Assembly: GCA_020438905.1 (NCBI GenBank)
Contig: JAGQTQ010000022.1
Coordinates: 1 to 43,638 of the forward strand
Reading direction: 5' to 3'
Source: Mycobacterium sp.
GTDB taxonomy: Bacteria > Actinomycetota > Actinomycetes > Mycobacteriales > Mycobacteriaceae
DNA length: 43,638 nucleotides
Each line of letters opens with the position of its first letter. Within the stretch, counting starts at the first letter, position 1. Below are positions 1 to 43,638 of this stretch, in pieces. The position numbers and the translations under genes are program-made. Under the pieces are notes generated by a model that did no database searches, was not told the origin of the DNA, and saw nothing but the letters and a program-made list of their open reading frames with translations.

Positions 1-281
1 GCACCGTGCAGTCGGCAGCCGATGCCACTGGCTCGCAGCAGCGCCATCAACAGGGTGGTTTTGGTGTTGCACTGGCCGTATCCGTCGGCCAGCACGGCCG
101 AGGCCGCAAGATCGTCGGAGGTGTTGTAACCGAACGGGATTCCGTCCCGGACGAAGTCGTAGACGGCACCGATCCGCTCCTGTTCCGGGAGTCGGGACCA
201 GCCCTGCCGGTCGACGGTTCCGGCGATTCGCGGATCGCCGAAATCCAGCAGGGTGGTGGGTTTGAGGTAACGGTCCTCCAT
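1..281 (-). CDS. Transglutaminase-like protein, partial (C-terminus outside window)
   Basis: The first 93 codons of a minus-strand gene that runs off the left edge. It starts at ATG 281-279 and reads MEDRYLKPTTLLDFGDPRIA. Around residues 68-74 is the motif GYGQCNTK, with Cys71 in the position of the transglutaminase/papain-like nucleophile. Residues 42-52 (DFVRDGIPFGY) match the helix that usually precedes it in the transglutaminase-core superfamily. The His and Asp of the triad would lie beyond the window, so activity cannot be judged. It is divergent from the FtsX-type permease across about 100 bases. Members of this superfamily act as cysteine proteases, amidases or cross-linking enzymes; no substrate can be named here. 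Confidence 0.7.
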   Translation of the reverse strand, partial: MEDRYLKPTTLLDFGDPRIAGTVDRQGWSRLPEQERIGAVYDFVRDGIPFGYNTSDDLAASAVLADGYGQCNTKTTLLMALLRASGIGCRLHG

Positions 282-382
282 CCCGGGGAGCCTACCGACA
301 TTGATTCCCCGATTGCCGAAAAGTCCGGACGGTCGTGTCTCGGAGCGTTGCAGCACAACGATTTTCAGGAGGTCGGGAACCA

Positions 383-1489
383 TTGATTGTCGCCGTCAAG
401 AATCTTGCCGTCGAACGCACCCGCTTGGTGCTATCGGTGCTCGGGGTCGGCTTCGCGGTTCTGCTGGTGCTGGTGATGGCCGGGATCTTCGTCGGCACCA
501 CCCGTCAGGTCACCACCTACATCGACCATTCCCGCAACGCCGTCTGGGCTGTACAGCCCGGTGTGTCACAGATGTTCCGGGCGGTGTCGTGGCTGCCCGC
601 CGACACCCCGAGTCAACTGACGGCGCTGCCGGAGGTGGGCTCGGCCGATCCGATCCTGGGCCAGCCCTCGGACTTCGTCCACAACGGTGAGCAGACCGCC
701 TATTTCGTGCTGGGCTACGACCCGGCCACCGGAGTGGGGGGACCCTGGCAGTTGTCAGCGGGACGCGATATCAGTGGCCCCGGCGAGGTGGTGCTGGACC
801 GCGTGCTGGCCGACAAGAACGACATCGGACTCGGCGACACCGTCTCGATCGTCGACGGTGACTTCACCGTGGTGGGGCTTTCCGACCAAACCGCCGCGCT
901 GGGAAACTTCTACGCCTTCGTCTCGTTGCCTGACGCCGCGCGACTGTTGCGCGCCGGAAATCGGGTGTCCTACGTCCTAGTCCAGCCCGCACCGGGCTAC
1001 ACCCCGGAACAGACCGTGGCAGCGATCCGCGACCGGATACCCGGGACGGACGCGCTGACGTCCGCGCAGTTCGCCGACAACAGCCGCGACATCATCATCT
1101 CGATGATCGGCCGCCCGCTGAAGGCGATGATCGCCATCGCCACCCTGGTCGGCATCGCCCTGATCGGGTTGACGGTGTTGGCATCGACCAACGAACAGAT
1201 GGCCGACTTCGGCATCCTGCGGGCCGTGGGCGTTCGCCCGGCCCAGTTGCTGCGCGCCGTTGCCGGGCAGGCCGCACTCATCGCAGCGCTGGGATATCTG
1301 GTGGGCGCCGCGCTGGCCTACACGCTGCAGTTCCTCATCCGCGACCGGCTTGGCGACGTGACCATCGCGGTAACCCCCGGGATGCTGGGGTTGATGGCGG
1401 TGGCCACCGCCGTCATGGCCGCCCTCGGATCTGTGCTTCCTCTGCACCGGGTCACCCGGGTCGATCCCGCAACGGCGTTCCGCCGATGA
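383..1489 (+). CDS. FtsX/MacB-type ABC transporter permease
   Basis: A 368-residue membrane protein with FtsX-family topology. One N-terminal membrane segment (LVLSVLGVGFAVLLVLVMAG) is followed by an extracytoplasmic domain of roughly 200 residues, then three C-terminal segments, with the conserved GILRAVGVRPAQLLR stretch between segments two and three. I chose the TTG at 383 because AGGAGG lies at 367-372, ten bases upstream; an in-frame GTG at 335 would add 16 atypical residues with no ribosome site. The stop overlaps the next start (ATGA), so it is co-transcribed with the acyl carrier protein and fatty-acyl-AMP ligase. Such permeases need an ATP-binding subunit, and none is encoded in the window. 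The operon suggests export of an acylated product, but that is inference. Confidence 0.85.
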   Translation: MIVAVKNLAVERTRLVLSVLGVGFAVLLVLVMAGIFVGTTRQVTTYIDHSRNAVWAVQPGVSQMFRAVSWLPADTPSQLTALPEVGSADPILGQPSDFVHNGEQTAYFVLGYDPATGVGGPWQLSAGRDISGPGEVVLDRVLADKNDIGLGDTVSIVDGDFTVVGLSDQTAALGNFYAFVSLPDAARLLRAGNRVSYVLVQPAPGYTPEQTVAAIRDRIPGTDALTSAQFADNSRDIIISMIGRPLKAMIAIATLVGIALIGLTVLASTNEQMADFGILRAVGVRPAQLLRAVAGQAALIAALGYLVGAALAYTLQFLIRDRLGDVTIAVTPGMLGLMAVATAVMAALGSVLPLHRVTRVDPATAFRR

Positions 1490-1800
1490 GCCCGGCTCAG
1501 GATCGGCCGGCGTTGCCCGAACCAGACGAAGTCGTCTCGGCGATCCGCGCCGCGCTGGTCAAACTGTTGCCCGCCGAAGACCTTGCCCAGGTGGACCTCG
1601 ACTCGCTCGACGTCGCGACTCCGCTGCTGAGTCTGCCCGTCGACTCGGCGGTCCTGATGGCCATGATGACCGAACTCGAGGACACGTTCACCGTCTTCAT
1701 CGAGGAGGAGGCGGCGTTCGGGTTCGAGTCGGTGGGCGACGTGGCGGGCTACATCCGGAACCGGATCACGGCACGTGCCAAGCGGATCGAGGAGACGTGA
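1486..1800 (+). CDS. Acyl carrier protein (phosphopantetheine-binding)
   Basis: A 104-residue protein consisting of one acyl-carrier-protein domain. Ser54 in LPVDSAVLMAMM sits where the phosphopantetheine arm is attached (a DSx signature in which the usual Leu is Ala). The next helix, TELEDTFTVFIEEE, and the closing SVGDVAGYI helix are typical of polyketide/FAAL-partner carrier proteins. Its start overlaps the permease stop by four bases and its stop overlaps the ligase start by four bases, which implies translational coupling. The adjacent fatty-acyl-AMP ligase would be expected to load a fatty acid onto this protein. No condensing enzyme or peptide synthetase lies in the window, so the fate of the acyl chain is unknown. 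Confidence 0.88.
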   Translation: MSPAQDRPALPEPDEVVSAIRAALVKLLPAEDLAQVDLDSLDVATPLLSLPVDSAVLMAMMTELEDTFTVFIEEEAAFGFESVGDVAGYIRNRITARAKRIEET

Positions 1801-3491
1801 GCCCCTTCTCTCCGGTGGTGCTGGCGCATGTGCGTGCGAACGCGCCTGCGCTGGCCGCCGGCGTCTTGGACTACCCCAGACTGTTGGGCGAGTATGGCGC
1901 GCAGTTCGACTTCTACGACAGCCGCAGGCACCTGGCCGCGTTGCCGGGCCCGGAGTTGACCGAGAAGATCCGGGCCAGGGCGGGCGTGCTTGCCGCGCGC
2001 GGTCTGGATGCCGGCGACCGGATCCTCATGGTGGCCAACAGCACCGAGGCCTACCTCACCACGCTGCTCGCGGCGCTGCTTCTCGGCGCGGTTCCCTGCG
2101 CGGTCGCACCCCCTCCGGCGCCGTCCCGGTCAGACTCCGCAGGGGTCCGGCACCTGCGGGCGGCGATCGACGTCGTCGGCCCCAAACTCGTGGTGGTTCC
2201 GGCGGCCGCGGTGGCGGCTGTGCACCATGACGCTGCCGCTGGGCCCCACACTGCCGTTCTGCGTTACGAAGATCTCTCCGGCGGGCTAGGACGACCGCTG
2301 CCGCCCCGGCCGCCCGCCCAGCCCCACGACATTCACCACATCCAGCTCACCTCGGGCTCCACCTCCGAGCCCAAGGCAGTGCTGCTGACGCATCGCAACG
2401 TCGCGCATAACCTCGGTCTGCTCGCCTATTCCATGAGCGTGCAGCCCGGCAGCGACCGCATGTTCAGCTGGCTGCCGCTCTATCACGATATGGGACTCGT
2501 CATGGTGCTGGGCGGGTTGTTCTACGGCGCTCCGGTCGCGCTGATGAGCCCCTTGGGCTTTCTGCGCGACCCGCTGTCCTGGGTGCGGCATATGACCAGC
2601 CACCGGTCCACCGTCACCGCCGGCCCGACGTTCGCCTACCGAGCCGTCACCGAAGCGTTGCGGCGATCGGCCGCCGGCGGTGCGGACATCGACCTGACCG
2701 CGTTGCGGCACGCCTTCGTCGGGGCCGAGCCGATTGCACATCAGACGCTGTGCGACTTCGCCGAGAACTTGGGTCCGTTGGGACTGCGATCCGATGCACT
2801 CGTCCCGTGCTACGGGATGGCCGAGTCGGTGCTGGCCACCACGCTGGCCCTCCGGCCGGCACCCGAGGGGCCGGGGAACTTCGGTCGGGTGCGCGTCTTG
2901 ACGCCCGATCGCGGCGATGCGCCGGTGGTCTCCTGCGGCCCTCCGATAGAGGGCATGAGGATAGCGATCGTCGACTCGGTCGGATCGGAGGTGAGCCCCG
3001 GCACGGTGGGCGACATCCGGATCAGCGGGCACTCGCTGATGGCCGGCTACCGGTACGCCGACGGTACGGTAGCGGCGCCGCCCGGCGGCTGGCACGACAC
3101 CGGTGACCGCGGATTGCTCTGCGACGGAGAGCTGTTCGTCGTCGGGCGCAGCAAGGAGATGCTGATCATCCGCGGCCGCAACCTGCCGCCCTACGATGTC
3201 GAAGGCGCGGTCGGAGACATCCCCGGGGTAGGGCAGGGCAATGCCGTGGTGTTCTCGGTGTCCGGCGGCGGACAGGGCGCCGAGCGCAATGTGGCCGTGG
3301 TCGGGACGGCCGCCGCCGACGACGGGCAACGCACGCGCCTGCGCGCTCAGGTGGCCGAAGCGGTGCGCGGGATTTTTGGGTTCACCCTCGATGACGTGGT
3401 GCTGGTTCCGCGCAGAGCCATCCCGCGAACCACCAGTGGGAAGATCCAACGCGTCAAGGTCAGGGAGTTGTATCTGTCCGGTCGCTGGTAA
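1797..3491 (+). CDS. Fatty-acyl-AMP ligase (FAAL, FadD-like)
   Basis: A 564-residue ANL-superfamily adenylating enzyme. Visible motifs, in order: the phosphate-binding loop LTSGSTSEPKAVLLTH at about residues 184-199, SWLPLYHDMGLV, the FAAL-type YGMAESVLATT, the ATP-binding WHDTGDRGLL, the hinge GRSKEMLIIRGRNLPP, and PRTTSGKIQR with the catalytic Lys near the C-terminus. The pattern LPLYHDMG plus CYGMAES fits FAALs, which form acyl-adenylates and pass the acyl group to a carrier protein, rather than acyl-CoA ligases. The GTG start at 1797 overlaps the carrier-protein stop (GTGA), so the two are translationally coupled, which supports the adjacent protein as acceptor. The chain-length preference cannot be read from the sequence. 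Confidence 0.88.
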   Translation: MSPFSPVVLAHVRANAPALAAGVLDYPRLLGEYGAQFDFYDSRRHLAALPGPELTEKIRARAGVLAARGLDAGDRILMVANSTEAYLTTLLAALLLGAVPCAVAPPPAPSRSDSAGVRHLRAAIDVVGPKLVVVPAAAVAAVHHDAAAGPHTAVLRYEDLSGGLGRPLPPRPPAQPHDIHHIQLTSGSTSEPKAVLLTHRNVAHNLGLLAYSMSVQPGSDRMFSWLPLYHDMGLVMVLGGLFYGAPVALMSPLGFLRDPLSWVRHMTSHRSTVTAGPTFAYRAVTEALRRSAAGGADIDLTALRHAFVGAEPIAHQTLCDFAENLGPLGLRSDALVPCYGMAESVLATTLALRPAPEGPGNFGRVRVLTPDRGDAPVVSCGPPIEGMRIAIVDSVGSEVSPGTVGDIRISGHSLMAGYRYADGTVAAPPGGWHDTGDRGLLCDGELFVVGRSKEMLIIRGRNLPPYDVEGAVGDIPGVGQGNAVVFSVSGGGQGAERNVAVVGTAAADDGQRTRLRAQVAEAVRGIFGFTLDDVVLVPRRAIPRTTSGKIQRVKVRELYLSGRW

Positions 3492-3514
3492 CGGTTCCGC
3501 CCAGGGGCCTCCGC

Positions 3515-4084
3515 TCAGCCGGCGGCGCACCCGGGCAGGAACAGCGAAGTCGGAATCTCCGCGTCGACGGGCGCGGTGGTGCTGGTCGGGTCGGTGCCGC
3601 AGACCTCGGCCTTGTCCTTGAGCACCCAGAACTGCCCCTCCTGCTCGAAGACGAACGAGGTCGGGGCGCCCATCTCCGGGTTGTCCTTGCCGGCCAACAG
3701 GCCGCTGGTCACCGCCCACCCGTCCGAGCAGGTCAGATCGTCAACGGTGTAGACGTTGTCCGGGCTGAGGGCCTGTGCGGCCTGCGTGGCCGGTCCGGCC
3801 AGCGCCTCCCTGGTGCAGTTGGTCATCCCGCCGGCCATCGGCGCGCTCGGCGACGTCGTCGCGGATTGCGTCGCGCTGGTCGTCGCGCTCGCGCCCGTGG
3901 TGACGGTCGTGGTCTTGGTAACGGTGGTGGTGCTGGTCGCCGACGGCGACGCGGCCGTGGCGCTCGAGGTTGCGGGGGTGGTGCTGGTTTTCGCGGCCGG
4001 TCTCGCCCCATCGGTGGAGCACGCGGCCAGGCCGACGACGGCCAGGGCCGCCAGAGTGACGGTGATTCCGCTGGGGCAGCTCAT
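3515..4084 (-). CDS. Putative lipoprotein with Thr/Ser-rich linker
   Basis: A 189-residue exported protein. The N-terminus has a hydrophobic segment ending in the lipobox GLAAC (Cys22), so it should be diacylated and anchored to the membrane outer face. Residues about 30-85 are a Thr/Ser/Ala-rich, low-complexity linker. The C-terminal part has Cys residues (NCTREALAG, LTCSDGWAV, AEVCGTDP, PGCAAG) that could form two disulfides, and a stretch FVFEQEGQFWVLKD like small periplasmic beta domains. I do not recognise a named family. It is convergent with the fatty-acyl-AMP ligase gene (gap of about 23 bases) and divergent from the glycoside hydrolase. Its function is unknown. Confidence 0.8.
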   Translation of the reverse strand: MSCPSGITVTLAALAVVGLAACSTDGARPAAKTSTTPATSSATAASPSATSTTTVTKTTTVTTGASATTSATQSATTSPSAPMAGGMTNCTREALAGPATQAAQALSPDNVYTVDDLTCSDGWAVTSGLLAGKDNPEMGAPTSFVFEQEGQFWVLKDKAEVCGTDPTSTTAPVDAEIPTSLFLPGCAAG

Positions 4085-4174
4085 GAGTCCTCCGCATGGG
4101 TTGTGGTCGCGTCGACCGCTCGAGGGAATCCTGCCAGTTCCGCACGCCGGGGGCGGGCAGCGCCACGAGGGGAG

Positions 4175-4204
4175 TTCACGGACCTTGGCCGCCTCGTCTA
4201 GGTT
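4175..4204 (+). promoter_or_regulatory. Candidate promoter for the glycoside hydrolase
   Basis: TTCACG at 4175-4180 and TAGGTT at 4199-4204 are separated by 18 bases, resembling a SigA-type -35/-10 pair. A start about seven bases downstream would leave only a few bases before the ATG of the short upstream ORF at 4216. This was judged by eye only. Confidence 0.3.
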
Positions 4205-4215
4205 CTGGCTTATTC

Positions 4216-4248
4216 ATGACATCGGCCGAACGGGGACGACGACGATGA
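4216..4248 (+). CDS. Possible short upstream ORF (leader peptide)
   Basis: A ten-codon reading frame, MTSAERGRRR, starts at ATG 4216. Its TGA (4246-4248) overlaps the hydrolase ATG (4245-4247) as ATGA. The last three sense codons are CGA-CGA-CGA, an Arg codon expected to be rare in such GC-rich genomes. It lies just after a plausible -10 box, so it would be almost leaderless. It may couple or attenuate hydrolase translation; alternatively it is chance, since the hydrolase also has a GGGGA ribosome site at 4232-4236. Confidence 0.3.
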   Translation: MTSAERGRRR

Positions 4249-6896
4249 CCACCGCCGAAGGAGACCGGCTCGAGGAGGTCAAGGCGGGTATCTCCGACTG
4301 GCGGCGCTGGGGCACCTATCTCAGCGAGCGGGCCTGGGGAACGGTCCGCGAGGACTACAGCGCCGACGGTGATGCCTGGAGCTACTTTCCCTTCGAACAC
4401 GCCCACAGCCGTGCCTACCGATGGAGCGAGGACGCCCTGGCCGGCTGGTGCGACCGCGACCAGATCATCTGCATGGGGGTTGCGTTGTGGAACGGGCGCG
4501 ATCCCATCCTCAAGGAACGTCCATTCGGGCTGACCAATGAACAGGGCAACCATGGCGAGGATGTCAAGGAGTACTGGTTCTACACCGACAACCTTCCCAC
4601 CCACGCCTTCGCGTCGATGGTCTACAAGTATCCGCAGGCATCCTTCCCCTACGTCGACCTGCTGGCGACGAACCGCAACCGCGGCCAGGACGTCGGCGAG
4701 TACGAACTGTTCGACGCGCTGCGCGACGAGTGGTTGCAGCAGCGCTACTTCGACGTCGATGTCGAGTACGCCAAGGCGACCCCGGAGGATGTGTACTGCC
4801 GCATCACGGTGACAAATCGCGGTCCCGACCCGGCGCCGATCCACGTCCTGCCGCAACTGTGGTACCGCAACACCTGGTCGTGGAACCCGGGGGAGCGCGC
4901 GCCGCGGATCACGAAATGTGGTGCGGGTTCGGCACGGACGTCCCATCCCGCGCTCGGTGAGCGCTGGTATTCGGTCGCCTCCTCCACCGGTGAGGTGCCC
5001 GCATTGCTGTTCTGCGAGAACGAGACCAACCGCGATAGGGTTTTCGGTGCGCCGAACACCTCGGCGACCGTCAAGGACGGCATCAACGACTTTCTGGTGC
5101 ACGGGGATCGGGACGCTGTCGACACCTCCTCGGGCAGCAAGATGGCCGCCCACGTGGCCGCCACCCTGCAGCCCGGCGAAACCCTCACGGTGACAGTCCG
5201 ATTCGCTTCCGCTGAACTCGGACTGCCGTTCGATGACGCCGAGCGGGTGCTGGCGATCCGCAAAGCCGAAGCCGACGAGTTCTACCGGGCGGTGGCCGCC
5301 GACGATCTGACCGGCGACGAACGGCTGGTCCAGCGCCAGGCGCTGGCCGGGCTGCTGTGGTCCAAGCAGTTTTACAACTACCGCGTCCGGCGCTGGCTGA
5401 AGGGCGACCCGGGGCAGCCGCCGCCCCCGGATGCCCGCTGGAGTTCCCGCAACAGCGACTGGCAGCACTTCGCCGTCAGCGATGTGATCCTGATGCCCGA
5501 TGCCTGGGAGTACCCGTGGTTCGCGGCGTGGGACCTGGCGTTTCACTGCGTGGCGGTGGCGCTGATCGACCCGGAGTTCGCCAAGGAGCAGATTCTGGTC
5601 CTGCAGCAGTCCACCGCGCAGCATCCGCACGGGCAGATACCCGCCTACGAATGGTCCTTCGGGGACACCAACCCGCCGGTGCTCGCCTGGGCCGCCTGGC
5701 AGGTCTACCTACTGGATCGGCGGCACTCCGGTGCGGGTGACCGGGATTTCCTGGCCCGGATCTACCGCTCGGCGACGTTGAACGCGATCTGGTGGCTCAA
5801 CCAGAAGGACAGCTCCGATCGCGGGGTGTTCGGCGGTGGCTTCCTCGGAATGGACAACATCGGCGTCTTCGACCGGGACCAGCCGTTGCCGACCGGGGGA
5901 GAGCTGGCTCAGGTGGACGGAACGGCGTGGATGGCCGCGCTGATCTTCCACCTGCTGGAGATGACCATCGAACTGTCCCGGTACGAACCGAACTACCTGT
6001 TCATGTTCGGCCGGTGGCTGTGGGACGCCTGGCTGGTCGCCAACGCCCTGGAAAAGGGCAGCGGGCGGGTCAGCTTCTGGGACGAGGACACCGGTTTCTA
6101 CCACGATGTGATCGAAAACCCCACCGGCACAAACAGTTCCCTGCGGGTGTTCTCGATCCAGTCCATCGTCCCGCTCTTCGCGGCCATCGCGATCCCTACC
6201 ACCTCCGTCGAGGCACTGGAGACGATCAACCGGTGCCTCGACGACCTCTCCCGGGCCTACGAGCACACCGACGCCGACGTGCGGCTGCGACTCGGCGGTG
6301 GGGACGGATCGCACTTCATGATCGCGATCGTGCACCCCGACCGGCTCTCGGCCATGCTCGATCGTCTGCTGGACCCCGCGCAGTTCCTCTCCGATCACGG
6401 GATCCGGTCACTATCGCGGTTCCATCTCGAGCACCCCTACACCTATCGGACGAACGGGCGGGAGTACGCGGTCGGCTACCAGCCGGCCGAGTCCGACAGC
6501 CGGATGTTCGGCGGCAACTCCAATTGGCGCGGTCCGGTCTGGCTGCCGATCAACGTGTTGTTCGTCCAAGCGCTGGATTCCTACGCCCGATTCCTCGGGG
6601 ACGGCTTCACCGTTGCCGACCCGGCCGGATCGGACCGCCGGGTCGACCTGGCGACGGTGGCCGACGATATGGCGCGGCGGCTCACCGGACTGCTGGTGCG
6701 CGACGGTGATGGACGGCGTGCCGTGCACGGTGACAACGAGTACTTCCAGACCGACCCGCACTGGAGGGACCTCGTACCGTTCTACGAGTACTTCGACGGC
6801 GACACCGGGCGGGGTCTGGGAGCCAGCCACCAGACCGGCTGGACCGCGATGGTGGCCCTGCTGCTGCAGTTCCGGGGCAAGCTGCGATTCGACTGA
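4245..6896 (+). CDS. GH63/MGH1-like glycoside hydrolase
   Basis: An 883-residue cytoplasmic-looking protein without a signal peptide. An N-terminal beta-rich region (residues 1-330, with SYFPFEHAHSRAYRW and LPQLWYRNTWSW) precedes an (alpha/alpha)6-barrel-like region with EYPWFAAWDLAFHC, NSNWRGPVWLPINVLF and PFYEYFDGDTGRG. This arrangement is that of the GH63/MGH1-like clan (alpha-glucosidase and mannosyl- or glucosylglycerate hydrolase relatives). Asp430 in WDLAF and the Glu in PFYEYFDG are the best candidates for acid and base. It is about twice as long as mycobacterial glucosylglycerate hydrolases, so it is a different subgroup. The ATG at 4245 follows GGGGA. The reading frame stays open back to 3756, but that stretch is antisense to the lipoprotein gene and was discarded. 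The substrate is probably an alpha-glucoside or alpha-mannoside. Confidence 0.82.
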   Translation: MTTAEGDRLEEVKAGISDWRRWGTYLSERAWGTVREDYSADGDAWSYFPFEHAHSRAYRWSEDALAGWCDRDQIICMGVALWNGRDPILKERPFGLTNEQGNHGEDVKEYWFYTDNLPTHAFASMVYKYPQASFPYVDLLATNRNRGQDVGEYELFDALRDEWLQQRYFDVDVEYAKATPEDVYCRITVTNRGPDPAPIHVLPQLWYRNTWSWNPGERAPRITKCGAGSARTSHPALGERWYSVASSTGEVPALLFCENETNRDRVFGAPNTSATVKDGINDFLVHGDRDAVDTSSGSKMAAHVAATLQPGETLTVTVRFASAELGLPFDDAERVLAIRKAEADEFYRAVAADDLTGDERLVQRQALAGLLWSKQFYNYRVRRWLKGDPGQPPPPDARWSSRNSDWQHFAVSDVILMPDAWEYPWFAAWDLAFHCVAVALIDPEFAKEQILVLQQSTAQHPHGQIPAYEWSFGDTNPPVLAWAAWQVYLLDRRHSGAGDRDFLARIYRSATLNAIWWLNQKDSSDRGVFGGGFLGMDNIGVFDRDQPLPTGGELAQVDGTAWMAALIFHLLEMTIELSRYEPNYLFMFGRWLWDAWLVANALEKGSGRVSFWDEDTGFYHDVIENPTGTNSSLRVFSIQSIVPLFAAIAIPTTSVEALETINRCLDDLSRAYEHTDADVRLRLGGGDGSHFMIAIVHPDRLSAMLDRLLDPAQFLSDHGIRSLSRFHLEHPYTYRTNGREYAVGYQPAESDSRMFGGNSNWRGPVWLPINVLFVQALDSYARFLGDGFTVADPAGSDRRVDLATVADDMARRLTGLLVRDGDGRRAVHGDNEYFQTDPHWRDLVPFYEYFDGDTGRGLGASHQTGWTAMVALLLQFRGKLRFD

Positions 6897-6913
6897 GTCC
6901 TAGCCCGGGCCGC

Positions 6914-8077
6914 TCACCGGCGGGCCGTAGCCTTGGTGCCTGGTCCGTCGGCCGGCGTCGACCGTGTCGCCGCCGAAGCCCGGCGTGCGGCCGCCGCCGA
7001 GGACCGGTTGATGTTGATGCCGGGCCCGTTCTGCACGATGGTCGCCGATTCCTGCCCGACGGAGCCGGCGATCGCCAGCGGGCCGGGTGATGCCAGGACG
7101 GTGTTCCTCTGCAGAGCGTCCCGCCCGCTGCTCAGGACGCTGAAGGCGGAGGTGAAGTAGCCGTCTGCGCCGCCGTCCCCGCCGGCACGCACGGTGTTGT
7201 AGTCACCACCGATCTGCGATGCCGAGTTGGCGGCTCCGTTGGTGGCGATGACGACGTTTCCGGTGCCCCCGAACTGTGCTGCGGCGTTGAGGAATCCGTT
7301 CGTGGCGTCGACTTGGTTGCCGGAGCCGTCAATCTGGGCCGCGGCCAGCGCTGACCCGTTTCTGGCGTAGACCGCGTTTCCGGTGCCGCCGAGTTGGGCG
7401 GCGACGAGGGCGGTTCCGTTCAGGGCGAAGGCCCGGTTACCGGTGCCGCCGAGTTGGGCGGCGGCGTTGAGGAACCCGTTCCCGGCGACGACGTTGCTGC
7501 CGGTGCCCAGCATGCTGACCGCCGCGTTGAGCACACCGTTGTCGCCGTTCCGGCCGGCAAGGACAGCGTTGTCGGCCCCGCCGAGGTTTCCCGCGAAGTT
7601 CAACATCCCGTCGGCGATGACCGACAGGCCCTCGTCAGGCAGTTGCGTGCCATCGCCGAACAGGTTCAGTGCGATGTTGCCGAACCCACCCTGCGCTCGG
7701 ACCTCGGACCCGCCCGGCACCGTCGTGCCCAGCGACACACTCGCCGCGATGTTCAGGAATCCATCGGCCACGGCGGTGCCGTTCGCGCCCAACTGAACGG
7801 CCACATTGAGGGCACCGCCGGAGTTGTCGGCCAAGGAGTCCGGCCCGGCGGCGAAGGCGACGCCGAGCAACCCGGCCGCGCGGGCTCCCGCGCCCGCACC
7901 GATCGCCACCGCGATACCCAAGGGACTGCTGGTACAGCGCGCCGGGTCGGTGCTGAACCCGAACAGCGAGGCGCAGGTCGCCCCGGCCGACGGGGCCAGG
8001 CTGACGCCGGCGGTGCCCAGAACTCCGGCGGCCACTGCCGCCGCCGTCAGCGTTGTCGCTGCGCTCTTCCCAACCAT
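6914..8077 (-). CDS. Exported protein with exact 20-residue repeats (beta-solenoid-like)
   Basis: A 387-residue protein starting at ATG 8077-8075, after GGGAG on the minus strand. A signal peptide is clear (hydrophobic, with SAGA near residues 30-33). Residues 34-180 contain looser GFLN/GMLN units. Residues 181-300 are six consecutive repeats of exactly 20 residues with a consensus close to GxLNAAAQLGGTGNxVxAxN. The tail (355-387) is Arg/Ala-rich and probably disordered. Such regular Gln/Gly/Asn spacing suggests one beta-solenoid coil per repeat and recalls curlin repeats (Q-x-G-x-x-N). It is not a PE-PGRS protein, since there is no PE domain. The reading frame extends upstream to 8224, but without a signal or ribosome site there. 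Function is unknown; a surface or matrix role is inferred. Confidence 0.8.
   Translation of the reverse strand: MVGKSAATTLTAAAVAAGVLGTAGVSLAPSAGATCASLFGFSTDPARCTSSPLGIAVAIGAGAGARAAGLLGVAFAAGPDSLADNSGGALNVAVQLGANGTAVADGFLNIAASVSLGTTVPGGSEVRAQGGFGNIALNLFGDGTQLPDEGLSVIADGMLNFAGNLGGADNAVLAGRNGDNGVLNAAVSMLGTGSNVVAGNGFLNAAAQLGGTGNRAFALNGTALVAAQLGGTGNAVYARNGSALAAAQIDGSGNQVDATNGFLNAAAQFGGTGNVVIATNGAANSASQIGGDYNTVRAGGDGGADGYFTSAFSVLSSGRDALQRNTVLASPGPLAIAGSVGQESATIVQNGPGININRSSAAAARRASAATRSTPADGPGTKATARR
7178..7537 (-). repeat. Six 60-bp in-frame tandem repeats encoding 20-residue units
   Basis: These repeats encode residues 181-300 of the exported protein. Every unit begins with Gly and keeps an Ala-rich core followed, in five of the six, by Gln-x-Gly/Asp-Gly and Asn at position 14. 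The period is exactly 20 residues with no slippage. The copies differ in DNA sequence, so the repeat is old and held at the protein level. Confidence 0.85.
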
Positions 8078-8186
8078 CGAATGCTCCCGTGTCGCGACCT
8101 GGTGTTTCAATATCTGCGGAGTGTCTCGACCATCCCACGGCGCCGGGTATCGGGCAACCGGTTCGGTGGATCGAGGCGAATTCCCG

Positions 8187-9485
8187 TCACAGCCCGCCCG
8201 CGTGCGCCTCGGCGCTCTGTTCATCCCGACGGGCGCGGGCCGCCCGGTCGGCCGCGATCGCCGGCGGCACGATGAGCGGAACGGCGATCAACCCGATGAG
8301 ACCGAACAGCCAGGCCCCCAGGGTGGTGTCTGCGCCGCCCAGCAGCGGACCGGCCAGGCTCGGGCCGAGCGCCAGCCCGATCGAGGACATGCCGAGCATC
8401 AGTGCGACGAGCCGACCGGAGTTGCGGTCGAGGTCCGCGGCTACCGACAGCGCCAGCGGCAGTGTCACCCAGTAGCCGAGGTTGATCACCAGGTTCCCGG
8501 CGATGTAGGCCCAGGGTTGGTGGATCAGCGGAACCAGGAGCACGCCGAGACCGGAGAGCAGCAGCCCGGCCGCGCCCAGCGGGGCGCGACCTACCCACCG
8601 CCCGAGTAGCCACGGCGCCATGGTCCCGAGCAGACCGATCAGCTGGGAGAAACCGAGGAAACTCCCGGTGGCCCCGGCCGACAATCCGGCGCTGGTACCG
8701 AGTTCCTGGGCGAAGGTCCACAAGCCCGCGACCGCGAACTGCGACAGCGTGACGGCCAGGCCCAGCAGAATCGGCAACGGGCCGAACAGATTCAGGGCGG
8801 GCGCATCGCGGCTCAGTTCGGCCGCGATCTCGGGGTCCCGCTCCCGCACGGCGGCTTCTGCCGCTTCGCGCTGCGCCGCGATGGCCCGGGTGTCGGGCAG
8901 CTTCCACCAGATCAGCACCAGGCACAGCAGCTGGACGGCAACCATGGCCGCATAGGGCAGCACGATCGGAAGGATCTGGCGCAGATACGGATTGGCGCTC
9001 ATCATGACGAAGACGAAGATCATGTACCAGGTGGTCATCAGTCCGAACGCGCGCTCGCTGTTGTTGGCGAAGGACAGCGCGGCATTGCCGGCGACGAAGG
9101 CCAGCCCGCAGCCCAGCCCCAGGACGACCATGCCCGCCAGCAGCGACCAGAAGCCGTTGTCGCTGACATTGCTGATGTACAACAGCGCCGCCGAGGCCAG
9201 CACGATGCCGTAGCTCGCGGTGCGCTTCAGGTCGCGCCCCCCGATCGAATGGGCCAGGCCCAACTCGACGACGCCCATCGTGCCCAGCGCCGCTGTGACC
9301 AACAACCCGGCCTTGGTGTTGCTCAGCCCGAAGCCCTCGTGAAAAGAGGTCGCGTACAGCGGGCTCAGCAGGTCGGCCATCACGCCGGCAAGGCCGGCGG
9401 CGATCCCGCCGATCAGCAGGCCCCGGGGTTCCCTGGGGTGTTCGGGTCCGGCGGCTGCCGGCTTTTCGATGGACATGGGCAACAT
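8187..9485 (-). CDS. MFS transporter
   Basis: A 432-residue integral membrane protein with about twelve hydrophobic segments. The N-terminal half has GLLIGGIAAGLAGVMADLLS, and the loop between segments two and three carries an MFS-like GGRDLKRTASYG signature. A long charged loop with REAAEAAVRERDPEIAAELS separates the two six-helix halves. The substrate cannot be inferred. The GTG- or ATG-type starts at 9485 and 9476 (MSIEKPAAAG) are both possible; the second lacks a clear ribosome site. It is divergent from the DUF3097 gene with about 70 bases between them. Confidence 0.85.
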   Translation of the reverse strand: MLPMSIEKPAAAGPEHPREPRGLLIGGIAAGLAGVMADLLSPLYATSFHEGFGLSNTKAGLLVTAALGTMGVVELGLAHSIGGRDLKRTASYGIVLASAALLYISNVSDNGFWSLLAGMVVLGLGCGLAFVAGNAALSFANNSERAFGLMTTWYMIFVFVMMSANPYLRQILPIVLPYAAMVAVQLLCLVLIWWKLPDTRAIAAQREAAEAAVRERDPEIAAELSRDAPALNLFGPLPILLGLAVTLSQFAVAGLWTFAQELGTSAGLSAGATGSFLGFSQLIGLLGTMAPWLLGRWVGRAPLGAAGLLLSGLGVLLVPLIHQPWAYIAGNLVINLGYWVTLPLALSVAADLDRNSGRLVALMLGMSSIGLALGPSLAGPLLGGADTTLGAWLFGLIGLIAVPLIVPPAIAADRAARARRDEQSAEAHAGGL

Positions 9486-9543
9486 CGTGCACCCGCGGGC
9501 GACCCGCCGTCGCCGGTTGCACCGGAACGCGTCGCGGTTTCCC

Positions 9544-9555
9544 TACGATCACCGG
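9544..9555 (+). promoter_or_regulatory. Leaderless -10 promoter of the DUF3097 gene
   Basis: TACGAT at 9544-9549 is followed by six bases and then GTG at 9556, so the hexamer sits exactly at -12 to -7 if transcription begins on the G of the start codon. This is the standard layout of leaderless mycobacterial genes, and it decides the start over the upstream in-frame ATG at 9469. Confidence 0.6.
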
Positions 9556-10395
9556 GTGGCCGACCGCTATGGCACCGATGTGCTCGCCAACGACCCGCAC
9601 AATGCCCGCAAGGTCCGCTCGGTGGAGCACTGCGCCCAGATCGGGACGGTCGTCGAGGATCCGCAGTCGGGGTTCGTCGGCGCCGTCGTGGGGATCGAGG
9701 GCGGCCGGGTCGAGCTTGAGGACCGGCATCGGCGTACCCGGGTGTTCCCGTTGGGTCCCGGCTTCCTGATCGACGGCCGCCCGGTGATCCTGACCGCCCC
9801 GCGCCGCACCGCCGCGCCCTCGGCGCAACGCACCGCGTCCGGATCGGTCAAGGTCGCAGGGGCCCCCGCGCGGGTGGCTTTGGCCGGTCGCATCTACGTG
9901 GAGGGCCGCCACGACGCCGAACTCGTCGAGCAGGTCTGGGGCGACGACCTGCGGATCGAGGGTGTCGTCGTGGAGTATCTCGGGGGTGTCGACGATCTGG
10001 CCGACGTCGTCAGATCCTTCCGGCCCGGCCCGGGCCGGCGACTCGGGGTGCTCGTCGATCATCTGGTCGCGGGGTCCAAGGAGGCCCGGATCGCGGAGTC
10101 GGTGCGCCGTGGGCCGGGCGGCTCGCACACGCTGGTCGTCGGTCACCCCTACGTCGATATCTGGCAGGCCGTCAAGCCGGCGCGGGTCGGCCTGGCGGCA
10201 TGGCCGACGGTGCCGCGCAACATGGAGTGGAAGCACGGCATCTGCCGGGCCCTCGGGTGGCCGCACCGCAATCAGGCCGATATCGCCCAGGCCTGGCGGC
10301 GTATCCGCGGTTCGGTGCGCGACTGGACCGACCTGGAGCCGGAACTGATCGGCCGGGTCGAGGAACTCATCGACTTCGTGACCCAGCCGGCTTGA
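9556..10395 (+). CDS. DUF3097 family protein
   Basis: A 279-residue soluble protein of the actinobacterial DUF3097 family, beginning MADRYGTDVLANDPHNARKV at a leaderless GTG. The N-terminal 90 residues form a small beta-rich domain (GFVGAVVGIEGGRVELEDRH). The rest contains GRIYVEGRHDAELVEQVWGDDLR and LGVLVDHLVAGSKE, a pattern close to TOPRIM-like folds (acidic VEGxxDAE plus DHLVxGSKE). The C-terminus has WPTVPRNMEWKHGICRALGW. If the TOPRIM comparison holds, it may bind metal and act on nucleic acid; this is inference, and the family has no known function that I can cite. The 29 extra residues from ATG 9469 are Arg-rich and look untranslated. Confidence 0.85.
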   Translation: MADRYGTDVLANDPHNARKVRSVEHCAQIGTVVEDPQSGFVGAVVGIEGGRVELEDRHRRTRVFPLGPGFLIDGRPVILTAPRRTAAPSAQRTASGSVKVAGAPARVALAGRIYVEGRHDAELVEQVWGDDLRIEGVVVEYLGGVDDLADVVRSFRPGPGRRLGVLVDHLVAGSKEARIAESVRRGPGGSHTLVVGHPYVDIWQAVKPARVGLAAWPTVPRNMEWKHGICRALGWPHRNQADIAQAWRRIRGSVRDWTDLEPELIGRVEELIDFVTQPA

Positions 10396-10423
10396 GCGAC
10401 CCGGTCGGAAACAGTGCAGGGCC

Positions 10424-11143
10424 TCAGATCAGGCGTACGGTCGCGCTGCCGATGTCGTAGACCGCGCCGACGATCTTGACCGCTCCGGCATTCTCGGCGT
10501 CGGCGAGCAGTCGGCTGTTTTGGCGCACGTGGTCGATCACCGCGCTGACATTGCGGGTCACTGCCTGGTTGAGATCCTCGGCGCCGGCGATACCGGGCCT
10601 GATCGCGGCGATGATCGACTCGATGTTGCCCCCGGGCGTGGCGTTGCGATAGGCGGCGTCGACCGCGCCGCAGTCGGAATGTCCCAGCACCATAAGGATT
10701 TTCGAGCCGAGTACCGTTTGCCCGTATTCCAGGCTGCCGAGGTTGGTCGGGGACTGGGCGACATTGCCCGCCTCCCGGACCACGAAGATGTTGCCGACGA
10801 ACTGGTCGAAGATGATCTCCGGGGCCAGGCGGCTGTCGGCGCAACCGAGAACCGTCGCGAACGGGGCCTGACCGCGGTCGATGCCACTTGTCCAGATGGC
10901 GTCGATCTCGGCGGTGTCCCGGATCGCCGGTGTACGCGCGGCGAAGCGGGTGTTGCCTTTCATCAGAACATCCAGCGCCTCGTCGGGCGTGGTGGGCCGG
11001 GGCGCTGGGGGCCGGTCGGGTGGCTGGTCCGCCGGCGGGGATTGGGCTACCGGAGTGGACTCAGTGGAGCCGCAGGCGGCCGCGGTGAGGGCGAGCGCCG
11101 GAAGCGCGGCCAGGACGTAGCGGCGGGAGCGGTTGTCTGCCAT
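10424..11143 (-). CDS. Exported beta-carbonic anhydrase, probable lipoprotein
   Basis: A 239-residue beta-class carbonic anhydrase (reversible hydration of CO2) with an export signal. The N-terminus MADNRSRRYVLAALPALAL has a paired Arg before a hydrophobic stretch that ends in a lipobox-like TAAAC (Cys24), followed by a Pro-rich linker to about residue 52. Zinc ligands are Cys101, His155 and Cys158, with the Asp103-Arg105 dyad of CADSR. All are present, so it should be active. The ATG at 11143 is favoured over an in-frame start at 11161, which only adds MSPLAV. The RR motif and linker predict an enzyme held on the outer face of the membrane, unlike the usual cytoplasmic forms. Confidence 0.88.
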   Translation of the reverse strand: MADNRSRRYVLAALPALALTAAACGSTESTPVAQSPPADQPPDRPPAPRPTTPDEALDVLMKGNTRFAARTPAIRDTAEIDAIWTSGIDRGQAPFATVLGCADSRLAPEIIFDQFVGNIFVVREAGNVAQSPTNLGSLEYGQTVLGSKILMVLGHSDCGAVDAAYRNATPGGNIESIIAAIRPGIAGAEDLNQAVTRNVSAVIDHVRQNSRLLADAENAGAVKIVGAVYDIGSATVRLI

Positions 11144-11185
11144 CACCGCCAATGGTGACACAGCCGGTGGTCACACGGCAGGCTC

Positions 11186-12445
11186 TCACGCGGCAGGTCG
11201 GCGGCCGGCGGCGCGAACCAGCGTCCATCCGGCCAGGGTGCCCAGCGCGATGGAGATGATCGCGGCGCCGGCGACGCCGATACCGGACTGGTTGAGGTAG
11301 TCGCCGGCGGGTCCGCGGCTGACCGACATGAAGGCCAGCTGTCCCGGCACCAGGGACCAGAACACAGCCAACGTCAGGACCATGGCCGGCGGCGCGCCGC
11401 GGATCCTGGCGAAGAACATGGCCAGCGGGATCGCCACGATCGCCCCGGCGAACCCGGAGTGCGCCGAGTTGAGCACCAGCCCCGCGGCGCTCTGGGTCAA
11501 CATCGCGATGGCGATGATCAGCAGCAGCCAGACCAGTGATCCAGGCGGCGCCGACAGGTACAGGTACAGCCCGACCGCGATCACGGCGATGGACACGAAA
11601 AAGGACCATGACCCCATCGGCGGCGCGGGAGTCTGCGGGGAGACCTGGCCGGCGATCTGCACTCCTACCACCACGCCGTAGACCATCAGGGCGAGTTGCG
11701 CGACGCCGTAGACCAGTCGGCTGGCCCCCGCGATGATCCGGGAGCCCGCCAGTTCGATGGAACCGACCACCAGAGCCATGCCGGGCAGGGTCGCGATCAG
11801 GGCGGGGGTGATCACCCGGAGCAGGCCGTCGCGCGCGACGTCGACGACGAACCAGGTGGCCAGCAGCGTCACGACCAGCGCCGAGATGGTCGGCAGGATC
11901 GGTGCGAGCCCGGGAAGAGGCCGGCTGGTCAGCATGATGACGCCCACCACGAGCCCCAGGGACAGGTGCGCCAGCAGCCCCCGCCAAGACGGGTCGACGG
12001 ACATGCCGAATCCGACCGTGGTCAGCACGTAGCCCAGCGTGGTGGAGAGGGTTCCGAAGCGTGGCGGCTGGCTACGGGCGGCTCGGATCGCCGCGACCGC
12101 GTCGGTGGGCGTGATCGCGCCGGCCTCCGCGAGGGCGGCGATCTCGTCGACCCGTGCTGCCATGTCGAACTGGCCCGACGGTTGTATCGACCCTGCCAAT
12201 TCGACGACTTCGGTGCCGATCTGGAGCAGCAGCATGGTGGGCAGCGCCGCCAACTGGACCGGTTCGCTGGTGTACTTCCCGGCCATGTCGATCAGTCGGG
12301 CCTCGACGACCTGGACCGGTTGGGCCACCTCGATCAGGGCCGTCCCGATCTCGCGAAGCATCGCCGCCACATCGCCGAGGTCATAGTGATCCGGCGGTGC
12401 CAGCGCCGGCGGGGGAGTCTTGAACGCCCGGGGGACCTTGAACAC
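11186..12445 (-). CDS. ThrE-type threonine/serine exporter family protein
   Basis: A roughly 419-residue protein. The N-terminal 170 residues (MLREIGTALIEVAQPVQVVE, VQLAALPTMLLLQIG) are soluble and match the first ThrE domain, followed by about ten hydrophobic segments forming the membrane domain. ThrE of Corynebacterium exports L-threonine and L-serine; the same role is likely but not proven here. The start is uncertain. I use GTG 12445 because the frame further upstream overlaps the regulatory region and then the antisense strand of the next gene. It lies 42 bases downstream of the carbonic anhydrase start on the same strand, so the two may be co-transcribed. Confidence 0.75.
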   Translation of the reverse strand: MFKVPRAFKTPPPALAPPDHYDLGDVAAMLREIGTALIEVAQPVQVVEARLIDMAGKYTSEPVQLAALPTMLLLQIGTEVVELAGSIQPSGQFDMAARVDEIAALAEAGAITPTDAVAAIRAARSQPPRFGTLSTTLGYVLTTVGFGMSVDPSWRGLLAHLSLGLVVGVIMLTSRPLPGLAPILPTISALVVTLLATWFVVDVARDGLLRVITPALIATLPGMALVVGSIELAGSRIIAGASRLVYGVAQLALMVYGVVVGVQIAGQVSPQTPAPPMGSWSFFVSIAVIAVGLYLYLSAPPGSLVWLLLIIAIAMLTQSAAGLVLNSAHSGFAGAIVAIPLAMFFARIRGAPPAMVLTLAVFWSLVPGQLAFMSVSRGPAGDYLNQSGIGVAGAAIISIALGTLAGWTLVRAAGRRPAA

Positions 12446-12528
12446 CGGGTCATCATGACGCTTGCGGCGGTGTGTGCGTGGGGACCGCCGCGGCGTCGGC
12501 GAGATTTTTGCCCAACCGATAGCGCTGA

Positions 12529-12564
12529 TACCGTCGGAGGCGAGGTAGACGACTCCCGGGGAGG
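12529..12564 (+). promoter_or_regulatory. Candidate -10 and ribosome site of the exported hypothetical gene
   Basis: TACCGT at 12529-12534 fits the -10 consensus TANNNT. GGGGAGG at 12558-12564 lies five bases before the ATG at 12570 and fixes that start. The -35 region is weak (TTGCCC at 12508-12513, 15-base spacer). Confidence 0.35.
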
Positions 12565-12569
12565 ACATC

Positions 12570-14024
12570 ATGGCGGCCTCCAAGCACATCGGACGTGTCG
12601 GGGGACTGGCGGTAGCGCTGGGAATCGGCGCGGCGGTATTCGCCGTCGGGCAGGGCGTTGCGGCTGCGGCCCCGGATGCCTCCGACGGCGGGGAGTCGTC
12701 CTCATCGTCTGATGCGCGCCAGGCGGGGCCTGCGCGCAGCGGGCCCGGCCACCGGCCGGCGCGGGCCGCGGCGGGGCTCGGTGCCGCCAGTGCTGCGGTG
12801 CCGAACCCGAGCACGGTATCCGCGGTGAGCACGGTATCCGCGGCGAGGGCTTCGGACGCGGAGGTTCGGCCGTCCCGGCCCGGCAGGGCGAGCAGGTCGG
12901 CCCGGGTCGGCGAACCCGTCCCCTCCGTCCCGATACCTGCCGAGATAGCGGCGTCCACCGAGATCGCGGCGGCGGCCCGGACGGCCCCGGCTGCCGAGAA
13001 CCGGGCCACCGAAAGGGTCAGCGTCGACCTTCCGCCGATGCCGGTGGACGACGGCTGGTCGTTCACCGTATCCCCGGACGAGATCACCGACGCCGCCGCG
13101 AACTACGTCGCCGGCGGCGGCGACCCGGCAGACGGTGCCCGCTTCTTCTTCGGCGACCTGGCGGTCGGCAGTCTCGACGCCCTGGCGGCCGCGGACCTGA
13201 CGCCGGAGGACGCCCGTGTGCAACTGGGCAATCTGGCGGTGTCGGGCTACTTCGGCGGAATCTGGTTGCGCGACAACCTGCGCGAAACACCCGAAGTAGC
13301 GGCCGCAGCGGATATGAGCCCAGGGGAATTGAGCCCAGGGGAGTTGAGCGCAGGGGAATTGAGCGCAGGGGTCGACCTCACCGCCTCGACGATCGGGATT
13401 CGCATCTTCGATGCGCTGGCGACCGGCCTGATGGGGGCGGCGAGTTCACCCGGCTTCATCGCCCGCACCGCCGCGCACGCCTCGGTGCCGGTCCTGCTCG
13501 CGCTCTACGGGTACAACCGCGGCTATCTGGACGTCCTGCTTGAGAACCCCCCACCGGGTGTGCCGTCGATGCAGGACACGCTGATCTGTGAGGGCTTCCT
13601 GGACTGTAATTCCACCGCCTTCCCGGTGGACATCGGCACCCGCTACGACGCCGCTCTGGGGCTGCTCGACAACCCGCCCAGCTTCGCCTGGCATGAGATG
13701 AGGCTGTGGACCGGGCTGCTCGAAAGCGCCACCGGCGCCGGCCGCGGCGTCTGGGAGCGCATCGCCGGTGAGGGAGGGTTCTCGCCCGCTTCCTACCAGG
13801 CGCTGGTGGAACTCAGCTCGGCCTATCTGATGATCAGCAAGGGCGCCGTGCTCGCCAGCATGCTCGGATACGCCGACGGGGACACCGCGGTGGCCCGTAG
13901 TTCGCTGCGCCTGCAGGCAGGTCTGTGGATCTGGTCGGGCGCCTACTTCGCCGGGCTGGCCTCCAATGCTCCCGCCGGAACCATGCCGGAGATCATCGTC
14001 GAACCGGAGCCGACCAGCCTCTAG
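12570..14024 (+). CDS. Exported hypothetical protein with mycobacterial signal cassette
   Basis: A 484-residue secreted protein. Residues 1-35 are a signal peptide containing GRVGGLAVALGIGAAVF, nearly identical to that of the hydrolase at 41903 although the rest of the two proteins is unrelated. Residues 35-150 are a Ser/Ala/Arg/Pro-rich linker with repeats (STVSAV STVSAA). Residues 155-245 hold a folded part with FTVSPDEITDAAANYVAGGG, and after four MSPGE/LSPGE-type repeats (249-268) the C-terminal 200 residues form another alpha-helical domain (PSFAWHEMRLWTGLLESATG). I recognise no family. The stop shares the palindrome CTAG with the convergent phosphatase gene. Confidence 0.78.
   Translation: MAASKHIGRVGGLAVALGIGAAVFAVGQGVAAAAPDASDGGESSSSSDARQAGPARSGPGHRPARAAAGLGAASAAVPNPSTVSAVSTVSAARASDAEVRPSRPGRASRSARVGEPVPSVPIPAEIAASTEIAAAARTAPAAENRATERVSVDLPPMPVDDGWSFTVSPDEITDAAANYVAGGGDPADGARFFFGDLAVGSLDALAAADLTPEDARVQLGNLAVSGYFGGIWLRDNLRETPEVAAAADMSPGELSPGELSAGELSAGVDLTASTIGIRIFDALATGLMGAASSPGFIARTAAHASVPVLLALYGYNRGYLDVLLENPPPGVPSMQDTLICEGFLDCNSTAFPVDIGTRYDAALGLLDNPPSFAWHEMRLWTGLLESATGAGRGVWERIAGEGGFSPASYQALVELSSAYLMISKGAVLASMLGYADGDTAVARSSLRLQAGLWIWSGAYFAGLASNAPAGTMPEIIVEPEPTSL
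12809..12844 (+). repeat. Two 18-bp tandem copies in the linker
   Basis: Two near-identical 18-base units, GAGCACGGTATCCGCGGY, encode STVSAV and STVSAA in the exported hypothetical protein. The last bases diverge slightly. They look like recent slippage within the low-complexity linker. Confidence 0.7.
13314..13373 (+). repeat. Four 15-bp in-frame tandem repeats
   Basis: The units begin ATGAGCCCAGGGGAA, TTGAGCCCAGGGGAG, TTGAGCGCAGGGGAA and TTGAGCGCAGGGGTC. They encode MSPGE, LSPGE, LSAGE and LSAGV in frame in the exported hypothetical protein. Near-identity at DNA level suggests recent expansion; copy number may vary between strains. Confidence 0.85.
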
Positions 14025-15184
14025 TTCTGCCCCAGCTCGGTGCCGACCTCGACGAGGGTCTCGGCGTCGCACAGTTTGAGCTCGTGGGCGATCGTGGCGG
14101 CCGTCGCGGCGTCGGGAACCAGGTGCAGCGGAATCCCCTCTGCGCGAAGAGTCTCTGCGTGCGAACGCAATTCGGTGTTGCGCTCGTCATCTTCATCGCC
14201 GACCTGCCGGATGAGGATCAGCTTGACCCGGTCGGGGAACTCGCGCGCCATCTCCTCGTAGGTCAGCGGATCGCGCTGGCCGCTGTCACCGATGAGCACG
14301 AACGGCATCCCCGGGTAGGCCTCCAGCAGTCGCCGGATGGCGGTCCGCTTGTGCTCGGCTCCGCTACGTCGCAGGTAGCGTTCGGTCGGACCCCAGTGGG
14401 TGAGGAACATCGGGCCCAACGGGAACCCGCGCAACTGTACGAACTCCTGCAACGCCGGGTAGAACGACCAACTGCCGGTGGACACATAGAAGAAGGTCGG
14501 CGCGGGTTTGCGGTTGCCCGCACCGGTGGAGATGCCCCGGACCAGACCGCGGTACAGCGATGCCATCCCGGGAATGGCGGCCCGCTCGCTGGCCTCGCGC
14601 AGGACCGTACGCACCACCATCGCCGCGCCCTCGGTCAGGCCGGTCAACAGAATGGTGTCGTCGATATCGGAGATGACCAGGAACGGAGCCTTCGGCGACG
14701 GCTTCACTATTCTTCCGGTGCCCGAGGCGGACTCGCCGTCCTCGATCGGTGTGATCACCGCCCGTGCCTCGTGCCAGCCGACCGGCAGATCCGGCACCGG
14801 CAGCGAGAAGTTCGCGAACCCGTGGCTGTCGGTCACCTCGGTGGCGCTGTGCCCCCCGATGTGCAGTTCGACTTCGGCGTCGACGATGCGCAGGGCTGCA
14901 TGCCGATGCAGGTTGGCTTGGGCGACATCCCAATACGGCAGGCGGCTGTCGCCGGGCAGTTCGGGGGTCTCGGTCACCCGCACCCGTACCTTGGCGACGT
15001 CGTCGGCGCCCACGAAGCCGCGATACACCTCCACGTGCATGCCACGGAAGATCCCCGACTTCATCTTCTGTTCGCGACGGCGCTTGGTGAGGCTGCCCTC
15101 GACACCCGATACGAACGCAGCGGTTTCGGGGCTGCGCAGTCTTGATTTCAACTCCGAGGCGATCCAGCGGGGAAAACCGTCCAT
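14021..15184 (-). CDS. App1-type phosphatase (DUF2183)
   Basis: A 387-residue protein. The N-terminal 165 residues form a beta-sandwich-like domain (MHVEVYRGFVGADDVAKVRVRV, HSATEVTDSHGFANFSLP). The C-terminal half is the App1 phosphatase domain. Its signature DIDDT (residues 173-177) supplies the nucleophilic Asp, and STGSWSFYPALQEF, THWGPTERY and VLIGDSGQRDP follow. This is the haloacid-dehalogenase fold of yeast App1 phosphatidate phosphatase; the likely substrate is a phosphorylated lipid, but in bacteria it is unproven. No signal peptide is seen. It begins with MDGFPRWIAS at 15184. The reverse-strand stop is built from the same CTAG as the upstream gene's stop. Confidence 0.85.
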   Translation of the reverse strand: MDGFPRWIASELKSRLRSPETAAFVSGVEGSLTKRRREQKMKSGIFRGMHVEVYRGFVGADDVAKVRVRVTETPELPGDSRLPYWDVAQANLHRHAALRIVDAEVELHIGGHSATEVTDSHGFANFSLPVPDLPVGWHEARAVITPIEDGESASGTGRIVKPSPKAPFLVISDIDDTILLTGLTEGAAMVVRTVLREASERAAIPGMASLYRGLVRGISTGAGNRKPAPTFFYVSTGSWSFYPALQEFVQLRGFPLGPMFLTHWGPTERYLRRSGAEHKRTAIRRLLEAYPGMPFVLIGDSGQRDPLTYEEMAREFPDRVKLILIRQVGDEDDERNTELRSHAETLRAEGIPLHLVPDAATAATIAHELKLCDAETLVEVGTELGQN

Positions 15185-15263
15185 CCCACCAGCATGGACC
15201 GCGGGAACCGGGCACGCAGCCGATCCGGGCCGATCCGCCGTGCCGGCGTCATACCGGTCGAGC

Positions 15264-15983
15264 TCAGCGGGGCCACGCCTCGTGGATGTCGATGGCGACC
15301 AGCGTCGGGAAACCGAGTGGGCGGCCCAGCGGACCGCGCGGATAGACCCGCCGGCGGGTCGGAATGGAAAGGCCGCCGAACTGCCGGTACTTCTCGCACA
15401 GGTGTGCCGCCCTGGCCCACGATCCGATCACCTCGGCGGTGTAGTCGTGCCGGCGCAGCAGTCCGTCGCGGTCGAACCAGAAGTCCTGCACGGGACAGTG
15501 GGTGGGAAGTTCGGACGGGAAGCGTGCCCGCAGGTGGGTCATGTCGTCGGAGGTGGTCTCACCGACGGTCTCGACGCTGACCCCGGGATGCGTCAGCAGG
15601 AACGGCAGGGTCAGGTAGTTCCACATCGCGTACCCGGAGAAGTAGGTGAAATCCAGGGCGTCCCAGTACAGCGATCGTCGCCATTGACCGAACTCCGAGC
15701 GGGGATTGGTGCGCGAGGACAAGACGTTTCCCGCGAGGTCACGGATCTCGACGCGGTTTGCGCCGTCGAGCACGGCGATCTGACCCGGTTCCGGAAAATC
15801 CTCAAGGGCCACTTCGGGTTTGCGGACGTTGACCGACATCGCGGCGTTGTGCAGAACCGGTATTCGCTTGGCGGTGAACAGGAAACCGCGGATTGAGACA
15901 TTGAGATCGATCGTGGACAGCGACTGCCAGTAGCTCAGCCCGCCGTGTGCATCGAGGATGCCGCCCATGGCGTCTGCGGTCAT
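15264..15983 (-). CDS. Conserved hypothetical protein (LolA-like beta fold suspected)
   Basis: About 239 residues, starting at ATG 15983; a TTG six bases upstream (15989) is an alternative. The sequence is soluble and beta-rich, with GGLSYWQSLSTIDLNVSIRG at the N-terminus, EPGQIAVLDGANRVEIRDLAG, FTYFSGYAMWNYLTLPFLL and LGFPTLVAIDIHEAWP at the end. The alternation of strands and the FDRDGLLRRHDY turn recall lipoprotein-carrier (LolA/LppX-like) folds, but there is no signal peptide, and that comparison is weak. A possible -10 box (TATTGT on the minus strand) ends eight bases before the ATG, suggesting a near-leaderless start. It is divergent from the small DUF6868-like gene. Function is unknown. 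Confidence 0.72.
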   Translation of the reverse strand: MTADAMGGILDAHGGLSYWQSLSTIDLNVSIRGFLFTAKRIPVLHNAAMSVNVRKPEVALEDFPEPGQIAVLDGANRVEIRDLAGNVLSSRTNPRSEFGQWRRSLYWDALDFTYFSGYAMWNYLTLPFLLTHPGVSVETVGETTSDDMTHLRARFPSELPTHCPVQDFWFDRDGLLRRHDYTAEVIGSWARAAHLCEKYRQFGGLSIPTRRRVYPRGPLGRPLGFPTLVAIDIHEAWPR

Positions 15984-16002
15984 GTCCAATCACAATAGAG
16001 GG

Positions 16003-16245
16003 ATGGATCTGAGCGCACTACAACATGTCCTGATCTGGGCCCTGGTCACCAACTACGTGATCCTGCTGGTCTGGTTCGCCGTCTTCCGCCTGGCCCACGA
16101 CTGGATGTACCGCGTCCACACCCAGTGGTTCCGGCTGTCCCGGGAGAGCTTCGACGCGCTGCACTACGGCGGGATGGCGGTCTACAAGATCGGCATCTTC
16201 CTGTTCATTCTCGGACCGTTGATCGGTGTGGCGCTGGCCGGTTGA
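16003..16245 (+). CDS. DUF6868-like small membrane protein
   Basis: An 80-residue protein with two clear membrane segments, residues 9-29 (LIWALVTNYVILLVWFAVF) and 58-77 (YKIGIFLFILGPLIGVALAG). A basic loop, WMYRVHTQWFRLSRESFDALHYG, lies between them. The pattern resembles the DUF6868 family of two-helix proteins. It starts at ATG 16003 close to AGAGGG, with little spacing, so the mode of initiation is uncertain. Upstream in-frame codons from 15958 belong to the divergent gene. Its role is unknown. Confidence 0.7.
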   Translation: MDLSALQHVLIWALVTNYVILLVWFAVFRLAHDWMYRVHTQWFRLSRESFDALHYGGMAVYKIGIFLFILGPLIGVALAG

Positions 16246-16264
16246 GCTAACGGGATAACCGGAT

Positions 16265-17755
16265 TCAGCGCCGCTTCTTCCGGTCCCGGGGCGGAGGAAC
16301 GTTGGCCACCACCGGGAAGTCCCCGGTGTGGCCGATACGGTCCTGGGCGATCTCCAGAACCCGCTCGCGGACCAGGAACCAGCCGCCGATGAGCGCGGGA
16401 ATGATGACTGCCAGACTGCCGACCGTCCAGGTGCCGATCGGGTAGTCGAAGGCCATCAGCACCAGGACGCTGACCAGGAACACCAGGGTCAAGTATCCGG
16501 TGTAGGGCGAACCCCACATCCGGAACGACGGACGCTGCATCATGCCCCGCTGCGACCAGCGGTACAGCTGGATCTGGCAGATGATGATGGTGGCCCACGA
16601 CGCCAGGATGCCCAGCGAGGCGACGTTGAGAACGATTTCGAAGGCCCGGTCGGGCACGACGCCGTTGAGCAGGACGCCGATCAGCCCGATGGAGGCGGTC
16701 AGCAGGATCCCGCCGTAGGGGACGCCTTTCGCCGACATCCTGCTGGTGAACTTCGGCGCGCTGCCGCTCATCGCCATGGAGCGCAGAATCCGGCCGGTCG
16801 AATACAGCCCGGCGTTGAGGCTGGAGAACGCCGCGGTCAGGACCACAAGGTTCATCATCGTGCCGCCGCCGCTGATCCCGACCTTGTCGAAGAACGTCAC
16901 GAACGGGCTCTCGTCGGGCGAGTAGGCGGTGTACGGGAGCAGCAGGGCCAGCAGGAACAGCGAGCCGACGTAGAACAATGCGATACGGGCTATGACCGAG
17001 TTGATGGCCCGGGGCATCACCTTTTCCGGTTCCTCGGTCTCGCCGGCCGCCGTGCCGACCAGTTCGACTGCGGCATAGGCGAAGACGACCCCGGCGGTGA
17101 CGACCACCAGTGGCAGCATGCCCACCGGGAAGAATCCGCCGTTGTCGGAGACGACCTTGAAACCGGTGGGATGTCCGTCGATCTCGTAACGGCCGGCCAG
17201 GAATATCGTCCCGGCGACCAGGAAGGCGAGCAGCGCGACCACCTTCACCAGGGCGGCCCAGAATTCGAACTCTCCGAAGACCGACACCGAGACGAGGTTG
17301 ACGCCGAGCACCACCGCCAGCGCGGCCAGGGCGATGACCCACTGGGGGATGCCGTCGAAGGCTCCCCAGAACCGGAAGTAGGTGGCGATCGCGGTCGAGT
17401 CGACGATGGTCGTCATCGACCAGTTCAGGAAGTACATCCACCCGGCCACATATGCGGCCTTCTCGCCGAGGAACTCCCGCGCGTAGGAGACGAAGGAGCC
17501 CGACGACGGCCGGTGCAGGACGAGCTCGCCCATCGCACGCAGAATCAGGAACACGAAGATGCCGCAGAACCCGTAGACCAGGAACAGCCCCGGGCCGGCG
17601 CTGGCCAGCCGGCCGCCCGCCCCGAGGAACAGTCCGGTCCCGATGGCGCCGCCGATGGCGATCATCTGCAGCTGTCGCGGTTTGAGGCTCTTGTGGTAGC
17701 CGGCGTCCTCCCGGGTGAGGGCGGAAGGTTCGGCCGGGCCGGAGACGGTGGTCAT
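16265..17755 (-). CDS. ansP: Amino acid permease, AnsP (L-asparagine) type
   Basis: A 496-residue APC-superfamily transporter with twelve membrane segments. The N-terminal stretch [20 protein letters not shown] holds the unwound first-helix motif GGAIGTGLF that binds the substrate amino group. The later segments ([42 protein letters not shown]) closely match mycobacterial AnsP1/AnsP2 as I remember them. Uptake of L-asparagine or a related neutral amino acid by proton symport is expected. The start overlaps the stop of the upstream small gene (ATGA), so they form an operon. The exact substrate is not proven. Confidence 0.85.
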
Positions 17756-18000
17756 CGCGCCGCACCACCGTTGGTCTGACCGCCGTTGGTCTGATCGATG
17801 GTCGGGTTATGCGGTGGTGCGGGCATGTCGCGGAAGGTGAAGATGAAGCCGAACACCGCGATGGCCGCGGCGATCGCGTAACCGATCGCCGAATACCAGC
17901 CGACCCGCAGGTAGGCGGTGACCGCGACGACGCCCATCGCGAGGAACACCATGGACATCCCGATCAGGGGTGTCTTGGCCTTGAAGTCGATCAGGCGCAC
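17752..18000 (-). CDS. Small membrane protein, operon partner of the permease
   Basis: An 82-residue protein starting at GTG 18000, behind GGGAGATC on the minus strand. It has two hydrophobic segments, [20 protein letters not shown] and [20 protein letters not shown], and a hydrophilic C-terminal tail rich in Asn and Gln ([15 protein letters not shown]). It overlaps the permease start by four bases, so both are translated from one message. I do not recognise the family. It may be an accessory or regulator of the permease, but this rests only on the coupling. Confidence 0.72.
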
Positions 18001-18159
18001 TATTTGGATCTCCCACCGGGTAGTCGAGGTCAGGGTCGAAGAAGTCAGGAAAGTAAACAACGATCGACGCAACGATGTCGGGCTAAGTGTCGAATCATTA
18101 GCATGCCCGTAACAACTCGCCGCGGTGCCGGACGGATCCTTGTGGTGGGATAAGGCGCT

Positions 18160-21100
18160 GTGGGAATCAAAGTGGCGCTGGAGCATCGCACCAGTTACAC
18201 CTTCGACCGTCTTGTCGAGGTGCATCCTCATGTGGTGCGGCTCAGACCGGCCCCGCACAGCCGAACGCCGATCGAGGCGTACTCGATGGACGTGGAACCG
18301 GCCGACCACTTCGTCAACTGGCAGCAGGACGCCTTCGGCAACTTCCTGGCTCGCCTGGTGTTCCCCAACCCCACCCGCTCCCTGACGATCACCGTCGGCT
18401 TGATCGCCGACCTGAAGGTGGTCAACCCGTTCGACTTCTTCATCGAGGACTTCGCCGAGACCTTCCCGTTCGGCTACCCCAAGGGTCTGCGTGAGGATCT
18501 CGCCGTCTATCTGCGGCCGGTGGACGAGGGGGAGGAGGGCTCCGGGCCCGGCGAACTCCTGCGGTCCTGGGTGCGCGATCACCCGATCACCCCGGGAATC
18601 CGCACCATCGACTTCCTGGTGGAACTGAATCAGGCCGTCAACGCCGCAGTGGGCTACAGCGTGCGGATGGAACCGGGCGTGCAGACCCCGGACCACACGT
18701 TGGGGACCCGGATCGGATCCTGCCGGGACTCGGCCTGGCTGCTCGTGTCGATTCTGCGCGAATTGGGTCTGGCCGCCCGGTTCGTGTCCGGATACCTGGT
18801 TCAGCTGACCTCAGATGTGGAAGCTCTCGACGGCCCGTCCGGGCCGGCCGCGGATTTCACCGACCTGCATGCCTGGACCGAGGTTTACATCCCCGGGGCG
18901 GGCTGGATCGGCCTGGACCCGACATCGGGTCTGTTCGCCGGCGAAGGTCACATCCCGCTGGCCGCCACCCCGCATCCGTCCTCGGCGGCGCCGATCACCG
19001 GCGCCACCGGGTTCGCCGAGACCACCTTCGAGTTCTCCAACACGGTGACCCGCATCCACGAGGACCCTCGGGTCACCCTCCCCTACACCGAGCAGGGGTG
19101 GGCGGCCATCACCGCGCTGGGCGAGAAGGTCGACGAGCGACTGTCCGCCGGAGACGTCCGGCTGACGATGGGTGGGGAACCCACCTTCGTCTCGATCGAC
19201 AACCAGGTTGACCCGGAGTGGACGACCGATGCCGACGGACCGCACAAGAGGGAGCGCGCCGCGGCGCTCACGGCGCTGCTGAAATCGGCCTGGGCGCCGA
19301 CCGGCCTGGTGCAGTACAGCCAGGGCAAGTGGTATCCCGGAGAGCCGCTGCCACGCTGGCAGATCGGCTTGCACTGGCGCCGCGACGGCGAACCGCTGTG
19401 GAAGGACGCCGCCTTGCTCGCCGATCCCTGGGACGGCGGTGCCCGGCAGCTTCCACCCGCCGTGGCCGGGGACCTGTTGTCCGCCGTGGCCGCGGGGCTG
19501 GGGCTTCCCGCGAGCCAGGTTCGGCCGGCCTACGAGGATCCGCTGGTACGGCTGGAGAAGTCGGTACGGCGACCCGCGGGCGCCGCGGTGGAACCCGATG
19601 ACGACCTGGAAACCGACACCGGGGCGGGGAGGGCCGCGCTTCTCGCCCGTCTCGACGAGACGATCACCGAGTCGGCCGCCTGGGTGTTGCCGTTGCACCG
19701 TCGCGACGACGACTCCGGATGGGCCAGCGCGGACTGGCGGCTGCGGCGGGGCCGGATCGTTCTGCTCGAAGGTGATTCACCGGCCGGACTCCGGCTGCCC
19801 CTGGACTCGATCAGCTGGCGGCCCCCGCGCCCGACGTTCCAGGCCGATCCGCTGACGGCCGACGACGACCTTCCCGTCGGCGCCGAGACCGCAACCGCGG
19901 TGCTGGAGGACGCCGAGACCGCGCCCACCACGGCGCTGGTCGCCGAGGTCCGCGCTGGCGTGCTCTACGTGTTCATGTCGCCCACCGACGCTCTCGAGCA
20001 CTTCGTCGACCTGATCGCGCGGGTCGAGTCGGCCGCGGCGGCGGTGGGCGCGGCGGTGGTGATCGAGGGATACGGGCCGCCGCCGGACGGGCGGCTGCAG
20101 TCGATGTCGATCACCCCGGACCCGGGCGTCATCGAGGTCAATCTCGCCCCCTCAGCCAGCTTCGCCGAACAGAGCGAACAGTTGCAGACCCTCTACGAGC
20201 AGGCCCGTCTGGCGCGGTTGTCCACCGAGAGCTTCGATCTCGACGGAACCCATGGCGGGACCGGGGGAGGCAACCACATCACCCTCGGCGGAATCACCCC
20301 GGCGGAGTCGCCGCTGCTCCGCCGACCCGACCTGCTGGTCTCGATGCTGACCTACTGGCAGCGCCACCCGTCCCTGTCGTACCTTTTCGCAGGACGGTTC
20401 GTCGGCACCACCTCACAGGCTCCGCGGGTCGACGAGGGGCGCTCCGAGGCCCTCTACGAACTGGAGATCGCCTTCGCCGAAATCGCCCGGCTGAGCCGGT
20501 CCGGTGACCCCGATCCCTGGTTGACCGACCGGGCGCTGCGACACCTGCTGACCGATATCACCGGCAACACCCACCGCGCGGAGTTCTGCATCGACAAGCT
20601 CTACAGCCCCGACAGCTCCCGGGGCAGGCTCGGACTGCTGGAGTTGCGGGGTTTCGAGATGCCGCCGCACTACCAGATGGCCATGGTCCAGTCCCTGCTC
20701 GTGCGCGCTCTGGTGGCCTGGTTCTGGGACGAGCCGCTGCGTGCCCCGCTGATCCGCCATGGTTTGAATCTGCATGGCCGTTTCTTATTGCCGCACTTCG
20801 TGATTCACGACATCGCGGCCGTCGCCGCCGATCTGCGCGCCCGCGGCATCGGTTTCGACACCAGCTGGCTCGACCCGTTCACCGAGTTCCGGTTCCCGCG
20901 GGTCGGCACGGCGGTGTTCGACAACGTCGAGATCGAGCTGCGCGGTGCGATCGAGCCCTGGTACACCCTCGGCGAGGAATCGACTGCCGGTGGGGCCGCG
21001 CGCTACGTCGACTCCTCGGTGGAGCGCCTGCAGGTGCGCACGATCGGCGCCGATCGTCAGCGCCACATGGTCACCTGCAACGGTCACCCCATTCCGATGC

Positions 21101-21471
21101 TGGCCACCGACAACCCCGATGTGCAGGTGGCCGGCGTTCGGTACCGGGCCTGGCAACCACCAAGCGCGTTGCACCCCACCCTCACGGTGGACACCCCGCT
21201 GCGCTTCGAACTGGTCGACACCGGCACCGGCATGTCGCGCGGCGGCTGCACCTACCACGTCTCCCATCCGGGCGGGCGGGCCTACGACGCCCCGCCGGTC
21301 AACGCGGTGGAGGCCGAGTCGCGGCGCGGCAGGCGGTTCGAGGCGCACGGATTCACCCCCGGTCGCATCGACATCACGACGCTGCGGGAGCGCCAGGCCC
21401 GCCAATCCACCGATGTCGGTGCCCCAGGAATCCTCGATCTGCGCCGGGTGCGTACCGTTCTGGAAAGCTGA
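18160..21471 (+). CDS. Transglutaminase + DUF2126 (putative amidoligase) protein
   Basis: A 1103-residue cytoplasmic protein with two enzymatic halves. Residues 1-280 are a transglutaminase-like domain, with a Bact_transglu_N-type start (VALEHRTSYTFDRLVEVHPH) and triad Cys188 (GSCRDSAW), His237 (LHAWTEV) and Asp253 (GLDPTSG). From about residue 320 the DUF2126 domain follows, recognisable by VRLTMGGEPTFVSID, QYSQGKWYPGEPLPRW, GGTGGGNHITLGG and FAGRFVGTTSQAPRVDEG; Pfam labels it a putative amidoligase. The architecture matches M. tuberculosis Rv2566. It starts at GTG 18160 with GGATAAGG upstream. It opens a four-gene same-strand set. Coupling a ligase to a protease-like domain suggests synthesis and trimming of an isopeptide or peptide. 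Confidence 0.9.
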   Translation: MGIKVALEHRTSYTFDRLVEVHPHVVRLRPAPHSRTPIEAYSMDVEPADHFVNWQQDAFGNFLARLVFPNPTRSLTITVGLIADLKVVNPFDFFIEDFAETFPFGYPKGLREDLAVYLRPVDEGEEGSGPGELLRSWVRDHPITPGIRTIDFLVELNQAVNAAVGYSVRMEPGVQTPDHTLGTRIGSCRDSAWLLVSILRELGLAARFVSGYLVQLTSDVEALDGPSGPAADFTDLHAWTEVYIPGAGWIGLDPTSGLFAGEGHIPLAATPHPSSAAPITGATGFAETTFEFSNTVTRIHEDPRVTLPYTEQGWAAITALGEKVDERLSAGDVRLTMGGEPTFVSIDNQVDPEWTTDADGPHKRERAAALTALLKSAWAPTGLVQYSQGKWYPGEPLPRWQIGLHWRRDGEPLWKDAALLADPWDGGARQLPPAVAGDLLSAVAAGLGLPASQVRPAYEDPLVRLEKSVRRPAGAAVEPDDDLETDTGAGRAALLARLDETITESAAWVLPLHRRDDDSGWASADWRLRRGRIVLLEGDSPAGLRLPLDSISWRPPRPTFQADPLTADDDLPVGAETATAVLEDAETAPTTALVAEVRAGVLYVFMSPTDALEHFVDLIARVESAAAAVGAAVVIEGYGPPPDGRLQSMSITPDPGVIEVNLAPSASFAEQSEQLQTLYEQARLARLSTESFDLDGTHGGTGGGNHITLGGITPAESPLLRRPDLLVSMLTYWQRHPSLSYLFAGRFVGTTSQAPRVDEGRSEALYELEIAFAEIARLSRSGDPDPWLTDRALRHLLTDITGNTHRAEFCIDKLYSPDSSRGRLGLLELRGFEMPPHYQMAMVQSLLVRALVAWFWDEPLRAPLIRHGLNLHGRFLLPHFVIHDIAAVAADLRARGIGFDTSWLDPFTEFRFPRVGTAVFDNVEIELRGAIEPWYTLGEESTAGGAARYVDSSVERLQVRTIGADRQRHMVTCNGHPIPMLATDNPDVQVAGVRYRAWQPPSALHPTLTVDTPLRFELVDTGTGMSRGGCTYHVSHPGGRAYDAPPVNAVEAESRRGRRFEAHGFTPGRIDITTLRERQARQSTDVGAPGILDLRRVRTVLES

Positions 21472-21484
21472 CAGCCCCCCGGAG

Positions 21485-21503
21485 GCCGCCGGACGCCGGC
21501 GGC
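21485..21503 (+). terminator. Hairpin between the first and second genes of the transglutaminase set
   Basis: GCCGCCGG (21485-21492), loop ACG, CCGGCGGC (21496-21503): a perfect eight-base stem in the gap of about 106 bases. No T-run follows, so it is not a classical intrinsic terminator. It might reduce read-through, stabilise message ends or attenuate. Confidence 0.4.
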
Positions 21504-21577
21504 GGGGAGCATGACGTGCCGGGTAAGGGCCCCGGGATCGGGCCCCAGACCGCGGGTGCAGACAGGAGGTGGATTCG

Positions 21578-24208
21578 GTGGCGTTGTCGATCACCGGAAC
21601 CGGCCTCAGCGGCCCTGGGTACGACACGCGGCACCTTGTCGATGGCTACCGAGCCCGCCCTTCGGTGTTCGGGTGCACCGGTTACGACGAGTTCATCGAC
21701 ACCGGCGGGAACGTCCGGCCGGCATGGCGGGAGCTTGCCGAGCTGCTCGACGAGCGTGGCGAGGCCGGGCTGGACCGCCTGCGCGAACTGCTGCGGGATC
21801 TGGTCGACAACAACGGGATCACCTATATCGAGATCGACCGGCACGGCGAGGCGGTCACCGACGGTCACGGTATGGCGATGCCGGGTCCTTGGCACCTCGA
21901 CGGCATCCCACTGCTGCTGGCGAACTCGGACTGGCAGGCCCTGGAAGCGGGGATGGTCCAACGCTCCCGGTTGCTCGATGCTGTGCTGCGCGATCTCTAC
22001 GGTGAGCGCCGCTCGCTCACCAGTGGCGTTCTGCCCCCGCGTCTGCTGTTCGGTCACCCCGGCTATCTCCGCGCCGTTCGCGGTATCCATAACCCGGGCC
22101 GCCATCAGCTGTTCATGCTGGCCTGCGACGTCAGCCGCGGCGCCGACGGGGATTTCCTGGTCAACGCCGACTGGACGCAGGCGCCCTCCGGAGCCGGGTA
22201 CGCGCTGGCCGACCGTCGGCTGGTGGCCCGCTCGAACCCGGACATCTACGAACGGATCCGGCCCAGATCGGCCTCACCGTTCGCCCAAGCGCTGCGGTTG
22301 GCCCTCATCGAGGCGGCCCCGGAAGCGGCCGAGGATCCGGTCGTCGTGGTGCTCAGCCCGGGAATCCACTCCGAAACCGCCTTCGACCAGGCCTACTTGG
22401 CAAGCGTGCTGGGTTTCCCGCTACTGGAGAGCGACGACCTGGTGGTTCAGGACGGAAAGCTCTGGATGCGTTCGCTCGGCACGCTCAAGCAGGTGGACGT
22501 CGTGTTCCGAAGGGTCGACGCCGAGTACGCCGATCCGCTCGACCTGCGACCGGACTCCCGCCTCGGGGTGGTGGGGCTGGTCGAGACACAACGCCGCGGC
22601 GCCGTCAGCGTGGTCAACGGGCTGGGCAGCGGGATTCTGGAGAGCCCCGGGCTGCACCGGTTCCTGCCGGAGCTCTGCGAGTTGCTCCTCGGCGAGTCGC
22701 CGTTGCTGGCCAGCCCGCAGTCCTACTGGGCCGGAATGGACGCCGAGCGCTCGCATCTGCTGTCGCGTCTGGAGTCACTGCTGATCAAGTCGACGGTGGG
22801 CGCGCAGACCATCGTGGGTCCGGCCCTCTCGGCAGCGGAGCGGGCCGAGTTGGCCGCCCGTATCGAGGCGGCTCCGTGGCAGTGGGTCGGACAGGAACTC
22901 CCGCAGTTCTCCACCGCCCCGACCGGACACTTCCCGGGCGGAATGTCGGCGGCCGGCGTCGGCCTGCGGCTGTTCACGGTGGCGCAGCGCAGCGGTTACA
23001 CCCCGATGGTCGGCGGGCTGGGCTACGTGCTCAGCCCGGGGCCCGGCGCGTTCAAGCTCAACCAGGTTGCGGCCAAGGACATCTGGATCCGGCCGCCCGC
23101 GCGGGCCGCCGCGGCCGTGACGGTGCCGTCGGTGAAGCTGCCCAGCGGCACCCCTTCGATCAGCTCACCGCGGGTTCTGGCCGATCTGTTCTGGATCGGG
23201 CGCTACGCCGAACGCAGCGAGGCGTTCGCCAGGTTGCTCATCGTCGCCCGCGAGCGGTACCACGAATTCCGCAACCGCCGCGATGTCGAGGGCAGCGAAT
23301 GCCTGCCGGTGCTGCTCAACGCGCTGGACAGACTCGCCGACGCCGACGTGACCGCGGGAAACACAGACGACGAAGCGGTCCGGTCGGCGCCGTACACGCT
23401 CTGGTCACTGACCGCCGATCGGACACGTGCCGGGTCGCTGGCCCAGTCGGTGGAGGGCCTGGGCCTGGCGGCCCGCGCCGTGCGGGACCAGATGTCCAAC
23501 GACACCTGGATGGTGCTGGGCGTGGTGGAACGGACGCTGGCCCGGCTGGCCGAGTCCGGCCCCGACGACGGGCCCGACGCCGCGCTGTACGACGACACCG
23601 CGCTGGCCACCGCCCAGCAGCGCACACTGGGCGCAATGCTGGCGTTGTCCGGGATGGCGGCCGAGTCGATGGTCCAGGACGCCGGGTGGACCATGATGGA
23701 CATCGGAAAGCGGATTGAGCGCGCTCTGGCGCTGTGCGCGCTGCTGCGGGTCACGATCACCGCCCGGCGCGGCCCGGTGGTCGAACAGAACATCACCGAC
23801 TCGGTGCTCGTGGTGTGCGAGTCCTCGGTGATCTATCGTCGCCGCAACCTCGGGCAGACCAGTGTCGCGGCAGTCGCGAGACTGCTGCTCTTCGACGGCC
23901 GCAACCCGAGATCGTTGGCTTTCCAGCTCGACCGGCTTCGCGCGGACCTGCGCTCGCTGCCCGGGGCTTCCGGCGCAACGCGCCCGGAACGGCTGGTCGA
24001 GGAGGTCAGGGCACGACTGCGCCGGATGGACCCCGAAGATCTCGAGCAGGTGGATGCCCGCGGCCGACGGCTCCAACTCGACGGGTTGCTGTCCGAGGCG
24101 TACAACGCGCTGCGCGACCTGTCCGACCTCATCACCCGGATTCAACTCTCGCTGCCCGGCGGTATGCAACCGCTGTGGGGTCCCGACCAACGGCGCGCGA
24201 TGCCATGA
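21578..24208 (+). CDS. Circularly permuted ATP-grasp + alpha-E fusion protein
   Basis: An 876-residue protein. Roughly residues 60-500 are the circularly permuted ATP-grasp domain (RLLDAVLRDLYGERRSL, PPRLLFGHPGYLRAVRG, VNGLGSGILESPGLHRFLP), expected to use ATP to join a carboxylate to an amine. Residues about 525-850 are an alpha-E domain (SSPRVLADLFWIGRYAERSE, all alpha-helical). The same order is found in M. tuberculosis Rv2567, of similar length. GTG at 21578 is chosen because AGGAGG ends at 21569, eight bases upstream; the in-frame GTG at 21569 overlaps that site. The stop overlaps the next ATG by four bases. The substrate is unknown; genome-context studies have proposed ATP-grasp/alpha-E/transglutaminase sets as peptide-tailoring systems. 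Confidence 0.9.
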   Translation: MALSITGTGLSGPGYDTRHLVDGYRARPSVFGCTGYDEFIDTGGNVRPAWRELAELLDERGEAGLDRLRELLRDLVDNNGITYIEIDRHGEAVTDGHGMAMPGPWHLDGIPLLLANSDWQALEAGMVQRSRLLDAVLRDLYGERRSLTSGVLPPRLLFGHPGYLRAVRGIHNPGRHQLFMLACDVSRGADGDFLVNADWTQAPSGAGYALADRRLVARSNPDIYERIRPRSASPFAQALRLALIEAAPEAAEDPVVVVLSPGIHSETAFDQAYLASVLGFPLLESDDLVVQDGKLWMRSLGTLKQVDVVFRRVDAEYADPLDLRPDSRLGVVGLVETQRRGAVSVVNGLGSGILESPGLHRFLPELCELLLGESPLLASPQSYWAGMDAERSHLLSRLESLLIKSTVGAQTIVGPALSAAERAELAARIEAAPWQWVGQELPQFSTAPTGHFPGGMSAAGVGLRLFTVAQRSGYTPMVGGLGYVLSPGPGAFKLNQVAAKDIWIRPPARAAAAVTVPSVKLPSGTPSISSPRVLADLFWIGRYAERSEAFARLLIVARERYHEFRNRRDVEGSECLPVLLNALDRLADADVTAGNTDDEAVRSAPYTLWSLTADRTRAGSLAQSVEGLGLAARAVRDQMSNDTWMVLGVVERTLARLAESGPDDGPDAALYDDTALATAQQRTLGAMLALSGMAAESMVQDAGWTMMDIGKRIERALALCALLRVTITARRGPVVEQNITDSVLVVCESSVIYRRRNLGQTSVAAVARLLLFDGRNPRSLAFQLDRLRADLRSLPGASGATRPERLVEEVRARLRRMDPEDLEQVDARGRRLQLDGLLSEAYNALRDLSDLITRIQLSLPGGMQPLWGPDQRRAMP

Positions 24209-25104
24209 CCAATCGGCGCTACCGCATCAGCCACCACACCCAGTACCGTTACTCCGATGTGGTCACCAACTCCTACGGTCGCGGGCATCTGACTCCCCGC
24301 GACACCGCCGGGCAACGGTGCCTGTCCTTCGAGCTGGACATCGACCCCGAACCCACCGACCGCTCCACCAGTCTGGACGGTTACGGCAATCTCAGTACCT
24401 ACTTCCAGGTCACCCACCGGCACCGGGCACTTTCGGTGCTGGGCAGGTCGGTGGTCGAGGTGGCTCCGCCGCCGGCGGGGCTGTACTCCTCAGGTGCGGC
24501 GATCGAGCCTTGGGAGTCGGCCCGCCCGGAAGGTTCCGGTGGCGTGCTGGCCACGGATTTCTGCCTCGACTTCAGCCCGCCCGAAATCACCGCGGACGTC
24601 GTTGAGTATGCCGCTACGAGTTTCATGCCCGGCCGCCCGCTGATCGAGGCGGTGCGGGATCTGAACGCCAGGATCTTCGCCGACTTCACCTACCGGTCGG
24701 GTTCGACCACGGTCTCGACCCAGGTCAGTCAGGTGCTGGAGGCCCGAGAGGGCGTGTGCCAGGATTTCGCCAGGCTGGCGATCGCCTGTCTGCGGGCCAA
24801 CGGCCTGGCGGCCAGCTACGTGTCCGGATACCTGGCGACCGATCCGCCACCGGGCAAGGAGCGGGTGTTCGGTATCGACGCCACCCATGCCTGGGCGGCT
24901 GTGTGGACTCCCGGCAACGGCTGGCTCGGCCTGGACCCGACCAACGACCAACTGGTCGACGAGCGCTACATCACCGTGGGGTGGGGACGTGACTACTCCG
25001 ACCTGCCCCCGCTGCGCGGGATCATCTACACCGACTCCGAGTCCAGCGTGATCGACGTGTCGGTGGACGTGGAGCCACTCGACGGTGATTTTCCCGTTGC
25101 GTGA
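24205..25104 (+). CDS. Transglutaminase-like protease-fold protein
   Basis: A 299-residue protein. The N-terminal part (YRISHHTQYRYSDVVTNSYG) is the Bact_transglu_N domain, followed by the core with Cys185 (REGVCQDFAR), His228 (ATHAWAAVW) and Asp244 (LGLDPTND), all three triad residues present. No signal peptide. The ATG at 24205 overlaps the previous stop (ATGA), and its 3' end overlaps the next gene, so the three are one translation-coupled unit. It resembles M. tuberculosis Rv2569c. It could hydrolyse or form amide bonds; in this context it probably acts on the product of the neighbouring ATP-grasp or amidoligase enzymes. Confidence 0.9.
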   Translation: MTNRRYRISHHTQYRYSDVVTNSYGRGHLTPRDTAGQRCLSFELDIDPEPTDRSTSLDGYGNLSTYFQVTHRHRALSVLGRSVVEVAPPPAGLYSSGAAIEPWESARPEGSGGVLATDFCLDFSPPEITADVVEYAATSFMPGRPLIEAVRDLNARIFADFTYRSGSTTVSTQVSQVLEAREGVCQDFARLAIACLRANGLAASYVSGYLATDPPPGKERVFGIDATHAWAAVWTPGNGWLGLDPTNDQLVDERYITVGWGRDYSDLPPLRGIIYTDSESSVIDVSVDVEPLDGDFPVA

Positions 25105-26146
25105 CTTCACCTGCCCGAACTGCGGCCGGCACCTGGCCTTCGAGAGTTCGGTCTGCCCGTCCTGCGACAGCCGGCTGGGGTTCTCCCTCGAAGCGATGGC
25201 CTTCCTCGTCTTCGCCGCGGGGGGAGGTGCGGGCCAGGACGGTACCGTCGACTCCCGGACATACCAGATCTGCGCGAATCACTCTCTAGCCGAGTGCAAC
25301 TGGCTGGTGGAGGTCGAGCCGGTCCACCGGCTGTGCAGTTCCTGCTCGCTTACCCGGACGCGGCCGTACGACGGCGACACCGCAGCGCTGGCCGCCTTCG
25401 TCGAGGCCGAGAAGGCCAAGCGCCGCCTGATCGCCGAACTTCACGAGTTGCGGCTGCCGGTCATCGGGCGCGACCGGGATCCCGCCCACGGGCTGGCCTT
25501 CGATCTTCTTTCCAGTGCCGGCGAGCCGGTGATCACCGGCCATGACAGCGGTGTGATCACCCTGGACCTGGCCGAGGGGGACGATGTGCGGCGCGAGCAG
25601 CTGAGGGTCGAGTTGGACGAGCCGTACCGCACCGTGCTGGGACATTTCCGCCACGAGATCGGCCACTATTACTTTTACCGCCTGGTGCAGCCCGCACCGG
25701 AGCGCGCCCAAGCGTTCGAGCGGCTGTTCGGCGACCCGGGGGCCGACTACCAGGGGGCGATCGACCGCCATTACAGCCAGGGTCCACCACCGGGATGGCA
25801 GCAGGACTTCGTGTCCTCCTATGCCACCATGCACCCCGCCGAGGACTGGGCCGAGACCTTCGCGCACTACCTGCACATCCGCAGTACGCTGGACACCGCG
25901 GCCTCTTACGGTCTGGCTCCGGCCAACGCCACCTACGAGCGGCGGATCCTGGGCCCCAGCGCCTTCGACACCCTGATCGAGGTGTGGCTGCCGCTGTCCT
26001 GGTCGATGAACATGGTCAACCGCTCGATGGGCAAGCCGGATCTCTACCCGTTCACCCTGCCCGGACCTGTCCTGGAGAAGATGCGCTTCGTGCACGCCGT
26101 GGTGGACGACACGGGCGCGGGCCGAACGGCGTCAGTTCCCCGTTGA
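25085..26146 (+). CDS. Zinc-ribbon putative metallopeptidase
   Basis: A 353-residue protein. Two Cys pairs form a zinc ribbon at the N-terminus (Cys10, 13, 24, 27: CPNC then CPSC) and a further Cys set (Cys63, 71, 84, 87: SLAECNWLVEV, LCSSC). Residues 190-194 are HEIGH, the HExxH zinc-protease motif, and Glu257 in DWAETFAHYLHI is a good third ligand. This composition matches the putative zinc-binding metallopeptidase family seen in M. tuberculosis Rv2568c. I list GTG 25085, which overlaps the previous gene by 20 bases; TTG 25097 (MRDFTCPNCG) is an alternative that is closer to typical homologues. It is convergent with the next gene. Likely role: cleavage within the same pathway. Confidence 0.85.
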   Translation: MIFPLRDFTCPNCGRHLAFESSVCPSCDSRLGFSLEAMAFLVFAAGGGAGQDGTVDSRTYQICANHSLAECNWLVEVEPVHRLCSSCSLTRTRPYDGDTAALAAFVEAEKAKRRLIAELHELRLPVIGRDRDPAHGLAFDLLSSAGEPVITGHDSGVITLDLAEGDDVRREQLRVELDEPYRTVLGHFRHEIGHYYFYRLVQPAPERAQAFERLFGDPGADYQGAIDRHYSQGPPPGWQQDFVSSYATMHPAEDWAETFAHYLHIRSTLDTAASYGLAPANATYERRILGPSAFDTLIEVWLPLSWSMNMVNRSMGKPDLYPFTLPGPVLEKMRFVHAVVDDTGAGRTASVPR

Positions 26147-26719
26147 CCCCGGCCTGAAGCTCATCGGTGCGCGGGTGACGTTGATCCGCGGACCGGGCGA
26201 GTCCTGCGTCCCGCGCTCAGCGGCCGCCGACGGGGCTTCGCCGACCGGTACCGGCGCTTCGGTTGTTCCCTGGAGGCCCGGATCGGATTCGGGTGGCTCC
26301 GTGGGCGAGGGCTCCGGTCGGGCTTCGACGGGCGGCGCGGGGTCGGCGCTGGGTGTGCCGCTCGGGGTGGGCAGCGGGGTCGGGGCCGGCGGCGACAGCC
26401 TGATCGGAAGCGGTGCGTCCTGGGTCCGGCCCAGGCCATCGCCGGCGATCAGCAGTGCCAAGGCGACCACCAATGCCGTGGCGGCGGTCACGATCAACGC
26501 CAGTATCAGCCCGGGGCGCCGGTACCAGGGCGGTCCGGCCGGCGGCTGCGCATCGGCAATCCGATAATCGTCCCAGCCCGCCCACTCATCCCACGGGACC
26601 AACCCGTCCGGGTCGCCCCAGCCGTCGGGGTCAGCCCACTCATCGACGGCTGTATCGCCGCGTTGGTCGATCAGCCATTCGGAGAGGTCCCCCTCGGGGG
26701 GAGCCTCGCGGTCGGTCAT
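26132..26719 (-). CDS. Single-pass membrane protein with Pro-rich exterior tail
   Basis: A 195-residue protein starting at ATG 26719. Residues 1-65 are acidic and rich in Asp, Glu and Trp (DEWADPDGWGDPDG). One membrane segment spans about residues 72-92 (GLILALIVTAATALVVALAL). The remaining 100 residues are Pro/Ser/Glu-rich low complexity and should lie outside the cell. It overlaps the 3' end of the metallopeptidase gene by about 15 bases in convergent arrangement. The frame continues upstream to 27025, but there it is antisense to the next gene. Function is unknown. Confidence 0.7.
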   Translation of the reverse strand: MTDREAPPEGDLSEWLIDQRGDTAVDEWADPDGWGDPDGLVPWDEWAGWDDYRIADAQPPAGPPWYRRPGLILALIVTAATALVVALALLIAGDGLGRTQDAPLPIRLSPPAPTPLPTPSGTPSADPAPPVEARPEPSPTEPPESDPGLQGTTEAPVPVGEAPSAAAERGTQDSPGPRINVTRAPMSFRPGSTGN

Positions 26720-26875
26720 GGTCCCCGATGCTAACTGGGACCGTGGGCTCTTCGCCCGGCAATCCATCGGGCGGTCTCGGCCAGGGCGAGCTGAATCCTT
26801 CGGGCCGGCTGGGCATCGAATGCCGGTTCGCTGTGAATTCCTCTGCCGCGCAATCTGATCGGCGCATCGGCTAGT

Positions 26876-26888
26876 TACAGTCGGATCC
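26876..26888 (+). promoter_or_regulatory. Leaderless-type -10 for the small exported protein gene
   Basis: TACAGT at 26876-26881 fits TANNNT and is followed by seven bases and the ATG at 26889, so transcription should start at or one base before the start codon. No ribosome site is present. Confidence 0.5.
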
Positions 26889-27140
26889 ATGCGCAGCAAA
26901 CGGGCAGTGGTCACGGCGGCCGTAGCGGCCGTCCTCGCGATGGCGGCCTGTCCCGTCGCCGCGGCGGCGGGCATGCAAATCACCGCGACGGGTGGCAGTG
27001 GGACGGCTGTCGACCGGGACGGCACTCAGGGCGAAGTGATGCCGGCCGTCCAGGGAACCACCGATGCCGACGGGGACCAGGACGCCCATCTCATCATGTC
27101 CCAGATGGCATTACCCCAGTTCAAGGCTGTGCAGAAGTAG
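26889..27140 (+). CDS. Small exported protein
   Basis: An 83-residue protein, beginning MRSKRAVVTAAVAAVLAMAA with a signal peptide that probably ends near residue 27 (VAAAAG). The mature part is short and acidic, with GTQGEVMPAVQGTTDADGDQ and a C-terminal PQFKAVQK. The single Cys21 lies within the signal stretch in LAMAAC, so a lipobox reading is possible (Leu-Ala-Met-Ala-Ala-Cys). It is leaderless by the -10 box upstream. It is convergent with the following gene. I recognise no family. Confidence 0.6.
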   Translation: MRSKRAVVTAAVAAVLAMAACPVAAAAGMQITATGGSGTAVDRDGTQGEVMPAVQGTTDADGDQDAHLIMSQMALPQFKAVQK

Positions 27141-27149
27141 TCCGATCGG

Positions 27150-28382
27150 CTATCCGACGGCCTGAGGCGGGGCACTGCGGAAAGGCCGGGAGACGCCTAT
27201 CGGCAGATCCAGGCCGAGCACGATCGCCCTGCCGTCGGAGTCACCGGTGGAGTAGTCGGCGGTGTTGTAGGTGTTCGCCATGTCGATGTAGCCGAGATTG
27301 GTGGCGCCCTTGTCGACCATCGCGGTCAGCAGGGCGTCCCGTGCGTCGTTGAACGACTCGTGCCCGTGGGTCAGGTTTGCGATGTCGAGGTTCTCCTCGC
27401 TCCAGGCGCCGATCCACACGTATCCGGGCCCGCTGGGATTGGGATAGGGGCCGAAGGCGCGGCCATGGGAGTTGGTCAGCAGGAAGAAGGCGTTCCGGTA
27501 GGCCTCGTTCGCGCCGGTCGGCTCCTGGCTGTAGGTGGTGGCACCGATGATTCCCTGATAGCCGGTGCTGCTGAACGGCCAGGCGCCGAAGGCCGACCGC
27601 CGCATCCACACGTTGAGATTGCGGGCCGACAACCGTGCGCTGGTGGCCGTGGAGTCGACGAACACCACGTTGATGCCCTCCAGCAGGGTCTTGCCCTGAT
27701 AGGGCAGGCCCACCCAGTCGGCGATCTGGCCGTCGGGCTGCAACATCCACTGTCCCAGGTCGCCGTACTGGGTGGCGACGGTGCCGTCCGGGTCGGGGCC
27801 GGCCGATACCGTCGCGGTCACGCTCTGCGGAACCTCGGCGGCCGGCGCGACGGCGACGGCGGCGCCGGGGTCACGGCGCAGCGGGGCCAACAGCGCCTCC
27901 AGGGGCGCCGGGGCGACCGGTGCGGCGGGGGCGGGAACGACGGCAGCGGCGGCCGGGGTCGTTCCGGGCGAACCGGCGAGGTCCACGGCGAGGTCGTCTG
28001 CGCTCGGTGCGGAGGCGATCTCCGGCACGGCGCCGTTAGCCCTCCCGGCCGGTGTCGTCTGGCTACCCCTCGCTGTCGTGGCGGCCGGAGACGCCGCCGG
28101 CCCCCTGCTCCGAGGCGCAGCGGCGCTGCCGGTGCGTGGGCCGGATGCGGCACGGGGATTCGCTGGGTCTGATGACCGCTGGGGGCCGGCGGAGGCGGAC
28201 CCGGCATCGGCATCGGAGGTGTCGGCGTTCGCGACAGCAAGAGCCTGCGGCCCGGCGACCGCCAGTCCGAGGGCGAATGCGGCCACCCCGATACGGACGC
28301 GGCCGACACTCACGGTTTGCTTGGCCGTCTCGTCGATCCCGGTTGTCTGCCTCATCGCCACTGTCGCCTCGCGACTGACCAC
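27150..28382 (-). CDS. Exported hypothetical protein with long Ala/Pro linker
   Basis: A roughly 410-residue secreted protein. I use GTG 28382 because GGGAGG lies at 28393-28388, five bases upstream; ATG 28355 (MRQTTGIDE) and GTG 28403 are alternatives. After a signal peptide (RIGVAAFALGLAVAGPQALA) comes an Ala/Ser/Pro/Arg-rich linker to about residue 190. The C-terminal domain, about 200 residues, has WMLQPDGQIADWVGLPYQGK, INVVFVDSTATSARL, AFFLLTNSHGRAFGPYPNP and LTHGHESFNDARDALLTAM. Conserved-looking His residues (NSHGR, THGHESFN) hint at a metal or active site, but I cannot name the family. The organisation parallels the other exported proteins in this window. Confidence 0.75.
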   Translation of the reverse strand: MVSREATVAMRQTTGIDETAKQTVSVGRVRIGVAAFALGLAVAGPQALAVANADTSDADAGSASAGPQRSSDPANPRAASGPRTGSAAAPRSRGPAASPAATTARGSQTTPAGRANGAVPEIASAPSADDLAVDLAGSPGTTPAAAAVVPAPAAPVAPAPLEALLAPLRRDPGAAVAVAPAAEVPQSVTATVSAGPDPDGTVATQYGDLGQWMLQPDGQIADWVGLPYQGKTLLEGINVVFVDSTATSARLSARNLNVWMRRSAFGAWPFSSTGYQGIIGATTYSQEPTGANEAYRNAFFLLTNSHGRAFGPYPNPSGPGYVWIGAWSEENLDIANLTHGHESFNDARDALLTAMVDKGATNLGYIDMANTYNTADYSTGDSDGRAIVLGLDLPIGVSRPFRSAPPQAVG

Positions 28383-28468
28383 TGTGACCTCCCGTATGAG
28401 CACTTGAGTCGAAACGGTAGGTCTCCTGGCGATGACGCGTCGACGAACGGCCGAAAAACTCGATCCGA

Positions 28469-28810
28469 TCAGAGCGAAACGGAGCGTGCCGTCGCGGGCT
28501 GCTCAACCACCAGGCTCGGGGCCGCGGCACCATCGGAGTGCGCGGGTTGGCCGGGCTGCCCGGGCTGGCCCTGGCGGCTGGGCCGCATTGCCCACAGCAC
28601 CACCAGCAGGACGAGAACCATCGCGCAGACCGCTGCGATCACCCATCCGCGCCGATTGCTGTCGCGCCGGGGTGCGGGGGCGGTGCTCGCGGGCGGTCCC
28701 GCTGACCATGCCGCGCCGTCCCAATAGCGTTGTGCCGGAGTCCCCGCCGGATCCGGATACCAACCGGCTGGCGGAGTTCCGGTCGGATTGTGTCCTTCGG
28801 CAGGATGCAT
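28469..28810 (-). CDS. DUF2510 domain membrane protein
   Basis: A 113-residue protein starting at ATG 28810 (MHPAEGHNPTG). Residues 15-36 are the DUF2510 motif (PPAGWYPDPAGTPAQRYWDG), a short Trp/Tyr-rich module common in actinobacterial membrane proteins. One membrane segment follows (WVIAAVCAMVLVLLVVLWAM), then a Gly/Gln/Pro tail outside. Seven in-frame codons upstream (28831) are less likely. The exact role of this domain is unknown. Confidence 0.75.
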   Translation of the reverse strand: MHPAEGHNPTGTPPAGWYPDPAGTPAQRYWDGAAWSAGPPASTAPAPRRDSNRRGWVIAAVCAMVLVLLVVLWAMRPSRQGQPGQPGQPAHSDGAAAPSLVVEQPATARSVSL

Positions 28811-28840
28811 GGCCGCGATGATACGCAGCACCCAACTTGC

Positions 28841-30676
28841 TCAGTCTCGGCGGCGCCGGCGCCGGATGAAGACAACGCCGATCAGAGCCCACGCCACCGA
28901 ACCCGTTCCCGGGGTCAGGGTGTAGCCGAGGTCCTCGAGGATGGCCACCTCGACCGGGCTGATGATCCTGACGCCCCGCCCCAGGTCGACCACCGCGTTC
29001 ATCAACTTCTGGTTGGAGCCGGTGAAGGTGCGGTCGTCGAGGTGGGAGATGGAGCTACCGGCATCCCAGGGGCTCGGGGTGTACAACGGAACGGGGCCGC
29101 CGTAGGCCGCGACCGCATTCGGCCCGCCGAAGTACAAGCCGCCGCTGCCGCCGAGCATGTTGGTGTTGTAGGCGCTGTTCCAGCGGTAGTCGCCGCCGAT
29201 CACCGCGGTGCCGCCGGAGGTCACCAGATAGCTGTCGAAAACGGTCCAACTAAGCCCGGTGTTGGCCCCTGGCCGGTCGGTGTTGGACAGGAAACCAAGC
29301 GTGTGCAGCAATTCGTGCATCGCGGTGGACTGGAAGTCGTACTGGTTGTCGGCCACGGTTCTCCCGTAATCCCATGTCCGGCCGAAGTTCCAGCTGATCG
29401 TCCCGTCAGCGTCCGCACCGTTCGCGTCGGCGCCGGTCAGAATCTTGTTCTGGACCACGGTCCGGAGGAATCCCGGGTCGGAACCGACCAGATCGCTGCC
29501 GGCCGATGCCAGGGTCGCCGACATCGACGATGATTCGCCGGTGACGTCGAAGGTCACCGTCACCGGCGAATCGACGACGAGGTAGGTAGACAATGTCGTG
29601 GCCACCGACTCAAGTGCGGCGCGAGCCTCCGAGGACCAGAACTGCGCGCCGTAGCGGTAGACGAATTCGAACTGCACCCTGGCGATGGAGGCGCCTTGGG
29701 CCACCGCGACGTTGGCGGAGGTTCCGGCGGCGCGGAACAGGTCGAGCAGGTTGATGTGGAAACCGGTGTCGGCGGCCTCCACGATGAACGAGTCGATGCC
29801 GGTGAAGCCCGGGCCCGGGGTGTAGGTGTACGTGCCGTCGGTGTCGACCACGGCGCTGCCGTAGCGGGGCGCCTGACTGATGCTGTAGACCAGTGGGTCG
29901 CCCTCGGGATCCACCGCGCCTATGACGCCGGTGATCGTCCCCTCGCTCTGGCCGGTCAGCTGAATCGGGTCGAGGGTGGGCGCCTGGTTGAAGAAGGTGC
30001 GCCGCACCAGCAGTGCCGCGCCCTCGAAGAACTCGCGGATTGGAGCCAGTAAATCGGTGAACAGGTCGGCAACCGAGGTCGCGGCGGCCGTGCCGGTCGC
30101 GGCGACCATCGCCGCCGCCGACGCCGCGGGAACTGGCGTGGGCTCGGTCGCCACGACGTTCGCCGCGGCGGTGATCGGTACGTCGCCGGACCCGGTACCT
30201 GGAGCCTCCACGGGGATCGCGGCCGGGGAATCCGGGATCGCCGCGGGAATCGAGAAGTTCGACTCAAGGGGTGCCGATCGGGGTGCCGAGGTGCGATCGG
30301 CCTGAGCCGCCGGCGCGGACACGGGCCGTTCACGGCGTTGCGGGCGGGTTTTCATCGCCGATGGCTCGCTGATCGGGACGTCGAGACCGGCCGCGGCGTC
30401 CACAGATTCCGCTCGGGCGGCGGCGGGCTGAGCAGACGTCGCGCGCCGGGGGGCGGCTCCAGCGCCGGTGGCCGCCGGGCTTCTCGTCGCGCGGCGGGCT
30501 CCGGGGGAGTTCGGGCCGGCGGTCGTTCCGGCGGAGGTGTCGGGGGCGGAGTCCGATGCCTCCGACGCCGCGGTCCCGGTTGAGTCCGCAAAAGCGACGG
30601 CTGGTGCCGTGGCCATCGACAAGCCGAGCACGAAAACCGCCGCTGCGGCCCGCGCCGCATGTTGGACGGCCGACAT
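28841..30676 (-). CDS. Exported leishmanolysin-like metalloprotease with cadherin-like domain
   Basis: A 611-residue secreted protein. Signal peptide 1-30 (AVFVLGLSMATAPAVAFA), low-complexity Ala/Pro/Ser/Arg linker to about 200, then a cadherin/VCBS-like domain at 231-325 (TGVIGAVDPEGDPLVYSISQ, DTDGTYTYTPGPGFTGIDSF). The catalytic domain spans 330-585. HELLHTLGF (454-462) is the zinc motif HExxHxxGF; His545 in SSISHLDD is a distant third ligand candidate and Met559 (KLM) the Met-turn, an arrangement like the M8 leishmanolysins. The C-terminus has DLGYTLTPGTGSVAW, then a short hydrophobic run and RRRRRRD, resembling a PEP-CTERM-type sorting tail. ATG 30676 fits the signal peptide. Confidence 0.8.
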   Translation of the reverse strand: MSAVQHAARAAAAVFVLGLSMATAPAVAFADSTGTAASEASDSAPDTSAGTTAGPNSPGARRATRSPAATGAGAAPRRATSAQPAAARAESVDAAAGLDVPISEPSAMKTRPQRRERPVSAPAAQADRTSAPRSAPLESNFSIPAAIPDSPAAIPVEAPGTGSGDVPITAAANVVATEPTPVPAASAAAMVAATGTAAATSVADLFTDLLAPIREFFEGAALLVRRTFFNQAPTLDPIQLTGQSEGTITGVIGAVDPEGDPLVYSISQAPRYGSAVVDTDGTYTYTPGPGFTGIDSFIVEAADTGFHINLLDLFRAAGTSANVAVAQGASIARVQFEFVYRYGAQFWSSEARAALESVATTLSTYLVVDSPVTVTFDVTGESSSMSATLASAGSDLVGSDPGFLRTVVQNKILTGADANGADADGTISWNFGRTWDYGRTVADNQYDFQSTAMHELLHTLGFLSNTDRPGANTGLSWTVFDSYLVTSGGTAVIGGDYRWNSAYNTNMLGGSGGLYFGGPNAVAAYGGPVPLYTPSPWDAGSSISHLDDRTFTGSNQKLMNAVVDLGRGVRIISPVEVAILEDLGYTLTPGTGSVAWALIGVVFIRRRRRRD

Positions 30677-30716
30677 CGTCACACCCCCGTTTTCCCGGCA
30701 AAGGGAATTCGCTTGA

Positions 30717-30753
30717 GAACAAAAATCTATCGGTGCCGGGAATGGACCGTCAA
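30717..30753 (-). promoter_or_regulatory. SigA-like promoter of the metalloprotease gene
   Basis: On the minus strand TTGACG (30753-30748) and TAGATT (30729-30724) are separated by 18 bases, which is close to consensus. Transcription would begin near 30717, about 40 bases before the ATG at 30676. This is the clearest -35/-10 pair in the window. Confidence 0.55.
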
Positions 30754-30810
30754 CACGGCCACGCCGGGTGCGGCTGATCCAAACACCCGGCACAGCCGTG
30801 CCGCACCGCG

Positions 30811-30843
30811 TAGATTGCGTCGCGGCACCGAGTCGACCGGAGG
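30811..30843 (+). promoter_or_regulatory. -10 box and ribosome site of udp
   Basis: TAGATT at 30811-30816 suggests a start near 30823. GGAGG at 30839-30843 is five bases before GTG 30849 and decides that start against the in-frame GTG at 30768. The -35 is unclear. Confidence 0.45.
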
Positions 30844-30848
30844 TCGCA

Positions 30849-31748
30849 GTGAAGACCGAGAACATCAACCACGCCTTCCTCGACGGCGTGCTCGACGGCA
30901 GTCGCGAGGACGTCTACTACCACTTCGGCGTCGCCTCGTCGGATCCGCTCCTGGAAAAGCTGCGGGGGGTACGGGCGGTGATTCTCGCCGGGTCCGGTGG
31001 CCGGATCAAGGAGTTCGCGCAGCTCTGGAGTCAGGTGTGCGGCGGATCGGAGATCGTGGCCTTTCCCAAGGAGGACCGATTCGTCACCCGGTTCACCGGC
31101 GGGGTGCTGTTCGCCTCGCACGGTATGGGCATGCCCAGCGCGTCGATCGCGCTGCAGGAGCTCATGCGCCTGGTGTTCTTTCTCAAGCGTGGTGACCTCG
31201 ACGCCCTCGATGACGTGTTCTGGTGCAGGGTGGGAACCAGCGGCGGTGTCGGACTGCCCGGTGGCACGGTGGTGGTCTCCTCGGAGGGGTTGCTGGCAGA
31301 CCTCAAGCCCTACCGGTTGCTGCGCGGCGGTGAGGGGGAGTACTGGTTCGACGGGCATTTCCCCGCCACCGCCCGAGCGGCCATCATCGCGGCCAACGAG
31401 CACACCGACTTCGAGGTGGTCTCGGGCAAGACGGTGGCGGGCAACGAGTTCTTCCTCGAGCAGTTCCGGCTCGACGGGGCCGTGTGTATGGAGACCCCCG
31501 AGACCAAGATGGCGTGGCTTCGGTGGCTCGACGAGAACGGCGTGCGCAATATCGAGATGGAGGGCGCGATGCTCGCCGGCTATCTCAACCACTGGGGGTT
31601 CCCCCGGTTCGCGATGATCTGCTGCACCCTGCTCAACCGCCTCGACGGCGACCAGGTCACCGCGACCCCGGCGCAGCTGCACAAGTACAGCGAGGACTCC
31701 GGCGTCGCGCTGTTCAACTACCTCAAGGCCAGCCTGCTCGACAACTGA
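30849..31748 (+). CDS. udp: Uridine phosphorylase-type nucleoside phosphorylase
   Basis: A 299-residue enzyme of the PNP/UDP phosphorylase family, which splits a nucleoside with phosphate to base plus (deoxy)ribose 1-phosphate. Visible: VILAGSGGRIKEFAQLW near the N-terminus (phosphate side), ASHGMGMPSASIALQELMRL, GTSGGVGLPGGTVVVSSEG and the conserved NIEMEGAMLAGYL with the Glu-Met-Glu triplet that binds ribose. The layout resembles the eukaryotic-type uridine phosphorylases more than the hexameric E. coli type. The operon continues with deoC and a phosphohexomutase, which fits pyrimidine nucleoside breakdown. Uridine versus thymidine or another pyrimidine nucleoside cannot be decided from sequence. 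Confidence 0.82.
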   Translation: MKTENINHAFLDGVLDGSREDVYYHFGVASSDPLLEKLRGVRAVILAGSGGRIKEFAQLWSQVCGGSEIVAFPKEDRFVTRFTGGVLFASHGMGMPSASIALQELMRLVFFLKRGDLDALDDVFWCRVGTSGGVGLPGGTVVVSSEGLLADLKPYRLLRGGEGEYWFDGHFPATARAAIIAANEHTDFEVVSGKTVAGNEFFLEQFRLDGAVCMETPETKMAWLRWLDENGVRNIEMEGAMLAGYLNHWGFPRFAMICCTLLNRLDGDQVTATPAQLHKYSEDSGVALFNYLKASLLDN

Positions 31749-31777
31749 TCCCGCACGTCAGACCGTTCAAGGAGACC

Positions 31778-32563
31778 ATGGTGAACACTTATGTGCCCGA
31801 CTACTCCACCCTGTTCAACCACGCCAACCTGGCGGTGACCGCCGCCCTGGGCCCGGCCCCCGACGGGGTCGAGGTGCCGAAGGCATTGCGGAAGGCCGAG
31901 GGACTGGCCGGCCGGATCGACCACACCCTGCTCAAGGCCGACGCCACCCTGTCGGCGATCGAGCGGCTCTGCGACGAGGCGAGCGAACACGGCTTCGCCT
32001 CGGTATGTGTCAACACCCGCTGGGTTCCGACCGCCGCCGAGCGCCTGTCCGCATCGCCGGTAATGGTCTGCACGGTGGTCGGCTTCCCACTCGGGGCGAT
32101 GACCCGGCTCGCCAAGGCGGAGGAGGCGCGGATCACCGTGGCCGAAGGCGCCGACGAAGTCGACATGGTGCTCGATATCGGCGGTCTGCTCTCCGGTGAC
32201 CTCGCGGCCGTCTACGACGACATCCTCGGGGTGGTGGGCGCCGCCAGACCCGCCCCGGTCAAGGTGATCCTGGAAACCAGCATGCTCAACGACGAACAGA
32301 AGGCCATCGCATGCCTGATCGCGCTGCGCTCCGGGGCCGCCTACGTCAAGACCTCCACCGGCTTCGGCGGCGGCGGCGCCAATGCGCACGATATCGCTCT
32401 GATGCGGGCGATGGTGGGGGACAAGCTCGGGGTGAAGGCCTCCGGGGCGGTCCGGACCCGCCAGGACGCCAAGGCGATGCTCAAGGCGGGTGCGGACCGG
32501 ATCGGCGCGTCGTCCTCGGTGGCCATCGTGGCCGGCGGCGAGGCAGCGGCGGGCGACTACTGA
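31778..32563 (+). CDS. deoC: Deoxyribose-phosphate aldolase
   Basis: A 261-residue class I aldolase that cleaves 2-deoxyribose 5-phosphate into glyceraldehyde 3-phosphate and acetaldehyde. The Schiff-base Lys191 lies in YVKTSTGFGGGG and the partner Lys220 in GVKASGAVRT. DHTLLKADAT and GADEVDMVLDIGGLLSGD are also as expected for DeoC. The start ATG 31778 follows AAGGAG at 31769-31774; an in-frame GTG at 31781 is next to it. It lies 29 bases after udp and its TGA overlaps the ATG of the mutase by one base. With udp it completes catabolism of deoxynucleosides. Confidence 0.92.
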   Translation: MVNTYVPDYSTLFNHANLAVTAALGPAPDGVEVPKALRKAEGLAGRIDHTLLKADATLSAIERLCDEASEHGFASVCVNTRWVPTAAERLSASPVMVCTVVGFPLGAMTRLAKAEEARITVAEGADEVDMVLDIGGLLSGDLAAVYDDILGVVGAARPAPVKVILETSMLNDEQKAIACLIALRSGAAYVKTSTGFGGGGANAHDIALMRAMVGDKLGVKASGAVRTRQDAKAMLKAGADRIGASSSVAIVAGGEAAAGDY

Positions 32564-34218
32564 TGGCCCTCGACAGCGCCCTGCGCGACACCGCGCGAGC
32601 CTGGCTCGCTGAGGACCCGGATCCCCGGACGGCGGGCGAACTGGCGGCGCTGATCGCCGACGCGGAGGCCGGGAAGGCCGATGCCCTCGCCGAGTTGGCC
32701 GACGCCTTCGACGGCACCCTGCAGTTCGGCACCGCGGGTCTGCGCGGTCGGCTGGGCCCCGGATCCAACCGGATGAACCGCATCGTGGTGGCGCGGGCCG
32801 CCGCCGGGTTGGCCGCCTACCTGAGGTCCACCGGAGGGACGTCGGTCGTGGTGGGCTATGACGCGCGGCGCAACTCCGACGTCTTCGCCCGCGACACCGC
32901 GCGCATCATGGCCGGTGCCGGCATCACCGCCATGGTGCTGCCCAGGCCGCTGCCGACCCCGGTGCTCGCCTTCGCCATCGGCGAACTCGGCTGCGATGCG
33001 GGGGTCATGGTGACCGCATCGCACAACCCGCCCGATGACAACGGCTACAAGGTGTACCTCGGCGACGGAAGTCAGATCGTCCCCCCCGCGGACGCCGAGA
33101 TCGCCGCCTGTATCGTCGCCGTCGGCGCGATGGACTCGATTCCGACCTCCGACGGCTACCGAACATTGGACGGCTCCGTACTGGATTCCTATGTCGCGCG
33201 GGCGGTTTCGCTCCTGGGTGACGGGCCGCGCGAGGTGTCGGCGGTCTACACCGCCATGCACGGCGTCGGCGGGGAGGTGTTCATGCGCACGGTGCGTGAA
33301 GCCGGCTTCGCGGCGCCGACGAAAGTCGCGGCTCAGTTCGACCCGGACGGACGCTTCCCGACGGTCAGCTTCCCCAACCCCGAGGAGCCGGGGGCGATGG
33401 ACCTCTCGCTGGCCGACGCCCGGGCGCAGCGGGCCGACGTGATCATCGCCAACGATCCAGATGCCGACCGCTGCGCGGCGGGCATCCGGATCGGCGACGA
33501 CTACCGCATGCTCACCGGCGACGAAGTGGGTGCGCTGCTGGGTTGGTGGATCGCCGAGCGCGGACGTCGGGACGGTTCACCGGTGCGGGGGGTGTACGCA
33601 CAGTCGATCGTCTCAGGGACACTGCTGGAGCGGATCGCCGACGAGGCCGGTCTGGGATACGCGACGACGCTGACCGGGTTCAAGTGGATCTCCAAGGTGC
33701 CCGATCTGAGGTTCGGCTACGAGGAGGCGCTCGGTTACTGCTGCGATCCCGAGGCGGTCAAGGACAAGGACGGCATCACCGCCTCGCTGCTGATGCTGGA
33801 GATGGTGGCCGCGCTCAAAGCCGACGGCCGGGGACCGCAGGACGTGCTCGACGACCTGGCCCGCCGGTTCGGCCTGTATGCCACCAGCCAGCTGTCGGTA
33901 CGGGTATCGGATCTCTCGCAGATCACCGACGCGATGGCACGGCTGCGGGCCGCCCCGCCGTCCTGGCTCGGCGGGCGGGAGGTGCTGAAGTTCGATGACC
34001 TGGAAAAGGGAACCGACGGTCTACCGCCGACCGACGGACTGCGATTCGGCCTGCACGACGCCCGGGTGATCGTCCGGCCCAGCGGCACCGAACCCAAGCT
34101 CAAGTGCTACCTGCAGGTGGTGGTGCCCGTCGAGGGCGAGATCGCCGACGCCCGGGCCGCTGCCCAATCCGAACTCGACGCGCTGCGGGCCGCCGTCGCG
34201 GAGTCTCTCGGGCTTTAG
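32563..34218 (+). CDS. pmmB: Phosphoglucomutase/phosphomannomutase family enzyme
   Basis: A 551-residue alpha-D-phosphohexomutase. Ser153 in VMVTASHNPPDDNG is the phosphorylated residue, metal-binding NDPDADRCA is in the middle, the sugar-binding loop GDEVGALLGWWIA follows, and RPSGTEPKLKCYLQ is the C-terminal phosphate loop. In this operon it may act as a phosphopentomutase, converting (deoxy)ribose 1-phosphate from udp into the 5-phosphate used by deoC; the family includes such enzymes. M. tuberculosis PmmB is similar and sits beside a nucleoside phosphorylase. ATG 32563 is fused to the deoC stop (TGATG). Confidence 0.85.
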   Translation: MALDSALRDTARAWLAEDPDPRTAGELAALIADAEAGKADALAELADAFDGTLQFGTAGLRGRLGPGSNRMNRIVVARAAAGLAAYLRSTGGTSVVVGYDARRNSDVFARDTARIMAGAGITAMVLPRPLPTPVLAFAIGELGCDAGVMVTASHNPPDDNGYKVYLGDGSQIVPPADAEIAACIVAVGAMDSIPTSDGYRTLDGSVLDSYVARAVSLLGDGPREVSAVYTAMHGVGGEVFMRTVREAGFAAPTKVAAQFDPDGRFPTVSFPNPEEPGAMDLSLADARAQRADVIIANDPDADRCAAGIRIGDDYRMLTGDEVGALLGWWIAERGRRDGSPVRGVYAQSIVSGTLLERIADEAGLGYATTLTGFKWISKVPDLRFGYEEALGYCCDPEAVKDKDGITASLLMLEMVAALKADGRGPQDVLDDLARRFGLYATSQLSVRVSDLSQITDAMARLRAAPPSWLGGREVLKFDDLEKGTDGLPPTDGLRFGLHDARVIVRPSGTEPKLKCYLQVVVPVEGEIADARAAAQSELDALRAAVAESLGL

Positions 34219-34222
34219 TGCG

Positions 34223-34237
34223 GGCCTCGAGAAGGCC
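34223..34237. terminator. Small inverted repeat between convergent genes
   Basis: GGCCT (34223-34227), loop CGAGA, AGGCC (34233-34237), followed by GC-rich sequence. It lies between the convergent mutase and MFS genes. The five-base stem and absence of a T-run make it a weak candidate for a bidirectional terminator. Confidence 0.3.
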
Positions 34238-34243
34238 GGGCCC

Positions 34244-35839
34244 CTAAACCTCGGCCGCGTGCGTCATCTCGATGTGCTCGGGGGTGCGGCGCCGGCCGAT
34301 GACCACCCACGCGAAGACCGCCCCGGCCAGGGCGACGAAGGACAGCACCAGCATCGAGATGGTGATGGCACCGGCTGAGGCGCTGACTGCGGCGTTGGTG
34401 ATGGCATCGACCGAGTCCTGGGGCAGCCCGGCCAGCGCGTCGGCGGCGCGGTCCATGTCCCCGGCCTGCACGGCGTCGGCGTACTGGGCCGCCAGATCGC
34501 GCAGTTCGGTGCGTTCGCCGAGTCCGGGGCCGACCTTGGACGCGGTCAGGGTGCCGATGATCGAGGTCACCAGTCCCACGCCCAGCGCAGCCGGGATGTT
34601 GAAGGTCATCTGCATCAAGCCCGAGCCCATCCCGGCCCGTTGGGGGTCGACGGCCGACATGCCCGCGGTGTTGCATGCCGGCAGCGCGATGCCGACGCCG
34701 ATGCCCATCAGCGCCAACGGGATCACCATCTGCATCAGCGTGGTTCCAGGGCCGAAGGTCAGACCGATCCAGGCCAGTGCGACCGCCTGCATCAGCAGGG
34801 CGACGGTGATCGGCAGACCCGGTCCGACCTTGTCCACCCACCGGCCGGCGGGAGGTTCGAACAGCATGCAGATACCGGTGGTGATGACGATGACCCAACT
34901 GGCCTTGCCGGGGGAGTAATCAAGGACGTTGATCAGGTACAGCGAGCCGATGAAAGTCAGAAACGGGATGTAGACGAAGCCCACCGCGCTCTCGGCGAAG
35001 AAGCCGCCGGAGAACAGGCGTTCCTTCCAGAGGCTGAAATCCACCAGGGGATACGCGATCCGGTTCTCCACCACACCGAACACGCCGAGCAGGGCGAGGC
35101 CGCCCAGGATGGAACCCCAGGTCGCCGTCGCCGACCAACTCACCGCGGAGTTCTGCAATCCGTAGGTGAGCAGGGTGATGCCGGTGCCGCCGAGAACAAG
35201 GCCCCACCAGTCGTATCTGCCCGTCGCGCGCACGCTCTGATATCCGCGGGTCGCGGCCAGCGTCACGACGATCACCAGGGCGGTCAGCGGCAGCGCGACC
35301 CAGAACACCCAGCGCCAGCTGGCGACGTCCATCATCCAGGCGGCGAACAGCGGACCGACGAGCAGGCCGAACCCGTGGGCGAAGCCCCATACGCCGACCG
35401 CGAAACCCCGTTGGACCACCGGGAACGAGTTGACCACGATGGACAGCGTGGCGGGCGCGGAGATGCCGATGCCGATACCCTGCACGGCCCGACCGCTGAT
35501 CATCAGCGGCCCGCCGACGGCGATCGCCGACATCAGCAGTCCGCCCCCGAAGATGACGAAGCCGACGACGATCATCTTGACCTCGCCAACCAGATCGCCC
35601 ATCCGGCCGCCGGCGACCAGTGCGGCGCCGAAGGCCAGACTGTAGGCGGTGATCGTCCACGTCTGGGCCGACAGCCCCAGTGCCAGATCCTCTTTGATGG
35701 TCGGCAGCGCCGGACCGATCACGGTGGAGAACATCTGGGCGATCAGCGCGCCGAACCCCATGGCGGCAAGGATCGCCCACGCGGCCCTGCCGGCCTTGTC
35801 CTCGGCCGGAATCGGCGAAGCCGCGGTCTCACCGGTCAC
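34244..35839 (-). CDS. MFS transporter, drug:H+ antiporter (DHA2/EmrB-like)
   Basis: A 531-residue protein with about fourteen hydrophobic segments, typical of the DHA2 family. TWTITAYSLAFGAALVAGGRMGDLVGEVK has the loop 2-3 signature (GRMGDLVG), and GRAVQGIGIGISAPATLSIV matches motif C of antiporters. The GTG at 35839 overlaps the cdd 3' end by 11 bases, so they form an operon. Motif C indicates export rather than import in most relatives, so this might export a nucleoside analogue or pyrimidine, but the substrate cannot be read from the sequence. The C-terminal tail (RRRTPEHIEMTHAAEV) is cytoplasmic. Confidence 0.83.
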   Translation of the reverse strand: MTGETAASPIPAEDKAGRAAWAILAAMGFGALIAQMFSTVIGPALPTIKEDLALGLSAQTWTITAYSLAFGAALVAGGRMGDLVGEVKMIVVGFVIFGGGLLMSAIAVGGPLMISGRAVQGIGIGISAPATLSIVVNSFPVVQRGFAVGVWGFAHGFGLLVGPLFAAWMMDVASWRWVFWVALPLTALVIVVTLAATRGYQSVRATGRYDWWGLVLGGTGITLLTYGLQNSAVSWSATATWGSILGGLALLGVFGVVENRIAYPLVDFSLWKERLFSGGFFAESAVGFVYIPFLTFIGSLYLINVLDYSPGKASWVIVITTGICMLFEPPAGRWVDKVGPGLPITVALLMQAVALAWIGLTFGPGTTLMQMVIPLALMGIGVGIALPACNTAGMSAVDPQRAGMGSGLMQMTFNIPAALGVGLVTSIIGTLTASKVGPGLGERTELRDLAAQYADAVQAGDMDRAADALAGLPQDSVDAITNAAVSASAGAITISMLVLSFVALAGAVFAWVVIGRRRTPEHIEMTHAAEV

Positions 35840-36254
35840 GGAGGGACTTCCTTTCCACCAGATCCCACGGCCCGAAGGCCTGGGGGAGAATCTCGTTCAT
35901 GGTGCGCACACCCTCCGGCGTCATCACCAGTAGATCCGGGCCGCCGTGTTCGTAGAGCAGCTGGCGGCAACGCCCGCAGGGCATGAGCGGGTCGCCGTTG
36001 CCGTCCACGCAGTACACCGCCGTGAGGCGGCCGCCGCCGGTGGCGTAGAGAGCCGAGACCATCGAGCACTCCGCGCACAGGGTGATTCCGTAGGAGGCGT
36101 TCTCGACGTTCGCCCCCGAGACCAGCCGGCCGTCGTCGACGAAACCAGCTACGCCGACAGGGAAATTCGAGTAAGGGGAGTAGGAATTCGCGGTCGCCGC
36201 CACTGCGGATTCCCGTAGCGTCTCCCAGTCCACATGTGAGTCGACCTGGCCCAT
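35829..36254 (-). CDS. cdd: Cytidine deaminase
   Basis: A 141-residue zinc enzyme converting cytidine or deoxycytidine to uridine or deoxyuridine. Cys60 and Glu62 in TLCAECSMV, with Cys93 and Cys96 in PCGRCRQ, form the zinc site and proton shuttle; Asn51-type residues in GANVENASYG bind ribose. ATG 36254 (MGQVDSHVDW) follows GGGAGG on the minus strand; further upstream codons (36311) would add a charged extension without a ribosome site. Uridine produced here could feed the udp/deoC/mutase operon nearby on the other strand. The MFS gene follows in the same operon. Confidence 0.93.
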   Translation of the reverse strand: MGQVDSHVDWETLRESAVAATANSYSPYSNFPVGVAGFVDDGRLVSGANVENASYGITLCAECSMVSALYATGGGRLTAVYCVDGNGDPLMPCGRCRQLLYEHGGPDLLVMTPEGVRTMNEILPQAFGPWDLVERKSLRDR

Positions 36255-36336
36255 CTGAACCGCCTCCCGCGCGTCGGACACCGACCGGCCAGTGCCCGGC
36301 TGACCGCCCAAACTAGCACTGCCCGAACGAAAAATT

Positions 36337-36350
36337 GCTGGAAATCCAGC
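36337..36350. promoter_or_regulatory. Palindrome in the cdd/oxidoreductase divergent region
   Basis: GCTGGA (36337-36342), two bases AA, TCCAGC (36345-36350): a perfect six-base inverted repeat in an AT-richer patch between two divergent genes. It is placed like an operator, but the binding protein is unknown. TACCAT at 36388-36393 is a possible -10 for the rightward gene. Confidence 0.3.
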
Positions 36351-36416
36351 GGTTTCGCAACGATGGCGACGTTCTTCGGTGATGCCCTACCATGACCTGA
36401 TCCGAGAGGGGGACCG

Positions 36417-38192
36417 ATGAAACCGGCTGAACCCGATCCGCTGGAAAAGGCGCTGCTGCCGTACTACAACCAGGGTCACCGCAACGGACCCATAGAAGTC
36501 AAGGACTGGGCCGGTGGGATCCCCCAGGAGCGCGCCGAACTGCCCTCGGTGCGCGTCGGGCGGCGTTGGTTCTCCAGCCTGTGGCTGATCCCGCTGGGGA
36601 TCGTCGCGCTGGTGCTCTCGATCGCCGTGGTGCGGGAACTGGCCCGCCAGCCGTGGTTCGCCGACTTCATCGCGCGCTACCCGGGGACCTCGGACAGCTA
36701 TGTGCAACCGGTCAGCACCGGGTTCCCCTGGTGGCTGCGCTGGCAGCACTTCCTGAACCTGTTGTTCATGATGTTCATCATCAGGGCGGGCCTGCAGATC
36801 CTGGCCGACCACCCACGGCTGTACCTCAATTCCGGCAGCAGGCCCGACACCGAATGGCTGCGACTGCGCGGCCCGGTGCCGGCCGATCGGCGCGACAGCA
36901 ACGATCCCGAGACCGTCTGGACGGCCAAGGAGGATGCCGTCGCGCTACCGAAACACCTGGGCATCCCCGGGTTTCGCCACTCGATCGGACTGGCGCGGTG
37001 GTGGCACTTCTCCTTCGACCTGCTCTGGCTGGTCAACGGCCTGCTGTTCTACGTGCTGCTGTTCAGCACCGACGAGTGGAAGCGGCTCATTCCCACCTCG
37101 CTCGACGTGTTCCCCAACGCACTGTCGACGGCGTTGCAGTACCTCTCGCTCAATCTTCCCGAGAACGCCGGATTCAGCACCTACAACGCGTTGCAGTTGC
37201 TGGCGTACTTCATCACCGTGTTCATCGCCGCTCCGTTGGCGCTGGTGACCGGTCTGCTGCAGGCCCCGTCGGTAGCGGGGCGTTTCGGGACGGGAGCGGG
37301 TCTGCTCAACCGTCAGGTCGCGAGGTCGGTGCACTTCGGAGTGCTGCTGTGGATGTTGATGTTCATCGCGGTCCACACCCTGATGATCTTCGTGACCGGA
37401 TTCGTCGGCAACGTCAACCACATGACCCTGGGCACCGACACGAATTCCTGGACGGGGGTCGCGCTGTACGGGGCCTGGATGGCCGTCGTCGTCGCCTTCT
37501 GGCTGGTGGCCTCACCGCTGACCACCAGACATCCGCGTGCGATCCAGCGGGCCGGACGCTTCGTGGTCGGCGGGCTCAAAGCCATGCTGGAGCGGACCAA
37601 CCCCACGGCGACGTACTCCGACGCCGACGTCTCCGGGTACTTCTGGACCAACGGCGAACGGCCGCAGAGCGAGACGTACACCGCTCTCCAGGCCGGCGGT
37701 TGGGCCGACTACCGGCTGCGGGTCGACGGGTTGGTCGGCAACCCCGTCGAGTTGAGTTACGCCGAACTGCTGGCGATGCCCAAGCAGGAGCAGATCACCC
37801 AGCATTTCTGCATCCAGGGCTGGTCCGGAGTGGCCAAGTGGGCCGGCGTGCCGATGCGCTCGATCTGCGAGTTGGTGCGTCCTGCGGCCAATGCCAAGTG
37901 GGTGGTTTTCTACTCCTTTTCCGACGGTCCGGTCGGTGGCCGCTACTACGACTGTCACCCGATCGCGAGCATGTACCACGACCTGACGATCCTGGCCTAC
38001 GAGATGAACGGCGAGCCCCTCAACGAGTCGCACGGGGCCCCTTTGCGGCTGCGTGACGAGGTCGAACTGGGTTTCAAGCAAGTCAAGTGGATCGAGGCGA
38101 TCGAGTTCGTGGAAACCTTCGAACACCTCGGGGCTGGTCAGGGCGGCTATAACGAGGACCAGGAGTTCTACGGCTTCCGGATGCCGATCTGA
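36417..38192 (+). CDS. Cytochrome b561-like/sulfite-oxidase-like fusion oxidoreductase
   Basis: A 591-residue membrane protein. The N-terminal 375 residues hold six membrane segments (first WFSSLWLIPLGIVALVLSIA, last GAWMAVVVAFWLVASPL) with His in WLRWQHFLNLL, WWHFSFDLL, ARSVHFGV and FIAVHTLMIF that could ligate two b-type hemes. From about 405 a sulfite-oxidase-type molybdopterin domain follows (DYRLRVDGLVGNPVELSYAE); Cys465 in HFCIQGWSG is the Mo ligand, and GGRYYDCHP with NESHGAPLRLR are substrate or cofactor contacts. There is no Tat signal, so with six helices both ends should face the cytoplasm. It may be a single-chain counterpart of the MsrP/MsrQ pair. ATG 36417 follows GAGGGGGA. The substrate is unknown. 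Confidence 0.82.
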   Translation: MKPAEPDPLEKALLPYYNQGHRNGPIEVKDWAGGIPQERAELPSVRVGRRWFSSLWLIPLGIVALVLSIAVVRELARQPWFADFIARYPGTSDSYVQPVSTGFPWWLRWQHFLNLLFMMFIIRAGLQILADHPRLYLNSGSRPDTEWLRLRGPVPADRRDSNDPETVWTAKEDAVALPKHLGIPGFRHSIGLARWWHFSFDLLWLVNGLLFYVLLFSTDEWKRLIPTSLDVFPNALSTALQYLSLNLPENAGFSTYNALQLLAYFITVFIAAPLALVTGLLQAPSVAGRFGTGAGLLNRQVARSVHFGVLLWMLMFIAVHTLMIFVTGFVGNVNHMTLGTDTNSWTGVALYGAWMAVVVAFWLVASPLTTRHPRAIQRAGRFVVGGLKAMLERTNPTATYSDADVSGYFWTNGERPQSETYTALQAGGWADYRLRVDGLVGNPVELSYAELLAMPKQEQITQHFCIQGWSGVAKWAGVPMRSICELVRPAANAKWVVFYSFSDGPVGGRYYDCHPIASMYHDLTILAYEMNGEPLNESHGAPLRLRDEVELGFKQVKWIEAIEFVETFEHLGAGQGGYNEDQEFYGFRMPI

Positions 38193-38193
38193 G

Positions 38194-38240
38194 TCAGCGC
38201 CGGCTGGGAATCAGCGCCGGTTGGGAATCAGCGCCGGTTG
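38194..38240. repeat. 17-bp tandem repeat, about 2.8 copies
   Basis: The unit TCAGCGCCGGYTGGGAA runs at 38194-38210, 38211-38227 and partially 38228-38240. It fills the gap between convergent genes and starts two bases after the oxidoreductase stop. It could vary in copy number. Confidence 0.8.
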
Positions 38241-38245
38241 TCGAC

Positions 38246-38764
38246 TCAGACGGTGCTGCCCGGGTCGGCCGGCACCGCTGTCAGCGGGATGTACACCGTG
38301 CCCTCGCAGGCACCGCTGCCGATGTTGGTCGCGAACGTTCCGGTGAGCGAACCGTCCGGTTGCGGTGAGTAGGTGGTCACCGAACTCGCCGAGTCGAAGG
38401 TGATGGTGCGATCCGGCAGCAGGCAATCCCATCGCCAGCTGTTGGTGCGCGACCACTGCGATCCGGTCCAGTCGAACCTGGTGGCCTGTTCGACGTTGTC
38501 CTTGGGGGCCGGACCGTCGACGACCGAAGCCTCGCAGGTCCCCGACGAGCAGTCCGTCTCGAACCGGTACCAGGCGGTGTAGGCCTCCTCGGACTGCTTG
38601 GCCGCCGCGCTGGTGCCCGATTTCTGATCGGTGTGAAATGTGACCCGGTACCAACCGTTCCAACTCGGCGCGGGTGCGGCCTGCGCGAGCGGAGCGAGGG
38701 CCACGGCGCCGGACGCAACCGCCGCCGCAGCCCTGATCGAAACCAGCGGGCGCGGCCGGGTCAC
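38246..38764 (-). CDS. Exported hypothetical protein
   Basis: A 172-residue secreted protein. The signal peptide ends near residue 29 (LAPLAQA). The mature part is beta-rich, with paired Cys (FETDCSSGTCEASVV, WRWDCLLPD, GSGACEGTVYI) suggesting two disulfides and repeated Trp (SWNGWYRVTF, RTNSWRWD). GTG 38764 overlaps the stop of the lipoprotein gene (GTGA), so the two are coupled. I do not know the family; similar short Cys-containing exported proteins are common in mycobacteria. Confidence 0.75.
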   Translation of the reverse strand: MTRPRPLVSIRAAAAVASGAVALAPLAQAAPAPSWNGWYRVTFHTDQKSGTSAAAKQSEEAYTAWYRFETDCSSGTCEASVVDGPAPKDNVEQATRFDWTGSQWSRTNSWRWDCLLPDRTITFDSASSVTTYSPQPDGSLTGTFATNIGSGACEGTVYIPLTAVPADPGSTV

Positions 38765-39030
38765 CGAATGCAGACGCCGTTGACAACCTCTTTGCAGACC
38801 GCTCCCGGCGGCGCGGGGTTGATCGACGGCGTGAAGGAGTTGTCGCCCGGTCCGAGGGCCTTTTCGGTCGGGGTCGGGGTGGTCTCCGAACTGCTGGCCG
38901 GCGAACTCGGCGTGGTCGACGGCGTTTCCTTCTCGGTGCCGGAACTACAGGAGGTCAGCGCACCCATCGCGACGATGGCGGCGCCACCGGCGAAGAGCGC
39001 GATCCGGGCCGTCAGGCGAGCAGAACTCAT
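38761..39030 (-). CDS. Small putative lipoprotein
   Basis: An 89-residue protein starting at ATG 39030 (MSSARLTARI), after GAGGGG on the minus strand. Its hydrophobic stretch ends in a lipobox-like ALTSC (Cys28). A Thr/Ser/Pro linker (STTPSSPASSSETTPTPTEK) leads to a C-terminal tail with NSFTPSINPAPPGAVCKEVV and VCIR, containing two Cys. It lies upstream of and overlaps the exported hypothetical gene, forming an operon. Function is unknown. Confidence 0.75.
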   Translation of the reverse strand: MSSARLTARIALFAGGAAIVAMGALTSCSSGTEKETPSTTPSSPASSSETTPTPTEKALGPGDNSFTPSINPAPPGAVCKEVVNGVCIR

Positions 39031-39176
39031 GATGTTTCCCCTCAATGTTGTCACGTCAAGCCGCACGCTCCCTGAGCGGTGAACCCGGAAACGGACGCCC
39101 TTCTGACAACCACCCTAGTCGCCGGGGTGTTCCCGTGCGGGTCCGACCTGGAGGGTTCCGCTGCCGGCGAACGGTC

Positions 39177-39365
39177 TCAGGGGGCGGTGAAACCCTCGCG
39201 TTTGTGGGCTCCGTCGCAGAACGGCTTGTTCGCCGAGTGGCCACAGCGGCACAGGTAGGACTTGCTCGTCCGCTTCAACGGGGTGCCGTCGGCCGCGAGG
39301 ATCTCGACCTCGCCGGACACCTCGATGGGACCGTCGGTCAGCGGGGTGATGGTGACATCGCTCAT
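39177..39365 (-). CDS. CDGSH iron-sulfur domain protein
   Basis: A 62-residue protein with one CDGSH motif: Cys39, Cys41, Cys50 and His54 in LCRCGHSANKPFCDGAHK, the 3Cys-1His set that holds a [2Fe-2S] cluster (mitoNEET type). The N-terminal beta strands (VTITPLTDGPIEVSGEVEIL) match small bacterial members. No membrane anchor is seen, so it is soluble. ATG 39365 is the only good start. It is likely an electron or cluster carrier. Confidence 0.9.
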   Translation of the reverse strand: MSDVTITPLTDGPIEVSGEVEILAADGTPLKRTSKSYLCRCGHSANKPFCDGAHKREGFTAP

Positions 39366-39416
39366 GAGCAGCCATTCTGCCCGTTACGTTCCGGACGCTG
39401 AAGCGGTGGCCCGAAC

Positions 39417-40829
39417 TCAGGCGCCGACCAGCGTCTGGATGCCGTCGCGGGCGAAGTACACCAGGAACCCGGCGGCGACGATCCAGAGCAGCGGGCTGAC
39501 TTCCCGGGCCTTCCCGACGGCCGACCGGAGCACCACCCAGCTGATGAAACCCACCCCGATCCCATTGGCGATCGAATAGCTCAGCGGCATCATCGCCACC
39601 GTCAGCACGACGGGAAGCGCAACCGAGAAGTCCGAGATGTCGATGTGGCGCAGGTGCGAGACCATCATCGCGCCGACGATCACCAGTGCCGCGGCGGCGA
39701 CCTCGGTCGGGACGACCGAGGCCAGCGGCGCGACGAACATCGCGGCGAGGAACAGCGCCCCGGTCACCAGGTTGGCCAGGCCGGTGCGGGCGCCCTCGGC
39801 GATTCCGGCCCCGGACTCGACGAACACGGTGTTCGACGAGGCGGAGGTCACACCGCCGGCGACCGCTCCGGCGCCTTCAACGATCAGCGCCGAGGGCAGC
39901 CGGGGGAAGGTCCCGTCCGGAGCCGCCAGTCCCGCTTCCCGGGACAGCCCGGTCAGGGTGCCCAGCGCGTCGAAGAAGTTGGCGAACACCAGCGTGAACA
40001 CCAGAACGCTGGCGGCCAGCGCGCCGATCCGCTCGAAGCTGCCCAGGCTGACCGCACCGACCAGGGATAGGTCCGGCCAGGCGAACGGCGAACCGGACAG
40101 CGCCGGGACCGACAGCCGCCAGCCGCCCGGCCGTTCGGCCGCTGAGCCAAGGTGCAGGACCGCCTCGACGGCGAGCGCGAGCACCGTGCCGCCGACCAGG
40201 CCGATCAGGATGCCGCCGCGAACCCGTCGGGCGACCAGGATCCCGGTCAGCAGCAGGGTCACCAGGAACACCACGGTCGGCACACCCGAGAGGGATCCCT
40301 GGCCGCTGCCGCCGAGTCCCACCGGCGGCGAGGGCAGCCCGGTCGAACCGACGAATCCGGCGTCGACCAGTCCGATGAAGAGGATGAATGCGCCGATACC
40401 GGCGGTGATGGCCAACTTGAGCTGCACCGGAACCGCGTCGAAGACCATCCGGCGCAGGCCCGAGGCCGCCAGCGCCACGATGATCAGGCCGTTGATCACG
40501 ACCAGGCCCATCGCCTCGGGCCAGGTGAGGACACCCACCACCGAGGTGGCCAGGAACGAGTTGATGCCCAACCCCGCGGCGAAGGCGAACGGCAGCCGCG
40601 TGACGAGGCCGAACAGGATGGTCATGAACCCGGCCGTCAGCGCGGTGACCGCGGAGACCTGGGTGAACTGCAACTGGTTGCCAGCGACGTCCTTGGGCCC
40701 GGACAGGATGATCGGGTTCAGCACGATGATGTAGGCCATCGCGATGAAGGTGACCAGGCCACCGCGGACTTCCGCGCCGAGGGTTGACCCGCGGTCGGTG
40801 ATCTCGAAGAAGCGGTCGAGACGGCGCAT
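39417..40829 (-). CDS. NCS2-family purine permease, AzgA type
   Basis: A 470-residue protein with about fourteen segments of the AzgA-like branch of nucleobase transporters (hypoxanthine, guanine and adenine uptake in known members). The N-terminus MRRLDRFFEITDRGSTLGAE, then GGLVTFIAMAYIIVLNPIIL and FAFAAGLGINSFLA are typical; TSASSNTVFVESGAGIAEGARTGL holds the Glu of the substrate site. The start lies three bases after the upstream glpF stop, so both belong to one message. Purine rather than uracil transport is preferred on motif grounds. Confidence 0.85.
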   Translation of the reverse strand: MRRLDRFFEITDRGSTLGAEVRGGLVTFIAMAYIIVLNPIILSGPKDVAGNQLQFTQVSAVTALTAGFMTILFGLVTRLPFAFAAGLGINSFLATSVVGVLTWPEAMGLVVINGLIIVALAASGLRRMVFDAVPVQLKLAITAGIGAFILFIGLVDAGFVGSTGLPSPPVGLGGSGQGSLSGVPTVVFLVTLLLTGILVARRVRGGILIGLVGGTVLALAVEAVLHLGSAAERPGGWRLSVPALSGSPFAWPDLSLVGAVSLGSFERIGALAASVLVFTLVFANFFDALGTLTGLSREAGLAAPDGTFPRLPSALIVEGAGAVAGGVTSASSNTVFVESGAGIAEGARTGLANLVTGALFLAAMFVAPLASVVPTEVAAAALVIVGAMMVSHLRHIDISDFSVALPVVLTVAMMPLSYSIANGIGVGFISWVVLRSAVGKAREVSPLLWIVAAGFLVYFARDGIQTLVGA

Positions 40830-40832
40830 GGG

Positions 40833-41666
40833 CTAGCGCAGCGGGGTGGGCTCGACGACGCCGATCTCCGCGGGATTGGTTATCGCCGCGGGCAGGAACT
40901 TCTCGATGCAGAAAACGAAGAGCGCACCGCCGATCAGCCCGCCGATCAGGGGCGCGATGATCGGGACCCAGAAGTACATTTCGGGACCGTTGCTGGAGAA
41001 CCATGCGTCGTGGTAGCCGGTCAGCCAGGACGCCAATCGCGGCGCGAAGTCCCTGGCGGGGTTGATGGCGTACCCCGCGTTGGCGCCCCAGCCCAGGCCG
41101 ATGCCGACCACCAGCAGCCCGATGATCAGCGGTCCGGTGTTGGCCAGTGGCGGGTTGTTGACCGCACTGGTCAACGCGAAGATGACCGCCACCAGGATCG
41201 CCGTTCCGATCACCTGGTCGAAGAACGCCGTGAACAGCGAGACGCCGATATCGGGCGAGGTGGAGAAGATGCCCTGGGTGGCTTTGGTGTGATTGGGATC
41301 GATCCGGTTGATGGCGTCGGTGTAGGTGAACCGGACCAGCAGCGCCCCGACGAACGCGCCGGCGACCTGGGCGCCGATGTAGGGCATGACCTTGCGAAAC
41401 GGGAAGCCCTTGAAGGTCGCCAGCGCGACCGTGACGGCGGGATTGAGGTGGGCGCCGCTGAGGCGCCCGGCGACGTAGACCGCCATCGCCACCCCGAGGC
41501 CCCAGCCCCAGGCGATCGAGTTGTAGTCACCGGTGGCGCCGGTGGTGGTGGGGAAGCCCCCGGTCACGACCTGGGCCACCACACCGCATCCGAAGAGGAT
41601 CAGCAGCATCGTCCCGAAGAATTCCGCGGAGCACTCGCCCAGCAAGGGGGTCCGTTTCACAGTCAC
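40833..41666 (-). CDS. glpF: Glycerol facilitator (aquaglyceroporin)
   Basis: A 277-residue MIP-family channel. Both NPA boxes are present: HLNPAVTV (75-77) and INPARDFAPR (202-204), with Asp206 after the second Arg, the glycerol-facilitator mark. Six membrane segments are visible, starting with FFGTMLLILFGCGVVAQVV. GTG 41666 gives MTVKRTPLLGE; GTG 41660 (MKRTP) is an alternative. It is the first gene of a two-gene message with the purine permease. It is divergent from the exported hydrolase, and tandem repeats lie between. Confidence 0.88.
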   Translation of the reverse strand: MTVKRTPLLGECSAEFFGTMLLILFGCGVVAQVVTGGFPTTTGATGDYNSIAWGWGLGVAMAVYVAGRLSGAHLNPAVTVALATFKGFPFRKVMPYIGAQVAGAFVGALLVRFTYTDAINRIDPNHTKATQGIFSTSPDIGVSLFTAFFDQVIGTAILVAVIFALTSAVNNPPLANTGPLIIGLLVVGIGLGWGANAGYAINPARDFAPRLASWLTGYHDAWFSSNGPEMYFWVPIIAPLIGGLIGGALFVFCIEKFLPAAITNPAEIGVVEPTPLR

Positions 41667-41716
41667 TGCACGCCGGTCCTTTCCGGAGGGGATGCACGGC
41701 AAAGTAGCAACGTCCC

Positions 41717-41779
41717 GGCGCCGCCGTGCGGCTTTTTGGCGGCGCCGCCGTGCGGCTTTTTGGCGGCGCCGCCGTGCGG
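41717..41779. repeat. 24-bp tandem repeat, about 2.6 copies
   Basis: The unit GGCGCCGCCGTGCGGCTTTT plus TGGC occurs at 41717-41740 and 41741-41764, and partially at 41765-41779. It sits in the divergent gap between glpF and the exported hydrolase. Within each full unit GCCGC, loop CGT, GCGGC and TTTTT form a short hairpin with a T-run on the plus strand. Confidence 0.85.
41720..41761 (+). terminator. Two terminator-like hairpins inside the 24-bp repeat
   Basis: GCCGC (41720-41724), CGT, GCGGC (41728-41732) and five T (41733-41737); the same again at 41744-41761. Each resembles a minimal intrinsic terminator for plus-strand transcripts. The five-base stem is short, so function is uncertain. 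Confidence 0.35.
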
Positions 41780-41902
41780 ACCCGTCGTAGACGCGGGGCG
41801 CAAATCCCGGTTCCGCCCACCGGGGTGTGGCACCGTCGAAGCTCACCGCGAGGGGGTTCCTGTCCGGGAGGCCCCGCCGGAGCGGTTCTCGAGGAGCCAT
41901 GG

Positions 41903-43638
41903 ATGGGTGCGGGACAGTGTGTGGGCCGGGTCGGCGGACTTGCGGTGGCCCTCGGTGTGGGTGCCGCGGTGTTCGGCGGTGTGGCGGTGGCCTGGGCCGA
42001 AGAATCATCGGGTGTCGGCGGCGCGGGCACGTCGGCGGGGCCCGCGCGTGGGGCCTCAACGCATTCGCCGACGCGGGGCCCGGCCCGGGCCCACGCGACT
42101 GCCGGCGGCTCGTCTTCGCCCCGCAGTTCCCTGCCCCGTCCGGCGGCCGCGATGGCTTCCCGGACCGCGCCGCCCAGTGCCGGACGAGCCGATGCCGAAG
42201 TGGCCCTCGAGGTCCCCGCACCGACAGCGGTCCTGAGCCCGGCGCCGACGGGGCCGATATCCGGTGAGCTTGCGGGGCCGGGCCCCGTGGCACCCGATCA
42301 GGTTCTGCCGTCGCCGGAACTGCCGGCGGTCACTCGCCGCCAACAGGCGGCCGCCTCCTCGACGGCCGCACCCGCCCAGCAGGTCGGCGCATCGTCGCTG
42401 TTCGGCGATTCGATCACGGTGAACCCGACGGTGGTGTGGAACGAGGGCGTACTCAGCGGAACACTGGACGCCAGTACCACCTCCGGTGACCGGCTGAGCT
42501 ACGTCGTCATCTCGAGGCCGAGCCTGGGCGGCAAGATCGGCGGCGGGCCGTTGCTGCCGCTGACCAACTTCGGGCCGGGCGGCTCGTTCACCTACGTGCC
42601 CTATGCCAGCACCCTGACCAACCCCGGGCAGACCGAGAAGTTCCGGATCATGGTTCTGGAGAACTCGCCGGCCGTCCAGTTCGTCGAGAATCTGCTGGGA
42701 CCACTGGGCAACCTGCTCGTTCCCCAGGTGCTGGCGGTCATCCACCGGATCCCGATCGTCGGCGAACTGCTCTCACCGATCATCGGCCAGGCCAGGATCG
42801 TGACATTCGAGGAGAACCCCCACGACCTCGCCGCCGGCCGTGCGACCGCGTTCACTTACATGATGCCGTCCTTCGACGGCACGCCGATCAGCGTCAACTA
42901 CTTTCCCGCCGTCAACGTCGCCATCGGCGAAGTCGATTCCGCCCCGACCGTCCTGGCCGCATCGGGTCTGGCGTGCGCGGCCAACACCGACCCGAACACG
43001 GTCTACGGCCAGCTCTTCCCGAGTGAGCAGTTCGGCAGCCTGACCCCGGGGATCAAACCGCTGCGCGAAGACGCGTTCGCATCGGCGCTTCCCGGTGGTC
43101 CGTCCTACGACGGCGGTGGCGGCTACAACGTCATCACCTGGGATCCGCGCGGGGAGTTCGCCTCCGGCGGACAGCTTCAGATCGACAACCCGTTCTACGA
43201 GGGCCGCGACGTGTCCTCGATCATCAGCTGGCTTTCCAGCGCGGCCAACCCGGCGCGCGAACAGGTGCTGACGGACCTGGGCGGCGATCCGCTGATCGGT
43301 ATGACCGGGGGGTCCTACGGTGGCGGGATCCAGCTGACCACGGTGGACCCGCGGATCGACGCCATCGTCCCGGAGATCGCCTGGTATTCGCTGTTGAGTT
43401 CGCTCTACCCCGATGACAGCCAGTTCAAGACCGGGTTCGGCACGATCCTGGGCGCGGCGCTGGCGTTCACCGGGGCCAGGGTCAACCCGGCGATCTACCA
43501 GGGCATCCTCACCGGGATCCTGTTCGGCTGGCTCGGCGAGGGCTCCCAGGCCGTGCTGGCCAGCGTCGGGCCGACGACGCTGCTCAATCAGGAGCACGCC
43601 CCGACGCTGATGTTCCAGGGCATCGACGACACCCTGTT
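41903..43638 (+). CDS. Exported alpha/beta hydrolase with Ig/cadherin-like domain (partial)
   Basis: At least 578 residues, open at the right edge. The reading frame was translated by hand and has no stop. ATG 41903 (MGAGQC) follows GAGGAG at 41891-41896; the ATG at 41899 is out of frame. Residues 1-32 are a signal peptide containing VGRVGGLAVALGVGAAVF, ending near AWA. A Pro/Ala/Ser linker runs to about 165, then a cadherin/Ig-like domain (VVWNEGVLSGTLDAST, SFTYVPYAS) to about 250. The hydrolase domain follows: WDPRGEFASGG at 413-423 and the nucleophile Ser471 in GGSYGGG, as in S15/CocE-type acyl hydrolases and peptidases. His and Asp should lie at or beyond the edge. Confidence 0.85.
   Translation, partial: MGAGQCVGRVGGLAVALGVGAAVFGGVAVAWAEESSGVGGAGTSAGPARGASTHSPTRGPARAHATAGGSSSPRSSLPRPAAAMASRTAPPSAGRADAEVALEVPAPTAVLSPAPTGPISGELAGPGPVAPDQVLPSPELPAVTRRQQAAASSTAAPAQQVGASSLFGDSITVNPTVVWNEGVLSGTLDASTTSGDRLSYVVISRPSLGGKIGGGPLLPLTNFGPGGSFTYVPYASTLTNPGQTEKFRIMVLENSPAVQFVENLLGPLGNLLVPQVLAVIHRIPIVGELLSPIIGQARIVTFEENPHDLAAGRATAFTYMMPSFDGTPISVNYFPAVNVAIGEVDSAPTVLAASGLACAANTDPNTVYGQLFPSEQFGSLTPGIKPLREDAFASALPGGPSYDGGGGYNVITWDPRGEFASGGQLQIDNPFYEGRDVSSIISWLSSAANPAREQVLTDLGGDPLIGMTGGSYGGGIQLTTVDPRIDAIVPEIAWYSLLSSLYPDDSQFKTGFGTILGAALAFTGARVNPAIYQGILTGILFGWLGEGSQAVLASVGPTTLLNQEHAPTLMFQGIDDTL

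What the first reader, a model, noticed from the sequence alone, without database searches (positions are those of the whole stretch)
18160..26146. Four-gene amidoligase / ATP-grasp / transglutaminase / metallopeptidase unit: candidate peptide-synthesis and processing system
Seen: four same-strand genes, the last three overlapping (4 and 20 bases), with two predicted amide-forming enzymes (DUF2126; circularly permuted ATP-grasp with alpha-E), two transglutaminase-fold domains with intact Cys-His-Asp triads, and an HEIGH zinc protein. Known: M. tuberculosis Rv2566-Rv2569c has the same set, and genome-context work has proposed such sets as peptide tailoring systems, but I know of no proven substrate or product. 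Inferred: the enzymes build and later cut a peptide or isopeptide, perhaps linked to the cell envelope or to a storage metabolite. In M. tuberculosis the last two genes carry the c suffix (opposite strand), while here all four face one way.
Basis: partly seen in the sequence, partly recalled or inferred. Interest (0 to 1): 0.8.

Follow-up and report, generated by a model that had tools for sequence, protein, structure and literature searches.

The report
Amide-bond make-and-break gene set
Four neighbouring mycobacterial genes encode enzymes that most likely join and cut amide bonds in small peptides; the set belongs to a gene system already predicted in the literature, whose product is still unknown and whose relatives in some other bacteria are switched on when nitrogen runs short.

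Summary
In detail: four same-strand genes (18160-26146) encode TG+DUF2126 (g1), CP-ATP-grasp+Alpha-E (g2), TG (g3) and zinc-ribbon+Peptidase_Mx (g4). Two details change. The conserved g4 start gives an 8-base, not 20-base, overlap with g3. The strand difference from M. tuberculosis fits one derived inversion of the g3-g4 pair; co-directional order looks ancestral. The unit is layered: in 118 genomes g3 occurs only with g2 (98 of 98) and, broken copies set aside, g4 only with g2 (93 of 93), while g1 is an add-on, absent from 26 genomes that keep g2 and g4. TG triads and the HExxH are kept. A promoter-like element, TGTGRTGRGAT, stands 6-9 bases before g1 in 74 of 79 loci. The kind is known (Iyer et al. 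2008; 2009 recalled). Added here: a nitrogen-control thread in proteobacterial relatives, namely sigma-54-like sites at operon starts and ntrC-glnL beside one cluster, agreeing with a published NtrC regulon (PMC5491218). No such signal was found in mycobacteria. Product and substrate remain unknown; structure prediction could not be run.

The parts
18141..18151 (+). conserved promoter-like element TGTGGTGGGAT, 8 bases before the g1 start
   Evidence: TGTGRTGRGAT 6-9 bases before g1 in 74 of 79 loci, with a TGCR box 13 bases upstream of it in most of 58 non-redundant loci; 1 of 2 exact copies in the 3.69-Mb assembly. The window's own TGCR box is poor (2 mismatches), and the two-box pattern at 2 mismatches finds 10 places in the assembly against 3 for the reversed control
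18160..21471 (+). g1: N-terminal transglutaminase fold (PF08379+PF01841) + DUF2126 putative amidoligase (PF09899), 1103 aa, GTG start
   Evidence: C188-H237-D253 and E340, E659, H706, E828, R830 in 89 of 89 rows
21578..24208 (+). g2: circularly permuted ATP-grasp (PF14403/PF04174) + Alpha-E (PF04168); ORF opens at 21569, likelier GTG start 21578
   Evidence: closest solved chain 3n6x (E 1e-59)
24205..25104 (+). g3: transglutaminase-fold protein, 299 aa, 4-base overlap with g2
   Evidence: C185 and H228 in 84 of 84, D244 in 83 of 84 rows
25097..26146 (+). g4: zinc ribbon + Peptidase_Mx metallopeptidase (HEIGH); ORF opens at 25085, conserved start corresponds to TTG 25097
   Evidence: eight Cys and HExxH among the conserved positions
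16265..17755 (-). divergent amino-acid permease (PF00324); a neighbour only in the closest relatives
   Evidence: found beside g1 only in L002, L003 and L066 of the 80 fetched relatives

Best explanation
A cytosolic, ATP-driven amide synthesis-and-hydrolysis module. Shown: the domains, the kept TG triads, HExxH and other invariant residues, and the confinement of g1, g3 and g4 to genomes with g2. Inferred: g2 activates a carboxylate as an acyl phosphate and couples it to an amine, with Alpha-E as an intrinsic partner domain. g3 (and the TG half of g1), through a cysteine thioester, hydrolyses or transfers that amide or isopeptide. g4, whose start overlaps the g3 end, trims or degrades the peptide released. 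g1, where kept, adds a second ligase (DUF2126) fused to its own amidase-type domain, which widens the substrate range. The product is probably a short gamma-glutamyl or isopeptide-linked conjugate, made and taken back as nitrogen supply changes; the nitrogen part has evidence only in proteobacterial relatives and is a hypothesis for mycobacteria.
For: Domains and conserved residues. g3 orthologues only with g2 (98 of 98; 98 of 99 g2 genomes have g3), g4 only with g2 (93 of 93) and g1 only with g2 (69 of 69) after broken copies and other paralogues were set aside. An 8-base g3/g4 overlap in 56 of 66 loci. The families cluster again in other Actinomycetota (L141-L143), Burkholderiales, Azospirillum, Enterobacter, Acidithiobacillus and Granulicella. 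Nearest solved structure of the g2 ligase: 3n6x, 'putative glutathionylspermidine synthase'; phosphate release from ATP by a relative's ATP-grasp protein (PMC6376114, passages). Nitrogen control of relatives: I35_5080-83, table values -8.2, -9.4, -9.4, -6.0 in an ntrC mutant and named as common sigma-54/NtrC targets (PMC5491218, passages); PP_2685 and PP_2688 up 4.4 and 4.0 log2 on nitrate versus ammonium (PMC8050072, passages); 7 of 10 sigma-54-like sites in 15 loci at the operon start, 0.23 expected by length; ntrC-glnL beside a cluster of a proteasome-fold protein, DUF2126, ATP-grasp and Alpha-E; marine networks link these domains, DUF2126 not among them, to urea metabolism (PMC3597751, passages).
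Against: No substrate or product is known. In mycobacteria only the start-proximal boxes, a weak GCG at -34 to -32 (up to 0.7 bit) and nothing above 0.42 bit farther up to -81 were seen, so the nitrogen link is not shown there. The P. putida and marine data concern the core genes, not DUF2126. The sigma-54 test was prompted by two of its own loci, six of the seven sites are from Burkholderiales, and 8 of 15 loci have none at one mismatch. No convincing solved relative of DUF2126 itself; its fold was not modelled. Yersinia Anbu-operon proteins showed no specific interaction and Anbu no peptidase activity (PMC6376114); PMC5666114 reports operon proteins as non-essential and unchanged in expression under various conditions, though Anbu rises in nitrogen-limited P. 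putida. A published study reports Rv2569c (g3 type) as a cell-wall-associated protease blocked by serine- but not cysteine-protease inhibitors (PMC11081392, passages).
Confidence: 0.5

Rival explanations
1. Protein tagging: the ligases attach a non-ribosomal peptide to proteins, and TG/Peptidase_Mx (Anbu elsewhere) remove it or degrade the tagged protein, as proposed for the system by Iyer et al. 2009 (recalled).
For: GS-like ligases include the Pup ligase (PMC2588565, passage); the Acidithiobacillus cluster pairs DUF2126, ATP-grasp and Alpha-E with a proteasome-fold protein, presumably Anbu (PF00227).
Against: No small Pup-like partner seen: of the 25 largest flank ORF clusters shown, those shared with Nocardia or Friedmanniella lie within the span of the four genes (ORFs of 70 aa or more only), and PMC2588565 also reports none for this family. 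No modified protein is known.
Confidence: 0.28
2. Cell-envelope peptide modification or cross-linking (transglutaminase-type).
For: Rv2569c was reported as cell-wall-associated (PMC11081392, passages); an M15-type peptidase (class by eye) shares the promoter-like element in 3 of 41 genomes.
Against: The openings of g1-g4 show no obvious signal sequence (by eye); ATP-dependent ligases and a double zinc-ribbon protein fit the cytosol; the M15 link is 3 genomes only.
Confidence: 0.1
3. Unrelated genes that merely lie together, each with its own job (for example g3 as a secreted serine protease).
For: g1 is dispensable to the rest (26 of 118 genomes); the inversion separates g3-g4 from g1-g2; inhibitor data on Rv2569c.
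Against: g3 is confined to genomes with g2 (98 of 98), the families re-cluster in distant phyla in different orders, and the nucleophile position is Cys in 84 of 84 g3 rows.
Confidence: 0.08

Closest known systems
Predicted amidoligase peptide-synthesis/tagging system with permuted ATP-grasp, GS-like ligase, Alpha-E, transglutaminase and NTN peptidase (Iyer et al. 2009, recalled, not held; cited in PMC5666114 and PMC6376114)
   Same: CP-ATP-grasp, Alpha-E, transglutaminase and DUF2126 all present
   Different: The peptidase in this cluster is Peptidase_Mx with zinc ribbons, not Anbu; ATP-grasp and Alpha-E are fused
M. tuberculosis Rv2566-Rv2569c
   Same: Same four families (Rv2566 fusion described in PMC2588565, passage; the other assignments recalled; that genome was not examined here)
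Burkholderia cenocepacia I35_5080-83 (BCAM1233-1236), an NtrC/sigma-54-dependent cluster
   Same: DUF404/407, DUF403, TG and large TG protein (PMC5491218, passages); in another B. cenocepacia strain ATP-grasp, Alpha-E, an unassigned stretch of about 1.2 kb and DUF2126 follow in that order (L178), and in B. multivorans a TG lies in that stretch (L135). That I35_5083 is the DUF2126 protein is inferred
   Different: ATP-grasp and Alpha-E are separate genes and a fusion copy plus TG follow; sigma-54-like site instead of the mycobacterial element
Glutathionylspermidine synthetase/amidase (features recalled)
   Same: Works alike: a ligase of related fold paired with a papain-like amidase (3n6x bears the name)
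   Different: No GSP_synth or CHAP domain among the Pfam hits

Membership tests
Amidoligase system of Iyer et al. 2009 | circularly permuted ATP-grasp ligase | tested here: met
   PF14403 1e-123 and PF04174 3e-118
Amidoligase system of Iyer et al. 2009 | Alpha-E helical domain | tested here: met
   PF04168 2e-62; E548-R549 in 85 of 85 rows with letters
Amidoligase system of Iyer et al. 2009 | GS-like ligase (DUF2126) | tested here: met
   PF09899, 1148 bits; the GS-like fold and its permutation were not tested, structure machine busy
Amidoligase system of Iyer et al. 2009 | transglutaminase-fold protein | tested here: met
   g1 and g3
Amidoligase system of Iyer et al. 2009 | NTN-hydrolase peptidase (Anbu) in the cluster | tested here: not met
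   none of the four proteins matches PF00227; the peptidase is PF15887. An Anbu elsewhere in the genome was not searched for. The Anbu-type subform is therefore not claimed, only the wider system
Amidoligase system of Iyer et al. 2009 | makes a peptide or peptide tag | not testable with these tools
   needs biochemistry
Pupylation (PafA/Dop/Pup) | Pup_ligase domain and a Pup-like small gene in the cluster | tested here: not met
   no such Pfam hit in the four proteins; no small ORF of 70 aa or more outside the four genes among the clusters shared with Nocardia or Friedmanniella (25 largest shown); shorter ORFs, Pup's own size range (recalled), were not tested
Glutathionylspermidine synthetase/amidase | CHAP amidase and GSP_synth domains | tested here: not met
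   absent; only the relative 3n6x by sequence
Serine protease (published for Rv2569c) | serine nucleophile | tested here: not met
   Cys at the expected nucleophile position in 84 of 84 g3 rows; sequence only, not activity

The most novel reading that the evidence does not exclude
A modular, widespread nitrogen-stress amide-conjugation system: an inseparable core (permuted ATP-grasp+Alpha-E+transglutaminase) combined with an exchangeable peptidase (Anbu in some bacteria, Peptidase_Mx in others) and an optional second ligase (DUF2126), storing or releasing amide nitrogen through an undescribed conjugate, in mycobacteria too.
Probability: 0.25. Interest if true: 0.75.

Novelty: new member of a known kind. 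Interest (0 to 1): 0.45.

Why it matters
The set is a ligase system of mycobacteria whose substrate has stayed unknown since it was predicted. The layered co-occurrence tells which genes to test first (g2+g3), and the nitrogen-control evidence in relatives gives a growth condition (ammonium limitation) in which a product or phenotype may appear, so the old question becomes testable by metabolomics in harmless laboratory strains.

Tried and rejected
Structure prediction of g1 (alignment A1) was asked for and each time answered 'machine busy'; A2 was never submitted; no fold search was made. Searches of solved structures found nothing convincing for DUF2126 beyond the TG half.

Idea that TGTGRTGGGAT marks a large regulon: rejected in this form. 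In 41 genomes the element followed by ATG/GTG 5-10 bases on occurs at 39 places (42 rows, overlaps merged), 21 of them at this gene set (18 intact g1, 1 g1 remnant, 1 g2, 1 g3); 29 of 41 genomes have any. The other 18 are scattered, apart from 3 M15-type peptidases and 3 ABC-ATPase-like genes (hand count, by-eye naming; four g1 places assigned by coordinates). The element before inverted g3 (4 of 15 loci scanned, within 1 mismatch: L058, L139, L153, L167) lies in one subclade, so it may be a single event. After g1 loss it stands before g2 in 5 of 27 loci scanned (3 exact, 2 with one mismatch; L174 and L175 could not be scanned at the start), partly a trivial result of deletion. Which sigma factor reads it is open.

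Overlapping coding in the element, and a small tag ORF in the g1-g2 gap, were considered and dropped (variable spacing and stops). A conserved mycobacterial nitrogen-regulator site: none seen to -81; farther upstream not tested, and no GlnR model was used. Literature: (two searches left unused); 'DUF2126' had no occurrence in the rows listed (20 of 238, 25 of 25).

Rows dropped or judged by hand: for the genome lists were transcribed. G002, G282 and G308 were counted as lacking g1 (remnant or fragments), G305, G026, G268 and G308 as lacking g4 (second Mx type or fragments); g2 and g3 orthologues were cut at 60% identity among the rows listed. On the raw lists there are exceptions to 'only with g2': G282 has g1 fragments, G268 Mx fragments and G305 the second Mx type without a g2 orthologue. 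The 13 changes of g1 on the tree leave out L156, L167 and L175, do not by themselves tell gain from loss, and may be inflated by L170 and L171 from incomplete assemblies. One tree method (FastTree) was used.
Full report
What is there. The window is part of contig C98 of a 3.69-Mb, 85%-complete assembly; its closest relatives among those fetched are two Mycobacterium/Mycolicibacterium metagenome assemblies, 96% and 95% identical over g1 (L002, L003). Four + strand genes lie at 18160-26146: g1 with a bacterial transglutaminase N region, a transglutaminase core and DUF2126; g2 with a circularly permuted ATP-grasp and Alpha-E; g3, a second transglutaminase-fold protein; g4 with a zinc ribbon and Peptidase_Mx. 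No NCBIfam model matches any of them at E 0.001.

Gene boundaries. g2/g3 overlap by 4 bases. The g2 start is probably GTG 21578 behind AGGAGG (inference).

Conserved residues. In alignments that include more distant relatives, g1 C188/H237/D253 and E340/E659/H706/E828/R830 are kept in 89 of 89 rows; g3 C185/H228 in 84 of 84 and D244 in 83 of 84; g4 H190/E191/H194 in 73 of 73 rows with letters. For g2 no catalytic set was established: R132, R314 and D504 hold in 90 of 90 rows and K503 in 88, while Q204, E269 and E339 vary in the more distant, paralogue-like rows (82, 82 and 80 of 90).

Order and strand. Of 80 relatives fetched, nine have the g3-g4 pair inverted behind g2 (L052, L056-L062, L076); those with species names are slow growers (recalled). 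Nocardia (L067, L068, L075) and Friedmanniella (L080) are co-directional. On a FastTree tree of 107 g2 proteins, with further genus genomes, the inversion needs one change, and the 17 inverted rows fall in one supported group of 18 (local support 96); the other row, L140, has its g3 on another contig. Thus the co-directional order is probably ancestral and the M. tuberculosis order derived; that genome itself was not examined.

A layered unit. In 118 genomes of the genus, g1 is found in 72, Peptidase_Mx in 97, and g2 orthologues (60% identity or more) in 99. After setting aside remnants and other paralogues, as told under Tried and rejected: g1+g2+g4 in 67, g2+g4 without g1 in 26, g1+g2 without g4 in 2, g2 without either in 4, none in 19. 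g3 orthologues occur in 98 genomes, all with g2; only G005, an incomplete assembly, has g2 without g3. g1 presence needs 13 changes on the g2 tree; repeated loss is likelier than gain, since the outlying Friedmanniella row has g1 and remnants exist (G002). So the hub is g2 with g3, g4 is a near-constant partner, and DUF2126 is an accessory. Fisher tests are, but related genomes are not independent. DUF2126 is rare in the phylum sample: 8 of 198 genomes, 5 of them in this genus.

Promoter-like element. TGTGRTGRGAT stands 6-9 bases before the g1 start in 74 of 79 loci (one of the 79 being the window's own contig); a TGCR box lies 13 bases farther up in most of 58 non-redundant loci, with only weak conservation at -34 to -32 above it. 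Nocardia has a different form and Friedmanniella none by eye. Exact copies of TGTGRTGGGAT occur twice in the window's assembly; the two-box pattern does not single out the locus there, because the window's upper box is poor. The short distance to the start suggests a leaderless or nearly leaderless transcript (inference). The element also precedes g2 in some species that lost g1, and inverted g3 in one subclade; both findings are weaker than they look, as told above.

Elsewhere. The Burkholderia loci examined (L135, L178, L183, L184) carry separate ATP-grasp and Alpha-E genes, then DUF2126, an ATP-grasp/Alpha-E fusion and TG. The four Caballeronia loci examined (L134, L185, L186, L188) carry DUF2126 with a divergent Peptidase_Mx; the fusion is only a fragment in L186 (annotation). 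Azospirillum (L137, L187) and Shinella (L182) show DUF2126, fusion and TG; Halomonas (L181) has all four families but most of them in pieces. An Enterobacter plasmid has ATP-grasp, Alpha-E, DUF2126, fusion and TG; an Acidobacteriota plasmid DUF2126, fusion and TG. An Acidithiobacillus caldus plasmid has a proteasome-fold protein, presumably Anbu (PF00227, 31 bits), DUF2126 in two pieces, ATP-grasp and Alpha-E, and near them ntrC and glnL, an APC permease, an aliphatic amidase and transposases.

Nitrogen. In B. cenocepacia the cluster I35_5080-83 is named among common NtrC and sigma-54 targets (PMC5491218, passages); identity of I35_5083 with DUF2126 is inferred from its description and from the order in L178 and L135. 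In P. putida the Anbu-operon genes PP_2685 and PP_2688 rise 4.4 and 4.0 log2 on nitrate versus ammonium (PMC8050072, passages). PMC6376114 states that Anbu is highly expressed in nitrogen starvation (passages). Marine metagenome networks tie the core domains to urea metabolism (PMC3597751, passages). My own test: of 10 sigma-54-like sites (at most one mismatch, GG and GC kept, same strand) in 15 loci, 318 kb, 7 lie within -400 to +80 of the first gene (L134, L135, L177, L178, L184, L186, L188); 0.23 expected by length, single-base shuffles of those stretches give 0.06 on average and at most 2. Limits: I had seen L134 and L135 before setting the test (without them 5 of 7); first-gene positions were set by me, partly from profile matches; six of the seven are Burkholderiales and nearly alike within Burkholderia and within Caballeronia, so independent events are perhaps three. 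The other 8 loci (L137, L179-L183, L185, L187) have no site at one mismatch there; L181, L183 and L185 have one or two at two mismatches, and L179 has one 68 bases before its ATP-grasp gene. In mycobacteria I have no such evidence.

Mechanism and conflict with print. The best reading is a make-and-break cycle on an amide or isopeptide bond. The closest solved ligase is 3n6x. The published claim that Rv2569c is a serine protease rests, in the passages read, on inhibitors; the conserved Cys-His-Asp of this family speaks for a cysteine enzyme. I cannot decide it from sequence.

Verdict. Real, mostly as described, already known as a kind; the layered structure, the direction of the rearrangement and the nitrogen thread are the additions. 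No paper that names DUF2126 and ties it to nitrogen control was found in searches, which cover open-licence papers only; PMC5491218 lists what is probably such a protein without that name.

Noticed in passing
G000:C101:2287-5734 (L145): The same genome holds a second, split set: ATP-grasp, Alpha-E and TG as separate genes (ATP-grasp 34% and TG 36% identical to g2 and g3).
   Followed up: partly
G000:C41:27163-27184 (L082, L108), L106, L110: An M15-type (D-Ala-D-Ala carboxypeptidase-like, by eye) secreted protein has its ATG 7-8 bases after the same TGTGRTGGGAT element in 3 of 41 genomes.
   Followed up: partly
L087, L092, L097: Related ABC-ATPase-like genes (by eye) in three genomes also start just after TGTGRTGGGAT.
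   Followed up: no
G308 (3.3 Mb, one contig): In this reduced genome g2 and g3 matches lie in open frames at distant places while g1 and g4 matches are in pieces, those of g4 with stops; it fits a minimal g2+g3 core.
   Followed up: no
window 16265-18000, - strand: An amino-acid permease and a small protein without Pfam match lie divergently before g1; beside g1 only in L002, L003 and L066.
   Followed up: partly
L177 (Enterobacter roggenkampii plasmid): The set lies near arsC and between IS elements on an IncFII plasmid typed non-mobilizable.
   Followed up: no
L179:9001-13631 (Acidithiobacillus caldus plasmid): The DUF2126 protein matches in two pieces about 1.4 kb apart and is annotated only in its second part.
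   Followed up: no
L066:9962-9992: The promoter-like element is present twice, 20 bases apart.
   Followed up: no
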